DNA of 64,000 nucleotides from the NCBI GenBank assembly GCA_902706235.1, contig CACSJR010000017.1, positions 1 to 64,000 of the forward strand. The letters are read 5' to 3'. The notes beneath the pieces are model-generated. The model saw only the letters and a program-made list of their open reading frames with translations. It was not told the DNA's origin and did no database searches. This document shows, piece after piece, positions 1 through 64,000 of the stretch. The translations under genes were made by a program, and so were the position numbers. Position 1 is the stretch's first letter. Each line of letters starts with the position of its first letter. This stretch comes from Citrobacter sp. 18056 (GTDB taxonomy: Bacteria; Pseudomonadota; Gammaproteobacteria; Enterobacterales; Enterobacteriaceae).

Positions 1-74
1 CCGCCACCCCCGCCGAGAATAGCTCCGCCCCAAATAGCCGCCTGGATGTCATCTGTTGTTAGTTTACGTTTCAT
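1..74 (-). CDS. DUF917-family protein, N-terminal fragment (cut by window edge)
   Basis: Reading leftwards from an ATG at 72-74, 24 codons remain open to the window edge. They begin MKRKLTTDDIQAAI and end in a run of glycines after AILGG. A short charged start followed by a hydrophobic stretch and a glycine-rich loop is how DUF917 (S-methyl-thiohydantoin desulfurase type) proteins begin. An AGGGAAC ribosome site lies just upstream. The gene follows the OPT transporter by 25 bp on the same strand, so the two are probably co-transcribed. Only the first few per cent of the protein is visible, so the family call rests on this N-terminus alone and the substrate is unknown. Confidence 0.6.
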   Translation of the reverse strand, partial: MKRKLTTDDIQAAIWGGAILGGGG

Positions 75-99
75 TGTTCTGTTCCCTGTGCTGAAAAGG

Positions 100-1707
100 T
101 TATTTACGTAATGCGCCGATCGCGCCGCTAAAGAAATTCAGGAGTGCATCCCCGGCAATCACGCCCCCGGCGAAGACTTCAATCTGTTCGCGTAAACGGG
201 TACCCGCCAGACGTGACACCACGATGCGGAATACCACGCCTGCGGCAACCATCCAGCCCGCTGCGGGGCTGCTGATCAATAACCCTGTGGCAAACAGCAC
301 GCCGAGCTGACGCTTAGCCCCACCCAGCAGTTGAAGCAGTGCTCCCGGGATGGCCCATAGCGCCAAATTTTGTGCTGCATCGACAGAGATCCCGGCTTTG
401 ATGGCGGCGACATAGGCCGCATTGATGGGGGCAAACTGGTGCGCTGAAAAATAGAAACGATGGCTGACCGCGACCACGATAATGGCGGCGACAAATCCGA
501 TCATGCCAGCAATAAGCTGCTCGCGGCGGCCCTGCAGTTCAAATTCAGGCGACGCATTTTCCCCTTTCCGCAACAGATAACCGGCTTTTAAATCGAAACC
601 CATGTCCGCAAAGGCCGGTCCCGTTGCCGTGGAAAAGCCAGAAAGCACTACCAGAGCTTCCGGGGGAAAGCCGAGCAGCATGCCAATCAGCAAGGTGATC
701 AGCGCCACGGCAAAGGCAGGAAACCAGCCCGAGTGCATGGCCGCAATGCCAACGATAATTTCATGGACGAAGGCAACAAAAGCGCCATACAGCACGAAGC
801 ACACCAGCATCAGCGGCGACATGTGGCTATACAGGCCGGTACCCAGCGTCAGCAGCAGCATGATCGCCAGATAGCCCAGTCCACCGACGCGGAATGCCTG
901 CCCGAGACGACGGCCAGGCAGCTTCTCCGTTTGGCGTCCGCCCTGACGGTAAATAATCCGCGAAACCTGTAATAACGCCATTAACCCGGCACCGATCATC
1001 ATCCCATGCGGCAAATACAGCGCGTTGATATCAATTCCGGTCAGGATCTGAGCGTAGCCACGGACCAGCAGACCCGTGCCAAATGCCGCCATGGCAGCGA
1101 AACCGCCAATCAGCGCCACACCAAATGCTGACATTGGCAGATGCAGCAGCGCCCCGATTGCCCCGGTGCATAATCCGCCCAGTAACGTCCAGGCCTGTTT
1201 ACCGCCTTTATCCCCTGCTTTGATTGCTTCAGCCGCTGCCACCCCCGGCGGCCAGGGGTGACTTGCGGGGAACACCGGCGTATCAAACATGCGGTACAAC
1301 AGCCAGGCATCCAGCAGCATTGCCAGGCTGACGCCGATTAACATCGGCGTCACCATTTCCGGAAGCCCAAATAACCAGGGGATGCCTATCGGCAGAAACA
1401 GGCTGTTTGCGGCACCAAAGGTCGCTGACGAAATACTGGTCTGCGCCAGGTTCTGCGCGTGTATCGAGCGGAAACCGCGAAACCCCGGGAGTGGGATCCG
1501 AGAGAGTGCCATGGCCGCAAGCGCACCAATCAGCGAGGTACTGGGCGTGATCCCCAGACTTGCCAGCATCTGAATACCAATAATCGCCCCAATGAGACTT
1601 AACAGACTGACCAGCAGAAAATTCGCAGGGGCAAGCGCTTTAGGATGCGTGTAGGGAGGATTTTCCACGCCTACGGGCTCCCCAATCGAGGAGGATGAAT
1701 GGGTCAT
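100..1707 (-). CDS. OPT-family (oligopeptide-type) membrane transporter
   Basis: A 535-residue, very hydrophobic protein with roughly a dozen membrane segments. The stretch PWPPGVAAAEAIKAG followed by a tryptophan/glycine-rich helix, and the C-terminal GGVIAGDALLNFF helix, are typical of the oligopeptide transporter (OPT) superfamily of proton-coupled importers of peptides or metal chelates. I start it at the ATG at 1707 because AGGAG lies 7 bases before it; an upstream in-frame ATG at 1731 has no such site. It is divergent from an IclR-type regulator and directly upstream of a DUF917 gene. This suggests uptake plus degradation of one compound under that regulator. The substrate cannot be told from sequence. 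Confidence 0.82.
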   Translation of the reverse strand: MTHSSSSIGEPVGVENPPYTHPKALAPANFLLVSLLSLIGAIIGIQMLASLGITPSTSLIGALAAMALSRIPLPGFRGFRSIHAQNLAQTSISSATFGAANSLFLPIGIPWLFGLPEMVTPMLIGVSLAMLLDAWLLYRMFDTPVFPASHPWPPGVAAAEAIKAGDKGGKQAWTLLGGLCTGAIGALLHLPMSAFGVALIGGFAAMAAFGTGLLVRGYAQILTGIDINALYLPHGMMIGAGLMALLQVSRIIYRQGGRQTEKLPGRRLGQAFRVGGLGYLAIMLLLTLGTGLYSHMSPLMLVCFVLYGAFVAFVHEIIVGIAAMHSGWFPAFAVALITLLIGMLLGFPPEALVVLSGFSTATGPAFADMGFDLKAGYLLRKGENASPEFELQGRREQLIAGMIGFVAAIIVVAVSHRFYFSAHQFAPINAAYVAAIKAGISVDAAQNLALWAIPGALLQLLGGAKRQLGVLFATGLLISSPAAGWMVAAGVVFRIVVSRLAGTRLREQIEVFAGGVIAGDALLNFFSGAIGALRK

Positions 1708-1766
1708 GATGCGGCTCCTGCTGGTGAACATCGCCAGGCTTTGTTTTTGTTGTTGTTTTTACATTT

Positions 1767-1803
1767 GTTCCATAATATGGAACTGTGTTGTAATATTTAG
1801 AAC
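1767..1803. promoter_or_regulatory. Paired operator-like palindromes between OPT gene and iclR-type regulator
   Basis: Positions 1767-1783 read GTTCCATAATATGGAAC, a perfect 17-bp palindrome with 8-bp arms around a central A. A degenerate copy, GTTGTAATATTTAGAAC, follows at 1787-1803, its centre 20 bp away, so both would lie on the same face of the helix. IclR-family regulators bind such AT-centred palindromes, often as tandem dimers. The position between divergent genes makes this the probable site for the adjacent regulator, controlling both directions. The palindromes are seen; the binding is inferred. Confidence 0.7.
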
Positions 1804-1888
1804 ACCAATATGTTGCCCTCTTGTTAAATTGTCAAGCACAGGGCACCATGAATGTCGGTTGATACTGCCCGCCTTTAAGGATGAAAGA

Positions 1889-2659
1889 ATGAGCACACTT
1901 GCCAACGCGCGAGATGTCTTACTGCTAATTGCCCGTTTGCAGCGCGATGTGACGGTAACGGATGTCGCTACCGAGCTGAATTTGCCCAAAAGTTCTGTTT
2001 CAAGAACCTTGAGCATGATGGCGGAATATGGCTTTCTGGAACGCGATGTGATGACCCGGGCCTACCGACCCGGGCATGTGGTAATGGAGGCGTCATGGCA
2101 GTTTCGGGCCGCACACTCAACCTCTTCCCTGCTCGAGGAGTCGTTGGCGGGCCTGGTGCGGCAGTCGGGTTATACCGGTTATATCAATGTACTGGATAAT
2201 ACCGACGCACTGGTTATCCATATGCGTACCGGCTCCCGGTCGCTACAGGTTTACACGCCTCCTGGCAGCCGCGCCCCGGCATGGTCCAGCGCCGCAGGCC
2301 GTGCACTCATGGCCGGACTTAAAAGCAGTGAACTATTGGCTATTCTGCCGGACCATTTTGACGATGCCAGAGGCCACGCCCCTCGTTCGCTGAGCGAATT
2401 ATCCGCTCGCATTGAAGAGATTAAATCGTACGGGTGGTCGCTATCGCGGGGGGAGTACATTTCGGATACCGCGGGGATTTCGGCGGCGGTCGTCGACCCT
2501 GCCACCGGGCAGGGTTATGGCTTCGGCCTCGCCATTCCACGAGATGAACTCAACGAAAGCCTGATAGCCAGGCTAGGGATCGCCGTAAGAGATGCCGCCA
2601 GCCAGGTCGGAAAACGCGTAGGCGATCCATTCTGGCTGGCGTTTCAGGCAGCGGATTAA
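1889..2659 (+). CDS. IclR-family transcriptional regulator
   Basis: A 256-residue protein with an N-terminal winged helix-turn-helix (about residues 5-60, including DVATELNLPKSSVSRTLSMM) and a C-terminal IclR effector-binding domain (TGYINVLDNTDALVIHM, then SSAAGRALMAGL, the region that shapes the ligand pocket). The reading frame is open much further upstream, but the ATG at 1889 is preceded by TAAGGA at good spacing and gives the normal family length. It is divergent from the OPT/DUF917 genes with two palindromes between them, so it most likely regulates those genes and itself. The inducer is unknown. Confidence 0.88.
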   Translation: MSTLANARDVLLLIARLQRDVTVTDVATELNLPKSSVSRTLSMMAEYGFLERDVMTRAYRPGHVVMEASWQFRAAHSTSSLLEESLAGLVRQSGYTGYINVLDNTDALVIHMRTGSRSLQVYTPPGSRAPAWSSAAGRALMAGLKSSELLAILPDHFDDARGHAPRSLSELSARIEEIKSYGWSLSRGEYISDTAGISAAVVDPATGQGYGFGLAIPRDELNESLIARLGIAVRDAASQVGKRVGDPFWLAFQAAD

Positions 2660-2719
2660 GTGTTCAAATGTGGCCGCGCGAATGTATTCGTTATGCGTTC
2701 ACCCGGCGCTTAACGACGA

Positions 2720-3601
2720 TCACTCTGCTTTATAAAGCGGAATAACCGCGCCAGTAATATAACGGCGGCGCAGCCACGATGACAGCGCATCCATAGTCAT
2801 CACGACTGCCACCAACAGCAGAGTAATAAACATCACTACGTCCCAGTTCCACAGGCGCATGTTTTCAGCGTAAATCAGCCCGATACCGCCCGCGCCGACG
2901 AAGCCTAGTACGGCCGCCGATCGGGTGTTGGATTCCAGCTGATAGAGGCTTAGTGCGAGGAACGTTGGGAACGATTGAGTGAAGATGCCAAAGCGGTGTT
3001 TTTGCAGCCCGTTGGCGCCAACCGCCGTCAGACCGCGGCCCGGCGAACGCTCCACGGCCTCGTGCCCTTCGGCATATAAACGCCCAAGCAATCCGGTGTC
3101 CTGCATGATTATCGCCAGTACCCCGGCAAGCGGGCCAAGACCGACAGCGCGCACGAAAATCAAGCCCCAGATAGCCATGTCGATCCCGCGCAGCAGGTCA
3201 AACAGCCGACGCATAAACATCGCCACAAACCTTGTTACCGGGCCACGCATGACGTTACGCGCGGCAAGAAACGACAGCAGCAGCGCAATCACCGTGGCGG
3301 TGATGGTGCCGGAAAAGACAATCGCCAGCGTGATGCCAATCTGACGGAAGTAGTAGCCAAACGGCCAGTTGAGAAAATCATGCCAGACGAACATGCGGAA
3401 GAAGTAGCGCCCAAGCTGCTGCATCCCGGTGGTGAGCTGTTCGTAGCTGATACCAAACTGAATGAAGAACCAGATGTAATACAGCCCTACCGCCAGCGCC
3501 ACAATCGCCAGATGGAGCAGGTAGCGACCCTGGGCGCGAAATAGCGCCGGGTGCGCTTCGCGGTAATGTTCGGTGTCGGTCACCGCTTGCCCGTTGTTCA
3601 T
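2720..3601 (-). CDS. phnE: Phosphonate-type ABC transporter permease (PhnE-like), second copy
   Basis: A 293-residue inner-membrane permease with about six membrane segments and the coupling-loop signature GLTAVGANGLQKHRFG followed by GFVGAGGIG, as in PhnE-type permeases of phosphonate or phosphite importers. Its start overlaps the stop of the other permease by 4 bases (3598-3601), a translationally coupled arrangement. It is the last gene of the set ATPase, binding protein, permease, permease. The two permeases differ in sequence, so the transporter probably works as a heterodimer. No C-P lyase or other phosphonate-degrading gene is in the window, so the exact substrate is open. Confidence 0.85.
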   Translation of the reverse strand: MNNGQAVTDTEHYREAHPALFRAQGRYLLHLAIVALAVGLYYIWFFIQFGISYEQLTTGMQQLGRYFFRMFVWHDFLNWPFGYYFRQIGITLAIVFSGTITATVIALLLSFLAARNVMRGPVTRFVAMFMRRLFDLLRGIDMAIWGLIFVRAVGLGPLAGVLAIIMQDTGLLGRLYAEGHEAVERSPGRGLTAVGANGLQKHRFGIFTQSFPTFLALSLYQLESNTRSAAVLGFVGAGGIGLIYAENMRLWNWDVVMFITLLLVAVVMTMDALSSWLRRRYITGAVIPLYKAE

Positions 3602-4470
3602 TTTTCCCCCTCCAGCACCCGCTGACGCAGGCGGCCAGACAATGTATCCAGCAGCGAGACCACGATGACAATCAGTAGCAGGGTCATGCTCACCTGGTCG
3701 TAGCGGTCGAGTTTGATGTTGGTCATCAGCTCCTGACCAATCCCGCCCGCGCCGACCAGCCCAAGAATGGTCGACGAGCGGAAGTTAATTTCAAGACGCA
3801 TGAAGCCGTATGAAAGAAATATCGGTTTAACCTGCGGCCACAGCGCGAAACGCATCCGCTGTATCAGCGTGGCACCACAGGCGGTCAGGCCGCGCACCGG
3901 TTTGTCCTGCGCGCTTTCAATCGCTTCGTAGAACAGCTTGGTCAGGCTGCCGATGGTGTGCAGTGTCAGTGCCAGAAAGCCCGGAATCGCGCCAATCCCA
4001 AAGGCCATTACGAAAATCACCGCCCACGCCAGCTCCGGCATCGTGCGCAGAAACGCCACCAGCGCGCGGATGCCAAAGCGTAAACCTGCTGGTGCCCAGG
4101 CATTTCGCGCCGCCAAAAACGCGAGGATCGTCGCTATCGCCACCGCCACCAGCGTGGAAGCTAGCGCCAGCTGTAGTGTTTCCCAGATTAGCGGCAGCTG
4201 AATCGGTAAGCGGTAGCCCCAGTAGGCCAGCGACCCTTTGGTGTGCACATCGCCAAACAGCACGCCGCCGTGCAGCGTCGGTACGGTTTCGAGCATGTAA
4301 TCGAGGAAATTCGGCAGCGAGTGCCAGATGGTGAGGAGATTAAATTCGGCGGCTTGTCCTGCCGCGATGTAGAGCACCAGCAGCAGCGCCGACCAGGTGA
4401 ACGTGTCGCGCGTCTGACGCATTTTCACCTGCTGGTAGTAACGTTCAAATTCAGTATTCTGCATGTTCAC
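3598..4470 (-). CDS. phnE: Phosphonate-type ABC transporter permease (PhnE-like), first copy
   Basis: A 290-residue permease with several membrane helices, the coupling-loop region GLTACGATLIQRMRFALWPQ and the following GLVGAGGIGQELM, both characteristic of the PhnE branch of BPD permeases. It precedes and overlaps a second PhnE-like gene by 4 bp and follows the periplasmic binding protein by 52 bp. Its first 30 residues are hydrophilic and lie before the first membrane segment. Family assignment is firm; whether the cargo is a phosphonate, phosphite or another phosphorus oxyanion cannot be decided here. Confidence 0.86.
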   Translation of the reverse strand: MNMQNTEFERYYQQVKMRQTRDTFTWSALLLVLYIAAGQAAEFNLLTIWHSLPNFLDYMLETVPTLHGGVLFGDVHTKGSLAYWGYRLPIQLPLIWETLQLALASTLVAVAIATILAFLAARNAWAPAGLRFGIRALVAFLRTMPELAWAVIFVMAFGIGAIPGFLALTLHTIGSLTKLFYEAIESAQDKPVRGLTACGATLIQRMRFALWPQVKPIFLSYGFMRLEINFRSSTILGLVGAGGIGQELMTNIKLDRYDQVSMTLLLIVIVVSLLDTLSGRLRQRVLEGEK

Positions 4471-4522
4471 TCGCGCAATGGACTCTCCCCCGTAGGCTGC
4501 GCGGGGGAGTGAAAAGGTCTGG

Positions 4523-5461
4523 TTAACGGGCGTTAACCAGTTCGCGTTTCATGTCGATAATCTGCTGGAAATCAGCCACGGTCGCCGGGCCGATGTGCTG
4601 GGTGCCGCCCATCGCTTTGATGAAGCATGCATGATCTTCTTTATCCAGTTTCTTCACCGCCTCGACGACTTTGGTTTTGAATTCTGGCGGAAGACTATTG
4701 CTTACCAGGATTGGGCCATTGGGGATCAGCGGCGACTGCCAGATGATGCGAATGTCTTTCATCAGGTCCGGGTGATCCATGCGGATCAGGCGGTTGAACG
4801 CGCCGGCAGTGTAGCCGTCGTTGTAGTCACCGACCATCGACGCCCAGGTCACTGCGCCTGCGAACTGGCCGTTCAGCACGCCGAGAATGTCCTGCTCGTG
4901 GCCGCCTGAGAAGGTGACGCTCGAGAAGAAGTTGTTGTATTTATCATCCGTGGTGCCGCCGAATTTCTTCTTGAAAGCCTGGTTCGGGATCAGGAAACCG
5001 GAGGTTGAATCCGGGTCAGCCATACCGAAAGATTTGCCTTTCAGGTCATCAAGGGTTTTGTACGGGCTGTCGGCCTTGACGATAACCACCGAGTGGTAAC
5101 CGCGAGACTGGTCTTTATCGTCCACCGCGATACCGACGATATCGACCGCTTTCGGGTTGTTGATGTATATCGAGGCGTAGGACGATGGCGACATGCTTAG
5201 CACTACGTCCACTTTACCGCCCAACAGGCCCTGGATAACGCCAGAATAGTCAGAGGAATTACGCAGCTTGGTATCGACGCTCAGTTCCTTGTCGAGAAAA
5301 TCCTTCACGCACTGGTTATCGCCAATCTGCTGGGTGGCGTTTTGGCCGCCCAGAATACCCAGATTCAGCTCTTTCGGTTGCTCCGCCGTGGCCTGCCATG
5401 CCACCAGCAGCCCTGCCATCATCGCGGAAAAACGTAATGCGCTCGTCATGTGCTTATTCAT
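4523..5461 (-). CDS. phnD: Periplasmic phosphonate-type substrate-binding protein (PhnD-like)
   Basis: A solute-binding protein of about 312 residues beginning MNKHMTSALRFSAMMAG, a typical signal peptide probably cleaved after ATA before EQPKELN. The segments SSDYSGVIQGLLGGKVDVV and GMADPDSTSGFL match the ligand-binding loops of PhnD-family proteins. The frame stays open to 5539, but that would place an unlikely hydrophilic leader before the signal peptide and overlap the ATPase gene; the neighbouring ATG at 5467 is equally possible as the start. It would deliver ligand to the two downstream PhnE-like permeases. Confidence 0.85.
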   Translation of the reverse strand: MNKHMTSALRFSAMMAGLLVAWQATAEQPKELNLGILGGQNATQQIGDNQCVKDFLDKELSVDTKLRNSSDYSGVIQGLLGGKVDVVLSMSPSSYASIYINNPKAVDIVGIAVDDKDQSRGYHSVVIVKADSPYKTLDDLKGKSFGMADPDSTSGFLIPNQAFKKKFGGTTDDKYNNFFSSVTFSGGHEQDILGVLNGQFAGAVTWASMVGDYNDGYTAGAFNRLIRMDHPDLMKDIRIIWQSPLIPNGPILVSNSLPPEFKTKVVEAVKKLDKEDHACFIKAMGGTQHIGPATVADFQQIIDMKRELVNAR

Positions 5462-5492
5462 TATCATTGCCCGTGTTGTCTTGAGTTGAGGA

Positions 5493-6335
5493 TTAATGGA
5501 GCTGGCTGATTTCGTCGCCATAAAGTTGCTGCAGGACATCCGGGTTTAAGTCGTCCGGATGACCGTCAAACACGATTTGCCCCTGCGCGATGCCTATCAC
5601 GCGGGTGCAGTAATTTTTCACCAGTTCAATGGAGTGCAGGTTGACCATCACGCTGATGCCCTGCTCGCTGACTTCACGCAGGGCAGTCATAATGCGCTGG
5701 GTGTTTTTCGGGTCGAGCGAGGCCACCGGCTCGTCGGCCAGCAGAATCGACGGATTCTGGATAAGCGCCCGGCAAATCGCCACGCGCTGCATCTGGCCGC
5801 CGGAAAGATTTTCTGCGCGCTGTAGCGCATGAGGCAGCATGTTCATCCATTCGAGCAGCGCGATAGCACGAGCGCGGTCGTCGTCCGAGAACACTTTAAA
5901 CAGGGATTTGAACGTTGAGGTCTGGCTCAGACGACCAAGCAAGACGTTGGTCAGCACATCGAGACGCGGGACCAGGCAGAAGTCCTGGAAAATCATGCCG
6001 CATTCGCTGCGCCATTCATTGAGGGCGCGTCCGCTGATGCCGGAAACATCACGCGGGAGACCGACTTCCGGATAGCTGAGCAGTTCGCCCGAGGTTGCCG
6101 AGTGAGTGCCGTTGAGGACGTGCAGTAGCGTGGATTTCCCCGCGCCTGAACGCCCGACGATCCCCACCATTTCACCCGCATGAAGATCAAAATTGATGTC
6201 GTTCAGCACCTTTTGCTGGGCGTTGTACGACTTGCATACGTTTTTCACGCTCAGCACTTTGCGCTGTGGGGCGTGAATAATCTGCGGTTGAACGGGATAA
6301 TCGTTCAGGGAAAAGAGTGCGCGAGCGTTGTTCAT
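5493..6335 (-). CDS. phnC: Phosphonate-type ABC transporter ATP-binding protein (PhnC-like)
   Basis: A 280-residue ABC ATPase with Walker [10 protein letters not shown] (about residues 61-69), signature LSGGQ (177-181) and Walker B ILLADE (197-202), followed by the switch histidine in VNLHSIEL. These and the neighbouring PhnD- and PhnE-like genes identify it as the motor of a phosphonate-type importer. I use the ATG at 6335 (GGAA upstream); the longer frame would begin with TTG at 6377 without a ribosome site. It is first in the four-gene set and lies 97 bp after an unrelated sugar symporter on the same strand, a gap large enough for its own promoter. Confidence 0.88.
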
Positions 6336-6432
6336 AAGAGTTCCACGTTGCTTGTTTTCGCCGTGGGTTATTAACAACGCTGCGCATGACGCTTTAATGA
6401 CAGAAAAACGCTAAACAGATGAACATCACGGC

Positions 6433-7821
6433 TTATGGCGTGACGGAAGAGGTCTCTGTTGCGCGCTCTGACTCAGCAAACACGCCGTGATTCAGGTCAG
6501 TCACAATTGCGTTCATCCTTGATTCAGTGAGGCCGTAGTATCTGATGGCAATGGCGGTCAACAGATAGAACACCGATGGGATGACTGAGAACAGCAGAAC
6601 GATGCCGTACAGGGCTTCAGCCGACTGTACCCGGCTGCTTGAAGCATAGCCATAATACGCCAGCACCCAACCGAGAATCGCCCCGCCGACCGCGACGCCA
6701 AGCTTGATAACAAAGATATTAGCTGCCACGTTCATGCCAGTAATACGGCGTTGGGTTTTCCATTCACCGTAGTTGTTGGCGTCCGTTATCATTGACCACT
6801 GAATGGCTGCATTCCCACCCTGGACCAACTGAATGAGAATATGAGCGAAAAGCGGAATGACCCAGTAATTCATCGGCAGCATGAAGCACACCACGCCCAA
6901 TGCCGCATTGATAAGGTTTATCCAGAACGAGAGTTTTACTTTACAGAAGCGGGTGCCAAACGGTTTGGCTAACACCGAGCCAAACATCGAGGCGAACATG
7001 CCCCCGAGCATAAACCAGCTGATGATATCCGCCCCTTCGCGCAGCACGCTATTCACGAAATAGACCACCGCCCCGCCGCGAATAACCACCGCCACCAGCA
7101 TCGTGAAGTTATATACCGACAGTATCCGCCACTGATCGTTGCGGAACAGTATTTTCACATCACGGGCAATATTCAGATTCTCTTCTTTAATCGGCTGAAC
7201 ACGCTCTTTGGTGGTAATGAAACAGACGATGAACATCAGGCAACCAATGACGCCAAATATCGCCATGGCCACCTGAACACCGGTCGCTCTGTCGCCTGGA
7301 TAAAGGTAATCCGCCAGCGGTAAAATTAACGCGGTGCCTAATGCGCCGCCTATTGGCGTAATGGCAAAACGCCAGGATTGCAGGGACAGACTTTCCTGCG
7401 GGTCGGTGGTCAGTGCTGCGCCTAATGAGCAGTAGGGAATATTAATTGCGGTGTACATCAAAGTCATAAATATATAGGCCGCGACCGCATAGACGACTTT
7501 TCCGCTGTCTGAAAAACTCGGAATAGAATAAACCAGTACACAGCTCACGGCGAAGGGAATGCAGATAGCCAACAGCCATGGCCTGAAGCGTCCCCAGCGG
7601 GTGGCGGTCGCATCAGCAATGGCCCCCATTATCGGGTCGGTAATCGCATCTAATATTCTAACTAATAAAAACATGGTGCCCATGACTGCCGGTGGTAATC
7701 CATAAATATCGGTATAATACCAGGCAAGAATAGCGACCGATGAATCGAAAACGATATGACTGGCGGCATCACCGAGGCTATAGCCGACTTTTTCTCTGAC
7801 GGATAACTTTTCACCTGCCAC
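6433..7821 (-). CDS. GPH-family sugar:cation symporter (MelB/YicJ-like)
   Basis: A 462-residue, twelve-helix transporter. The N-terminal motif REKVGYSLGDAASHIVFD and the loop DAITDPIMGAIADATATRWGRFRPWLL are diagnostic of the glycoside-pentoside-hexuronide:cation symporter family, which takes up melibiose, xylosides or glucuronides. The start is a GTG at 7821 with AGGGGAG upstream. No glycosidase gene is next to it, which is unusual because such symporters are normally paired with a hydrolase, so the substrate is open. The 400-bp region upstream carries repeated motifs that may be regulatory sites. Confidence 0.87.
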   Translation of the reverse strand: MAGEKLSVREKVGYSLGDAASHIVFDSSVAILAWYYTDIYGLPPAVMGTMFLLVRILDAITDPIMGAIADATATRWGRFRPWLLAICIPFAVSCVLVYSIPSFSDSGKVVYAVAAYIFMTLMYTAINIPYCSLGAALTTDPQESLSLQSWRFAITPIGGALGTALILPLADYLYPGDRATGVQVAMAIFGVIGCLMFIVCFITTKERVQPIKEENLNIARDVKILFRNDQWRILSVYNFTMLVAVVIRGGAVVYFVNSVLREGADIISWFMLGGMFASMFGSVLAKPFGTRFCKVKLSFWINLINAALGVVCFMLPMNYWVIPLFAHILIQLVQGGNAAIQWSMITDANNYGEWKTQRRITGMNVAANIFVIKLGVAVGGAILGWVLAYYGYASSSRVQSAEALYGIVLLFSVIPSVFYLLTAIAIRYYGLTESRMNAIVTDLNHGVFAESERATETSSVTP

Positions 7822-8236
7822 GATAAAACTCCCCTTCAGTATTACGTTGTGTAACCGGTTTCTTATGTGGCACTATTTTTTGCACAGCCAGTGAAAGGTG
7901 GTCCATTATGTTTTTTAGCTAGTTTCTTATGTTTTTTGCTTTATGTGATCTGAAAGGGGTTACTCCGGATAAGCCGTCCGGTTTTAGTGCCTTCGCAGAG
8001 TGCAACCGGGTATGAAGCCTTCTGCTCGCAGACTAATCGTGTCTGGAAAGCCGAACACTTATCAGGATCTATCATCGAAAATAATCCACCCCGAGCAATA
8101 TCCGGCATCAATAATATAAACCAAAGTTATAATTTAAATATCCCCATAAACACTTGTCTTTTGTTTAAATTTCGTTTTATGTTCGAGAGCCCGGGAAACC
8201 ATAATTTCTGCACACGACAATGACAACAGGAGGTCA
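7822..8236. other. 415-bp divergent intergenic region with repeated motifs
   Basis: No credible gene lies here; it separates the divergent GPH symporter and yjiH. It contains the palindrome AACCGGTT at 7853-7860, resembling the centre of LacI-family operators, and TTATGTTTTTT at 7906-7916 and again at 7927-7937, exactly 21 bp apart. A related TTTCTTATGT occurs at 7859-7868 and 7923-7932. The part from about 8090 to 8190 is AT-rich and probably holds the yjiH promoter. Confidence 0.55.
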
Positions 8237-8917
8237 ATGATGGGTCATACTTCCCCTATACAACCCAAAGTGACATGGGTTGGTTATTTATCTTTTTTCA
8301 TTACGATTATTTTCTTTTCAGGTTTGTTTGGCAAAAGTACCGAATGGTGGCGCGTTTTTGATTTCACCGTACTGAATGGATCATTTGGTCAGGTTAATAC
8401 CGCCGGCGACACGGTAGTGTCATTTCGCGGGACCGGTGGTACCGGGGCAAAAGATGGCTTTCTGTTTGCCCTGGAATTAGCCCCGTCGGTGATCCTTTCT
8501 TTAGGGATTATCTCTATTACCGAAGGATTAGGGGGATTGCGCGCCGCACAGCAACTGATGACGCCAATTCTTCGCCCGCTGCTCGGGATCCCCGGGATAT
8601 GCTCTCTGGCACTGATTGCCAACTTACAAAACACCGATGCTGCCGCCGGGATGACTAAAGAGCTGGCCGCTGAGGGCGTAATTAATGAGCAGGAACGCGC
8701 GGTGTTTGCCATGTTCCAGACCAGCGGTAGCGCATTGCTGACGAATTATTTCTCATCCGGGGCCGCCCTTTTTGCATTTCTTTCGGTCCCCGTCATCATG
8801 CCGCTGGCGGTGGTGCTGGTGTTTAAATTTGTCGGCGCAAATATGCTGCGTCTGTGGATTGCATATATTGAAAATCGCGCATCAAAAGGATCAGATAATG
8901 ACAACGCAAACGCATAA
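8237..8917 (+). CDS. yjiH: YjiH-like membrane protein with nucleoside-recognition (Gate) domain
   Basis: A 226-residue integral membrane protein that matches E. coli YjiH in sequence character and context. The central region ELAPSVILSLGIISITEGLGGL and the later FQTSGSALLTNYFSSGAALFAF belong to the nucleoside-recognition/Gate domain. AGGAGG stands 6 bases before the ATG. The last 20 bases overlap yjiG, which carries a second Gate-domain half, so the two probably form one heteromeric transporter. With iadA next in line, a role in moving isoaspartyl dipeptides or their products is plausible but unproven. Confidence 0.85.
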   Translation: MMGHTSPIQPKVTWVGYLSFFITIIFFSGLFGKSTEWWRVFDFTVLNGSFGQVNTAGDTVVSFRGTGGTGAKDGFLFALELAPSVILSLGIISITEGLGGLRAAQQLMTPILRPLLGIPGICSLALIANLQNTDAAAGMTKELAAEGVINEQERAVFAMFQTSGSALLTNYFSSGAALFAFLSVPVIMPLAVVLVFKFVGANMLRLWIAYIENRASKGSDNDNANA

Positions 8918-9359
8918 AAATGTCATGGACCTGTTTACGGACGGGGCCAAAAGAGGCTTCACTATCGCCACCACCAGTCTGTTACCCAATGTGGTGATGG
9001 CGTTCGTGATAATCCAGGCCCTGAAAGTCACCGGATTGCTGGAGGTGGTCGGTAAGGTCTGCGAACCGATCATGGCTCTCTGGGGCTTACCCGGCGAAGC
9101 GGCAACCGTGCTGCTGGCCTCCGTCATGAGCATGGGCGGCGGCGTTGGGGTGTGCGCCAGCCTGATCATGGCTGGCACCTTAAATGGTCACGATGCCACC
9201 GTGCTGCTGCCCGCTATCTATCTGATGGGCAATCCGGTGCAGAACGTCGGGCGTTGTCTGGGAACCGCGGGCGTATTACCGAAATATTATCCGCACATTA
9301 TCACTATCTGTGTTGTGAGTGCCCTGCTCTCTATCTGGGTCATGCAACTGATTGTCTGA
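8898..9359 (+). CDS. yjiG: YjiG-like membrane protein, partner of YjiH
   Basis: A 153-residue hydrophobic protein, the same length as E. coli YjiG, with conserved segments SLLPNVVMAFVIIQALKVTG and MSMGGGVGVCASLIMAG and the motif NPVQNVGR. The chosen ATG at 8898 lies inside the 3' end of yjiH; the frame is open upstream, but a longer start would run deep into yjiH. Translational coupling with yjiH is likely. It ends 8 bp before iadA. Biochemical function is not established; the operon links it to isoaspartyl dipeptide use. Confidence 0.86.
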   Translation: MTTQTHKNVMDLFTDGAKRGFTIATTSLLPNVVMAFVIIQALKVTGLLEVVGKVCEPIMALWGLPGEAATVLLASVMSMGGGVGVCASLIMAGTLNGHDATVLLPAIYLMGNPVQNVGRCLGTAGVLPKYYPHIITICVVSALLSIWVMQLIV

Positions 9360-9367
9360 GGTAAAAA

Positions 9368-10531
9368 ATGGATTTCACTGATTACGGTTTGACGCTGTTC
9401 AAACAGGCGCAGCTTTATGCCCCGGAAAACCTGGGCCGTCAGGATCTGCTGGTCGCGGGCGGTAAAATCGTGGCGATTGCCCCGCACATCGCGGCAACCC
9501 TTCTGCCGGGCTGTGAGGTCATCGACCTCGACGGCGGCTCCCTGTGTCCGGGCTTCATTGACCAGCACGTACATCTGATTGGCGGTGGGGGCGAAGCAGG
9601 CCCGCATACCCGCACCCCGGAGGTGCGTTTGTCCCGGCTGGTGGAAGCCGGGGTCACGTCGGTCGTCGGGCTATTGGGGACGGATGGCATTACCCGTCAC
9701 CCGGAGTCGCTGCTGGCGAAAACCCGGGCGCTGGAAAATGAAGGGATCAGCGCGTGGATGTTGACCGGGGCCTACTCGCTCCCCTCACCGACAATTACTG
9801 GTTCGGTCGACAGAGACGTGGCGCTGATTGACAAAGTGATTGGCGTCAAATGCGCGGTTTCCGATCATCGCTCATCGGCCCCTGCCATTGAACAACTGGC
9901 GCAAATGGCGGCGCAGGCGCGGGTGGGAGGCTTACTGGGTGCCAAAGCCGGGATAAGCGTGTTCCATATGGGTAACAGCCCGCGCGAGCTTGAGCCGCTG
10001 CGGGAGATCCTGCGCCATGCCGATGTGCCGATAAGCAAATTACTTCCGACCCACATCAACCGGGCCGAATCGCTGTTTATCGCGGCATTACAGTTTGCCC
10101 GCGATGGCGGGTTTATCGACATTACCAGCAGCATTGAGACACCCATCGATCCCGCGAAGGCGATCATGAGAGCGCTGCAAGCGAACGTGCCGCTGGCCCA
10201 CCTCACCCTCAGCTCAGACGGAAACGGCAGCCAGCCAATATTTGATGACCAGGGAAATCTGACCGGGATTGGCGTCGCAGGGTTTGACTCATTAGCGGAA
10301 ACCTTGCGGGCACTGGTGCAAGACCATCAGCTGCCGCTTGAGCAAGCACTCTGCCCGCTGACCCACAACGTGGCGACATTCCTGGGCCTGGCGCATAAAG
10401 GCCGTCTGGCGCCCGGTTGTGATGCTGACCTGTTGCTGCTCGACGACCAGTTGCAGATCCGCGCGGTATGGGCAAAAGGAAAACAGATGGTCCGGGACGG
10501 CAAAGCCTGCGTCCAGGGAACTTTCGAGTGA
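9368..10531 (+). CDS. iadA: Isoaspartyl dipeptidase
   Basis: A 387-residue metal-dependent amidohydrolase that cleaves beta-aspartyl dipeptides arising from damaged proteins. The metal-binding HxH lies in GFIDQHVHLIGGGGEAGP (about residues 59-76). Other visible active-site segments are GVKCAVSDHRSS, LLPTHINR and SSDGNGSQP with the catalytic aspartate. Length is close to the E. coli enzyme (390). GAGG precedes the ATG, and the gene is the last of yjiH-yjiG-iadA, the same order as in E. coli. A strong terminator follows. Confidence 0.95.
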   Translation: MDFTDYGLTLFKQAQLYAPENLGRQDLLVAGGKIVAIAPHIAATLLPGCEVIDLDGGSLCPGFIDQHVHLIGGGGEAGPHTRTPEVRLSRLVEAGVTSVVGLLGTDGITRHPESLLAKTRALENEGISAWMLTGAYSLPSPTITGSVDRDVALIDKVIGVKCAVSDHRSSAPAIEQLAQMAAQARVGGLLGAKAGISVFHMGNSPRELEPLREILRHADVPISKLLPTHINRAESLFIAALQFARDGGFIDITSSIETPIDPAKAIMRALQANVPLAHLTLSSDGNGSQPIFDDQGNLTGIGVAGFDSLAETLRALVQDHQLPLEQALCPLTHNVATFLGLAHKGRLAPGCDADLLLLDDQLQIRAVWAKGKQMVRDGKACVQGTFE

Positions 10532-10556
10532 TCTGCGCTATTTGACGTGACCTGTG

Positions 10557-10588
10557 CGGAAGCCCTTGAAATGGGCTTCCGTTTTTTT
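10557..10588 (+). terminator. Rho-independent terminator of yjiH-yjiG-iadA
   Basis: A perfect 9-bp stem, CGGAAGCCC at 10557-10565 paired with GGGCTTCCG at 10573-10581 around a 7-base loop, is followed by seven T. It closes the iadA operon. On the opposite strand it lacks a T-run, so it would not serve the convergent dehydrogenase gene. Confidence 0.92.
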
Positions 10589-10604
10589 GCCCGCTCCCTG
10601 GCGG

Positions 10605-11357
10605 TTAAACGATGGTATACCCGCCATCGACGATCAGATTCTCCCCGGTCACCATTCCGGCTTTTTCACTGACCAGCCAGGCCACGGCTGCCGCGATTTC
10701 GTCTGGCATGGCGAAACGCCCGGCGGGAATTTTGGCCTTCATCTCCGTGGCGCGGTCGCCTTGCCAGTAGCGCTTACCTAACTCCGTTTCCACCACCGTC
10801 GGAGAAATCGTGTTTACCGTGATGCCGAATTTACCCCATTCGGCGGCCAGCACTTTCGAGGCAATCACCAGGCCTGCTTTACTGGTGCAATACGCGGCAT
10901 GGTTTTCCAGGGCAATCACGCTGGCCTGCGAGGCGATATTCACAATGCGCCCGTAACCTTGCCTGGCCATATATTCCCCTGCAGCCTGCGAGAGGAAATA
11001 CGGGGCCGTCAGGTTGACGAGTAACGTCGCATCCCAGCTCTCTTTTTTCACCTCGGCGGCGGCTTCAAGGATCCCGATCCCGGCATTGTTCACCAGAATA
11101 TCGATTCGCCCATAATGGTCGACCACCTGCTGTACCAGCCCGGGTAACGCAGCGATATCTGACAGATCGGCGACAATGCCGAGATGCTTTCCGGGCAGCC
11201 GACTCGCCTGGGAACCCACCTGCGGGTCTTTATCCACCATCACCACCGTAGCCCCGAGCTGATGCAGTAATTCGCAAATTGCCAGGCCAATGCCTGCGGA
11301 TGCTCCGGTCACCAGAGCGGTTTTCCCTTTCAGGCCAAAGAATGTATTGATGTCCAT
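10605..11357 (-). CDS. Short-chain dehydrogenase/reductase (probable polyol dehydrogenase)
   Basis: A 250-residue classical SDR with the nucleotide-binding motif TGASAGIG (about residues 17-24), NNAG at about 90, the catalytic serine in NIASQAS, the YCTSK pair of tyrosine and lysine, and a C-terminal ENLIVDGGY. Residues after the second beta strand (MVDKDPQ, with an acidic residue) favour NAD over NADP. It follows an MFS transporter of polyol-permease type by one base on the same strand, which suggests oxidation of an imported sugar alcohol such as a tetritol or pentitol. The exact substrate cannot be read from the sequence. Confidence 0.82.
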   Translation of the reverse strand: MDINTFFGLKGKTALVTGASAGIGLAICELLHQLGATVVMVDKDPQVGSQASRLPGKHLGIVADLSDIAALPGLVQQVVDHYGRIDILVNNAGIGILEAAAEVKKESWDATLLVNLTAPYFLSQAAGEYMARQGYGRIVNIASQASVIALENHAAYCTSKAGLVIASKVLAAEWGKFGITVNTISPTVVETELGKRYWQGDRATEMKAKIPAGRFAMPDEIAAAVAWLVSEKAGMVTGENLIVDGGYTIV

Positions 11358-11358
11358 T

Positions 11359-12678
11359 TTACTCCTCCATAGAGTGTGAAACGATGTGTTGCTTAGTCCC
11401 TGCCGGAACCGATTCCGGCTGTGGGTTGCGAATAAACCAGGTCAGCACCCCGCCCAGGAAATAGAGTGCGGAATAACAGATAACGACGGTTTTAAAATCG
11501 AATGAGGCGCTGAACAGCACCGTGGCAATCGCGGGCCCGATGAAATTGCCAATGCCGCCGCCGAGATTTTGTACCGAGATGGCAGCCCCTTTGTGGTTAG
11601 GCGCCAGCATCGGGAAAATCGCCCCCATTGGCACAAAGGAGGTGATAGTGAAGGCCAGTAGTAAGGCGAAGAATATCGCGACACCGATATTGCCCGGGAA
11701 CCAGAGTGGCATGAAATAAAACAACAACGTGGTGACGGTACAGCCAAAGAAACCGACCCAGCGCATCTGGAATAACCAGCCAATCCGGTCGCCAATAATC
11801 CCCCACAGCACGTTAGTCACTGGCTGAACGAGGAAGAAAATCCCCCATATTCGCATCCATTGTTCCGGCGTAAAACCCACCGCCTGCGAGGTATAATGCA
11901 GCGGCATAAATATCGGAAAACCAAACAGCGCCAGGTTGCATAATATTCGAATCACCAGCGCCAGGAAGATACTTCTGTCCTCAAAAATCAGGGTGATGCC
12001 CCGGCTGATTTCGAGCAGTTTATCCGCCATCGGAATCGCAGCTTTGTTTTCAGCCCCAAGATCTTTTAAGGTGAAAATCGCCAGCGCACCGCCAATAATC
12101 ACCCACCCCAGCGACATCCATAAGGTCGCGATAAAGCCAATCAGGGGAATAGTCACACTCGGCAGAAAGGAAGCAATAATCCCGTAGCCGATAGTGAACA
12201 TTGACCATATCCAGCCGGTCGCCGACGCCAGCCGATGTGAGGGCGTTCTTTGCACCACCAGCACATAAAACGCATAGAAGAATAAGGGATAGGCGAAGCC
12301 GCGCAGTGCGTAGAACAGCAGAATAAGCGGATAGTTTTTTGCGGCAAGGCCAAAATGTATAAACAGGATATGAAATACCACCCACCAGACCACGCCGAGC
12401 GCCATGATTTTACGTGGCCCGTATATTTCACTGATCCCCCCCGACAACCAGCTTGCGATTGCCGCCGTCACGGCATACACCGTGAATATCATTGCGCTTT
12501 GTGAAACTGTAAAGCCGATATCAATAATGTATTTCGATAAGAACGCTAACTCGACGCCATCGCCAGTCATAAATATGGCAATGGCGATATACCCCCAAAA
12601 AAGTTTAATGGGCATGCCAAAAACAATTTTTGATAACCCGGGTGTGGCTTCATCTCCCCGTTGTACATATGCGGTCAT
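11359..12678 (-). CDS. MFS transporter, polyol-permease type
   Basis: A 439-residue transporter with twelve predicted helices. The opening WGYIAIAIFMTGDGVELAFLSKYI closely resembles the ribitol and D-arabinitol permeases (RbtT, DalT) of Klebsiella. It is separated by a single base from a downstream SDR gene, so the two form a transport-plus-oxidation pair. There is no kinase or dedicated regulator beside them, unlike the classical ribitol and arabinitol operons. Assignment to the MFS is certain and to polyol permeases likely; the cargo is inferred. Confidence 0.8.
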   Translation of the reverse strand: MTAYVQRGDEATPGLSKIVFGMPIKLFWGYIAIAIFMTGDGVELAFLSKYIIDIGFTVSQSAMIFTVYAVTAAIASWLSGGISEIYGPRKIMALGVVWWVVFHILFIHFGLAAKNYPLILLFYALRGFAYPLFFYAFYVLVVQRTPSHRLASATGWIWSMFTIGYGIIASFLPSVTIPLIGFIATLWMSLGWVIIGGALAIFTLKDLGAENKAAIPMADKLLEISRGITLIFEDRSIFLALVIRILCNLALFGFPIFMPLHYTSQAVGFTPEQWMRIWGIFFLVQPVTNVLWGIIGDRIGWLFQMRWVGFFGCTVTTLLFYFMPLWFPGNIGVAIFFALLLAFTITSFVPMGAIFPMLAPNHKGAAISVQNLGGGIGNFIGPAIATVLFSASFDFKTVVICYSALYFLGGVLTWFIRNPQPESVPAGTKQHIVSHSMEE

Positions 12679-12959
12679 ATTCTGTCATCCCTTTACGTTC
12701 GAGCGTGAGTAGACACGTCAGGGGAGTATAAAAAATGAGCAAATAATGACCTTCTTGAGAGTGCCAGAGCATCAAGCGGACTGTCAGCCAGAGGGGATTC
12801 GGGGTATGTCATCTCACACATTGCATAAAAAAAATATCCCCTGACGCAACGGTAATTTTTCCGGAAATGCACTAAACGTTAACCCTGACACACGCCGGGC
12901 CCTATATTCGTCTATGGTTGTAAACAGCGGAATTTGCGCAACTAAAAGGAGAATCAACG

Positions 12960-14720
12960 ATGAGAAAACCCGCTTTGCGCCGCCCTGATACGCTTTACCT
13001 CGCCCTGCAACTCGCCCTCGGTGGCGCCCTACTCTCGCTGAGTCTGACCTCGGCTCAGGCGGATGACGCCCTCGCCGCCACACCACAGCCGCCAGATATT
13101 TTATTGGGTCCGCTGTTTAATGATGTGCAAAGCGCGAAGCTGTTCCCGGATCAAAAAACGTTTGCCGATGCGGTACCTAAGGGTGACCCGCTGATGATCC
13201 TTGCGGACTACCGGATGCAGCGCAATCAGTCGAGCTTTGACCTGCGCCATTTTGTAGAAGTGAATTTCTCTCTGCCGAAGGAACAAGATAAATACGTGCC
13301 GCCTGCGGGCCAGAGCCTGCGTGAGCATATCGACGGCCTGTGGCCGGTGCTGACGCGTACCACTGACAGCGCCGCGAAGTGGGATTCCCTGCTGCCATTG
13401 CCGAAACCGTATGTCGTGCCCGGCGGTCGCTTTCGCGAAGTGTATTACTGGGACAGCTATTTCACGATGCTGGGCCTGGCGGAGAGCGGTCACTGGGACA
13501 AAATCGAGGATATGGTCGCCAACTTCGCCTATGAAATTGACACCTGGGGCCATATTCCTAACGGCAACCGAACCTATTATCTGAGCCGTTCGCAGCCACC
13601 GTTCTTCTCGCTGATGGTGGAACTGCTGGCGAAACACGACAGCGACGCGCTGAAAAAATACCTGCCGCAGATGGAGAAAGAGCACGCCTACTGGATGGAC
13701 GGTCAGGACGCGCTGCAAAACGGCGAGGCCAATAAACGCGTGGTCAAACTCAGTGACGGCGCGCTGCTCAACCGCTATTGGGATGACAAAGACACGCCGC
13801 GCCCGGAATCGTGGCTCGACGATGTGAATACCGCCAAAAGTAATCCGAATCGCCCGGCGACGGAAATTTACCGCGACCTGCGTTCTGCCGCCGCGTCCGG
13901 GTGGGATTTCAGCTCACGCTGGATGGATGACCCGCAAAAACTCAGCACCATTCGTACCACCAGTATTGTGCCGGTCGACCTTAACGCGTTGATGTTCAAG
14001 ATGGAGAAAATCATCGCCAGCGCCAGTAAGGCTGCGGGGGATGACGCCAAAGCCACGCGTTACGATACGCTGGCAAGTGACCGCCAGAAGGCGATGGAGC
14101 ATTATCTGTGGAACGACAAAGAGGGCTGGTACGCCGATTACGACCTGAAAACGCACAAAGTGCGTAATCAGCTGACCGCCGCCGCGCTGTTCCCGCTGTA
14201 CGTTAACGCCGCCTCAAACGACAGAGCGGCAAAAATGGCGACGGCAACGGAATCGCGGTTGCTGAAAGCAGGCGGCATTGCGACCACCACCGTCAACAGT
14301 GGTCAGCAGTGGGATTCCCCGAATGGCTGGGCACCGCTGCAATGGGTTGCCACCGAAGGGCTACAAAACTACGGCAAGGACAAAATCGCGATGGACGTTT
14401 CCTGGCGATTCCTGACCAACGTGCAGCACACCTACGACCGTCAGCAAAAGCTGGTGGAGAAATATGACATCACGTCCACCGGCACGGGCGGCGGCGGGGG
14501 GGAATATCCACTGCAGGATGGTTTCGGCTGGAGTAACGGCGTGACGTTGAAAATGCTCGATTTGATCTGCCCGAAAGAAAAACCGTGCGACAACGTGCCA
14601 ACAACACGGCCCGCAGCGACAGCGCCCGTCGAGGCACCGGTGAAATCGACCACGCCGTCGGCGTCTACCGCACCTGCGACAAACCCACCCCCAGCCGCTC
14701 CGGCTGAAAAAACGCAATAA
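12960..14720 (+). CDS. treA: Periplasmic trehalase
   Basis: A 586-residue GH37 trehalase that splits trehalose into two glucoses in the periplasm. It starts with a signal peptide (cleavage near AQADDA, residues 33-38). Both family signatures are present: [15 protein letters not shown] and [12 protein letters not shown], and the glycine-rich [15 protein letters not shown] near the C-terminus. AAGGAG precedes the ATG. An unusual feature is about 40 residues of proline, alanine and threonine at the C-terminus, which makes it longer than the 565-residue E. coli enzyme. It stands alone with its own terminator. Confidence 0.96.
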
Positions 14721-14731
14721 TCGCCCGTCAA

Positions 14732-14762
14732 CCTGCTACCCGTTCTGGTAGCAGGCTTTTTT
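14732..14762 (+). terminator. Rho-independent terminator of treA
   Basis: CCTGCTACC at 14732-14740 pairs perfectly with GGTAGCAGG at 14747-14755 around a 6-base loop, followed by C and six T. It begins 11 bp after the treA stop codon. Confidence 0.92.
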
Positions 14763-14874
14763 CTCGCATCATCCGCAACCCCCTTCCCGCTCTGCTTTCC
14801 AGTTGGTAACCGTAATAAAGCCGTGGATTTCCGGCAGCGGCTTTGACATTTCTTCGCTTGCCTCAATTAACGCA

Positions 14875-14893
14875 AACAATAATAATTCGTATT
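14875..14893 (+). promoter_or_regulatory. Fur-box-like site before foxA
   Basis: AACAATAATAATTCGTATT matches about 12 of 19 positions of the enterobacterial Fur consensus and lies about 80 bp before the receptor gene. Ferric siderophore receptors are normally repressed by Fur with iron, so the position is right. The match is moderate. Confidence 0.5.
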
Positions 14894-14975
14894 CTTTTTA
14901 CGAAAAATGACATTTTCGCACGTTTTGACACGGTGGCGCACAGGAGTGCCAGGCCGGGTTTTTTAGGATTATGCG

Positions 14976-17096
14976 ATGAATAACACACTGCGCCTCAAAC
15001 GCTCGTCAGCACTTTGCGCCCTGGCGCTGGCGTTTCCCTGCACCTCTTTCGCGGAAGAAACGGTGGTAGTTACCGCTCAGCCAGCTGAATCCGCGTCCGC
15101 ACCGACCCAGGGCTATACGGTCAAATCCTCAACCGGTGCCACCAAAACCGATCAGCCGTTGATCACGACCGCCCAGTCGGTGTCCGTTGTAACCCGTCAG
15201 CAGATGGAAGATCAGGGTGCGACCAACGTCAGCCAGGCGCTGAGTTATACGCCGGGCGTGTACAGCACCTTTGGTGGCTCGGCAACGCGCTTCGACGCCA
15301 TTTCCCTGCGTGGATACCACGGCGGTGACGTGGACAACATCTTCCTCGACGGCATGCGCCTGATGAGCGACGGCGGCAGTCACAACGTCATTCAAATTGA
15401 CCCGTGGTTCCTCGACCGTATTGATGTGATCAAAGGCCCCTCTTCCGCGCTCTACGGCCAAAGCGTACCCGGCGGGTTGGTTAACCTGACCTCCAAGCGT
15501 CCACAGTTTGCCTCCGAAGGCCACATTCAGGCGTTCGGCGGCACCCAGGGCACTAAAGGCGCCGCGTTCGATTACACCGACGCAATTAACGATCAGTGGG
15601 CGTATCGCGTGATTGGTATCACCCGTAACACCGATACCCAGGTCGATAACACCCGCGAAGAGCGTTACGCGATTTCCCCGTCGCTGCTTTGGCAGCCAGA
15701 TTCTGACACCAGCCTGTTGCTGCGCGCGTATCTGCAAAAAGATCCGTCGGGTGGCTATCACGGCTCGCTGCCGCTGGATGGCACCCGCTATGAGCACAAT
15801 GGTCGCAAACTCAGCAACCACACCAATGAAGGTGATCCGAGCGACGGCTACCAGCGCCGCGAGCAGATTTACAGCTACGAATTTAATCACCAGTTCAATG
15901 ATATTTGGTCCGTATATTCAAGCGGCAGCTATACCCATTCCGACGTAAACCTCGACCAGGTTTATCAGGTGGGTTGGGTTGGCGACAGCGATATGCTGGC
16001 CCGCGGCTATAGCGGTTCAACCGGTTCGCTCGATGGCTGGTCGACCGATAACCGCATTAAGGCGGATTTCAACACCGGCGACGTGTCGCACACCGTGGTG
16101 TTGGGCGGTGAATATCACCGCTTCCGCAATGACCTGTGGAGCCGCGCAGGCGGTGCGTCTCCGCTCGACCCATGGAGTGGCTATACCGCGCAAAACGGAC
16201 ATACCCTGACCTACAGCGACTATAACAATCGCCGTTATTATCAGGCCGGCCTGTATTTGCAGGATGAAATGGTGTGGAACCGCTGGCATGCGGATCTCTC
16301 CGCGCGCTATGACCGCATTGTTTCCGAGCAGGTGAGCGATACATTTGGCACCTCTTCGCGTCGTTCCGATGACCACATCAGCAGCCGCGCGTCCTTGCTG
16401 TACGCCTTTGAAAACGGTCTGTCGCCGTACATCAGCTACAGCCAGGCGATTACCCCTGCCATGCTGGCAGGCCCGGACGGTCAGTTGCTGAAACCGACTA
16501 CCGCCGAGCAGTACGAAGCCGGGCTGAAATTCCAGCCACCGGGCACGGCGGACATGTACAGCATCGCGATGTACGATCTGACGCAAAAAGACGTGGCCAC
16601 GCGTGATACCAATATCGCCACTGCCACCTTCCTTCCCGCCGGGAAAGTGCATTCGCAGGGGGTTGAACTGGAAGCGCGCAATCAGCTGACGCCGCGCCTG
16701 AGCACCATCGCCGGGTACACATGGAACCGCCTGCGCTTTGCTGATACCAGAGACGGCACCGACGACAATACGCCGCAGTTGACGCCGGATCAGATGGCAT
16801 CGTTCTGGGCACACTATAAGTTTGATTACGGGATTAGCGCGGGCGCGGGCGTGCGTTATATCGGCAAACAGTGGGCCGATGACGCGAATACCGAACGTCT
16901 GCCGTCGACGACGCTGCTGGATGCGATGATCCGTGCGGATCTGGGGGCCTGGACATCAGCTCTGAAAGGCGCGTATTTGCAGGTTAATGCGAATAACCTG
17001 ACCGACAGAGAGTATGTTTCTGGCTGCTACGGCACCAACAACTGCTACTGGGGCGCTGAGCGTTCAGTGATTGCGACCGTCGGGTATGATTTCTGA
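14976..17096 (+). CDS. foxA: TonB-dependent ferric siderophore receptor, FoxA-like (ferrioxamine)
   Basis: A 706-residue outer-membrane receptor: signal peptide (cleavage after TSFA), TonB box ETVVVTA right after it, plug domain with SVSVVTRQQMEDQGA, LRGYHGGDVDN and VIKGPSSALYGQSVPGG, then a 22-strand barrel ending in a terminal phenylalanine (ATVGYDF). The plug and early barrel follow the ferrioxamine B receptor FoxA of Yersinia and Salmonella closely, including the length. AGGA precedes the ATG. It stands alone, without siderophore biosynthesis genes, so it would import a siderophore made by other microbes. Fur control is suggested by a site upstream. Confidence 0.88.
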   Translation: MNNTLRLKRSSALCALALAFPCTSFAEETVVVTAQPAESASAPTQGYTVKSSTGATKTDQPLITTAQSVSVVTRQQMEDQGATNVSQALSYTPGVYSTFGGSATRFDAISLRGYHGGDVDNIFLDGMRLMSDGGSHNVIQIDPWFLDRIDVIKGPSSALYGQSVPGGLVNLTSKRPQFASEGHIQAFGGTQGTKGAAFDYTDAINDQWAYRVIGITRNTDTQVDNTREERYAISPSLLWQPDSDTSLLLRAYLQKDPSGGYHGSLPLDGTRYEHNGRKLSNHTNEGDPSDGYQRREQIYSYEFNHQFNDIWSVYSSGSYTHSDVNLDQVYQVGWVGDSDMLARGYSGSTGSLDGWSTDNRIKADFNTGDVSHTVVLGGEYHRFRNDLWSRAGGASPLDPWSGYTAQNGHTLTYSDYNNRRYYQAGLYLQDEMVWNRWHADLSARYDRIVSEQVSDTFGTSSRRSDDHISSRASLLYAFENGLSPYISYSQAITPAMLAGPDGQLLKPTTAEQYEAGLKFQPPGTADMYSIAMYDLTQKDVATRDTNIATATFLPAGKVHSQGVELEARNQLTPRLSTIAGYTWNRLRFADTRDGTDDNTPQLTPDQMASFWAHYKFDYGISAGAGVRYIGKQWADDANTERLPSTTLLDAMIRADLGAWTSALKGAYLQVNANNLTDREYVSGCYGTNNCYWGAERSVIATVGYDF

Positions 17097-17113
17097 TACG
17101 TAGTTAGAAAAAC

Positions 17114-17181
17114 GCCCGGTGGCGCTTCGCTGACCGGGCCTATCGTTTAAAAACAGGCCCGGCAAGCGTGCGCCACCGGGC
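17114..17181. repeat. REP/BIME element between foxA and ymgE
   Basis: Two inverted REP units, GCCCGGTGGCGCTTCGCTGA and its opposing copy ending GCGCCACCGGGC, flank a short AT-rich spacer. This is the usual bacterial interspersed mosaic element placed between convergent genes, where it may stop transcription or protect mRNA 3' ends. Confidence 0.88.
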
Positions 17182-17189
17182 AGTCATAT

Positions 17190-17444
17190 TTATGCGTTGC
17201 GACGCAGTAATCTGAATACCACCAGCACCACGATGGCACCCACAACCGCCACCAGGAAACTGTGCATATTAAAGCCGGAAACACTGCCGATACCAAACAT
17301 GGTAGCCAGCCAGCCGCCAACCACGGCACCGACGATCCCCAGAATACAGGTGAGAATAAAACCGCCGCCGTCACGACCCGGCATAATCAGTTTCGCAATA
17401 ACACCCGCAATCAGTCCAAAAATAATCCAGGTAAGAATACCCAT
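17190..17444 (-). CDS. ymgE: YmgE/GlsB-family small membrane protein
   Basis: An 84-residue protein of three hydrophobic helices separated by glycines, with the signature GLIAGVIAKLIMPGRDGGGF and a short basic C-terminus LLRRNA. It belongs to the transglycosylase-associated (GlsB/YeaQ/YmgE) family of stress-linked inner-membrane proteins with no defined activity. The ATG at 17444 has GGAGG about 10 bases before it and gives the E. coli YmgE length; upstream in-frame starts lack spacing. Confidence 0.9.
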   Translation of the reverse strand: MGILTWIIFGLIAGVIAKLIMPGRDGGGFILTCILGIVGAVVGGWLATMFGIGSVSGFNMHSFLVAVVGAIVVLVVFRLLRRNA

Positions 17445-17591
17445 TTTAACCATCCTCCAAAATAAGCAAAATATCCACAATTTAAACACGACTATTGTGT
17501 GCTTTGGTTCCATTAAGTATAGGTAAACATTCCCAAAAAGAAGGGATTCAACTAAAAATTTTATCTGTTAAAAAATTTTCACCCGTTTGTA

Positions 17592-17618
17592 TTAAGTTAT
17601 GTTTCGCGCTGCCGATAG
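17592..17618 (+). promoter_or_regulatory. Flagellar sigma-28 (FliA) promoter of ycgR
   Basis: TTAAGTTA, 11 bases, then GCCGATAG matches the FliA consensus TAAAGTTT-N11-GCCGATAA at 13 of 16 positions with the exact spacing. It lies 36 bp before the ycgR start. In E. coli and Salmonella ycgR is a class 3 flagellar gene, so this fits and indicates a motile organism. Confidence 0.85.
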
Positions 17619-17653
17619 TTTATCGAATCTCTGTCGATAAGGAGCTACCAGGC

Positions 17654-18385
17654 GTGAGTCATTACAATGAGCAATTCCTTAAACAAAATCCACTGGCAGT
17701 GTTAAACGTTCTTCGCGATTTACACCGCGACCATGTACCCTTGCGTGTCTCGTGGGGTACGTCGCAATTTATTACCCGTATTCTCGATATCTCATCTCAG
17801 GCGCTGATTATCGATTACGGCAGTCAGGAATATGAAAACCGTGCCGTTCAGCGTGCGGAAAACATTACTCTCTCCGCCGAAACTCAAGGGGCGAAAATCG
17901 AATTTACGGTGCCGAAGATAACGCCCGACCAGTTCCTCGATTTACCCGCCTTTACGATGCCCGTGCCGCCGTCGCTGTGGTTTGTGCAGCGTCGCGAATT
18001 TTTCCGCATTACCGCCCCGCTTCATCCGGTGTATTACTGCAAGGCGAAACTGCCGGATAACAGCGAAGTGCGTTTTCGTTTGTGTGATTTGTCACTCGGC
18101 GGAATGGGCGCATTGCTGGATGGCGCACCGCCTGCAGCCCTGAAATCTGGGGTGATGCTCCCGCAGATGGAGCTGGATATGGGGGAATGGGGGAAATTTC
18201 ATTTCGACGCGCAGCTGCTTTCACTGAGCGAGCGCAAGGTGGTGGACGGCAAGAATGAGACGATCAGCACACCGCGCCTGAGCTTTCGTTTTCTCAACGT
18301 CAGTCCGGCGATTGAGCGCACGCTCCAGCGAATTATCTTCTCTCTGGAGCGTGAGGCTCGCGAACGCGCGAATAAAGTGCGTTAG
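17654..18385 (+). CDS. ycgR: Cyclic-di-GMP-dependent flagellar brake protein
   Basis: A 243-residue cytosolic protein with an N-terminal YcgR domain (about 1-110) and a C-terminal PilZ domain. The c-di-GMP-binding motifs are visible as QRREFFRI (RxxxR) and DLSLGGMG (D/NxSxxG). When loaded with c-di-GMP, YcgR binds the flagellar motor and slows swimming. The start is a GTG at 17654 preceded by AAGGAG; the open frame upstream runs through the promoter and is not coding. The gene overlaps the end of emtA by four bases on the opposite strand. Confidence 0.95.
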
Positions 18386-19002
18386 TCAATCGCGTCCATC
18401 GCTTTCTGCACTTTCCAGATATAGCGCGGCGCTTGGGATGAAGGGTGATTCTCGACGATATAATCGAAGAACTCATCCTTATCCATGCCGTTAATTTTCC
18501 TGATCGCCGTTTTACGGTCCGAGGAGAAGGTTCGCAGCAGCGCGCCCGCGCCGTTAACGTAGGAGGTAACCAGCGCATACTGCATCACTTGCGGATCCTC
18601 AATGCCCGCCAGCACACCGTGCTCCAGGATGCTGAAGTACGCGGTACCCATCGAGATGTTACGTTCTGGGTTTTTCAGCTCGCTGACCGACGGATCACCC
18701 TTCCAGCCCATATAGCGATACACTTCACGCCCGGCGGTGGAAGGTTTGAGCTGCATCAGCCCCACTGCGCCAGATTTACTGACCACATTCGGATTACCGC
18801 CTGATTCAACCGCGATAATGGCAGTGATGAATTTAGGGTCGAGTCCCCACGCCGCACCGGCCTTCTGGCTGATTGGCATCCACTGCATCGCCCGCTGAAC
18901 GGGTACCGTCGGGTTGTACGGCGGATTGCGGTAATCGTTTTTCGGTTTTGAACTACATCCGGCAAGCAAGACAAACAAAACAACAAACCATCTCAATTTC
19001 AC
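18382..19002 (-). CDS. emtA: Membrane-bound endo-type lytic murein transglycosylase
   Basis: A 206-residue lipoprotein (MltE) that cleaves peptidoglycan glycan strands internally. The lipobox LLAGC lies at about residues 12-16. The SLT domain shows the catalytic glutamate in [28 protein letters not shown] and a conserved [10 protein letters not shown]. Start is GTG at 19002 with AAGGA upstream, matching the E. coli N-terminus MKLRWF. It is divergent from ldcA, another murein enzyme, with a 92-bp shared promoter region, and convergent with ycgR. Confidence 0.95.
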
Positions 19003-19094
19003 GCTTCTATCCTTTTCAATGAAGTGTGCTGCGCTAATGACAACGCGATGTTCAGGCGGCATGATAACTGTTTCATTCTCTGCAAGGAATTGCC

Positions 19095-20021
19095 ATGACT
19101 CTGTTTCATCTGATTGCTCCCTCGGGCTATTGCATTAACCAACAGGCCGCCACCCGCGGGATTGCGCGCCTGGAGGAGGCTGGATACCAGGTCAATAATC
19201 AGCGCATTCTCACGCGTCGCCAGCAGCGTTTTGCCGGTACGGAAGCGGAACGCGCGGGCGATATCAATGCGCTGGCGACACTTTCTGGTCGCGATAACCT
19301 CGTTTTAGCGGTGCGCGGCGGCTATGGCGCGAACCGTTTACTGGACATGATTGACTGGAAAGCCATCGCATTACGCCAGCAAAATGATCCGCTGCTGATT
19401 TGTGGCCATAGCGATTTCAACGCCATTCAGATGGCGCTGCTGTGCGAAGGCGTTATCACCTTCAGCGGGCCCATGCTGGCGGGTAATTTCGGCGCTGAAA
19501 CGCTCAATGAATTTACCCTCGAGCACTACTGGCGCGCGCTGCGAAACGGCGCGTTCTCTGTGGAATGGCAGGGTAATGGCCGGGCCTGCGACGTGAACGG
19601 CACGCTGTGGGGCGGTAATCTGGCGATGCTGGTGTCGCTCATCGGCACCCCGTGGATGCCGCAAATTGACGACGGCATTCTGGTGCTGGAAGACATTAAC
19701 GAACACCCGTTCCGCGTGGAGCGTATGCTCCTGCAACTGTTCCATGCGGGTATTTTAGGCCGTCAGCGAGCAATTGTGCTCGGCAGCTTTAGCGGCGCGG
19801 AACCAAACGACTACGATGCGGGTTACGATTTGCCGGTGATGATCGATTATCTGCAATCGCGGTTAGCTATCCCGGTTATCAGCGGGCTTGATTTTGGTCA
19901 CGAGCAGCGCACGGTGACGCTGCCGCTCGGATCGCAGGCACGTCTGGTGCATAACGCGAAGTCAACCACGCTGTCGATGACGGGTCATCCGGTCATCAGT
20001 GGAGAAAAAAAGCATTCATAG
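19095..20021 (+). CDS. ldcA: L,D-carboxypeptidase (murein tetrapeptide carboxypeptidase)
   Basis: A 308-residue cytoplasmic S66-family peptidase that removes the terminal D-alanine from recycled murein tetrapeptides. The serine nucleophile lies in GHSDFNAIQ, the glutamate in [14 protein letters not shown] and the histidine in [15 protein letters not shown] precedes the ATG. It works in peptidoglycan recycling, which suits its divergent neighbour emtA. Its freed D-alanine can feed the nearby dadAX pathway. Confidence 0.95.
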
Positions 20022-20098
20022 CTCTTATAAATCCATCGATTTACGTGCATGTATGATAACGTTTTACCATTAAGTCACGCGATATAGGGAGTACGTGA

Positions 20099-21835
<1,737 letters not shown>

Positions 21836-21847
21836 GTGCGGTCTGGT

Positions 21848-21963
21848 GCCCGGTGGCACTTCGTTTTCCGGACCTACGTGGCAGGATTTTGTTGTTTATA
21901 CAATGGTGCGACCGGGCCGACGTGCCAGGATTTTGTAGACCCGGCAAGCGTACGCCGCCGGGC
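21848..21963. repeat. REP/BIME element between cvrA and dadX
   Basis: Inverted REP units GCCCGGTGGCACTTCG and the opposing TACGCCGCCGGGC bound a 116-bp element between convergent genes. The interior carries a near-duplication: GTGGCAGGATTTTGT and GTGCCAGGATTTTGT, each beside REP-like sequence, so the element looks like a compound or partly duplicated BIME. Confidence 0.85.
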
Positions 21964-21972
21964 AAAAAAATC

Positions 21973-23043
21973 TCACTCAATCACAACCGGTACGCGAAGC
22001 GCCAGCGCACACATCAACTCGTAGCCCACGGTGTCGCAACAGCTCGCCACGTCGTCGATTTTAATCTCTTTACCCCACAGTTCGACCGGTGTGCCAATCC
22101 CGGCCTGCGGGCACGGCGTTAAATCCACCGCCAGCATATCCATCGATACCCGACCTACCGTTGTGGTGCGAACACCGTCCACCAGCACCGGCGTGCCGTC
22201 TGGCGCATTACGCGGATACCCATCGGCATAGCCACAGGCCACAATGCCGATACGCTGCTCTTGTCGGGCTTTGTACAAACGCCCATAGCCCACGGTGTCG
22301 CCCGCTTTAAGATTCTGCACCGCAATAATCTCGCTACTCAGGGTCATCACCGGTTTCAGTCCACTGTTGGCAATGTCCTGCCATTTCCCGGAAGGTGACG
22401 CGCCGTAAAGCACAATTCCCGGACGAACCCAGTCGAAATGCGCCTCCGGGTGCCACAGCGTGGCAGCAGAGTTGGCAAGCGAACGTGGACAATCGAGCCC
22501 TTCTGCAGCCTGTTCTATCTTTTCCATTGCCTCGATGATGCCGTCGGGATTTTCCGCATCGGCAAAGTGAGACATCAGCGTCATGTCGCTGATATTGCTC
22601 ATCGCACGCAGCTGCTGCCAGACGGTGTGCACCTTATCAGGCGTAAACCCGAGGCGGTTCATACCGCTGTTCACTTTGACGTAGACATCCAGCGGTGCGT
22701 TCAGCTTTGCGTTTTGCAGCGCTTTCAGCTGCCAGTTGCTGTGCACGGTTGTAGTGAGTCGGTATTGGTCATATAGCGGTAAATCGTCAGCGTGGAAAAA
22801 GCCTTCCAGCATCAGAATCGGCCCTTTCCAGCCGCGTTCGCGCAGCAGGACAGCCTCTTCCAGATTGAGTAGCGCAAAACCATCCGTATCGTTTAACGCA
22901 CTCCAGATTCGTTCAACTCCATGACCGTAGCCGTTAGCTTTCACCACCGACCAGACGCGGGACTCCGGTGCCGCAGATCGCACCACTACAAGGTTCTGCC
23001 GCAGCGCCTTTAAATCGAGGCTGGCTACAACGGGACGTGACAT
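21973..23043 (-). CDS. dadX: Catabolic alanine racemase
   Basis: A 356-residue PLP enzyme, fold type III, that interconverts L- and D-alanine. The PLP lysine is in [10 protein letters not shown] (near residue 35), and the C-terminal domain contains the segments [11 protein letters not shown] and LWGKEI. AAGGAG stands before the ATG. The gene follows dadA with 9 bp between them, forming the dadAX operon in which the racemase supplies D-alanine to the dehydrogenase. Confidence 0.96.
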
Positions 23044-23052
23044 AACGGCTCC

Positions 23053-24351
23053 TTAATTATGCGCGCCGTGCAAATGCTGAGGGCGCGAAGGCGTATAACC
23101 TGACTGATAGCGGGCCACGCCCAAATCCTCGTACCCAATTGCAGGCGTGCGCCCAGAAAGCAGATCGCTCAGTAGCTGACCGGAGCCGCAGGCCATGGTC
23201 CAGCCCAGCGTGCCGTGTCCGGTGTTCAGCCATAAATTTTTATACGGTGTGCGTCCCACAATCGGCGTTCCGTCCGGCGTCATGGGTCGCAGCCCGGTCC
23301 AGAAGGTGGCCTGTTCAACGTGCCCCCCGCGCGGGAACAGGTCACGGACGACCATTTCCAGCGTCTCACGCCGGGCACGCAGCAGTTCGGTGTTGAAGCC
23401 GACAATCTCTGCCATGCCGCCGACACGGATCCGGTTATCGAATCGTGTTATCGCAATTTTGTATGTTTCATCAAGAATAGTCGATACCGGGGCGCCATCA
23501 TCCTCTTTGACCGGAATAGTCAGCGAGTAGCCTTTCAGCGGATAAACCGGAATATCGACGATGCCTTTCAGCATGGAGGTGGAATACGACCCAAACGCCA
23601 TCACGTATGCATCGGCCTTGATGACTTCATCACCGCACTTCACGCCGTAAATCTGGTCGCCTTCCGACAGCAGTCGGTCAACTGGCGTGTTGTAGCGGAA
23701 CACCACGCCCGCCTCTTCCGCCATTTTCGCCAGACGCTGGGTGAAAAGCTGGCAGTCGCCGGTTTCGTCATTCGGCAAGCGCAGGCCACCGGTAAGTTTA
23801 TGCGCCACTTCTGCCAGTGCAGGCTCCACGTCCGCCAGACGGTTGGCTTCCAGCAGTTGATATGGCACGCCAGCATCCTGTAGCACGGCGATGTCGCGGG
23901 TAGCGTTTTCATACTGCTGTTCGGTGCGGAAAAGTTGCAGCGTGCCGCCCTGACGGCCTTCGTATTCGATGCCCGTGCTGTCGCGCAGCGCCATCAGGCA
24001 GTCGCGGCTGTATTCCGCCAGCCGCACCATGCGGCCTTTGTTTTCCATGTAGTGGCGGGTGTCGCAGTTGCGCAGCATCTGCCACATCCATTTCAGCTGG
24101 GTCGATGTGCCGTCGAGGCTGATAGCCAACGGCGCGTGGCGCTGGAACATCCATTTAATCGCCTTCAGCGGCACGCCTGGCGCGGCCCACGGCGCGGCGT
24201 AACCGGGGGAAATTTGTCCGGCGTTGGCGGCACTGGTTTCCAGCGCCGGGCCCGGCTCCCGATCGATGACGGTCACATCATGTCCAGCCTGACGCAAATA
24301 CCAGGCGCTGGCCACGCCCACTACCCCACTTCCGAGGATAACCACTCGCAT
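23053..24351 (-). CDS. dadA: D-amino acid dehydrogenase, small subunit
   Basis: A 432-residue FAD enzyme of the inner membrane that oxidises D-alanine to pyruvate and passes electrons to the respiratory chain. The N-terminal dinucleotide fold [17 protein letters not shown] is at residues 3-19; the C-terminal [19 protein letters not shown] closes the FAD site. The ATG at 24351 is preceded by GGAG and gives exactly the E. coli length. A near-perfect CRP site lies about 90 bp upstream, consistent with catabolite control of the dad operon. Confidence 0.96.
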
Positions 24352-24671
24352 AGCGACTCCAGATTCGTAAAAGAACAATCTTCTGATTACAAATTGATAA
24401 CCCAGACGAAAATATTATTCAACATACGCTTTTTTTATGGTGACTTACCTCACACATACCCGTACCAGAAAGGTATGCGCGGATTTGAAATCTCCTGCTG
24501 CGGCGTTATTTTCGTCAGAATAATATTCTGATAGTTAGAAGTTTTGTCGCCGTTGACGCAGGGAAATCTCGAAGAAAAATATTTGCTGTTCGCGCGTTCA
24601 GGCGGCGGTGTTCTATTCTTGATAGTGAGGCTCTCCACACAGAGAGGGCCGCCAACAATGAGGGCGCGCTA
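24352..24671. other. 320-bp divergent control region between dadA and ycgB
   Basis: No gene is seen here. The left part belongs to the dadA promoter with its CRP site; long A/T runs such as those at 24405-24440 are the kind of sequence Lrp binds, and Lrp is the known dad repressor. The right part precedes ycgB, which is known to be a sigma-S gene in E. coli; I could not pin its promoter. Confidence 0.6.
24439..24454 (-). promoter_or_regulatory. CRP-binding site of the dadAX operon
   Basis: Read on the minus strand the site is TGTGAGGTAAGTCACC, which matches TGTGA-N6-TCACA at 9 of 10 positions. It lies about 90 bp upstream of dadA. E. coli dadAX is activated by cAMP-CRP, so the function is well supported. 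Confidence 0.85.
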
Positions 24672-26204
24672 ATGGCTACGATTGACTCCATGAATAAGGA
24701 CACCACACGTCTGAGCGATGGACCCGACTGGACCTTCGAACTGCTGGAGACCTGGTTGGCGGAAATAGACCGGGTGGCGAAGCTTTACCGGCTCGACACT
24801 TATCCTCATCAAATCGAAGTCATTACCTCCGAACAGATGATGGATGCCTATTCCAGCGTCGGGATGCCTATCAACTATACCCACTGGTCGTTTGGCAAAA
24901 AGTTCATTGAAACCGAGCGGCTCTACAAACACGGTCAACAGGGGCTGGCATATGAAATCGTCATTAACTCCAACCCGTGTATCGCCTATCTGATGGAAGA
25001 GAACACCATGACCATGCAGGCGCTGGTCATGGCGCACGCATGCTATGGGCATAACTCTTTCTTCAAAAATAACTACCTGTTCCGCAGCTGGACCGACGCC
25101 AGTTCGATTGTCGATTACCTGATTTTCGCGCGTAAATACATTACCGAATGTGAAGAGCGCTATGGCGTGGACGAGGTAGAAAAACTGCTCGATTCCTGCC
25201 ATGCGCTGATGAACTACGGCGTCGACCGCTACAAACGTCCACAGAAAATTTCGCTACAGGAAGAGAAGGCGCGACAGAAAAGCCGCGAGGAATATCTGCA
25301 AAGCCAGGTGAATACCCTGTGGCGTACCCTGCCGAAGAAAGAAGAAGAGAAAACTGTGGCAGAGGCCCGGCGTTATCCGTCCGAAGCGCAGGAAAATCTG
25401 CTCTACTTTATGGAAAAAAATGCGCCACTGCTCGAATCCTGGCAGCGTGAGATCCTGCGCATTGTGCGTAAGGTCAGCCAGTATTTTTATCCGCAGAAAC
25501 AGACTCAGGTGATGAACGAAGGCTGGGCGACATTCTGGCACTACACCATCCTGAATCATCTGTATGACGAAGGGAAAGTGACCGAGCGGTTTATGCTGGA
25601 GTTTTTACACAGCCACACCAACGTGGTGTTCCAGCCGCCATATAACAGCCCGTGGTACAGCGGCATTAACCCGTATGCGCTCGGTTTTGCGATGTTCCAG
25701 GACATCAAACGTATTTGCCAGACGCCGACGGAAGAGGATAAATATTGGTTCCCGGACATCGCTGGCTCCGACTGGCTTGAGACGCTGCATTTTGCGATGC
25801 GCGACTTTAAAGATGAGAGCTTCATCAGCCAGTTCCTGTCGCCGAAAGTGATGCGTGATTTCCGCCTGTTTACCGTGCTCGATGACGACCATAATAACTA
25901 TCTGGAAATTGCGGCGATCCACAATGAGGAAGGCTATCGGGAAATTCGTAACCGGCTGTCGTCCCAGTACAACCTGAGCAATCTGGAGCCAAATATCCAG
26001 GTGTGGAACGTGGATCTGCGGGGGGACCGCTCTCTGACACTGCGCTATGTGCCGCATAACCGTGCGCCGCTGGATATGGGCCGTCGGGAAGTGCTTAAAC
26101 ACGTGCATCGCCTGTGGGGCTTTGACGTACATCTGGAGCAGCAGAATGCCGATGGCAGTGTAGAGCTGCTGGAACGCTGCCCGCCGCGACAAAATCTCCT
26201 GTGA
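24672..26204 (+). CDS. ycgB: SpoVR-family protein YcgB
   Basis: A 510-residue cytosolic protein, the same length as E. coli YcgB and nearly identical to it over long stretches (for example DGPDWTFELLETWLAEIDRV and QVMNEGWATFWHYTIL). The SpoVR family is widespread but its biochemical role is unknown; in enterobacteria it belongs to the stationary-phase regulon and is often linked to YeaG/YeaH. The ATG at 24672 starts MATIDSMNKDTT as in E. coli. Two nearly identical terminator hairpins follow it. Confidence 0.95.
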   Translation: MATIDSMNKDTTRLSDGPDWTFELLETWLAEIDRVAKLYRLDTYPHQIEVITSEQMMDAYSSVGMPINYTHWSFGKKFIETERLYKHGQQGLAYEIVINSNPCIAYLMEENTMTMQALVMAHACYGHNSFFKNNYLFRSWTDASSIVDYLIFARKYITECEERYGVDEVEKLLDSCHALMNYGVDRYKRPQKISLQEEKARQKSREEYLQSQVNTLWRTLPKKEEEKTVAEARRYPSEAQENLLYFMEKNAPLLESWQREILRIVRKVSQYFYPQKQTQVMNEGWATFWHYTILNHLYDEGKVTERFMLEFLHSHTNVVFQPPYNSPWYSGINPYALGFAMFQDIKRICQTPTEEDKYWFPDIAGSDWLETLHFAMRDFKDESFISQFLSPKVMRDFRLFTVLDDDHNNYLEIAAIHNEEGYREIRNRLSSQYNLSNLEPNIQVWNVDLRGDRSLTLRYVPHNRAPLDMGRREVLKHVHRLWGFDVHLEQQNADGSVELLERCPPRQNLL

Positions 26205-26213
26205 CATAAATGC

Positions 26214-26239
26214 AAAAGCCGGGTTTTCACCCGGCTTTT
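26214..26239 (+). terminator. Rho-independent terminator of ycgB (first copy)
   Basis: AAAAGCCGGG at 26214-26223 pairs perfectly with CCCGGCTTTT at 26230-26239 around TTTTCA. It starts 10 bp after ycgB. An almost identical hairpin occurs 131 bp further on. Confidence 0.9.
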
Positions 26240-26301
26240 CTGACTGATGACAAACCTAAAACGTTTGAAAGTCGAACCGATCGCACCAGATAAAAAACAA
26301 G

Positions 26302-26323
26302 GAAAATCAATTCATTGATTTTC
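26302..26323. repeat. Perfect 22-bp palindrome between the two terminators
   Basis: GAAAATCAAT, two bases, then ATTGATTTTC form an exact inverted repeat with 10-bp arms in the short gap between ycgB and fadR. It is not followed by a T-run. It could be a protein-binding site or a remnant of a mobile repeat; I do not recognise it. Confidence 0.6.
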
Positions 26324-26344
26324 GGCTGATAACCACAAAGAAGG

Positions 26345-26372
26345 AAAAAGCCGGGTTTTCACCCGGCTTTTT
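26345..26372 (-). terminator. Bidirectional terminator of fadR (second copy of the hairpin)
   Basis: AAAAAGCCGGG at 26345-26355 pairs with CCCGGCTTTTT at 26362-26372 around TTTTCA, the same stem and loop as at 26214-26239 with one more A-T pair. It lies 21 bp beyond the fadR stop on the minus strand and would also catch readthrough from ycgB. Confidence 0.88.
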
Positions 26373-26393
26373 ACTGACTGCGCTGTGATTAGC

Positions 26394-27113
26394 TTAGCGG
26401 CCGTGAATGGCCAAATCACCCGGCAGCGTTTTCTGCATTTTATGCCAGACCAGGCCGGACTCGTGGCCGTAACGACGCACGGTTTCATAAACCTGTTCGT
26501 GATCGCCCTGCTCACACACTTTCGTCAGCTGATGGTAGAAGCCCAGCGCCAGACTGCGCGCTTCCGGATTGGCAAAATAGTGACGACCAATGCGGGTATA
26601 CAGCCCTTTCATGCCATTGAGGATCAGGCCATAAATCGGGTTGCCGGAGGCAAACGCCAGACCGCGGAATATGCTGTAATCGAGTTCAGCAAACGCATCG
26701 GCGTGGTCTTCCACTTCGCGGGCGGTAGCCAGCACTTTCAGCGCATCTTCAGGATGCTGACGGAACGCGGTGCGGATAAAGATGGTCGCGATGTTGGTAC
26801 GCACAGAGAGCAGATTGTCGATCAGCTGTGGCACGCGGTCGTGATCCAGACGCGCCAGCGTTTCGAGAATGTTTAAGCCCGAAGTTTCCCAGAAATTGTT
26901 CACTTTGGTCGGTTTACCATGCTGAATGGTCAACCAGCCGTCGCGAGCCAGACGCTGTAATACTTCGCGAAGGGTGGTGCGTGTGACACCGATCAATTCA
27001 GAAAGCTCACGCTCTGCGGGGAGAATAGTGCCTGGGGCAAACCGGTTATTCCAGATACTTTCAATGATGTACTCTTCCGCGAAACCCGCCGGGCTCTGCG
27101 CCTTAATGACCAT
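26394..27113 (-). CDS. fadR: Fatty acid metabolism regulator FadR
   Basis: A 239-residue GntR-family regulator that represses fatty acid degradation genes and activates unsaturated fatty acid synthesis, releasing DNA when long-chain acyl-CoA binds. The winged helix-turn-helix covers about residues 10-75 ([26 protein letters not shown]), with an all-helical acyl-CoA domain after it. The ATG at 27113 ([16 protein letters not shown]) gives the exact E. coli length; an extended frame upstream is not used. Its target fadD, with a visible FadR site, is 12 kb away. Confidence 0.97.
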
Positions 27114-27330
27114 AGTGAGATTTCCATTACACAGCGTTGCTAATATTGAACTCATCATACCAGAGCCGATAAGGGGCAGATAGCGCATCTCCATAATTAA
27201 AAGGGGATCGCTGTTTTATTTTAAAAATTTAGTTCACCCCGGCTTTGCTTGCTTGCAGCGGCTTCAGAGCGGATACTTTGAGATTCACCTTCAGTAAATG
27301 GCTTACTTTTGACGGGATCGGAAATCTGTC

Positions 27331-28887
27331 GTGGATATATCAACCTCTCGTGCGCTGTGGCGCAACTTTCTCGGTCAGTCACCGGACTGGTACAAACTGA
27401 CCCTCTTGCTGTTTTTGGTTATCAACCCTGTCGTCTTCTTCATTGATCCGTTTATCGCGGGTTGGTTACTGGTGGCGGAGTTTATCTTCACTCTGGCGAT
27501 GGCGCTGAAATGCTATCCTCTGCTTCCTGGCGGCCTGCTGGCGATCGAAGCCGTGATGATTGGCATGACCAGCGCCGAGCATGTGCGTGAAGAAATTGCC
27601 AGCAACCTCGAAGTGCTGTTGCTGCTGATTTTCATGGTCGCGGGCATCTATTTTATGAAGCAACTGCTGCTGTTCATTTTCACCCGCCTGTTGCTGACAA
27701 TTCAAAGCAAGATGCTGCTTTCGATAGCCTTCTGCCTTGCCGCCGCATTTTTATCGGCGTTCCTGGATGCGTTGACGGTCGTGGCGGTGATCATCAGCGT
27801 CGCGGTCGGGTTCTACGGCATTTATCATCGGGTCGCATCTTCGCGTCCGACCGAGAGCGACATGCTCGATGACAGCCATATCGACATCCACAATAAAGAA
27901 GTGCTCGAGCAGTTCCGCAGTTTCCTGCGCAGCCTGATGATGCACGCCGGAGTGGGTACTGCGCTGGGTGGCGTGATGACGATGGTCGGCGAGCCGCAAA
28001 ACCTGATCATCGCCAAAGCAGTAGGCTGGCATTTTGGCGAGTTCTTCCTGCGTATGCTGCCGGTCACGCTGCCGGTGTTGTTCTGCGGGTTATTGACCTG
28101 CCTGCTGGTCGAAAAATTCAAACTGTTTGGCTACGGCGAACAGCTGCCGACCAGCGTTCGCGCCGTGCTGAAAGATTTTGACGTGAAAAGCAGTGAGCAG
28201 CGAACGCGTCAGGAAACGCTCAAACTGGTGATTCAGGGCGTTATCGGCCTCTGGTTGGTTATCGCGCTGGCGCTGCATCTGGCGGAAGTGGGGCTGATTG
28301 GCCTGACGGTTATCATCTTTGCCACCTCCCTCACCGGCGTCACCGATGAACATGCCATCGGCAAAGCGTTTACCGAAGCGCTGCCTTTTACCGCGCTGCT
28401 GACAGTATTCTTCGCCGTGGTGGCGGTGATTATCGACCAGCATCTGTTTGCACCGATTATCAGCTATGTACTGCAGGCGTCTCCGCACGCGCAGCTGTCG
28501 CTGTTTTATCTGTTCAATGGCTTGCTCTCGTCAATTTCCGATAACGTGTTTGTCGGCACGGTGTATATCAACGAGGCGAAATCCGCGCTGGAGCACGGGG
28601 CGATTTCTCTGCCGCAGTTTCAAATGCTGGCGGTAGCAATTAACACCGGCACCAATCTGCCATCGGTGGCGACACCGAACGGCCAGGCGGCATTCCTGTT
28701 CCTGCTGACGTCTGCCCTCGCACCGCTGATTCGCCTCTCGTATGGTCGGATGGTATGGATGGCGCTGCCGTACACCATCGTGCTGACGATTGTTGGCCTG
28801 CTGTGCGTGGAGCTGACACTGATGCCTTATACCGAGTGGATGACCGCCAAAGGCTGGCTGATGAGCGCCCCTTTGCCTGTCCATTAA
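27331..28887 (+). CDS. nhaB: Na+/H+ antiporter NhaB
   Basis: A 518-residue inner-membrane antiporter with about twelve helices that expels sodium in exchange for protons. It follows E. coli NhaB (513 residues) along its length, including [12 protein letters not shown] and [15 protein letters not shown]. Translation begins with GTG at 27331. It is divergent from fadR across a 217-bp gap, the conserved enterobacterial arrangement. A perfect hairpin without a T-run follows it. Confidence 0.95.
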
Positions 28888-28913
28888 ACGTCCTCCGATT
28901 AATGCCCGGAACC

Positions 28914-28933
28914 TTTTCCGGGCGATTCATTCC
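28914..28933. terminator. Hairpin after nhaB, terminator-like without T-run
   Basis: GCCCGGAA and TTCCGGGC form a perfect 8-bp stem around CCTT, 26 bp after nhaB. No T-run follows, so it may stabilise the mRNA end rather than terminate on its own. Confidence 0.5.
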
Positions 28934-29022
28934 CTTTTACGTAATTATTCACGCCTGCATAGTGGCGCGGTAAATGTTTTCGTTTACACTGCGGTGTCTT
29001 AGCATGTTCCAGGGAAATGATT

Positions 29023-29553
29023 ATGTTGCGATTTTTAAACCAGTGCTCACGCGGTCGCGGAGCGTGGTTACTGCTGGCGTTGGCCGCTTTTGCGCTGGAG
29101 ATGGTCGCGCTGTGGTTCCAGCACGTGATGCTGCTGAAGCCATGCGTACTGTGTATCTATGAGCGTTCTGCGCTGTTCGGCGTGATGGGTGCAGGTATTG
29201 TCGGTGCCATTGCCCCGAAATCACCGCTGCGTTATGCCGGTATTCTGATTTGGATTTACAGCGCCTGGCGTGGCGTTCAGCTGGCGTGGGAACACACCAT
29301 GATCCAGCTGCATCCGTCCCCGTTCCAGACCTGCGACTTTGCCGCTCGCTTCCCGAGCTGGTTGCCGCTGGATAAGTGGTTGCCGCAGGTGTTTGTTGCG
29401 TCTGGCGATTGTGCCGAACGTCAGTGGTCATTCCTGACTCTGGAAATGCCACAGTGGCTGGTAGGGATTTTTGTGGTCTTCCTGGTCATCGGTCTGCTGG
29501 TGTTGATTGCCCAGCCAGTCAAACCGAAAAAACGCGACCTCTTCGGTAGGTAA
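29023..29553 (+). CDS. dsbB: Disulfide bond formation protein B
   Basis: A 176-residue quinone reductase of the inner membrane with four helices that reoxidises periplasmic DsbA. All four catalytic cysteines are at the canonical places: Cys41 and Cys44 in PCVLC, Cys104 in QTCDF and Cys130 in [10 protein letters not shown] prefer the ATG at 29023 over the one at 29017 because AGGGAA is then 8 bases upstream and the length equals E. coli DsbB. It lies downstream of nhaB as in E. coli. Confidence 0.96.
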
Positions 29554-29581
29554 AAGCAAAGCGGTTCAGGAAGATAGACGT

Positions 29582-29608
29582 AAAACGGCAACCTCGGTTG
29601 CCGTTTTT
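29582..29608 (+). terminator. Rho-independent terminator of dsbB
   Basis: AAAACGGCAACC and GGTTGCCGTTTT form a perfect 12-bp stem with a two-base centre, ending in five T. The A-run on the left side lets it also act on the convergent siderophore-interacting protein gene. Confidence 0.9.
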
Positions 29609-29671
29609 AATGCTTGCTCACTCTCCCTGCAGGAGCGGATCAGGACGAAGGCATCAGGCGGCACCACATCC

Positions 29672-30541
29672 TTAAGCCCTTCCCTGCGCCCAGTATGCCA
29701 TAAAGCTCGCGCAGTCCCTGTTGAGCTGCTGTTTCTCAATCAGGCTGCGACGCAGGTTTTTCACCAGCGTTGATTCTGCTGCCACCCAGGCCTGAAAGCC
29801 CGCGGCCTCGCGCGCCCTTTCCCACAGCAACTCTCCATCCAGACTGTTCTCTTCCGTCGACTGCTCTCGCGCCAACGCATACGCCGGGATCGTCACCTCG
29901 CGCTCTACCACACTCAGTAAATCGTCCTGCCTGTCGCGCGCCAGCCAGTGTACGTCGGCGAAAGGGAAATCCTGCAGCTGAAAATCAGCCTCATGCGGTA
30001 CGGTGAAAAAGGCCTGCACGCGCGGCGGATTCGTTTTTTTCGCCAGCTGTTCCAGAATCCCCATTGCCGCAGGCAGCGCCGTTTCGTCGGCAATCAGCAG
30101 TGCCTGGCGCACGCTATCGTTATCCAGCCATTCATACCCGCCGCTGTTCTCGTCAGAGGCACCATTCGGGGCCACCATTTGCAGCGCATCACCCGGCCTG
30201 GCGTGCGTTGCCCATCGCGAAGCCGGCCCGCCGTCACCGTGCAGCACGAATTCCACGTCCACTTCCTGCGCATCCACCCGCAGTTCGCGCAGCGTGTAGG
30301 TGCGCATCACCGGGCGTTTCGCTTTCGGCAGTGCCAGATAATCCTGATACCAGGTGTCGCTCACCGCCATGGAGGCCGTGTCTTCCCCGTCTCCGGCGAA
30401 GAGCAGTTTGATGCGTTGATCCGGCGATTCATGTTTCATCTGCGCCACTTCAGGCCCGGTAAACACGCAGCGCAAAAGAGAGGGTGAAACCTGAATCCGT
30501 CTCGCTAAAACGACGTTAAAAATACGATAGCCCGCGGCCAT
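29672..30541 (-). CDS. Siderophore-interacting protein (FAD-dependent ferric reductase, SIP family)
   Basis: A 289-residue cytosolic flavoprotein of the SIP/ViuB family, which releases iron from imported ferric siderophores by reduction. The FAD-binding motif MRTYTLREL (R-x-Y-T) lies near residue 87 and the C-terminal SIP domain ends with FQAWVAAESTLVKNLRRSL. The ATG at 30541 has AGGAG upstream; the frame stays open another 109 codons, but that region overlaps the Fur boxes and is not coding. It is divergent from an IutA-like receptor and probably serves the siderophore imported by it. Confidence 0.88.
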   Translation of the reverse strand: MAAGYRIFNVVLARRIQVSPSLLRCVFTGPEVAQMKHESPDQRIKLLFAGDGEDTASMAVSDTWYQDYLALPKAKRPVMRTYTLRELRVDAQEVDVEFVLHGDGGPASRWATHARPGDALQMVAPNGASDENSGGYEWLDNDSVRQALLIADETALPAAMGILEQLAKKTNPPRVQAFFTVPHEADFQLQDFPFADVHWLARDRQDDLLSVVEREVTIPAYALAREQSTEENSLDGELLWERAREAAGFQAWVAAESTLVKNLRRSLIEKQQLNRDCASFMAYWAQGRA

Positions 30542-30628
30542 GTTCCGGCTCCTGTCGAGGGAAAACGGCATTCCGGCGCTGACTGACTGCGCACGGAATA
30601 CCGCCACAAAGTGTGGGTAAATCATAGA

Positions 30629-30647
30629 GATAATGAAAACAAATATG
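30629..30647 (-). promoter_or_regulatory. Fur-box-like site on the sip side of the divergent promoter
   Basis: GATAATGAAAACAAATATG matches about 14 of 19 positions of the Fur consensus, the left 8 without error. It lies about 90 bp before the siderophore-interacting protein gene, suggesting iron repression of that direction. Confidence 0.65.
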
Positions 30648-30682
30648 ACAAAATGAGTTGCCAGTGTAAACAGAATGAATAT

Positions 30683-30701
30683 CATAACGATAACTATTAT
30701 C
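30683..30701 (+). promoter_or_regulatory. Fur box before the iutA-like receptor
   Basis: CATAACGATAACTATTATC matches 15 of 19 positions of the Fur consensus and lies about 50 bp before the receptor start. Together with the site at 30629 it indicates coordinated iron control of both divergent genes. Confidence 0.8.
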
Positions 30702-30752
30702 AATATTGACACATTCTTACCTTCTGTTACGACTACTGGGAAATTGATAACA

Positions 30753-32942
30753 ATGAAGCGCAGCACTCTTTGGATGTTGAACCCTTGTTTACTGGCCATG
30801 CTTTCCGCCTCGGCCTGGGCTGAAACGCAAAAGGAAGACACGCTGGTGGTGTCCGCCAGCCGGGCCAATCACACCGTTGCTGATATGGCACAAACCACGT
30901 GGGTCATTGAACAAGCGGACATTGAGCAGCAGGTTCAGGGCGGCAAAGAGTTGAAAGAGGTGCTGGCGCAGCTGATCCCGGGTATGGACGTCAGCAGCCA
31001 GGGGCGCACCAACTACGGCATGAATATGCGCGGGCGCTCGATGATGGTGATGGTGGATGGCGTGCGCCTGAACTCTTCCCGCAGCGACAGCCGTCAGCTG
31101 GATTCCATCGATCCGTTCAACATTTCGCGCATCGAAGTCATTTCCGGCGCCACTTCGCTGTACGGCGGCGGCAGCACCGGCGGGTTGATTAATATCGTCA
31201 CCAAAAAAGGCCAGCCGGAAACTGAAGTGGAATTCCAGGCCGGTGGGAAAAGTGGGTTTAACAGCCATAACGATCATGACGAAAATATCGCGGCAGCGGT
31301 GAGCGGCGGCAACGATAACGCCTCCGGTCGTCTGTCCGTGGCGTATCAGCGTTATGGCGGCTGGTATGACGGAAATGGCGATGAGGTGATTATCGATAAC
31401 ACCCAAACCGGCCTGCAGTATTCCGACCGTCTGGACATCATGGGCACCGGTACGATTAACATTGATGACCACCAGCAACTCCAGCTGACGACGCAGTATT
31501 ACAAGAGCCAGTCCGACGGCAAACACGGCCTTTTCCTCGGAGATAACTTCTCGGCGGTAACCGGTGACGCTGACGCATATAACAAGAGCAATCTTGATTC
31601 CGATCGCCTGCCGGGCACGGAACGCCATCTGATTAATCTGCAGTACTCTAATACCGACGTCTGGGGTCAGGATCTGGTGGCACAAATTTACTATCGCGAC
31701 GAAAGCCTGACGTTTTACCCCTTCCCGACGCTGAGCAAAGGCACCGTCACCAGCATTGGCGCGTCCCAGCAAAAAACCGATTTTTACGGCGGGAAGCTCA
31801 CGCTGAACAGCAAGCCGATGGATGACCTGAATCTGACCTGGGGCGTCGATGTCGATCATGAATCGTTTAACGCAAACCAGCAGTTCTTCGATCTCGACAA
31901 AGCCGCAGCCAGCGGCGGTATGACGCTCGAAAACGCCTATAATGTCGGCCGTTATCCAGGTTACAGCATCACTAATCTCGCGCCGTTCCTGCAGGCGAGC
32001 TATGACATTAGCGCCATCACGTTAACCGGCGGTGTGCGTTATCAGTACACTGAAAACAAGGTCGATGACTTTATCGGCTACACGCAGCAACAGGCGATCG
32101 CTAACGGGAAAGCCACCTCAGCGGATGCGGTGCCGGGCGGCAAAACGGACTACAACAACCTGCTGTTCAACGCCGGGATCCTCGGTCATCTCACCGAACG
32201 CCAGCAGCTGTGGTTTAACTTCTCTCAGGGCTTTGAAATCCCTGACCTGGCGAAGTATTACGGCTCCGGGAATTACACGCTGGTTGACGGCCATTACCGC
32301 CTGAACAACAGCGTGAACGTCAATGATTCGACGCTCGACGGCATTAAAGTCAACGCGTACGAGCTGGGCTGGCGTTTGACCGGCGACAACCTACGCACTC
32401 AGGTCGCGGCCTATTACTCGCTGTCCGATAAAACCATCAACATCAATAAATCCGACATGACCATTAGCCTTGAGGACGACAAGCGTCGGATTTATGGCGT
32501 GGAAGGTCAGGTGGATTACTTCTTCACCGCCAGCGACTGGAGTCTCGGTTCGAACTTTAACGCCATCAAGTCGGAAACCCGTGAGAACGGCAAATGGGAG
32601 AAACTGACGGTAGACAGCGCCAGCCCGTCGAAGGTGAGCGCATGGGTAAACTGGGCGCCGGGAGACTGGGGTTTACGCGTGCAGAGCACCCAGACGTTTG
32701 ACGTATCGGACAACGACGGCAATAAAATTGACGGCTACAACACCGTCGATTTCATCGGGAGCTACACCCTGCCTGTCGGGAAAGTCAGCTTCAGCGTGGA
32801 AAACCTGCTGGATGAGGAGTACACCACCGTGTGGGGCCAGCGCGCTCCGGGACTGTACAGCCCAACCTATGGCGCACCGGGTTTGTACACCTACAAAGGC
32901 CGCGGTCGTACCTTTGGCCTGAATTACTCGGTACTTTTCTGA
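30753..32942 (+). CDS. iutA: TonB-dependent ferric aerobactin receptor, IutA-like
   Basis: A 729-residue outer-membrane receptor: signal peptide (cleavage after SAWA), TonB box DTLVVSA, plug region with QTTWVIEQADIEQQVQGGKEL and GATSLYGGGSTGGLINIVTKKGQ, and a barrel ending GRGRTFGLNYSVLF. This is the IutA pattern along its whole length, so ferric aerobactin or a close hydroxamate is the likely ligand. The ATG at 30753 starts right before the signal peptide; the frame upstream runs over the Fur box. No iucABCD biosynthesis genes are in the window, unlike the classical aerobactin locus. Confidence 0.88.
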   Translation: MKRSTLWMLNPCLLAMLSASAWAETQKEDTLVVSASRANHTVADMAQTTWVIEQADIEQQVQGGKELKEVLAQLIPGMDVSSQGRTNYGMNMRGRSMMVMVDGVRLNSSRSDSRQLDSIDPFNISRIEVISGATSLYGGGSTGGLINIVTKKGQPETEVEFQAGGKSGFNSHNDHDENIAAAVSGGNDNASGRLSVAYQRYGGWYDGNGDEVIIDNTQTGLQYSDRLDIMGTGTINIDDHQQLQLTTQYYKSQSDGKHGLFLGDNFSAVTGDADAYNKSNLDSDRLPGTERHLINLQYSNTDVWGQDLVAQIYYRDESLTFYPFPTLSKGTVTSIGASQQKTDFYGGKLTLNSKPMDDLNLTWGVDVDHESFNANQQFFDLDKAAASGGMTLENAYNVGRYPGYSITNLAPFLQASYDISAITLTGGVRYQYTENKVDDFIGYTQQQAIANGKATSADAVPGGKTDYNNLLFNAGILGHLTERQQLWFNFSQGFEIPDLAKYYGSGNYTLVDGHYRLNNSVNVNDSTLDGIKVNAYELGWRLTGDNLRTQVAAYYSLSDKTININKSDMTISLEDDKRRIYGVEGQVDYFFTASDWSLGSNFNAIKSETRENGKWEKLTVDSASPSKVSAWVNWAPGDWGLRVQSTQTFDVSDNDGNKIDGYNTVDFIGSYTLPVGKVSFSVENLLDEEYTTVWGQRAPGLYSPTYGAPGLYTYKGRGRTFGLNYSVLF

Positions 32943-32952
32943 TACCCACAAA

Positions 32953-32986
32953 AAAACGCCGCCAGCATCTCTGCGGGTGGCGTTTT
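32953..32986. terminator. Bidirectional terminator between iutA and ycgN
   Basis: An imperfect stem bounded by AAAACGCC on the left and GGCGTTTT on the right, with T-rich sequence on both strands, lies between two convergent genes and probably ends both transcripts. Confidence 0.7.
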
Positions 32987-32999
32987 CATATTCTGATGG

Positions 33000-33458
33000 T
33001 TAGCCGCGATTTGGGTGATTCAGAATATGATCTTCCCAGTCGCGCACTTCCGATTCTTGCACCGCAATATGGCGCACCGAAATACGTTCACCGTGCATCG
33101 CCGCTTTTGACCCCGTCAACAGCGGGTGCCACGTCGGCAACGGTTTACCTTCCGCCAACAGTCGATACGCGCAGGTATGCGGCAGCCACTCAAAGGTCGG
33201 CAGATTATCGCGGGTCAGTTTGATGCAATCCGCTTCATATTCGAAACGACGCTCGTAGTTGCGACACTGGCAGGTTTTGATGTTCAGCTGGCGACAGGCG
33301 ACGTTAGTAAAGTAGATTTCATCACTGTCTTCATCCATCAACTTATGCAGACAGCATTGACCGCAGCCATCGCACAAAGACTCCCACTCGACGTCGGTCA
33401 TTTGCTCGAGAGTTTTGCTTTGCCAGAAGGGTGTGTCGCTCATAGGAATGTCCGCCAT
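33000..33458 (-). CDS. ycgN: UPF0260 cysteine-rich protein YcgN
   Basis: A 152-residue cytosolic protein with the cysteine pattern [12 protein letters not shown], then CRQ and CQCRNYERR, typical of the YkgJ-type zinc- or iron-cluster-binding family. It follows E. coli YcgN throughout. The first ATG at 33458 is used as in E. coli; an internal ATG at 33443 is a weaker alternative. Function is not known. It is upstream-adjacent to ycgM and ycgL on the same strand but separated by a 79-bp gap with a hairpin. Confidence 0.93.
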
Positions 33459-33537
33459 TGAAAACCAGGGTGCACCTTATAACCAGTCTGGCAGACGGAT
33501 GCAAGTTTTGCCGCCCGAGAGGGGCGGCAATTGATGC

Positions 33538-34197
33538 TTACAGCACGCGGGTCGTGAGGGAATTACCGTTAAAGGAAACGTCCAGCTCATCACCACTGTT
33601 CAATGGGCCAACGCCTTCCGGCGTGCCGGTCAGGATAACGTCACCGCTTTTCAGGGTGAAGAAGCGGCTCATGTAGGCAATCAGCGGCACAATTTTGTGG
33701 ATCATGTCAGCCGTTGTGCCCTGCTGGCGAACTTCACCGTTAATTTTCAGGCCCAGCGGCGTGTTTTGCGGGTCACTGTGGAATTCGCTCGCCGGAATAA
33801 ATCCGGAAATTGGGCAGGAATTATCAAACCCTTTCGCTTTTTCCCACGGCTGCCCTGCTTTCTTCATCTTGCCCTGAAGGTCACGCAGCGTGAGATCCAG
33901 CGCTACGCCATAACCGGCAATCGCTTTCAATACGTGTTCTTCAGTCGCCTGACGCAGCGTGCCGCCAATCAGCACAGCCAGTTCAACTTCATGATGCACA
34001 GAACCCAGCCCTTCCGGTAACACCAGCGGCTGGCGGATATCGCACAGCGCGGTTTCGGGCTTAATAAACAGTACCGGCTCTTCCGGCGTGGCACTGCCCA
34101 TTTCCTGAATATGCTTCGCGTAATTACTGCCTACACAAACCACTTTACTGACCGGGTAATCCAGTAGCGCGCCCTGCCAGTTATGATGTTGATACAT
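33538..34197 (-). CDS. ycgM: Fumarylacetoacetate hydrolase-family protein YcgM
   Basis: A 219-residue FAH-domain protein, the same length as E. coli YcgM. Divalent-metal ligands are visible in VHHEVELAVLIGG (H-x-E-x-E type) and GVALDLTLRD, with the substrate loop KAKGFDNSCPISGF and a C-terminal ILTGTPEGVGPL. The family hydrolyses or decarboxylates acylpyruvates and oxaloacetate-like compounds; human FAHD1 is a relative. The physiological substrate of YcgM is not settled. Confidence 0.94.
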   Translation of the reverse strand: MYQHHNWQGALLDYPVSKVVCVGSNYAKHIQEMGSATPEEPVLFIKPETALCDIRQPLVLPEGLGSVHHEVELAVLIGGTLRQATEEHVLKAIAGYGVALDLTLRDLQGKMKKAGQPWEKAKGFDNSCPISGFIPASEFHSDPQNTPLGLKINGEVRQQGTTADMIHKIVPLIAYMSRFFTLKSGDVILTGTPEGVGPLNSGDELDVSFNGNSLTTRVL

Positions 34198-34216
34198 GCC
34201 TGCTCCTGTCGTTGCG

Positions 34217-34492
34217 TTATTGTTTCCCGCTCGCCTGGAGATGTTGCTTGAGTAAATTTTCCGGCGGAGGGGGGATTTGCAGATAATAGCCTTGGTCGAC
34301 TAAGGCCTGCTTGACCTTTTCCAGGTCGGCATTGACCAGTTTTTTACGCCCATCCAGGGGCAGAATCATTGCAAGTTGCGGCTGACCAAATCCCTTCATT
34401 AATTCTTCCGGTACCCGGGAGAAATCGTCCTTTTTTTCGACATATAAGTAAGTTTGATCGCGCTTGGTACTTTTATAGACAACACAAAACAT
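34217..34492 (-). CDS. ycgL: YcgL-domain protein
   Basis: A 91-residue protein with the conserved YcgL core: [37 protein letters not shown] and [21 protein letters not shown]. The family has a small alpha/beta fold and no known activity. It is transcribed with ycgM (19-bp gap) and is divergent from minC, a conserved arrangement in enterobacteria. Confidence 0.93.
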
Positions 34493-34618
34493 GACTTTTA
34501 CTCTGAATTAGACTGCGGCGACTTGCCTCTCTATATTAGTGACTATAACATGCCCTGTAGTCTTCGGAATATCACCGCAGCTGTGCGGCCGATAAATTGA
34601 AAATTGAGTAAGGCCAGG

Positions 34619-35317
34619 ATGTCAAACACGCCAATCGAACTTAAAGGCAGTAGCTTCACGTTATCAGTGGTTCATTTGCACGAGGCAAAACCCGAGGTTA
34701 TTCGTCAGGCGTTAGAAGACAAAATCGCCCAGGCTCCTGCTTTTTTGCGACACGCTCCGGTGGTGGTGAATATCAGCAGTCTGGCTGAGGTCACCCAATG
34801 GAAACCGCTGCAGCAGGCAATTGCTTCCACCGGTTTACGCATCATGGGCGTAAGCGGCTGTAAAAATCCGGAATTAAAAGCGGAGATCGACCGCGCGGGC
34901 ATTCCCTTACTGACTGAAGGGAAAGAGAAAGCCACCCGTGTCGCCCCTGTCGAAGCCCCTGTTCCCTCTCCAATTGTTACCCCTGTCACAAAAACGCGAT
35001 TGATTGATACGCCGGTTCGTTCCGGTCAGCGCATTTATGCACCAAACTGTGATCTGATTGTCACAAGTCATGTGAGTGCGGGCGCTGAACTCATCGCCGA
35101 CGGGAACATTCACATCTATGGCATGATGCGTGGACGTGCGCTGGCAGGTGCCAGTGGCGACAGAGAAGCACAAATATTTTGTACCCATCTTGCGGCAGAA
35201 CTGGTGTCTATCGCAGGGGAATACTGGCTGAGTGAGAACATCACCGCCGAATATTATGGCAAAGCGGTGCGTCTGAGACTGGACGACGCCGCTTTGACAA
35301 TTGAACCGTTAAACTAA
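34619..35317 (+). CDS. minC: Septum site-determining protein MinC
   Basis: A 232-residue inhibitor of FtsZ ring formation. The N-terminal domain (1-110) that disrupts FtsZ polymers is joined by a proline-rich linker ([12 protein letters not shown]) to the C-terminal beta-helix, whose repeat starts at [20 protein letters not shown] and includes the MinD-binding surface near [10 protein letters not shown]. The ATG at 34619 is preceded by AAGG and matches the E. coli start. First gene of minCDE. Confidence 0.96.
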
Positions 35318-35339
35318 TCCCTTTTAACAAGGAATTTTT

Positions 35340-36152
35340 ATGGCACGCATTATTGTTGTGACTTCGGGTAAAGGGGGCGTTGGCAAGACCACCTCCAGCG
35401 CGGCCATCGCTACTGGTTTGGCCCAGAAGGGAAAGAAAACTGTCGTTATCGATTTTGACATCGGCCTGCGTAACCTTGACTTAATCATGGGCTGCGAACG
35501 CCGTGTGGTTTACGATTTCGTGAACGTGATTCAGGGCGATGCCACGCTTAATCAGGCGCTGATTAAAGATAAGCGTACCGAAAATCTCTATATTCTTCCG
35601 GCTTCTCAGACCCGCGACAAAGACGCCCTGACCTACGAGGGTGTTGAAAAAGTGCTGGATGAGCTGAAGAAGATGGACTTCGACTTCATCGTCTGCGATT
35701 CCCCGGCGGGTATCGAAACCGGTGCGCTGATGGCGCTGTACTTCGCTGACGAAGCGGTTATCACCACTAACCCGGAAGTCTCGTCCGTACGTGACTCCGA
35801 CCGTATTCTCGGTATTCTGGCGTCGAAATCTCGCCGTGCGGAGAAAGGTGAAGACCCAATTAAAGAACATCTTCTGTTGACCCGTTACAATCCGGGCCGC
35901 GTCAGCAGAGGCGACATGCTTAGCATGGAAGATGTGCTGGAAATTCTGCGCATTAAACTGGTTGGCGTGATCCCGGAGGATCAGTCAGTACTTCGCGCCT
36001 CAAACCAGGGGGAACCGGTTATTCTGGATGCCGAAGCCGACGCGGGCAAAGCCTACGCCGACACGGTAGATCGTCTGCTGGGAGAAGAACGTCCTTTCCG
36101 CTTCATCGAAGAAGAGAAGAAAGGTTTCCTCAAACGCCTGTTCGGAGGATAA
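35340..36152 (+). CDS. minD: Septum site-determining protein MinD
   Basis: A 270-residue ParA-type ATPase that positions MinC by oscillating on the membrane. The deviant Walker A GKGGVGKTTSSAAI begins at residue 10, and the C-terminal amphipathic membrane-targeting helix EEEKKGFLKRLFGG is intact. AAGGAA lies before the ATG. It sits between minC (22 bp before) and minE (3 bp after). Confidence 0.98.
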   Translation: MARIIVVTSGKGGVGKTTSSAAIATGLAQKGKKTVVIDFDIGLRNLDLIMGCERRVVYDFVNVIQGDATLNQALIKDKRTENLYILPASQTRDKDALTYEGVEKVLDELKKMDFDFIVCDSPAGIETGALMALYFADEAVITTNPEVSSVRDSDRILGILASKSRRAEKGEDPIKEHLLLTRYNPGRVSRGDMLSMEDVLEILRIKLVGVIPEDQSVLRASNQGEPVILDAEADAGKAYADTVDRLLGEERPFRFIEEEKKGFLKRLFGG

Positions 36153-36155
36153 GTT

Positions 36156-36425
36156 ATGGCATTACTCGACTTTTTTCTCTCACGAAAAAAGAACACCGCC
36201 AACATCGCGAAAGAACGTTTACAGATTATTGTTGCGGAACGTCGCCGCAGTGACGCTGAACCACATTATTTGCCGCAGCTCAGGAAGGATATACTTGATG
36301 TTATCTGCAAATACATTCAGATCGATCCAGAAATGGTGACGGTACAGCTTGAGCAAAAAGATGGGGATATCTCGATACTTGAGCTCAACGTGACGCTGCC
36401 AGAAGCGGAAGAATCGAAATCGTAA
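36156..36425 (+). CDS. minE: Cell division topological specificity factor MinE
   Basis: An 89-residue protein whose N-terminal part ([23 protein letters not shown]) carries the membrane-binding and MinD-activating segment and whose C-terminal part holds the topological-specificity domain. It stimulates MinD ATPase and drives Min oscillation. GGAGG precedes the ATG. Last gene of minCDE; a strong terminator follows. Confidence 0.97.
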
Positions 36426-36444
36426 GTACGATGCGGTAAAAAAG

Positions 36445-36469
36445 AAAACCCCGAAATTCGGGGTTTTTT
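36445..36469 (+). terminator. Rho-independent terminator of minCDE
   Basis: CCCCGAA and TTCGGGG form a tight stem preceded by AAAA and followed by six T, 20 bp after minE. It separates minCDE from the convergent rnd. Confidence 0.9.
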
Positions 36470-36534
36470 ATTGGGTTCGATTTCGGTTTTACATCGGCTG
36501 ATGCCCTCTCCCGCCATGGGAGGGGGCATAGGCG

Positions 36535-37665
36535 TTATGCGCGTGGGTGCTTTTCCAGCAGCAGTTTTAGACTTTCAGTCATCATTTCGCCACGCCAGCC
36601 GGACACCAGCTCAGGTAATCCGTTCTGCGGTTTCAACTGCCAGTGCCAGTTCAGCAGTTGGTTAACCTGACGACGAGACGCCATAAGCTCGACGCTGACG
36701 CCCTTCTCTTTGCTCACTTCCTGCACCAGAGCTTTAATCTCTTTGAACAGCGTGCGGTAGCCCGGCATATCCATCAGGTTCAGCAGCGGCTCCGGCAGTG
36801 CGTCTTCAGGTAGCTCTTTGGCTTTTTCAACCAGGCTCACCAGCGTTTTACCGTGGAAACGGATCTCGCTGCCCGAAAGTCCAAGGCTGTCGAGTTCACC
36901 CATGCTGCCCGGCATATAACGCGCCACGGCCCACAAATGTTCTTCACGCACCACGAAATTCACCGCCATGTTGCGATCGCGCGCTTTACGCAGACGCCAG
37001 TCCGCCAACAGCTTCAGGCAGGCTAACTGGCGCGTACGCAGCTGCCAGGCATTGGTGATATCGCGCCAGGCTTCTGCCGGGTCAACCACTTCCTGTCGAC
37101 GCTGCTGCATCAGGCGGCACTCGTCTAACGCCGCAGGCAGCCAGCCACTGGAATCAGTTTCTGCCAGCAGTTTGATGGCGATCGGCAGCAGATACCAGAC
37201 GTCAGCCACCGCATAGTCACACTGACGTTCAGTCAACGGGCGCGCCAGCCAGTCAGTGCGGGATTCGCTCTTATCGAGCGCAATGCCGGTGTATTCCTCG
37301 ACCATCGCCGCAAAGCCCCATGACATTGGACGACCGCAAAACGCCGCCAGAATTTGCGTGTCGATGAGCGGCTCAGGCAGCTTGCCGAAGGTGTTGAGAA
37401 ACACTTCGAGATCTTCGCTGCCCGCGTGCAAATATTTGGTGACATTTTTGTCGAGCATCAGCTCTTTGAATGGACGCCAGTCGGTGATGGTTAGTGGGTC
37501 AATCAGCACCACCGTTTCGCCATCGAACATCTGGATCAGGCCAAGCTGCGGGTAATAGGTTCGGGTGCGGACAAATTCGGTGTCCAGCGCAATGGCATGA
37601 GCGTTGCGGGCCGCATCACAGGCGGCCTTGAGCGCAGCGTCCTCGGTGATCATCTGATAATTCAA
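36535..37665 (-). CDS. rnd: Ribonuclease D
   Basis: A 376-residue 3'-5' exoribonuclease that trims tRNA and other small RNA ends. The DEDD exonuclease domain shows Asp28 and Glu30 in ALDTEFVRTRTYYPQ, HAGSEDLEV and the YAVADVWYLLP third motif, followed by HRDC domains. Translation probably starts at TTG 37665, giving MNYQMIT as in E. coli; no ATG fits, and rnd is known to use a weak start. It is downstream of fadD on the same strand. It is convergent with minE, an order different from E. coli K-12. Confidence 0.95.
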   Translation of the reverse strand: MNYQMITEDAALKAACDAARNAHAIALDTEFVRTRTYYPQLGLIQMFDGETVVLIDPLTITDWRPFKELMLDKNVTKYLHAGSEDLEVFLNTFGKLPEPLIDTQILAAFCGRPMSWGFAAMVEEYTGIALDKSESRTDWLARPLTERQCDYAVADVWYLLPIAIKLLAETDSSGWLPAALDECRLMQQRRQEVVDPAEAWRDITNAWQLRTRQLACLKLLADWRLRKARDRNMAVNFVVREEHLWAVARYMPGSMGELDSLGLSGSEIRFHGKTLVSLVEKAKELPEDALPEPLLNLMDMPGYRTLFKEIKALVQEVSKEKGVSVELMASRRQVNQLLNWHWQLKPQNGLPELVSGWRGEMMTESLKLLLEKHPRA

Positions 37666-37738
37666 TCTGTATTCTCTATGGTTTGCGCCCATAAAAAACG
37701 CCGGCTTAACCGGCGTCTGGAGGCGACTCACGCGTAGT

Positions 37739-39424
37739 TCAGGCTTTATTGTCGCCTTTACCGCGCGCTTCGTCACGTAGTTCTCGTCGCAAAATCTTTC
37801 CGACGTTCGATTTCGGCAGCTCAGTGCGGAACTCCACCAGCTTCGGCACCTTGTAACCGGTCAGGTGGCGACGACAGAAGGTAATCAGCGCTTCATCGGT
37901 CAACGACGGGTCTTTTTTGACCACGAAGATTTTGACCGCTTCGCCGCTGCTGCCGGACGGCACGCCGACCGCAGCCACTTCCTGTACGCCAGAATGCTGC
38001 ATCACCACGTCCTCGATTTCATTCGGATAGACGTTAAAACCAGAGACCAGAATCATGTCTTTCTTACGATCGACAATGCGCAGAAAGCCCTCTTCGTCCA
38101 TTACCGCGATATCACCGGTGTACAGCCAGCCGTCTTTGATGATTTCATCGGTGCCGTCGGGGCGCTGCCAATAGCCGAGCATCACCTGCGGGCCTTTTAC
38201 GCACAGCTCGCCCGGTTCACCCGGTGCGACTTCGTTGTTATCGTCATCCACCAGCTTCACTTCTGTGGACGGCACCGGCAGACCAATACTGCCGCTGTGG
38301 TAATCGATATCGTGTGGGTTCACGCTCACCAGCGGCGCACATTCGGTCAGGCCGTAACCTTCCAGCAAATAACGCCCGGTGAGTTTGACCCAGCGTTCGG
38401 CAACCGCTTGTTGCACTGGCATCCCACCGCCCGCCGACAGGCGCATGGTGGAGAAATCCAGCTGCTGGAACTCTTTATTGTTCAGTAGCGCGTTGAACAA
38501 GGTATTTACCCCGGTCATGGCGGTGAACGGATATTTCGCCAGCTCTTTTACCAGCCCCGGAATATCACGCGGGTTGGTTATCAGCAGGTTCTGGCCGCCG
38601 AGTTCAATAAACAGCAGACAGTTCATGGTCAGTGCGAAAATGTGATACAGCGGCAGCGCGGTGACCACCACTTCTTTGCCCGGCCGGAACAGCGGCCCGT
38701 AAGTGGCGTGTACCTGGGCCAGGTTCGCCAGCATGTTGCGGTGGGTTAGCATCGCGCCTTTGGCAACGCCAGTAGTGCCGCCAGTATATTGCAGGAAGGC
38801 TAAATCGTCTGACACCACAACCGGTTTGATGTATTGCATCCGGTAACCCTGCTGTAATGCGCTGCGGAAAGAGAGCGCATCCGGCAGATGGTATTTCGGC
38901 ACCAGACGTTTGACATATTTGACGACAAAGTTAACCAATGTGCCTTTGGCGGTAGAAAGCTGATCGCCCATGCGGGTGAGGATTACGTGCTTCACTTGGG
39001 TTTTCTCGACAACTTTTTCCAGCGTGTGGGCAAAGTTGGAGACAATCACAATCGCGCTGGCACCGCTGTCGTTGAGCTGGTGCTCCAGCTCGCGCGGCGT
39101 ATACAGTGGGTTGACGTTGACCACAATCATCCCCGCACGCAATATGCCGAACAATGCCACCGGGTACTGCAACAGGTTAGGCATCATCAGTGCGACACGG
39201 TCGCCCTTTTGCAGGCCCAGGCCCTGCTGGAGATACGCGGCGAAGGCGCGACTGCGCTCTTCGAGCTTACGGAACGTCATCACCTCACCCATGTTAATAA
39301 ACGCGGGCTGGTCTGCGTAGCGGGTTGTCGCCTGTTCGAACAAATCTACCAGGGATTGATAACGGTCAGGATCAATCTCCGCCGGAACATCGGCGGGATA
39401 GCGGTTAAGCCAAACCTTTTTCAA
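37739..39424 (-). CDS. fadD: Long-chain fatty acid-CoA ligase
   Basis: A 561-residue acyl-CoA synthetase that activates imported long-chain fatty acids at the inner membrane and starts beta-oxidation. The AMP-binding motif [18 protein letters not shown], the GYGLTE motif and the fatty-acyl signature [26 protein letters not shown] are all present. The start is TTG at 39424 with AGAGGTG upstream, as in E. coli, where fadD also begins with TTG. A FadR operator lies in its promoter. Confidence 0.97.
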
Positions 39425-39496
39425 TGGATCACCTCTGAAATGAGAATTCGTCGTCATCACAACCCCTGTCAATAAACAAGTTATTAACAACATCTT

Positions 39497-39513
39497 AACT
39501 TATCGTACCAGTT
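39497..39513 (-). promoter_or_regulatory. FadR-binding site in the fadD promoter
   Basis: Read on the minus strand the site is AACTGGTACGATAAGTT, matching the FadR operator pattern (A-N-C-T-G-G-T-N-N-G-A-N-N-A-G-T-T) and the known E. coli fadD site. It lies about 75 bp upstream of the fadD start codon, so FadR without acyl-CoA would repress the gene. Confidence 0.85.
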
Positions 39514-39586
39514 TATTAATTATACGAATTTAAGGTTGCGAAGCGCGTCACTATTTATTTTTATGACTCTCGGAAGTCCTTTCCGA

Positions 39587-39615
39587 CAAAAAGAAACAGC
39601 GGACTCGCCGCTGTT
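39587..39615 (-). terminator. Rho-independent terminator of yeaY
   Basis: On the minus strand AACAGCGG pairs with CCGCTGTT around a 5-base loop, followed by TCTTTTT. It lies 25 bp beyond the yeaY stop codon. Confidence 0.85.
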
Positions 39616-39639
39616 AATTTAATTTTGTAAAACAACAGG

Positions 39640-40227
39640 TTATTCGGTGACGATAGTCTGCACCTGAGCCGGGCCTGGGTTATACCACCCCCAACCGCCG
39701 TAGCCATAACCATGACGCCACGGATGTGGGCCGCCCCAGTACGGGTCAATCGGTTCCGGCGGCATCACAACCTGTTGGGTCACCCGCCAGCGTTTAAAAC
39801 CATTAGCCTGCATCACCATGTAAGTGTAATTGCTGTCGCCAATTTTCCCTTTCGCGGTGCCGGTAATCGGCCCGACGACGGTTACTAACTGGTTACGGAA
39901 ATCGACAGGATCGAGGAAGCCATTCACATCGGCGTAAATACGGCCCCGGGAAGGGTCGCTCAGACTTGGGCGCGCGCCTTCATCCAGCGGCACGGTCGCA
40001 ATTTCGAGGCGGGTTTTACCCTGCTCGTTTTTGACACTAACCACTTTGCCGCCAAAACGGGCTTCCTGGCCGACGTACAGCTGCGGCGCAGCCATCACGC
40101 GGGATAAGTCCTGCTGCGGGGTTGGGCTGCTGCCTTTAATGGCGTCCGGAACCGTGACGCATCCACTCAGCGCGGCGATGACCAGTCCAGCCAGTAAACC
40201 TTGTACGACCTGTTTGCGACTCGCCAT
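39640..40227 (-). CDS. yeaY: Slp-family outer membrane lipoprotein YeaY
   Basis: A 195-residue lipoprotein with lipobox ALSGC at residues 19-23 and the Slp fold ([18 protein letters not shown] and [17 protein letters not shown]). The C-terminus is rich in glycine, tyrosine and tryptophan. Slp proteins are starvation or acid-stress lipoproteins of unknown mechanism. AAGGAG precedes the ATG. It lies downstream of tsaB on the same strand (38 bp) and upstream of fadD. Confidence 0.93.
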
Positions 40228-40265
40228 GAAGCGACTCCTTAATTCTCAGTTATATAAACTAAGAT

Positions 40266-40961
40266 TCATTCCCGGCCAGGAAGTTTCTTCCATGCCACGG
40301 TGTTACGCAAATAAACCGGTTCAGCCTGCTCTACGACAACGGTTTTGTGCGCAGCGTACAGCTGACACGCCAGCGGCAACATATCTTCTGCGGCAGGCAA
40401 CAGCACATCGCCATCGACCAGTGTCACCGGTGTATCGTTTGCCATATCCGGCCATGCCTGCCAGCCCGTACCCACAGTAGCCCACTCACCGTCGAGTTGC
40501 TTCAACCGTTCGTTAACGGCTTCGGGTTTCAGTACCGCTTCCGTCGCTTCTCCGTGCCAGATACCCTGCGCATCGCGCTGATATTCGGCCCAGTAAACTT
40601 CGCCCATACGCGCGTCAATAGCCGCCAGCACGCATGTTGCACCGGTTTTACGCCATGCACCCTGCGCCATGGTGGCCAGCGTCGATACACCGATCATTGG
40701 CAGATTTGCACCCAGGGCCAGCCCCTGCGCAATACCAATTCCGATACGCACGCCGGTAAAGCTGCCTGGCCCACGGCCATACGCCAGCGCGTCGAGCTCA
40801 GTCAGCGTGGTGCCGGTTTCGGTCAGAATATCCTGCACAATCGGCAGAATACGTTGGGTATGTTCGCGGGGACAAAGCTCGAAATGAGACGTCGTCGTAC
40901 CGTCTTTCCACAAAGCCGCAGAACAGGCTTCTGTGGCGGTATCAATAGCCAGAATTCGCAT
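40266..40961 (-). CDS. tsaB: tRNA threonylcarbamoyladenosine biosynthesis protein TsaB
   Basis: A 231-residue ASKHA-fold protein (YeaZ) that, with TsaD and TsaE, makes the t6A37 modification of ANN-decoding tRNAs. Visible motifs are [14 protein letters not shown] at the N-terminus and [23 protein letters not shown]. An oddity is the sequence just before the ATG: the minus strand reads CCTCCT there, the complement of a ribosome site, so initiation must rely on something else. It follows yoaA by 67 bp. Confidence 0.95.
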
Positions 40962-41028
40962 AGGAGGTTGCGCTCTTGCAATAGGGGGTCAACAAAATGG
41001 CGCGCATCTTACCACAGTTCGTCACAAA

Positions 41029-42939
41029 TTACGTCAGTGACAGCCCTGCAAGAAAACGCACGGCCCGGCTGATATCACGGGTGCGCGGGGTCGGCGGCAG
41101 GCTGGATAAGAACACCGCACCGTAAGGACGCATCACCAGACGGTTGTCGCAAATCACCAGCACGCCCCGATCGTCGACGTCACGAATGAGTCGCCCGACG
41201 CCCTGTTTGAGAGTGATCACCGCATCCGGTAGCTGAACTTCATCAAACGGGTCTCCGCCGCGCAGACGGCAGTCTTCCATTCGCGCTTTTAACAACGGAT
41301 CTTCCGGCGAGGTAAAGGGTAACTTGTCGATAATGACCAGTGACAACGCATCGCCGCGCACGTCCACCCCTTCCCAGAAACTGCTGGTCGCCACCAGCAA
41401 GGCGTTCCCGGCGCTGACAAACTGCTGTAGCAGCTGGCCTTTACTGGTTTCGCCTTGCAGCAGCACCGGAAGATCGAGCATTCCACGGAACTGTTCGGCC
41501 AGGTCACGCATCATGGCGTGCGAAGTGCAAAGCATAAAGCAGCGGCCGTTGTTGGCTTCAATCATCGGACGCAACATGGTTGCCAGCTGACGCGCACCGC
41601 CAGGCTGGTTCGGCAGCGGCAGGTTACGCGGCACACAGAGTAGCGCCTGTTTGCTGTAATCAAACGGGCTAGGCAACAGCAACGATTCGGCTTCTTCAAT
41701 GCCCAGACGCGCAGTAAAGTGGTGCAGGTCGTCGTTCACCGACAGCGTGGCCGAGGTGAAAATCCAGCTGCCCTGCTTCTGCGCCATGACTTCTTTGAAT
41801 TTATCGGCGACAGTCAGCGGAGTCAGCGCCAGGGTAAAGTGACGAGAAGTACACTCGTACCAGTAGCTGAAGCCCGGCTGGTTGATCTCTTTCAGTCGCT
41901 TCAGTCGACCGCGGTAAATTGTCGCGCGCTCAAACGCGGCATCCAACAGGGCCGAACGCCCGAGGGAGAGTTTCGCCACGTCGTAGCACAGCTCCAGCGC
42001 ATCATCGAGCAGCAGTAGCGCGCGTTGAATGCCGTTGTCAGCCAGCAGTTCGCGCAGATTGCCGCGATAGCCTGGTTCGCCAAGCTGTAAGCGAAAATCC
42101 TGTGTCGCCTGCGCCAGTCGGTCGGCACATTTTTGTAATTGTTGGGTGTCTTTCAGTTCGGTACGGTAGGCAATGGTGATGTCTTTCGCCATGTCCAGCA
42201 ATTGACGACTGGAGAGCGACTGGCCGAAATACTGGCTGGCGATATCCGGCAACTGATGGGCTTCATCGAAGATCATCACTTCCGCCTCCGGGATAAGCTC
42301 ACCGAAACCGCCTTCTTTCACCACCATATCGGCGAGGAACAGGTGATGGTTGACCACCACCACATCGGCATCCATCGCTTTTTTACGCGCTTTAACCACG
42401 AAACAGTCTTTGTATAACGGGCAATCGCTGCCGAGACAGTTGTCGTTGGTGCTGGTGACCAGCGGCCAGGCGTGTGAATCTTCCGCCACGCTGACGCAGG
42501 TACTGATATCGCCATCAACGGTTTGATTGGCCCAGCTGCGCAGCATAATTACGTCACTGAGGGTTTGAACCGGAAGGTCGCCGCCGGCAATTGCCTGCTG
42601 TTCGAGACGTTCAAGACACAAATAGTTGGAACGCCCTTTCAGTAGCGCCAGTCGGCCAGTAAATTTCAGCGCGGTGGCGACAGTCGGTAGATCCCGGCTG
42701 TAAAGCTGATCCTGCAACGCCTTCGACCCGGTTGAGATGATGACCTTTTTCTTTGCGCGTAGCGCAGGGGCCAGGTAGGCGTACGTTTTGCCCGTGCCGG
42801 TACCGGCTTCCACCACCAGCGGCCGCGTTTCGTCGATGGCTTTCGCCACCGCGTGCGCCATCTGGCGCTGCGGTTCGCGGGGTTTGAACCCAGGTATCGC
42901 TTTGGCTAACTGCCCGTCTGTTGCAAAATCGTCCGTCAC
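41029..42939 (-). CDS. yoaA: XPD/DinG-type iron-sulfur helicase YoaA
   Basis: A 636-residue superfamily 2 DNA helicase with Walker A EAGTGTGKT (about residues 44-52), the DEAH box (MIFDEAHQLPD), a four-cysteine iron-sulfur region including CLGSDCPLYKDC, and C-terminal motif VGRLIRDVDDRG. In E. coli YoaA works with the clamp-loader subunit HolC (chi) at damaged replication forks. The start is GTG. Length equals the E. coli protein. Confidence 0.95.
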   Translation of the reverse strand: MTDDFATDGQLAKAIPGFKPREPQRQMAHAVAKAIDETRPLVVEAGTGTGKTYAYLAPALRAKKKVIISTGSKALQDQLYSRDLPTVATALKFTGRLALLKGRSNYLCLERLEQQAIAGGDLPVQTLSDVIMLRSWANQTVDGDISTCVSVAEDSHAWPLVTSTNDNCLGSDCPLYKDCFVVKARKKAMDADVVVVNHHLFLADMVVKEGGFGELIPEAEVMIFDEAHQLPDIASQYFGQSLSSRQLLDMAKDITIAYRTELKDTQQLQKCADRLAQATQDFRLQLGEPGYRGNLRELLADNGIQRALLLLDDALELCYDVAKLSLGRSALLDAAFERATIYRGRLKRLKEINQPGFSYWYECTSRHFTLALTPLTVADKFKEVMAQKQGSWIFTSATLSVNDDLHHFTARLGIEEAESLLLPSPFDYSKQALLCVPRNLPLPNQPGGARQLATMLRPMIEANNGRCFMLCTSHAMMRDLAEQFRGMLDLPVLLQGETSKGQLLQQFVSAGNALLVATSSFWEGVDVRGDALSLVIIDKLPFTSPEDPLLKARMEDCRLRGGDPFDEVQLPDAVITLKQGVGRLIRDVDDRGVLVICDNRLVMRPYGAVFLSSLPPTPRTRDISRAVRFLAGLSLT

Positions 42940-43068
42940 ACTACCCCCTGTAAATCTGGACAGTGATTATGTCAGTGCGGGGGGCGTTGTGCCAGCCAAA
43001 GTGATGACGAGCCGTCGACAATATGGCACTCTTGCCGCCTTAAATGGATTGCAATAGAGGAAACTGAG

Positions 43069-43413
43069 ATGACAATCGTTCGTATTGATGCTGAAGCCCG
43101 CTGGTCAGATGTGGTTATCTACAACCAGACAATCTACTACACCGGCGTGCCGGAAAATCTGGATGCCGACGCGTTTGAGCAGACCGCCAATACTCTGGCA
43201 CAGATTGACGCGATTCTGGAAAAACAGGGCAGCGACAAATCACGCATTCTCGATGCCACGATTTTCCTCGCCGATAAAGCTGATTTTGCTGCGATGAATA
43301 AAGCCTGGGATGCGTGGGTGGTTGCCGGACATGCGCCGGTGCGTTGCACCGTGCAGGCCGGACTGATGAAGCCGCAGTATAAAGTTGAGATTAAAATCGT
43401 CGCTGCAGTTTAA
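43069..43413 (+). CDS. yoaB: RidA-family protein YoaB
   Basis: A 114-residue YjgF/YER057c/UK114-family protein. The conserved C-terminal arginine in HAPVRCTVQAGL and the GSDKSRILDATIFL segment are present. RidA relatives deaminate reactive enamines; the role of YoaB is not defined. GAGGAAAC precedes the ATG. It is divergent from yoaA and followed by an ERIC element. Confidence 0.94.
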   Translation: MTIVRIDAEARWSDVVIYNQTIYYTGVPENLDADAFEQTANTLAQIDAILEKQGSDKSRILDATIFLADKADFAAMNKAWDAWVVAGHAPVRCTVQAGLMKPQYKVEIKIVAAV

Positions 43414-43419
43414 TCGATA

Positions 43420-43546
43420 TATACCCAAAATAATTCGAGTTGCAGGAAGGCGGCGACGCAGTGAATCGCCGGGAGCTTACTCCAGTAAGTAACCGGGGTG
43501 AGCGAGGAAAGCCAACGCACATGCAACTTGAAGTATGACGGGTATA
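43420..43546. repeat. ERIC element (enterobacterial repetitive intergenic consensus)
   Basis: An imperfect palindrome of exactly 127 bp, the canonical ERIC length, beginning TATACCC and ending GGGTATA. It contains the core halves GGGAGCTTACTCCAGTAAGT and ACCGGGGTGAGCG that correspond to the well-known ERIC primer sites. It lies between convergent yoaB and yoaH. Confidence 0.95.
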
Positions 43547-43602
43547 AACCCTGAATCATTCGGGTGGCAGGTATTGCACCTGCGGCTCGAATCAGGACGG
43601 GT

Positions 43603-43788
43603 TTATTCTTCTTCGTCTTCATCCTCGAATCGGGCTACGATCATTTCGCCGGTGTGGCTGGCGCGAATTTCTTTGGCTACCAGCTGGATTGCTTCCCCGC
43701 TACTCAGGCCTTGCGTCATCAATTCCTGAATACGCTCGACCGCTTTTTGCTGCTGGTCGTGGCTCAGTGAAGGTAAACCTGAAATCAT
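43603..43788 (-). CDS. yoaH: UPF0181 small protein YoaH
   Basis: A 61-residue acidic protein with the UPF0181 pattern [29 protein letters not shown] and a C-terminal run of aspartate and glutamate (DEDEEE). No function is known. GGAG precedes the ATG. It is divergent from pabB. Confidence 0.92.
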
Positions 43789-43865
43789 GGTGAACTCCTG
43801 CTACATTGTGGGCGCTTATTATTTCACGCCGCCTGCACATTAGCCAGCGGGCGGCTTCAGACAGA

Positions 43866-45230
43866 TTGAGGTCGAAGTTGTCCCCTGCTGTGATTACGCT
43901 GCCCTGGCGTGTTGACGCCGCTGAACACTATTTCACTCCCCTCTCCGCCGCCCCCTGGGCGATGCTACTGCACTCCGGTTTTGCCGAACACACCCATAAT
44001 CGCTTTGATATTGTGGTCGCCGACCCAGCCGTTACTCTGGAAACCAGAGGCGAAACCACGCGAATCTGTCGTCCCGACGGTGATTTCGACTCAGATGGCG
44101 ACCCGCTCACATTGCTTAAGCGGGCTTTAGATGACTGTAACCTGACGGTGACCACGCATCCTGACCTGCCTTTTCAGGGCGGCGCATTAGGATTGTTTGG
44201 TTACGATCTCGGGCGACGCTTTGAAACGCTGCCAGAATGCGCGCTTAAAGATATTCACGTGCCGGATATGGCTGTGGGGATTTATCGCTGGGCGCTGATC
44301 GTCGACCATCAGCGGCAAAGCGTTTCGCTGGTGAGCCATGAAAATCCGCATCAGCGACTTGAATGGCTTGAAGCCCAACAGGCCGCGGCCAGCGAACCGT
44401 TTACCCTGACGGCTCCGTGGCGCTCAAACATGACGCGCGCAGAGTACGGCGAGAAATTCCGCCAGGTGCAGGCGTATCTGCACAGCGGCGACTGTTATCA
44501 GGTCAATCTGGCTCAGCGTTTTCAGGCCCGTTATTCCGGCGATGAGTGGCAGGCGTTTTGCCAGCTCAACCAGGCCAATCGCGCGCCGTTCAGCGCATTC
44601 ATTCGCCTGAAAGAGAGCGCTGTGCTGAGCCTGTCGCCTGAGCGCTTTATCCAGCTCAATGGGAATAACATTCAGACCCGGCCCATCAAAGGCACGCTGC
44701 CGCGACTCGTGGATCCGCAACAGGATTCAGCGCAGGCCGAAAAGCTCCGCACGTCACCCAAAGACCGAGCGGAAAATTTAATGATAGTTGACCTGATGCG
44801 CAATGATATTGGCCGCGTGGCGGTGCCGGGTAGCGTGCGCGTGCCTGAGTTGTTCGTGGTTGAGCCGTTCCCGGCGGTGCATCACCTGGTGAGTACCATT
44901 ACGGCCGAACTGCCCACCAGCCTGCACGCCACCGATTTGCTGCGCGCGGCGTTTCCCGGCGGCTCGATAACCGGTGCGCCAAAAGTACGAGCGATGGAAA
45001 TCATCGACGAACTGGAACCGCATCGCCGCAACGCCTGGTGCGGCAGCATTGGCTATATCAGCCTGTGCGGCAATATGGACACCAGCATTACCATCCGCAC
45101 ACTCACGGCGGCGGGCGGAAAAATTGTCTGTTCCGCGGGCGGTGGCATTGTTGCCGACAGCGACGAACAGGCGGAATATCAGGAAACCTTTGATAAAGTG
45201 AACAGAATCCTGCAGCAACTGGAGCGTTAA
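43866..45230 (+). CDS. pabB: Aminodeoxychorismate synthase component I
   Basis: A 454-residue chorismate-binding enzyme that, with the amidotransferase PabA, makes 4-amino-4-deoxychorismate for folate. The catalytic region shows PIKGTLPR with the key lysine, ENLMIVDLMRNDIGR and GGSITGAPKVRAMEIIDELE. No ATG fits the N-terminus; TTG at 43866 (MRSKLSPAVI) aligns with the E. coli start and TTG at 43878 is an alternative. No good ribosome site is visible. nudL follows after 3 bp. Confidence 0.93.
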   Translation: MRSKLSPAVITLPWRVDAAEHYFTPLSAAPWAMLLHSGFAEHTHNRFDIVVADPAVTLETRGETTRICRPDGDFDSDGDPLTLLKRALDDCNLTVTTHPDLPFQGGALGLFGYDLGRRFETLPECALKDIHVPDMAVGIYRWALIVDHQRQSVSLVSHENPHQRLEWLEAQQAAASEPFTLTAPWRSNMTRAEYGEKFRQVQAYLHSGDCYQVNLAQRFQARYSGDEWQAFCQLNQANRAPFSAFIRLKESAVLSLSPERFIQLNGNNIQTRPIKGTLPRLVDPQQDSAQAEKLRTSPKDRAENLMIVDLMRNDIGRVAVPGSVRVPELFVVEPFPAVHHLVSTITAELPTSLHATDLLRAAFPGGSITGAPKVRAMEIIDELEPHRRNAWCGSIGYISLCGNMDTSITIRTLTAAGGKIVCSAGGGIVADSDEQAEYQETFDKVNRILQQLER

Positions 45231-45233
45231 CCG

Positions 45234-45812
45234 ATGCAGCACCCGGACATTAATCTTGACGATTTCATCTCACGATTTCAGCTTTTACGCCCTCAGCCGA
45301 CGCGCGCGGCGCTGAATCAGCGGCAGGCGGCGGTGCTTATCCCCATTGTGCGTCGTGATGAACCCGGCTTGCTGCTGACAAAACGTTCCCCTCGCCTACG
45401 CAAACACGCCGGTCAGGTGGCGTTTCCCGGCGGTGCAGTCGACAGCAGTGATGCTTCACTGATTGCCGCCGCACTGCGTGAAGCGCAGGAAGAAGTGGCT
45501 ATTCCGCCGTCCTCGGTTGAAATCCTCGGTATGTTACCGCCCGTCGATAGCGTGACCGGTTTTCAGGTGACGCCGGTGGTCGGCATTATTCCTCCCGATT
45601 TGCACTATCACGCAAGTGTTGATGAGGTCGCGGCGGTGTTTGAAATGCCGCTGGCCGAAGCCCTACGCCTGGGGCGCTACCATCCGCTTGATATCCACCG
45701 TCGCGGGAATTCGCACCGCGTGTGGCTCTCCTGGTATCAGCATTATTTTGTCTGGGGAATGACCGCAGGCATTATTCGTGAGCTGGCCTTACAAATTGGC
45801 GTGAAGCCTTAG
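45234..45812 (+). CDS. nudL: Nudix hydrolase NudL (probable CoA pyrophosphatase)
   Basis: A 192-residue Nudix protein with the box [23 protein letters not shown] (about residues 63-85) containing the metal-binding REAQEEV, plus the UPF0035/CoA-type lead [21 protein letters not shown]. The group hydrolyses CoA and its derivatives. It is probably translated with pabB (3-bp gap). Confidence 0.93.
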
Positions 45813-45836
45813 CTATACTCTGGGTTAAAGATGCTG

Positions 45837-45875
45837 TGCTTCACTTCACGCTATTAGTAAAATCGAGGTGAAGCA
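45837..45875. promoter_or_regulatory. Inverted repeat in the sdaA leader
   Basis: TGCTTCAC at 45837-45844 and GTGAAGCA at 45868-45875 are perfect inverted repeats separated by 23 bases, upstream of sdaA and after nudL. There is no T-run. It may be a regulator site or an mRNA hairpin; I do not know which. Confidence 0.4.
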
Positions 45876-45986
45876 TTAGTTTAATTCATGTGAATAGTTA
45901 AGCTGCGTTACAAGTTCCCTCTTACACTATGCGCAGTTTTAACATCGTTATCGGAACTTTCCGGTAACCCTGTCAGGAGTGTTAGC

Positions 45987-47351
45987 GTGATTAGTATATT
46001 CGACATGTTCAAGGTGGGGATTGGTCCCTCTTCCTCCCATACTGTAGGCCCGATGAAGGCCGGTAAGCAGTTCGTCGATGACCTGGTCGAAAAGGGAATG
46101 ATCGATGATGTGACCCGCGTGGCGGTGGACGTTTATGGTTCACTGTCATTAACTGGTAAGGGTCACCATACCGATATCGCGATCATCATGGGTCTGGCGG
46201 GCAATATGCCGGATACCGTCGATATCGACGCGATCCCGGCCTTTATCCGCGACGTACAAACTCGCGGACGTCTGCTGCTGGCGCAAGGTCGCCGCGAAGT
46301 CGATTTCCCGCAGGATGACGGCATGCGTTTTCGTAGCGACAATCTGTCACTGCATGAGAACGGGATGTCCATCCATGCGTTTGCCGGTGACACCGTCATC
46401 TACAGCAAAACCTATTACTCCATCGGCGGCGGTTTTATCGTCGATGAGGAGCATTTCGGCCAGGACATGAGCGGTGACGTTAGCGTCCCCTATCCATTCA
46501 AATCGGCGAAAGAGATGCTCGACTACTGCAAAGAAACTGGCCTGTCACTTTCCGGCATGGTGATGCAGAACGAGCTGGCGCTGCACAGCAAAAAAGAGAT
46601 TGAAGACTATTTTGCCAACGTCTGGCAGGCCATGCGCGCCTGTATCGATCGCGGAATGAACACCGAAGGCGTGCTGCCTGGCCCACTGCGCGTTCCGCGT
46701 CGTGCTGCTGCTTTGCGCCGTATGCTGGTGAGCCAGGACAAAACCAACAGCGACCCGATGACGGTGGTGGATTGGGTAAACATGTTCGCGCTGGCGGTTA
46801 ACGAAGAAAACGCTGCCGGTGGGCGTGTAGTCACTGCCCCAACCAACGGTGCCTGCGGTATCGTTCCGGCGGTGCTGGCCTATTACGATCACTTCATCGA
46901 ACCGGTGAGCCCGGAAAGTTATATTCGTTACTTCCTGGCTTCCGGTGCGATTGGCGCCCTGTATAAAATGAACGCGTCGATTTCAGGTGCGGAAGTGGGC
47001 TGTCAGGGTGAAGTCGGCGTGGCCTGTTCCATGGCGGCCGCTGGTCTTGCCGAACTGCTGGGCGCAAGTCCTGAGCAGGTGTGCGTGGCAGCGGAAATCG
47101 GTATGGAGCATAACCTTGGTCTGACATGCGACCCGGTTGCCGGTCAGGTTCAGGTGCCGTGCATAGAGCGTAACGCCATCGCTTCGGTGAAGGCTATCAA
47201 TGCCACGCGTATGGCAATGCGCCGTACCAGCGAGCCGCGCGTTTCTCTCGATAAAGTGATTGAAACCATGTACGAAACTGGCAAAGACATGAACGCTAAA
47301 TACCGTGAAACATCGCGGGGCGGTCTGGCCATAAAAGTACAATGTGATTAA
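45987..47351 (+). CDS. sdaA: L-serine deaminase I
   Basis: A 454-residue iron-sulfur L-serine dehydratase that converts serine to pyruvate and ammonia. The N-terminal [23 protein letters not shown] is the family signature; the cluster cysteines are visible in [17 protein letters not shown] and [18 protein letters not shown]. The start is a GTG at 45987 with AGGAG upstream. It is monocistronic, closed by a terminator. Confidence 0.97.
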
Positions 47352-47358
47352 TACTCTC

Positions 47359-47389
47359 TCGCCCATCTTCTGTTGATGGGCGATTTTTT
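47359..47389 (+). terminator. Rho-independent terminator of sdaA
   Basis: TCGCCCATC at 47359-47367 pairs perfectly with GATGGGCGA at 47375-47383 around seven bases, followed by six T. It starts 7 bp after the sdaA stop. Confidence 0.93.
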
Positions 47390-47479
47390 CTTGTTCTGAC
47401 CGCATTTTATCCACAGGGCACTACACTTGCTCTGTTGTCGCTAACATTCTGGTTGGCGATCGCCTGGTGAGCGTCAGTC

Positions 47480-49072
47480 ATGCAAACAGCCCAAAATCTG
47501 ATTAAGAGATACCGCCGCAAGCGGATCATCGTCTGTCTGATGGTCGCTGTTGCTACCCTCCTTTTGACCTTCGGCCTGCGATTTATTTCACAGCGCGACT
47601 TAAATCAGCAACGCATCGATGCCTACGCGATTCATGCGGTAGAAAGTCTCGATAAAATTTTAATCCCCCTGGCCGGAAAGCAGTATGAATTGATCAACCT
47701 CGTGGGCCAGCCTTGCGAAGTAGCGCATTTGCCTATTCGCAAACAGGCCGCTGCGTTGCAGACGCTGCGCTCCATCGCCCTGGTTAAATCCGGGGTTCTG
47801 TACTGTTCCAGCGTATTCGGCGACAGGGATGTGGTTTTACGTCAGCGCCTGTCTTCGCTTCCCGCCCCTCAGCCGCAGCTGACGCTGTCCACGGACCAAA
47901 CCCTACTGAAAGGCTCACCAATTCTGATTCAATGGTATCCCGCGTCGCAGGACGGCGAAGACGGCGTGCTGCTGACGATCAATATTGATTTACTCAGCTC
48001 GCTGCTGCTGGAGGCGCAGGAGCCTCTGATCCGGCGGGTTGTTGTCTCCGTCGGGAACCGTTATTACAGCGAATCGCAGGGCATCAGCGATAACCTTCAG
48101 CTTGCCGGCGATGAAAGACTTGTCAGCCGACGTTCCGAACTTTTCCCTTTCAGCATCAGCGTCTCTACGCCGGGTGCATCCAGTCTGGCGCTGAAAGATC
48201 TGCCTTCCCAGGCCCCGCTGGCGGTGATCCTGACGCTGGTACTGACTACCGTCGCGTGGATTGCCACCGCCGGGCGCATGAGTTTTTCACGTGAAATCAC
48301 CCTCGGTATGGCCCGCCGTGAGTTTGAGCTTTACTGTCAGCCACTGCTCGATACGCGCACGCAGCAATGCACCGGCGTTGAAATTTTATTACGCTGGAAT
48401 AACCCGCGGCTAGGGCGGATTTCACCCGAAGTGTTTATTCCGGTGGCCGAGCGGGAAAATCTTATCGCGCCGCTGACGCGTTATGTCCTCACCGAAACCA
48501 TCCGTCAGATTGATTATTTCCCGGCCAGCCAGCAGTTTCATATCAGCATTAACGTTTCTTCCAGACATTTCCTGCAGGGCGCGCTGCTGCGAGATGTGAA
48601 CCAGTATTGGTTCTCTGCACGTCCACAGCAGCAGCTGGTGCTTGAAATCACCGAACGGGACAATTTGCAGGGTGTGGATTACCGACTAGTGCGCGAACTG
48701 CATCGCAAAGGCGTTAGGCTGGCGATTGACGATTTTGGCACCGGCAGCAGCACCCTTTCCTGGCTTGAACAGCTGCATCCGGACATTCTGAAAATCGATA
48801 AATCCTTCACCAACGCCATCGGCACCGATGCGGTGAATTCAACGGTGACGGACATTATTATCGCACTGGGGCAACGGCTGAACATCGAACTGGTGGCGGA
48901 AGGCGTGGAAACCCCGCAGCAGGCGCAATATTTGCGTCGTCACGGGGTACATTTTTTACAGGGTTATTTGTACGCAAAGCCGATGCCGCTGGCTGAATTT
49001 CCGCACTGGCTGTCAGGGGGAAACCCTCCACCAAAAGAACATAACGGGCATGTACTGCCCGTTATTCTGTGA
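47480..49072 (+). CDS. pdeD: Cyclic-di-GMP phosphodiesterase PdeD (YoaD), CSS-EAL type
   Basis: A 530-residue inner-membrane protein: a transmembrane helix at about 16-36, a periplasmic CSS domain with the motif CSS near residue 113 (GVLYCSSVFGD), a second helix at about 245-265 and a cytosolic EAL domain. The signature reads EIL rather than EAL (GVEILLRW); other metal and catalytic motifs, DDFGTGSS and LVAEGVETPQQ, are intact. It degrades c-di-GMP and so opposes YcgR-mediated braking, encoded 30 kb away. A 10-bp perfect stem lies within its last codons (49041-49065). Confidence 0.93.
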   Translation: MQTAQNLIKRYRRKRIIVCLMVAVATLLLTFGLRFISQRDLNQQRIDAYAIHAVESLDKILIPLAGKQYELINLVGQPCEVAHLPIRKQAAALQTLRSIALVKSGVLYCSSVFGDRDVVLRQRLSSLPAPQPQLTLSTDQTLLKGSPILIQWYPASQDGEDGVLLTINIDLLSSLLLEAQEPLIRRVVVSVGNRYYSESQGISDNLQLAGDERLVSRRSELFPFSISVSTPGASSLALKDLPSQAPLAVILTLVLTTVAWIATAGRMSFSREITLGMARREFELYCQPLLDTRTQQCTGVEILLRWNNPRLGRISPEVFIPVAERENLIAPLTRYVLTETIRQIDYFPASQQFHISINVSSRHFLQGALLRDVNQYWFSARPQQQLVLEITERDNLQGVDYRLVRELHRKGVRLAIDDFGTGSSTLSWLEQLHPDILKIDKSFTNAIGTDAVNSTVTDIIIALGQRLNIELVAEGVETPQQAQYLRRHGVHFLQGYLYAKPMPLAEFPHWLSGGNPPPKEHNGHVLPVIL

Positions 49073-49075
49073 GGA

Positions 49076-50635
49076 TTATTCGTCTTCGTCTTGAATCGAA
49101 GGTTGTTTCACGACCCGAACCAGGTCCACGCGATACGCATTGGCTTCGACAATGGTGATATCCAGCGGATGAACATGCAGCACGTCGCCGGCCCGCGGGA
49201 TGTGGCCGTTAACCGCAATCACCAGTCCGGCCACCGTGGCAATATCATCATCATCACCGATGAGCAGCGTTTCCAGACCCAGCGCCTGCTGCAATGCATG
49301 CAGATCGGTGGAGCCTTTCACAAGCCAGCCATCGCCATCGGCAATGATTTCCGGCGTTTCGTCGGCATCCGGGAATTCACCGGCAATCGCTTCCAGGACG
49401 TCCAGCGGCGTGACCAGCCCTTGCACCATGCCAAACTCGTTGGTCACGATGACGAAGCTGCCACGAGCACGACGCAGCACCCCCAGCAGATTGATTGGGT
49501 CCAGCGTTTCTGGCACCACAATCGCAGGGGAAGCTGAGGCCATCGCCGCCACGTCTTCACCGGACTCCAGCGCCACCAGCATTTCTTTGGCACGCACGAT
49601 GCCGATGATTTCATCCAGCTCTCCGCGACACACCGGGAACAGGCTGTGCGGGGATGACAGCAGCTGCTGGCGGATTTCATCTACGCTAAGGTTCGCATCC
49701 ACCCAGCTGATTTCGCCGCGCGGGGTCATGATACTGCGCAACGAACGCGATGCCAAGGTCAGCACGCCGTTAATCATGTAACGTTCTTCATCCGCAAACG
49801 CACCTTCCGGCACCGGGACAGCAACCGGATTTTCGGTATCGTGCTGAACCACGTTTTGCTTGCGGCCCCCCATCAGACGCAAGATTGCATCGGCGGTACG
49901 GGCACGCAGCGGGACATTCGACTGATGGCGAATGAAGTTGCGACGGGCAATCTGGTTAAACAGCTCGATGATAATCGAGAAGCCAATCGCGGCGTACAGG
50001 TAGCCTTTAGGAATATGGAAGCCGAAGCCTTCCGCGACCAGGCTCAGGCCTATCATCAGCAGGAAACTCAGACACAGTACTACCACCGTCGGATGCTGGT
50101 TGACGAAGTTGGTCAACGGTTTCGACGCCATTAACATCACCGCCATCGCGATAACTACCGCCGCCATCATCACCGGCAGATGGTTCACCATACCCACGGC
50201 GGTAATCACCGCATCGAGGGAGAACACTGCGTCCAGCACCACAATCTGCAGCACCACTACCCAGAAACTGGCATAGCCTTTCCCGTGACCGTCGTCATGC
50301 TGACGGTTTTCAAGCCGCTCATGCAGTTCAGTCGTCGCCTTGAACAGCAGGAAGATCCCCCCCAGCAGCATGATCAAGTCACGCCCGGAGAATGCGTATT
50401 CCATTACGCTGAACAACGGCTGAGTCAGCGTTACCATCCACGAGATAACCGACAGCAGTCCCAGACGCATAAACAGCGCCAGCGACAGGCCAATCAGACG
50501 CGCTTTATCACGTTGTTTTGGCGGCAGTTTGTCCGCAAGAATCGCGATAAATACCAGGTTATCAATACCGAGAACAATCTCAAGCACGACCAGCGTCAGT
50601 AAACCGACCCAGATCGAAGGATCCATTAAGAGTTC
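49076..50635 (-). CDS. yoaE: TerC-family membrane protein with CBS and CorC domains, YoaE
   Basis: A 519-residue protein: an N-terminal TerC-type membrane domain with about seven helices ([16 protein letters not shown] and [15 protein letters not shown] carry the conserved acidic residues), then a CBS pair (about 300-420) and a C-terminal CorC/HlyC domain. TerC relatives are linked to metal export, often manganese. The ATG at 50635 has GCAGGAG upstream and matches the E. coli start; an earlier ATG at 50653 is less likely. It is convergent with pdeD with only three bases between stops. Confidence 0.92.
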
Positions 50636-50936
50636 CATGAGCAGCTCCTGCAAACGGCACAGTCTGTCATCGCCATGTCAAAGACCGGCGAGACTCTCTC
50701 GGGGTGATAAAAAAGTGGGGAAGTGGCGGCAGCAAAGTGCCAGGGGGTGAACTGACGTCGGTGACGGTCCATACTTGGGCTATGCCCTATACTCCTGAGT
50801 AATTAAACGGGAAATAAACATATCAGAGACAAAAGCCATCTGGCAAAAATTTACGTCTCTTTGCACTTTTTAGATGATTTTTTGCGCCCCAAAATTATTC
50901 CGTGTGGATGAGTAAATTACGGATCTTCATCACATT

Positions 50937-50964
50937 AATTATTTTTTCACTATCTAAAATAATT
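50937..50964 (+). promoter_or_regulatory. Mlc/NagC-like operator of manXYZ
   Basis: AATTATTTT at 50937-50945 and AAAATAATT at 50956-50964 form a perfect 9-bp inverted repeat with a 10-bp spacer, the size and AT-rich arm composition of Mlc and NagC sites. E. coli manXYZ is repressed by Mlc and activated by CRP, and a CRP half-site TCACA lies a few bases upstream. Confidence 0.7.
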
Positions 50965-51001
50965 CACGGAAGTTATTAGAATTTTAACTCTAACCCCCAT
51001 C

Positions 51002-51013
51002 TGAATCGATTCG
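51002..51013 (+). promoter_or_regulatory. Cra (FruR)-like palindrome in the manX leader
   Basis: TGAATCGATTCG fits the Cra pattern TGAAWCGNTTNA apart from the last base. It lies 65 bp before manX. Whether Cra acts here is an inference from the match. Confidence 0.45.
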
Positions 51014-51077
51014 GTGAAAATCGACGGTTCATAAAACGGCAGTGGTCTTGTCGTAACGATAATAAAGGAGGTAGCAA

Positions 51078-52046
51078 GTGACGATTGCTATTGTAATAGG
51101 CACACATGGTTGGGCTGCAGAACAGCTGCTGAAAACAGCAGAAATGCTGTTGGGCGAGCAGGAAAACGTCGGCTGGATCGATTTCGTGCCAGGCGAGAAT
51201 GCAGAAACGCTTATTGAAAAGTACAACGCACAGCTTGCGAAACTAGACACCACTAAAGGTGTGCTATTTCTCGTCGATACATGGGGTGGTAGCCCGTTCA
51301 ATGCTGCCAGCCGCATTGTCGTCGATAAAGAGCATTATGAAGTTATCGCCGGGGTCAACGTTCCGATGCTGGTCGAAACCTTCATGGGCCGTGACGATAA
51401 CCCGAGCTTTGATGAACTGGTTGCAGTGGCCGTTGAAACAGGTCGCGAAGGCGTGAAAGCGCTGAAAGCGAAACCTGCCGAGAAAGCCGCGCCGGTCGCT
51501 GTGGCCGCAGCACCGAAAGCCAATGTTCCGGCAAAACCGATGGGCCCGAATGACTATATGGTTATCGGCCTTGCGCGTATCGATGACCGTTTGATTCACG
51601 GTCAGGTCGCAACCCGCTGGACTAAAGAAACCAACGTTACCCGCATCATTGTCGTCAGTGACGAGGTCGCAGCAGATACCGTTCGTAAAACCCTGCTGAC
51701 TCAGGTTGCACCTCCGGGGGTTACCGCGCACGTTGTCGATGTGGCAAAAATGATCCGCGTTTACAACAACCCGCAATATGCCGGTGATCGTGTGATGCTG
51801 CTGTTTACCAACCCAACGGACGTTGAACGCATCGTTGAACAAGGCGTGAAAATTACCACGGTGAATATCGGTGGTATGGCCTTCCGTCAGGGTAAAACAC
51901 AGGTAAACAACGCGATTTCAGTCGACGAAAAAGATATCGAAGCCTTCAATAAACTGAATGCACGCGGTATTGAACTGGAAGCACGTAAAGTTTCTACCGA
52001 CCAGAGACTGAAAATGATGGATTTGATCAGCAAAGTCGGGAAATAA
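51078..52046 (+). CDS. manX: Mannose PTS EIIAB component
   Basis: A 322-residue cytosolic protein with an EIIA domain (1-130, phosphorylated His10 in IVIGTHGWAAEQLL), an alanine-proline linker near 135-155 and an EIIB domain whose phosphorylated histidine is in RIDDRLIHGQVATRW (near 175). It passes phosphate from HPr to mannose, glucose, glucosamine and related sugars. Translation starts with GTG at 51078 after AAAGGAGG, as in E. coli. First gene of manXYZ. Confidence 0.98.
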   Translation: MTIAIVIGTHGWAAEQLLKTAEMLLGEQENVGWIDFVPGENAETLIEKYNAQLAKLDTTKGVLFLVDTWGGSPFNAASRIVVDKEHYEVIAGVNVPMLVETFMGRDDNPSFDELVAVAVETGREGVKALKAKPAEKAAPVAVAAAPKANVPAKPMGPNDYMVIGLARIDDRLIHGQVATRWTKETNVTRIIVVSDEVAADTVRKTLLTQVAPPGVTAHVVDVAKMIRVYNNPQYAGDRVMLLFTNPTDVERIVEQGVKITTVNIGGMAFRQGKTQVNNAISVDEKDIEAFNKLNARGIELEARKVSTDQRLKMMDLISKVGK

Positions 52047-52107
52047 CCCCCCACCCTGCTGATCACTGAATTTTCACACTTAAGGCTTATGTTATAGGAG
52101 AAGTACA

Positions 52108-52905
52108 ATGGAGATTACCACTCTTCAGATTGTGCTGGTGTTCATCGTCGCGTGTATCGCGGGTATGGAATCCGTACTCGATGAATTTCAGTTCCACCGT
52201 CCGCTGGTGGCTTGTACCCTGATTGGTGCAGTCCTCGGCGACATGAAAACCGGTATTATCATCGGTGGTACCCTGGAAATGATCGCCCTGGGCTGGATGA
52301 ACATCGGTGCGGCTGTTGCACCTGATGCGGCATTGGCATCTATCATTTCTACCGTTCTGGTTATCGCGGGCCATCAAAGCATCGGCGCCGGTATCGCACT
52401 GGCAATCCCACTGGCAGCAGCGGGCCAGGTTCTGACCATCATCGTTCGTACTATCACCGTGGCATTCCAGCACGCGGCAGATAAGGCGGCTGATACAGGC
52501 AACCTGACGGCGCTCTCCTGGCTGCATGTTTCTTCTCTGTTCCTGCAAGCAATGCGTATCGCAATCCCAGCGGTTATCGTGGCTATCTCTGTAGGCACCA
52601 GCGAAGTACAGAGCATGCTGAACGCAATCCCTGAAGTGGTGACCGGCGGTCTGAATATCGCTGGCGGCATGATCGTGGTTGTTGGTTACGCGATGGTTAT
52701 CAACATGATGCGTGCTGGCTACCTGATGCCATTCTTCTATCTTGGCTTCGTTACCGCAGCATTCACCAACTTCAACCTGGTCGCCCTGGGTGTGATTGGT
52801 GCAGTTATGGCAATTCTGTATATCCAGCTGAGCCCTAAATACAATCGTGTTGCGGGTGGCCAGGTACAGGCTGCTAACAACGATCTCGATAACCAACTGG
52901 ACTAA
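52108..52905 (+). CDS. manY: Mannose PTS EIIC component
   Basis: A 265-residue membrane permease subunit. It begins MEITTLQIVLVFIVACIAGM and carries the EIIC-Man signature IGGTLEMIALGWMNIGAAVAPDAALAS. It forms the sugar channel with ManZ and is also a route for some bacteriocins and phage lambda DNA in E. coli. AGGAG precedes the ATG. It lies 61 bp after manX and 12 bp before manZ. Confidence 0.98.
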   Translation: MEITTLQIVLVFIVACIAGMESVLDEFQFHRPLVACTLIGAVLGDMKTGIIIGGTLEMIALGWMNIGAAVAPDAALASIISTVLVIAGHQSIGAGIALAIPLAAAGQVLTIIVRTITVAFQHAADKAADTGNLTALSWLHVSSLFLQAMRIAIPAVIVAISVGTSEVQSMLNAIPEVVTGGLNIAGGMIVVVGYAMVINMMRAGYLMPFFYLGFVTAAFTNFNLVALGVIGAVMAILYIQLSPKYNRVAGGQVQAANNDLDNQLD

Positions 52906-52917
52906 CAGGTGAGCGAA

Positions 52918-53769
52918 ATGGTTGATATTACAAAAACAACTCAAGAGAAAAAACTCACTCAGAGCGACATCCGTGCTGTATTCCTGCGTTCGAACCTGTT
53001 CCAGGGTTCATGGAACTTCGAACGTATGCAGGCGCTGGGCTTCTGCTTCTCCATGGTGCCGGCAATTAAACGCCTGTATCCGGAAAACAACGAAGCACGC
53101 CGTCAGGCGATTAAACGTCACCTGGAGTTCTTCAACACCCATCCATACGTTGCGGCTCCGGTTCTCGGCGTAACGCTGGCGATGGAAGAGCAGCGTGCTA
53201 ACGGCGCAGAGATCGACGATGGTGCCATCAACGGTATCAAAGTTGGTCTGATGGGTCCGCTGGCCGGTGTTGGTGACCCAATTTTCTGGGGTACTGTTCG
53301 TCCGGTATTCGCAGCCCTCGGTGCGGGCATCGCCATGAGCGGTAGCCTGCTCGGTCCACTGCTGTTCTTCATCCTGTTCAACGCCGTGCGTCTGGCAACC
53401 CGTTACTACGGCGTCGCTTACGGTTACCGCAAAGGTGTGGACATCGTTAAGGACATGGGCGGCGGCTTCCTGCAGAAATTGACAGAGGGGGCGTCAATCC
53501 TCGGCCTGTTTGTCATGGGGGCCTTGGTTAACAAGTGGACGCACGTGAACATTCCGTTGGTGGTGTCGAAAATCACCGGTTCCGACGGTCAGGTTCACGT
53601 TACCACCGTGCAGACTATCCTTGACCAGCTGATGCCAGGTCTGGTGCCACTGCTGTTGACCTTCGCCTGTATGTGGCTGCTGCGTAAGAAAGTTAACCCG
53701 CTGTGGATCATCGTTGGCTTCTTCGTCATCGGTATCGCCGGTTATGCGGTTGGCCTGCTGGGCCTGTAA
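52918..53769 (+). CDS. manZ: Mannose PTS EIID component
   Basis: A 283-residue membrane subunit with the EIID signatures FLRSNLFQGSWNFERMQALGF and GLMGPLAGVGDPIFWGTVRP. The ATG at 52918 is preceded by AGGTGA and gives the E. coli length; a GTG at 52909 is in frame but sits too close to the manY stop for a ribosome site. Last structural gene of manXYZ. Confidence 0.98.
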   Translation: MVDITKTTQEKKLTQSDIRAVFLRSNLFQGSWNFERMQALGFCFSMVPAIKRLYPENNEARRQAIKRHLEFFNTHPYVAAPVLGVTLAMEEQRANGAEIDDGAINGIKVGLMGPLAGVGDPIFWGTVRPVFAALGAGIAMSGSLLGPLLFFILFNAVRLATRYYGVAYGYRKGVDIVKDMGGGFLQKLTEGASILGLFVMGALVNKWTHVNIPLVVSKITGSDGQVHVTTVQTILDQLMPGLVPLLLTFACMWLLRKKVNPLWIIVGFFVIGIAGYAVGLLGL

Positions 53770-53794
53770 TTACACGATTATGACTCGTATGACG

Positions 53795-53817
53795 CCGGGG
53801 GCTTGCCCCCGGTTTTT
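53795..53817 (+). terminator. Rho-independent terminator after manZ
   Basis: CCGGGGGC, TT, then GCCCCCGG form a perfect 8-bp GC stem followed by five T, 25 bp after manZ. It lies directly before the yobD ribosome site, so yobD is reached only by readthrough or by its own promoter. Confidence 0.92.
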
Positions 53818-53832
53818 ATTTCTGGAGGTTTA

Positions 53833-54291
53833 ATGGCTATCACGGATTGGGTGCTGGTGCTGTTCATTGTGGCCCTGCTGGCCTATGCGATTTACGATCA
53901 ATTCATCATGCCGCACCTGAACGGCCCCGTGCTGCTCGCTATCCCCCTGCTCCGCCGTGGACGTGTCGATGGGATAATCTTCGTGGGCCTGGTGGCGATT
54001 CTTATTTATCAAAACGTTAATGCCAACGGCCAATTAATAACCACATGGTTATTATGTGCGCTGGCGTTAATGGGCTTATATCTGTTTTGGATCCGAACCC
54101 CAAAAATTATTTTTAAACCAGAAGGCTTTTTCTTTACCAATGTGTGGATTGCCTGGCCCCGGATTAAAGAAATGAATTTATCTGAAGATGGGGTATTGGT
54201 AATGCAATTAGAAAAACGGCGCCTTCTTGTACGCGTGCGAAATATCGACGATCTTGAACGCATCTACAAACTTGTATCGACATCTCAATGA
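53833..54291 (+). CDS. yobD: UPF0266 membrane protein YobD
   Basis: A 152-residue protein with three membrane segments in the first 95 residues and a soluble C-terminal part ([23 protein letters not shown]). This matches YobD, sometimes called ManO because it follows manXYZ. Function is unknown. The ATG at 53833 has GGAGG upstream; the frame continues upstream through the manZ terminator and that part is not coding. Confidence 0.93.
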
Positions 54292-54299
54292 GTTACAAT

Positions 54300-54315
54300 T
54301 ATAGCCATTGCTATA
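54300..54315. promoter_or_regulatory. MntR-box-like palindrome 1 upstream of mntP
   Basis: TATAGCCATTGCTATA is TATAGC-N4-GCTATA, a perfect inverted repeat with the TAGC-N4-GCTA core of E. coli MntR boxes. MntR with manganese activates mntP in E. coli. It starts 9 bp after the yobD stop. Confidence 0.75.
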
Positions 54316-54342
54316 TATGAAGTTATTTTAGACAAATGATTT

Positions 54343-54358
54343 TATAGCACTGGCTATA
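54343..54358. promoter_or_regulatory. MntR-box-like palindrome 2 upstream of mntP
   Basis: TATAGCACTGGCTATA has the same TATAGC-N4-GCTATA form, 43 bp downstream of the first copy. Read on the other strand it differs from copy 1 at a single base. Confidence 0.75.
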
Positions 54359-54420
54359 TTCCCTCGTTTTTCACCTCATATTTATTAACGTTTTTATCAC
54401 CCACAAATCCAAATGAAAAT

Positions 54421-54454
54421 CGTTATCAATTAGTGATTGATATAACGGTTTTTT
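54421..54454 (+). terminator. Possible terminator of yobD
   Basis: CGTTATCAAT and ATTGATATAACG pair with a two-base bulge around TAGTG, followed by GGTTTTTT. The stem is AT-rich, so termination strength is doubtful. It could instead be a Fur-like site in the mntP promoter. Confidence 0.4.
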
Positions 54455-54483
54455 GTTATTGTTTTATTTTCTCAAATTATGTT

Positions 54484-54660
54484 AAGGTTGCGCCCGTCGT
54501 TGGGGAGTAGCCGATTTCCTTTCCCGGAAATGTACGTGTCAACATACTCGTTGCAAAACGTGGTGCGTACGGTTTATCAGCATGATGGACAGGCGAGACC
54601 ATAGACATATCACTGCTATACGTTGGAATGACGTATGTTTACTGGGGGCAGCGGTATGTC
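54484..54660 (+). ncRNA. yybP-ykoY manganese riboswitch in the mntP leader
   Basis: The leader carries the conserved GGGGAGTAG (54502-54510) and the closing GGACAGGCGAGACCATAG (54587-54604) of the yybP-ykoY aptamer, a manganese sensor. It is followed by a long hairpin in which ACATATCACTGC (54605-54616) pairs with GCAGCGGTATGT (54648-54659), the likely expression platform just before the mntP ribosome site. Manganese binding is known to raise mntP expression in E. coli. Ends are approximate. Confidence 0.88.
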
Positions 54661-54690
54661 ATATGGATATTTCCCCGGTCAGGACAAGCG

Positions 54691-55257
54691 ATGAATCTCT
54701 CAGCCACTATCCTACTCGCCTTTGGTATGTCGATGGACGCCTTTGCCGTCTCGATAAGCAAAGGTGCATCTCTGCACAAACCAAAGTTCTCTGAAGCACT
54801 GCGTACCGGTCTTATTTTTGGCTGCGTTGAAGCTATCACCCCGCTTGTTGGCTGGGGTATGGGCATGCTCGCCAGCCAGTTCGTGCTCGAATGGAACCAC
54901 TGGATTGCCTTCGTACTGTTAGTTTTCCTTGGCGGTCGAATGCTGATTGAAGGTTGGCGTGGGAATGAAGATAGCGAAGAAAAAGCCCCGACTCGCCACG
55001 GTTTCTGGCTGCTGGTGACGACGGCAATTGCCACCAGCCTCGATGCGATGGCTGTGGGTGTAGGTCTTGCCTTCTTACAGGTGAATATCATTTACACCGC
55101 GTTGGCCATTGGCTGTGCAACGCTGGTGATGACGACGATTGGAATGATGGTCGGCCGCTTTATTGGGCCCCTGTTGGGCAAACGCGCCGAGATGCTCGGC
55201 GGTATCGTGCTGATTGGCATTGGCGTCCAGATCCTCTGGAGCCACTTCACGGGTTAA
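54691..55257 (+). CDS. mntP: Manganese exporter MntP
   Basis: A 188-residue membrane protein with six helices in two repeated halves; the metal-binding aspartates lie in [15 protein letters not shown] and [12 protein letters not shown]. It exports Mn2+ when the cell is overloaded. The ATG at 54691 has AGGA 6 bases upstream and gives the E. coli length; longer frames would run into the riboswitch. It overlaps the end of rlmA by 4 bp on the opposite strand. Confidence 0.97.
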
Positions 55258-56048
55258 TCGTTCCGCTGCCAGACCTGAATAAGAAAATCAGTCTGGCAGT
55301 CAAATGTTTCAAGCCCTGCCAGTTCTTCCCACACTTCCGGTTTTGCGCGCCAGGCAAATGGGGTCATTTGCAGCAGCGCCACGGCTTCGCTTCCCGATAA
55401 GGTCATCGGATACGCCAGTTGTTTCTGCTCCACTTTCTCAAAACCCGGTAACGCTTCGCTGTTCGCGTCATGCAAACGAATCTCGTCGTAGATAAGCCCT
55501 TTCAGTTCCATCAGATGTCGTGGTCCTGGCGTCGCGGTGATCACCACGCCACCCGGCTTTACAACTCGTTCCAGCTCCTGTGGATTACACGGGGCGTAAA
55601 TTCGCACGACCGCATCCATGCAGGCATCGCTAAAAGGCAGGCGTTGGCTGGAAGCCACGCAAAACTCCACCTGAGAATAGCGCTTCGCGCCGTAACGCAC
55701 GGCGGTTTTGGATACGTCCAGGCCCCAGGTGTGCTCGGCGAGCGCCGCAAAGGCGTGCGTGTAATAGCCTTCGCCACAGCCAATATCGAGAATGTTTTTC
55801 GGTGAAGAATGTTTGAGAATGTCGCTGATGGCATCGCGCAGCGGCTGATAATGGCCCGCGTCAAGAAAGGCGCGACGTGCCTGCATCATTTCCGCGCTGT
55901 CACCCGGATCGCGCGACCGCTTGTGCTGCACCGGCAACAGATTAATGTACCCTTCTTTCGCCAGGTCGAACTGGTGACGCTGAGGGCAAATGTAGCTGTT
56001 GTTGTGGCGCTCAAGCGGCGCATGACAAAGAGGACAACTCCAGGACAT
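55254..56048 (-). CDS. rlmA: 23S rRNA (guanine745-N1)-methyltransferase RlmA
   Basis: A 264-residue SAM-dependent methyltransferase. The N-terminal zinc site uses CPLCHAPL and CPQRHQF; the SAM motif I is [15 protein letters not shown], and [19 protein letters not shown] follows. It methylates G745 of 23S rRNA. GGAG precedes the ATG. It is five residues shorter than the E. coli protein as I recall it. It is downstream of the PBP3 paralogue on the same strand, 62 bp away. Confidence 0.95.
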
Positions 56049-56110
56049 GATGACTCCGATATCATTGAAAGGGCGAAAGTGTAACGCTATTCGCCCTTCA
56101 GGTGAATGGA

Positions 56111-57844
56111 TTACCGCGCGGGAGCGAGTGTGTCGTTGTGATGCGTGACGATTAAGTTCGGTGAGCCAGGAGCCAGTCCGTCTGGCATCACGTTTTCGAG
56201 ACGCAAAACGTCGCCCATGATTTGGCTGAATACCGGCGCGGCAACCGCACCACCGTAGTATTTACCATTCTCAGGATCGTTTATCACCACCACCAGCGCA
56301 TATTTCGGGTTACTGGCCGGGGCGACACCTGCCGTGTAAGCAATATATTTGTCGATATATTTACCATCCGGACCGATTTTTTTCGCCGTCCCGGTTTTCA
56401 CCGCCACGCGATAGTCATTAACTGCGGCCTTGATTCCGCCGCCGCCGGGCAGCGCCACGCTTTCCATCATGTGCTCTACCTGATGCACAATTTCATCAGA
56501 CATGACCCGATGGCCCATCACTGGCGGATCGATACGCGTAATAGACAAGGGACGAGAGATCCCGAAGCCACCGATCGTCGCGTAAACGTGCGCCAACTGA
56601 AGCGGCGTGATCATCAGACCGTAGCCGAAGGAAAATGTCGCCCTGTCGAGCTTTCCCCAGGAACGACGATTCGGCAGAAAACCCTGGCTTTCACCGGTTA
56701 AGCCCAACCCGGTCGGTTGGCCAAAGCCGAAGCCTTTGTAGGTATCAAGCAGGCGTTGAATCGGCATCGCCAGAGAAAGATGCGACACGCCGGTATCACT
56801 CGATTTTTGCAGAATGCCGGTGAGGCTCAGCTCAGGGTAGTAGCCCACGTCACGAATGCGGTGACCATCCAGGGTGTACGGATGGGTATCAACCACGCTG
56901 TCAGGGCGAACAATACCCTGCTGCAATGCGGTCATGATGACCAAAGGTTTAACCGTTGAGCCCGGCTCAAAGGTGTCGCTGATCGCGCGGTTACGGAAAT
57001 CATCCAGCGTGGCTTTTTCACGGTTGTTTGGGTTGAAATCCGGATAGCTTGCCATCGCCAAAATTTCGCCGGTATCAATTCGAATCAACACAGACGCACC
57101 GGATTCAGCTTTATTCCAGCGCACGGCGTTGTCCAGCGCATCTTCAGTGACCGTCTGCAAACGCTCATCAATGCTGAGTTGTAGGTTATGCGCAGGGACC
57201 GCGGCCTGTTCAGTCAGATTTTCAATCACGTTCCCATGGCGGTCTTTTCGCACCAGTCGCAGACCTGGTTTGCCCTGCATTTGCGCGTTAAAGCTTTTTT
57301 CAACGCCTTCAATGCCCTGGTCATCAATGTTGGTGAAGCCGATAAGATTGGCAGCAACGTGACCGGCAGGATAAAAACGGCGTGATTCTTCACGAAGATT
57401 AATGCCTGGTAGATGGAGTTTATCAATCCAGGCTGCCTGCTGCGGATCGACCTGACGCGCAAGATAAAGGAAACGGGAATGCGGATGCTGAGTGATTTTA
57501 GACGTCAGATCAGACAATGAGGTGTGTAAGGCATTAGCCAGCGCCTGCCAGCGCGCGCTGTAACCGACGCCACCTTTCGAGAGCAGCGTTTGTGGATCAA
57601 CCCAGATTGCGCTAACGGGTACGCTCACCGCCAACGGGCGCCCTTCTCTGTCGATGATCATCCCACGAGGAACATCGATGGGTTCTTCACGTAAAGAACG
57701 CATATCTTCTTGTTTTACCAGATTATCTGGCGAAATTATTTGTAGCCAACCTACGCGGGCCAACAGCAGCCCCAGACAACAACAAATACCTAAACACACC
57801 AGGCCAAAACGGACTGGGGTGAAGTGACGGCGATGGTTTTGCAC
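56111..57844 (-). CDS. FtsI/PBP3 paralogue, peptidoglycan D,D-transpeptidase (PBP3SAL-like)
   Basis: A 577-residue class B penicillin-binding protein: membrane anchor at about 12-36, pedestal domain, then a transpeptidase domain with the active serine in STVK (Ser296) and KTGT (483-486). Its numbering runs 11 behind E. coli FtsI throughout. The second motif reads Ser-Ser-Asp (348-350) where FtsI has Ser-Ser-Asn. The location between rlmA and cspC is that of the Salmonella PBP3SAL gene, a second septal enzyme used at acidic pH with low beta-lactam affinity, so this is probably its orthologue rather than the main ftsI of the dcw cluster. The start is GTG after GGGAG. Confidence 0.9.
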
Positions 57845-57986
57845 TCCGGCTCCCGATTATGATTTACAACCCAATGATTTAACGTGAAAAGGGGTCGGGA
57901 TGAGCGATAAACAATGCTAATAACGATGTGGTTTTGCAACAAAGCGCGACTGCGGGGGTCTGACGGACATACTCAGAAACAAATGT

Positions 57987-58012
57987 AAAAAGCCCCGCTA
58001 GTGCGAGGCTTT
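57987..58012 (-). terminator. Rho-independent terminator of cspC
   Basis: On the minus strand AAAGCCtCGC and GCGgGGCTTTTT form a stem with one mismatch and a short loop, followed by T. It lies about 35 bp after the cspC stop codon. Confidence 0.88.
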
Positions 58013-58046
58013 ATGGCTGATGTCAAATGAGATCAGTGTATTCGAA

Positions 58047-58256
58047 TCAGATAGCAGTTACGTTAACTGCAGCTGGGCCTTTCTGGCCGTCCTGAATTTC
58101 GAACTCAACGTTCTGGCCTTCAGCCAGAGTTTTGAAGCCGTTACCCTGGATTGCAGAGAAATGTACGAATACATCTTTGCTACCGTCTGCAGGAGTAATG
58201 AAGCCAAAACCTTTAGACTCGTTGAACCACTTAACTTGACCTTTAATCTTTGCCAT
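58047..58256 (-). CDS. cspC: Cold shock-like RNA chaperone CspC
   Basis: A 69-residue single cold-shock domain with RNP1 KGFGFI and RNP2 DVFVHF; the sequence agrees with E. coli CspC at every position I can recall. CspC is made at normal temperature, stabilises rpoS and stress mRNAs and melts RNA structure. The ATG at 58256 follows AAGGAA. yobF lies 40 bp upstream on the same transcript. Confidence 0.97.
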
Positions 58257-58296
58257 TTGCAAAATTCCTTAGAGTGTTTTCTTCGCCCGAGGGCAC

Positions 58297-58413
58297 TTAC
58301 ATAGCTAAAACTGAGACATTACTGCATGAGGCACTAATATAAGGTTCGGCAGAGAAGCGGTATTCAACGACAACGTGTTTACTCAGGACTTCTTTACTGA
58401 AAATGCCACACAT
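58297..58413 (-). CDS. yobF: Small protein YobF (short form)
   Basis: A 38-residue reading frame starting [14 protein letters not shown] and ending SVLAM, clearly the E. coli YobF sequence, but the stop comes nine residues earlier than in the 47-residue E. coli protein as I recall it. It is the first gene of yobF-cspC; in E. coli YobF is a heat-induced small protein of unknown action. GAGGT lies about 11 bases before the ATG. Confidence 0.88.
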
Positions 58414-59020
58414 AGACAGAACTGTACCTCGTTTAACCCAAAACGTGTTATCACATACTACGTAAATAATGGCAAGCCGTTTTTAAACATGTCTCGATCG
58501 GTCGCACATAACATCGCATTAAGCGATGATCATCTGCACAATTATGCGAAGTTTCATCACTTATCCGACCATCGACCATACCGTCACAAGCCCGTCAGAC
58601 TGCGTATTTTTACGACTTTTTTACCATAGCTCAACGTGTTTACTTCTGCCAGTCTGTCTGCGTGCAAACGCAACATTTTCCTATAGTTAGACATTTTTGT
58701 GCATAAATATGCTTCAATCCTGGCCACTCTCACATATAAAGCGCAGACTAATCATCAATATTAAATATTATTGATGCTGCACCGTAATAATGAAAATTTG
58801 ATGACAGCGCTTCATGATGGGGCAATAAAAACGTTTCGATAAATTGTGATAACGCTTTAATGGATAACGTAAAAGAATTAAAAACTTTTGAAGGAGAGCA
58901 TGGACAAATAGCAAGAAGGGTATGAGACCAAAAAGTGATAAAGCATAATAATAAGTTATAGCAATGCATTACGAAATTGAGCATCCCGGCAGTCAATCTG
59001 TTCGACCACCGGGAAGGCTA
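58414..59020. other. 607-bp AT-rich region between yobF and yebO
   Basis: The gap is far larger than its neighbours. It must contain the yobF-cspC promoter and leader. I see a small hairpin CATCGC-ATTAA-GCGATG near 58512 and an inverted repeat, CATCAATA at 58753-58760 with TATTGATG at 58769-58776. An 82-codon frame on the minus strand at 58748-58996 has no ribosome site and no family resemblance. A small RNA here is possible but not shown. Confidence 0.5.
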
Positions 59021-59320
59021 TCAGCGTTCCGCCACCAGACGGATAAAATCATCATCGCTGTCCTGCGGCTCTGCCTGGACTTGTTCTGCAGGTTTCACCG
59101 GCGTTTCTTTCTCCGGTTCATTTGCTTCACACAGGCGACGCAGTAATGCATTTTGACGCTTTTGCTGATCCAGCAGCGCTTCCAGAAGTTCTATCTGTTC
59201 GTTTGCTCGCGAACTGGCGCGGTTTACGAAAAACCACAGGGCCAGCCCGATGACCAGTACCAGCAAGGAGATTGCCAGCGAGGCCAAATTCAGCATTCCG
59301 GAATTCATTAAATCAACCAT
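59021..59320 (-). CDS. yebO: YebO-family membrane protein
   Basis: A 99-residue protein with one membrane helix (about 10-32, LASLAISLLVLVIGLALWFFVN), a coiled-coil-like stretch NEQIELLEALLDQQKRQNALLRRL and an acidic tail ending DDDFIRLVAER. This is E. coli YebO with a slightly longer tail. No function is known. GAGGTG precedes the ATG. It follows mgrB by 74 bp on the same strand. Confidence 0.93.
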   Translation of the reverse strand: MVDLMNSGMLNLASLAISLLVLVIGLALWFFVNRASSRANEQIELLEALLDQQKRQNALLRRLCEANEPEKETPVKPAEQVQAEPQDSDDDFIRLVAER

Positions 59321-59394
59321 TTCACCACCTCAAATTGGAGCCATCATTCTACCACTCGGCGGCATGAGGAAGGAAATCTCCTATGAGAAAATCT

Positions 59395-59541
59395 TTACCA
59401 GGGAATGAATTTATTGATGGTGCAAATACCGCTGAAAAATTGCACATCCTGATCGCACAACACGTTAATCATCTGAGTCCACAGTAATAGACAGGCAATC
59501 AGAAAGATAACCGCCAGGATGACCCACCGTAACTTTTTCAC
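59395..59541 (-). CDS. mgrB: PhoQ kinase inhibitor MgrB
   Basis: A 48-residue inner-membrane small protein, too short for many gene finders: [10 protein letters not shown], a hydrophobic helix, then a periplasmic part with two cysteines (Cys29 in [10 protein letters not shown] and Cys40 in SGICTIN) and the ending FIPW. It binds PhoQ and damps PhoPQ signalling; the cysteine pair links it to DsbA redox state. The start is GTG at 59541, as in E. coli. All key features are intact. It is one residue longer than the E. coli protein. Confidence 0.95.
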
Positions 59542-59571
59542 TCCACTCTCCGGGTAACCATATTTGTTAAC

Positions 59572-59606
59572 AGATTAGCACGCTAACCTTAAACCGTGGC
59601 TAACTG
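59572..59606 (-). promoter_or_regulatory. Probable PhoP-dependent promoter of mgrB
   Basis: On the minus strand GGTTTA (59590-59595) is a good PhoP half-site; a poor half-site CAGTTA lies 5 bases upstream of it (59601-59606). A -10 element TAATCT (59572-59577) follows after exactly 12 bases, the spacing known for PhoP-activated promoters. E. coli mgrB is PhoP-activated. Confidence 0.65.
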
Positions 59607-59700
59607 TAATGGAGTCGCTTCATTTTAGGAATCATCGACTTGTTTCAGGGCATGAACGAACTACTCTATTGTACAGGAAGAAACAAAAACGAGGCATATG

Positions 59701-59940
59701 ATGCGTTTTACGATTCGTGCAATTATTGTACTGGCTATTATTTGGATTGCTTTGCTTTCAACCGGCTACGGTGTGCTGATGGGCAGCACTGAAAACGTAG
59801 GCGGATTAGGATTACAGTGTAAATATCTCACCGCACGTGGTACCAGCACCGCGCAATATGTTCACACTGACAGCGGGATTATTGGCATTACTGACTGCCC
59901 TCTCCTGCGTAAAAGCACAACGGTTGTCGATAAGGGATAA
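59701..59940 (+). CDS. yobH: Small exported protein YobH
   Basis: A 79-residue protein with an N-terminal signal-like helix (IRAIIVLAIIWIALLSTGYG) and a soluble part with two cysteines (LQCKYLTARGTST and ITDCPLLRKS) that may form a disulfide. It matches E. coli YobH; function unknown. I use the ATG at 59701, six bases after GAGG, over the adjacent one at 59698. It is divergent from mgrB. Confidence 0.92.
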   Translation: MRFTIRAIIVLAIIWIALLSTGYGVLMGSTENVGGLGLQCKYLTARGTSTAQYVHTDSGIIGITDCPLLRKSTTVVDKG

Positions 59941-59959
59941 TCGGACACCACAAACATAG

Positions 59960-59984
59960 AACGCCGCTTATTGCGGCGTTTTTT
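59960..59984 (+). terminator. Rho-independent terminator of yobH
   Basis: AACGCCGC and GCGGCGTT form a perfect 8-bp stem around TTATT, followed by T. It separates yobH from the convergent kdgR. Confidence 0.92.
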
Positions 59985-59997
59985 ATGGACGCGTTTC

Positions 59998-60789
59998 TCA
60001 GAATGGATAGTCGTTGTAACCCATCTGCTCAGAAATCTTACGCGCCGCCGTGTGCAGCATGCTGACGTACTCGTGCAGACGCTCCTCAGAGAAACGCAGA
60101 GTCGGGAAGGAAATGCTCAGCCCCGCAATCACCACGCCGAAGCGGTCAAACACCGGCACACCGATGCAACGCAGCCCCTCTTCCTGCTCTTCATTATCTT
60201 CGCCATAACCTTGCTCACGCACCACATCCAGCAGCGGTAACAGCTCTTCAGTATCGGCGATAGTCCGCTCGGTGCTGCGCTTATACTCAACGTGCTCGAG
60301 GATCTGTTTTACTTCCTCACGGTCACGCCACGCCAACAGCACTTTACCAATTGCCGTGCTGTACAGTGGATTGCGACGGCCAATGCGGGAGTACATTCGC
60401 AGGTTATACATTGAGTCAATTTTATGGATGTAGACGATGCTGTCTTCATCCAGCGCGCCCAGGTGAATGGTTTCTTTCGTCAAACGAGAAAGTTCACGCA
60501 TCTGGATATCCGCACTGCGGATGAGATCGACGTTTTGCAGCGAGCGCGCACCCAGCTCAAACAGTTTCAGGGTCAAAGAGTATTTCTCTGATTCGCCTTC
60601 CTGTGCCACGTAGCCCAACGATTTCATGGTCTGTAAAAAGCGATAAACCGTGCTTTTTGACATCATTACGCGCTGTGAAAGCTCAGTTATCCCTATCTCA
60701 CGCTCTTCGCCAAGCGCTTGCAAAATGCCAAAAACCTTCAACACCGAAGAGACAGAATCTGGCTGTTTATCCAAATCTGCAACTGCCAT
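59998..60789 (-). CDS. kdgR: Transcriptional repressor KdgR (IclR family)
   Basis: A 263-residue IclR-type repressor with a winged helix-turn-helix at about 15-75 (ITELSQRVMMSKSTVYRFLQTM) and an effector domain that binds 2-keto-3-deoxygluconate (STAIGKVLLAW, EEGLRCIGVPVFDRFG). It controls hexuronate and pectin catabolism genes. Length is the same as in E. coli. GAGGTG precedes the ATG. It is divergent from yebQ. Confidence 0.96.
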   Translation of the reverse strand: MAVADLDKQPDSVSSVLKVFGILQALGEEREIGITELSQRVMMSKSTVYRFLQTMKSLGYVAQEGESEKYSLTLKLFELGARSLQNVDLIRSADIQMRELSRLTKETIHLGALDEDSIVYIHKIDSMYNLRMYSRIGRRNPLYSTAIGKVLLAWRDREEVKQILEHVEYKRSTERTIADTEELLPLLDVVREQGYGEDNEEQEEGLRCIGVPVFDRFGVVIAGLSISFPTLRFSEERLHEYVSMLHTAARKISEQMGYNDYPF

Positions 60790-60921
60790 TTATCACCTCA
60801 TCGCGACTGTTTTATAAAATTCAGAACTGTTTTTTATTATAATTTCGCGCGCCGTCCGCCGCAATCACTCTTCTGCATCTTCGTTACAAATCTGCGACAT
60901 ACTGCCGAATAATCAATGCTA

Positions 60922-60945
60922 AAATCATTATCTGCATAATGATTT
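60922..60945. promoter_or_regulatory. Perfect 24-bp palindrome before yebQ
   Basis: AAATCATTAT, CTGC, then ATAATGATTT form an exact inverted repeat with 10-bp arms ending 21 bp before the yebQ start codon. Placed at a promoter between kdgR and yebQ, it is a probable operator. It does not match the KdgR consensus well, so the regulator is unclear. Confidence 0.65.
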
Positions 60946-60966
60946 CATTAAAGACGCATTTTTCAC

Positions 60967-62340
60967 ATGGAAAAAACAGCTCCTGATGGTTTGCCATTGC
61001 CGCAACGCTATGGCGCCATTCTGACGATCGTGCTTGGTATTTCGATGGCCGTCCTTGACGGTGCCATTGCCAACGTCGCCCTTCCCACTATTGCTACCGA
61101 CCTTAACGCCTCTCCCGCCGCGTCTATCTGGATAGTTAACGCCTACCAAATCGCGATTGTTATCTCGCTGCTGACCCTGGCATTTCTCGGCGATATGTTC
61201 GGCTATCGCCGAATTTACAAATGCGGCCTGGTGGTCTTCACCTGCACGTCGCTGATTTGCGCCCTTTCGCACTCCCTGGAAATGCTGACGCTAGCCCGCG
61301 TGGCGCAGGGTCTGGGAGGCGCTGCGTTGATGAGCGTCAACACGGCGTTGATACGCCTCATTTATCCGCAGCGCTTTCTCGGTCGCGGGATGGGAATCAA
61401 CTCGTTTATTGTGGCCGTTTCCTCTGCCGCAGGACCAACTATTGCCGCAGCAATTTTATCCGTGGCATCCTGGCAGTGGCTGTTCCTGATTAACGTCCCG
61501 CTCGGGATCGTGGCGTTTGTTTTGGCCATGCGTTATCTGCCGTCTAACGGTGCCCGCAGCCAGGCATCACGTTTCGATCTGCCGAGTGCGGTCATGAACG
61601 CTTTAACCTTCGGTTTACTGATAACGGCACTCAGCAGCTTTGCCCAAGGGCAGTCTCTGCTACTGGTGCTGAGTGAAGTGGTGGCAATGCTGGTTATCGG
61701 GTTTTTCTTTGTGCGTCGCCAGTTGAAGCTGCCGGTGCCGCTACTACCGGTTGATTTGCTACGTATTCCGCTATTTTCACTGTCTATCTGTACCTCGATT
61801 TGTTCTTTCTGCGCTCAGATGCTGGCTCTGGTTTCACTGCCTTTCTTCCTGCAATCGGTTATGGGCCGCAGTGAAGTTGAAACCGGTCTGCTGCTGACGC
61901 CGTGGCCGTTGGCCACCATGGTAATGGCCCCAATTGCAGGTTATCTCATCGAAAAGGTTCACGCCGGTTTCCTCGGTGCATTGGGTTTGGCGGTAATGGC
62001 ATGCGGGCTGTTCGCGTTGGCACTGCTGCCCTCTTCGCCACAGAATATCGACATTGTCTGGCGCATGATGCTGTGCGGCGCCGGTTTTGGGTTATTCCAG
62101 TCTCCGAACAATCACACCATTGTGTCGTCTGCGCCGCGTAATCGCAGCGGTGGCGCAAGCGGAATGTTAGGTACTGCTCGTCTGCTGGGGCAAAGTACTG
62201 GCGCAGCACTGGTGGCGTTAATGTTTAATCTGTTTGGCACGCACGGGACGCACACTTCGCTTTTACTGGCAGGATCCCTTGCGGTTATCGCCGCCATTTT
62301 CAGTGGCCTTCGCGTCGCCCAGCCTCGGGCTGTCCCCTGA
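60967..62340 (+). CDS. yebQ: MFS transporter YebQ (DHA2 drug-efflux type)
   Basis: A 457-residue transporter with about fourteen helices. The N-terminal ISMAVLDGAIANVALPTIATDL, motif A GDMFGYRRIYKCG and antiporter motif C region SAAGPTIAAAILSVASW place it in the DHA2 drug:proton antiporters. It equals E. coli YebQ in length. The natural substrate is unknown. No clear ribosome site precedes the ATG. It is divergent from kdgR. Confidence 0.92.
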   Translation: MEKTAPDGLPLPQRYGAILTIVLGISMAVLDGAIANVALPTIATDLNASPAASIWIVNAYQIAIVISLLTLAFLGDMFGYRRIYKCGLVVFTCTSLICALSHSLEMLTLARVAQGLGGAALMSVNTALIRLIYPQRFLGRGMGINSFIVAVSSAAGPTIAAAILSVASWQWLFLINVPLGIVAFVLAMRYLPSNGARSQASRFDLPSAVMNALTFGLLITALSSFAQGQSLLLVLSEVVAMLVIGFFFVRRQLKLPVPLLPVDLLRIPLFSLSICTSICSFCAQMLALVSLPFFLQSVMGRSEVETGLLLTPWPLATMVMAPIAGYLIEKVHAGFLGALGLAVMACGLFALALLPSSPQNIDIVWRMMLCGAGFGLFQSPNNHTIVSSAPRNRSGGASGMLGTARLLGQSTGAALVALMFNLFGTHGTHTSLLLAGSLAVIAAIFSGLRVAQPRAVP

Positions 62341-62353
62341 TCCAGGCGTAAAA

Positions 62354-62376
62354 AAAGCGCCGCTGAGCGGCGCTTT
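62354..62376. terminator. Bidirectional terminator between yebQ and htpX
   Basis: AAAGCGCCGC and GCGGCGCTTT form a perfect 10-bp stem around TGA. On the minus strand it is followed by a run of seven T, so it is strongest for htpX; on the plus strand GCTTT follows. Confidence 0.92.
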
Positions 62377-62402
62377 GCTTTAAGGGTCGTGCTGTGAATT
62401 CG

Positions 62403-63284
62403 TTATTTCAGGTACTCGCCGCTACGCAGCGCTTCGATACGTTTGTCCAGCGGCGGGTGCGTCATGAACAGTTCGCTCATGGACTTCGCTTTGCCATTGA
62501 TACAAAACGCCATCATGCTGCTGGCTTCCTGCGGTTCGTAACTGGTTTTCAGGCGCTGAAGCGCCGCAATCATTTTCTCGCGGCCCACGAGTTTGGCTGA
62601 ACCGGCATCGGCGTGGAACTCTCGATGACGGGAGAACCACATGGTGATGATGCTGGCGAGAATACCGAACACCAACTCCAGCACTGTCGCTACCGCAAAG
62701 TAAATCAGCGGGTTACCGTTGCTGCTTTCACCTTCATCACGGTTGCCGCCCAGGAAACCGGCCGCAATCTGCGCAATAACACGAGAAATAAAGATAACAA
62801 AAGTGTTCACGATGCCCTGAATCAGGGTCATGGTCACCATGTCACCGTTGGCGATGTGGCTGATTTCGTGCGCGATGACTGCTTCGGCCTCATCACGGCT
62901 CATGTTCTGCAACAAGCCCGTACTCACGGCAACCAACGACGCATCACGGCGTGCACCGGTCGCGAAGGCGTTGATATCCGGCGCGTGATACACTGCAACC
63001 TGCGGCATGGCAATACCCGCCTGGCGAGACTGCTGCGCGACGGTGTTCATCAGCCAGCGCTCAGTTTCATTGCGCGGCTGTTCTATAACCTCACCACCTA
63101 CCGATTTCAGCGCCATCCATTTCGACATTAATAGCGACACAATCGAGCCACCAAAACCGAAAAGCAGCGCCATGATAAGCAGGCCCGTCATGCTGCTAGA
63201 CTGAATTCCTGTCAGGCTTAGCACCAGCCCAAACACGACCATAACCGCCAGGTTGGTCATCAGGAAGAGCGCGATTCGCATCAT
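62403..63284 (-). CDS. htpX: Membrane zinc metalloprotease HtpX
   Basis: A 293-residue M48-family protease of the inner membrane. Two helices lie at about 5-55, the zinc site HEISH is at about residues 140-144, and the third ligand is in [12 protein letters not shown]. It degrades damaged membrane proteins alongside FtsH and is part of the Cpx envelope-stress response in E. coli. The ATG at 63284 gives the exact E. coli length; a longer frame to 63332 is not used. Confidence 0.96.
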
Positions 63285-63438
63285 AATTTTCTTTAACCTC
63301 GTTGTAACAAAACGCACTATGCGATTACCCATATGGTATGGGTCTTACGCCAATTTTCAACTATCAGAGGTCGCTAAGTCACGAGAAAAACACAACTTTA
63401 CATTGTGTTGCATCTCGCTGACGCACGCTTTAGAAAGG

Positions 63439-63470
63439 AAAAAAAACAGGCACAATTTCATGTGCCTGTT
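63439..63470 (-). terminator. Rho-independent terminator of prc
   Basis: On the minus strand AACAGGCACA pairs perfectly with TGTGCCTGTT around six bases, followed by a run of T. It begins 7 bp after the prc stop codon. Confidence 0.92.
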
Positions 63471-63476
63471 GGGGGG

Positions 63477-64000
63477 TTATTTGCTGGCGGTTGGTGTTAC
63501 CGCGGGCCGGTCTTTTTCCATATTTGCCAGGTCATTGGCGATATGGACCGTTTCATCCAGATACGGATCGGGCTCCTGATAATCCTTCGGCAGATCGTCC
63601 AGTTTCTTCAGCGGTGGCTTGCCTTCACGTTTGTAACGATCGTTAATGCGGGCCAGGCGCGTCGCGTCATCTTCCTCATTCTCTTTCTCACGCTGTGCGT
63701 AATTCAGTGAAGCGATATTGCGGCGCTCTTTCAGCGCATTGAAACGGGCAATATCTTTGACGATGTACTGGAATTCCGGATCTTTCGCGATACGGTCATT
63801 GTGGTCTTTCAGAAGTTCTGGACCAAACGGCATCATATCGCCCGTTTTGACGTAGGTCGCAGCATTAATGCTGTCCCACGGCAGAGCGTTATCTTCAAAC
63901 TTCTCACCGGTTTCTGTCTCTTCGCTGCCGGTTGGCATCATGATATCTGGCGTCACACCTTTACGCTGAGTACTGCCGCCGTTGATGCGGTAGAACTTCT
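63477..64000 (-). CDS. prc: Carboxy-terminal processing protease Prc (Tsp), C-terminal part (cut by window edge)
   Basis: The last 174 codons of a protein whose visible part runs from KFYRINGGSTQRKGVTPDIM to PAVTPTASK. This is the C-terminal portion of the periplasmic tail-specific protease Prc, after the PDZ and catalytic Ser/Lys region, rich in charged residues (KEKENEEDD, KDYQEPDPYLDE). Prc trims PBP3 and, with NlpI, degrades the murein hydrolase MepS. It lies upstream of htpX on the same strand, as in E. coli. The catalytic residues lie outside the window. Confidence 0.93.
   Translation of the reverse strand, partial: KFYRINGGSTQRKGVTPDIMMPTGSEETETGEKFEDNALPWDSINAATYVKTGDMMPFGPELLKDHNDRIAKDPEFQYIVKDIARFNALKERRNIASLNYAQREKENEEDDATRLARINDRYKREGKPPLKKLDDLPKDYQEPDPYLDETVHIANDLANMEKDRPAVTPTASK

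Follow-up and report, generated by a model that had tools for sequence, protein, structure and literature searches.

Close relatives of the gene studied here are two additional division transpeptidases of enteric bacteria. The gene of PBP3SAL (STM1836) from Salmonella Typhimurium is located between rrmA and cspC, and in E. coli the protein bound Bocillin and supported division at pH 5.8, but not at pH 7.4 (PMC5736910). The loss of Bocillin binding at neutral pH was seen in E. coli membranes from cells grown at the assay pH, and cefuroxime was bound less well by PBP3SAL than by PBP3 (PMC5736910). In K. pneumoniae, an acid role was shown for PBP3PARA (ftsI2), whose catalytic motifs are, in the available text, said only to be retained (PMC13251458). 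In both Salmonella and Klebsiella, PBP3SAL-type enzymes are reported to support division in acid and to change beta-lactam susceptibility; why the antibiotic affinity differs is described as still unknown (PMC5826704). Two papers write the second catalytic motif of PBP3SAL as 'SXN/D' and describe it as intact or conserved (PMC5736910, PMC5826704), by which an Asp in this protein is at least implied in print. In E. coli PBP3, the side-chain nitrogen of Asn361 in this motif forms a hydrogen bond of 3.0 Å to the carboxamide oxygen of a ligand (PMC8301747). Asn361 is credited with positioning the D-Ala-diaminopimelate amide, N361S alters the shape of the poles, and Asp at this position marks class B2 (PBP2), both residues occurring among class B PBPs (PMC4038516).

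In this study, we analyzed a window of 64,000 nucleotides from Citrobacter sp. 18056, in which ftsI2 is located between rlmA and a cspC/cspE-type cold shock gene (Table 1). The order of mntP, rlmA, the cold shock gene and kdgR is that of the annotated Salmonella record L226 (NZ_CP022016.1), where the paralogue bears the label ftsI. Among the PBP3SAL-type loci, rlmA was present in the stretch in 161 of 161 cases and a cspE homologue in 159 of 161, repeats of one gene being included in these counts. Since this is also the locus of PBP3SAL, with which the protein shares the three catalytic motifs, the window gene is the orthologue of Salmonella PBP3SAL and Klebsiella PBP3PARA at the rlmA-cspE locus. 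The initial annotation had likewise assigned it to the PBP3SAL type at the same locus, in agreement with these neighbours and with the trees described below, in which the window protein groups with the PBP3SAL orthologues and apart from FtsI (support of the rlmA-locus branch 96/92 and 95/92 in two trees). PBP3PARA of K. pneumoniae ATCC 13883 (L135, L342) is 83% identical to the window protein and the orthologues of Salmonella enterica (subsp. diarizonae, subsp. arizonae, serovar India) about 79%, all with SSDTG. Acid restriction is reported for PBP3SAL (PMC5736910) and an acid role for PBP3PARA (PMC13251458), and either may extend to the window protein. When the best 80 of 113 relatives were compared, the named records closest to the window protein bore the labels Pluralibacter (L123, 94%) and Enterobacter sp. 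(L124, 93%), which would make the host a Pluralibacter-like enterobacterium. A 99% identical copy occurs in a record titled Chryseobacterium sp. 18061 (L122); this label is surely wrong, and the assembly is probably mislabelled or contaminated. Two Salmonella records with the PBP3SAL gene, L226 and CP074266.1, are filed as plasmids; in NZ_CP022016.1 the gene is surrounded by sequence of chromosomal type that runs from htpX to manX.

Table 1. Features of the ftsI2 locus in the window
Feature	Position	Strand	Basis
mntP neighbour	54628..55257	+	homologue in same order in L226
rlmA (23S rRNA methyltransferase), downstream neighbour	55254..56048	-	homologue in same order in Salmonella record L226
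ftsI2, PBP3SAL/PBP3PARA-type class B PBP, 577 aa, GTG start	56111..57844	-	ORF, NCBIfam NF011685, structure matches
Third catalytic motif K483TG	56390..56398	-	motif positions in translation
Asp350 codon GAT in S348-S-D350 (= E. coli Asn361)	56795..56797	-	sequence, alignments
Second catalytic motif SSD	56795..56803	-	motif positions in translation
First catalytic motif S296TVK	56948..56959	-	motif positions in translation
Ser289 codon (E. coli Thr300 by offset of 11)	56978..56980	-	column comparison of clade and FtsI
cspC/cspE-type cold shock gene, upstream neighbour	58047..58262	-	cspE homologue found in the window's locus (L220); annotated at equivalent place in L226
kdgR, further upstream	59998..60789	-	ORF, same order in L226

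With the NCBIfam profile NF011685 (FtsI), the window protein scored 864.9 bits (cut-off 737), whereas the 271.3 bits with TIGR03423 (MrdA) are below the cut-off of 455 and place it outside class B2 (PBP2/MrdA). All three motifs (SxxK, SXN/D, KTG) are intact. The Asn of SxN that marks canonical FtsI (class B3) is replaced by Asp350, the minus-strand context being CAA AAA TCG AGT GAT ACC GGC GTG TCG (QKSSDTGVS); the initial annotation had read this codon correctly. It had also aligned Asp350 with Asn361 of E. coli FtsI by a constant offset of 11, which was reproduced in two ways: phmmer aligned residues 29-569 to the PBP3 structure 7onw with zero gaps, and a structural comparison (VIA) placed residues 59-558 of a predicted model, whose mean pLDDT was 86.1, on residues 70-569 of E. 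coli PBP3 as numbered in entry 7onn (Z 66.7; 402 residues at an rmsd of 1.3). PBP3 structures were the best matches of this model in Foldseek and VIA-align. Because the structural alignment gives this offset, Asp350 is the equivalent of Asn361. The same genome (G000) contains, at another location, a canonical FtsI with the same fold and three motifs, but with SSN (L001; about 61% identity over 570 aa), and besides one MrdA-type frame (L003, SADTFFY) and four larger PBP frames. The window protein is an FtsI paralogue additional to this canonical FtsI. With PBP2/MrdA it shares S-x-D followed by Thr; the two are only about 25% identical.

A protein-based search for relatives, unbiased at residue 350 as its six seed peptides exclude the motif, revealed Asp in 80/80 loci from named records (the best 80 of 113 relatives), and Asp was also present in all seven genomes of the genus examined. 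In a pooled alignment of 251 distinct rows, Asp occupies this position in 176/176 rows of the paralogue clade and Asn in 75/75 canonical FtsI rows, a split which, judged from these sequences, is far beyond chance. The comparison with PBP3SAL-type orthologues proposed in the initial annotation thus found Asn in none of the close orthologues. The clade rows comprise 123 from the rlmA locus (122 genes), 51 from a dispersed chromosomal branch and 2 from a plasmid branch; the window gene was counted twice (first residue M or V), leaving 175 genes. The FtsI rows come from the family (50) and from other families of the order (25). BLAST matches below 250 bits or spanning fewer than 450 query residues, outgroup matches shorter than 400 residues, MrdA rows below 400 bits and exact duplicate sequences were left out. 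Columns 350 and 289 are the only two in which clade and FtsI have no residue in common; column 289, seven residues ahead of the catalytic serine, contains Ser or Asn in the clade and Thr or Ala in FtsI. In the aligned rows, Asp350 is conserved across the clade, and SSD is a clade-wide signature rather than peculiar to one paralogue. Five further SSD-pattern matches (G066:C13, G060:C2, G441, G458, G314) were discarded as chance, no paralogue above threshold being found there.

For the dispersed branch, 33 of the 51 rows were found by a pattern demanding Asp and are no test of residue 350. In 22 genomes without an SSD-pattern match, all but one of them chosen also for at least four matches in an earlier search, a protein search recovered another 18 intact paralogues, each of which carries Asp (17 SSDIA, one SSDTG). 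The other four genomes contained a broken copy (G109), a remnant (G181) or no dispersed-type match (G160, G276). In G109 (G109:C1:352174-353745), the gene is in pieces, with stops inside one piece.

Trees were calculated with 58 and 47 of 219 distinct rows. Once the motif columns had been taken out, all Asp paralogues of the 58-row tree (LG+G4) formed one clade (100/98), and parsimony required one change. The 47-row tree, calculated under a mixture model with column 289 also removed, lacked L255, the plasmid row and nine outgroup rows that were distant or long; it gave 90/93 for the Asp group, with the FtsI rows not forming one group. A single Asn-to-Asp change behind the whole clade is favoured by these trees; as the dispersed branch is long, two origins of Asp are possible, but less favoured.

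The explanation that we regard as best, and to which we give somewhat less than an even chance, is that Asp350 is a selected clade signature and that acylation depends on its protonation. The gene is the second division transpeptidase FtsI2 of the PBP3SAL/PBP3PARA type, and Asp350, probably fixed near the origin of the clade, provides this division-class PBP with an S-x-D active site of the kind usually seen in the elongation enzyme PBP2. The side chain of Asn361 would act as hydrogen-bond donor to the amide carbonyl in the stem peptide or in a beta-lactam, as is consistent with the bond seen in PBP3 (PMC8301747); the initial annotation was right that the motif contacts beta-lactams (PMC8301747). 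A carboxylate would be unable to donate this bond and a protonated Asp presumably able to, hence acylation would be good below about pH 6 and poor at neutral pH, with weaker binding of some beta-lactams. Donation by protonated Asp only would fit the acid-only Bocillin binding of PBP3SAL; Ser289 and other clade-fixed changes probably contribute. The far-reaching form, in which Asp350 is a built-in proton switch, one base change made a pH-indifferent division transpeptidase acid-restricted with altered beta-lactam binding, and the plasmid copy beside blaLAP has the same active-site type, appears unlikely to us.

The Asp alone is a doubtful sufficient cause of acid dependence. Canonical PBP2 carries SADT in the window genome (L003) and in five further MrdA proteins (L333, L337, L338, L340, L341), and its elongasome works at and responds to neutral pH (PMC10492807). 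The same SADT is present in four PBP2SAL-type rows, two of them from Salmonella and taken as PBP2SAL by inference, and PBP2SAL is reported to be absolutely dependent on acid pH (PMC10492807). Because PBP2 and the acid-only PBP2SAL both carry SADT, acid restriction can, as far as these rows tell, arise without a change at the SxN/D position. The proposal of the initial annotation that Asp350 lies behind an altered pH optimum or low beta-lactam affinity is thus consistent with the Asn361 bond and with acid-only PBP3SAL, whereas its simple version is opposed by these enzymes. Asp350 may be permissive, or important in the PBP3 setting only.

The strongest alternative is that Asp350 was kept for another reason, such as stem-peptide geometry, the fit to FtsW/PBP1b or a PBP2-like active site, and that acid restriction has its source elsewhere in the protein or in the assembly with partners. 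We give it likewise somewhat less than an even chance. Besides the Asp that is normal in PBP2 and the acid-only PBP2SAL, 22 columns separate the PBP3SAL-type rows from the Enterobacteriaceae FtsI rows, and a switch in the association with FtsW/PBP1b is part of the model put forward for Klebsiella (PMC13251458). Against it, the Bocillin binding of PBP3SAL is itself lost at neutral pH, which points to the active site, but the cells had been grown at the assay pH (PMC5736910). A contribution of the proton switch and an acid restriction lying elsewhere are about equally likely.

A historical accident, in which Asp and Asn are interchangeable at position 350 and Asp was merely inherited, is quite improbable, even if the two residues are a single transition apart and class B PBPs contain both at this position (PMC4038516). 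Asn was found in 0/176 clade rows and Asp in 0/75 FtsI rows; yet Asn appears at least once in 22 of the 35 Asp-majority columns of the clade, column 350 being among five with invariant Asp. The swap was probably selected rather than accidental. A sequencing or assembly error in the window genome, for which no support was found, is ruled out for practical purposes by the orthologues, with Asp in all 80 named loci and the seven genus genomes.

In the open-licence literature searched, we found no mutant of residue 350 in a PBP3SAL-type protein, no paper on N132D with beta-lactamase, an SXN motif with SXD or a PBP3 paralog with aspartate, and no statement that the dispersed and plasmid branches belong to the FtsI2 clade; among the matches listed, nothing on point linked PBP3SAL to protonation. 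Nor did its main text, as distinct from the supplementary figures that are said to hold PBP3SAL alignments, state that Asp separates the whole clade from FtsI. One active-site residue separating a whole paralogue clade from FtsI provides a sharp and cheaply testable hypothesis. It is also a one-residue marker to tell FtsI2 from FtsI, both of which can be labelled ftsI in annotation.

The PBP3SAL-type gene was detected in 61/295 sampled genomes of the family. Among the best 80 of 113 relatives, it occurs in named records of Buttiauxella, Silvania, Dryocola and Superficieibacter, among other genera. These four genera are not regarded as pathogens. The absence of PBP3SAL from nonpathogenic bacteria, as stated in the available text of PMC5736910, is doubtful. 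Complete E. coli genomes gave a match in 5,376/5,426 cases, and the best-ranked ones (25 of 5,405 records) were ftsI itself (65.7-65.8% identity), with none above ftsI.

The dispersed gene was present in at least 50/295 sampled family genomes (32 by pattern, 18 by protein), and rlmA was found in the stretch of 0/40 dispersed or plasmid loci. No genome was on both the PBP3SAL-type and the dispersed list, the dispersed gene being sought by pattern alone among the 61 PBP3SAL-type genomes. In seven loci (L307, L309, L310, L314, L315, L317, L318), and in pieces in L316, the dispersed ftsI2 adjoins a second MrdA gene as an mrdA2-ftsI2 pair. Over the parts compared, this second MrdA shares 75-78% identity with the second MrdA of Salmonella (PBP2SAL type); its identity with canonical PBP2 is about 63-65%.

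The plasmid-borne FtsI-like gene (L225:2689-4419, L267:1462-3192, L259) encodes a protein with SSDTG that is 47% identical to the window protein, and in the 58-row tree it forms a long branch nested inside the dispersed FtsI2 branch. Among the plasmid records, 404/424 matched at ≥90% identity, and in 133/424 one place covered 80% of the protein; many copies look truncated from their sequence. The gene immediately precedes blaLAP-2 or blaLAP-1, and in one record (L267) ampH flanks it on the opposite side.
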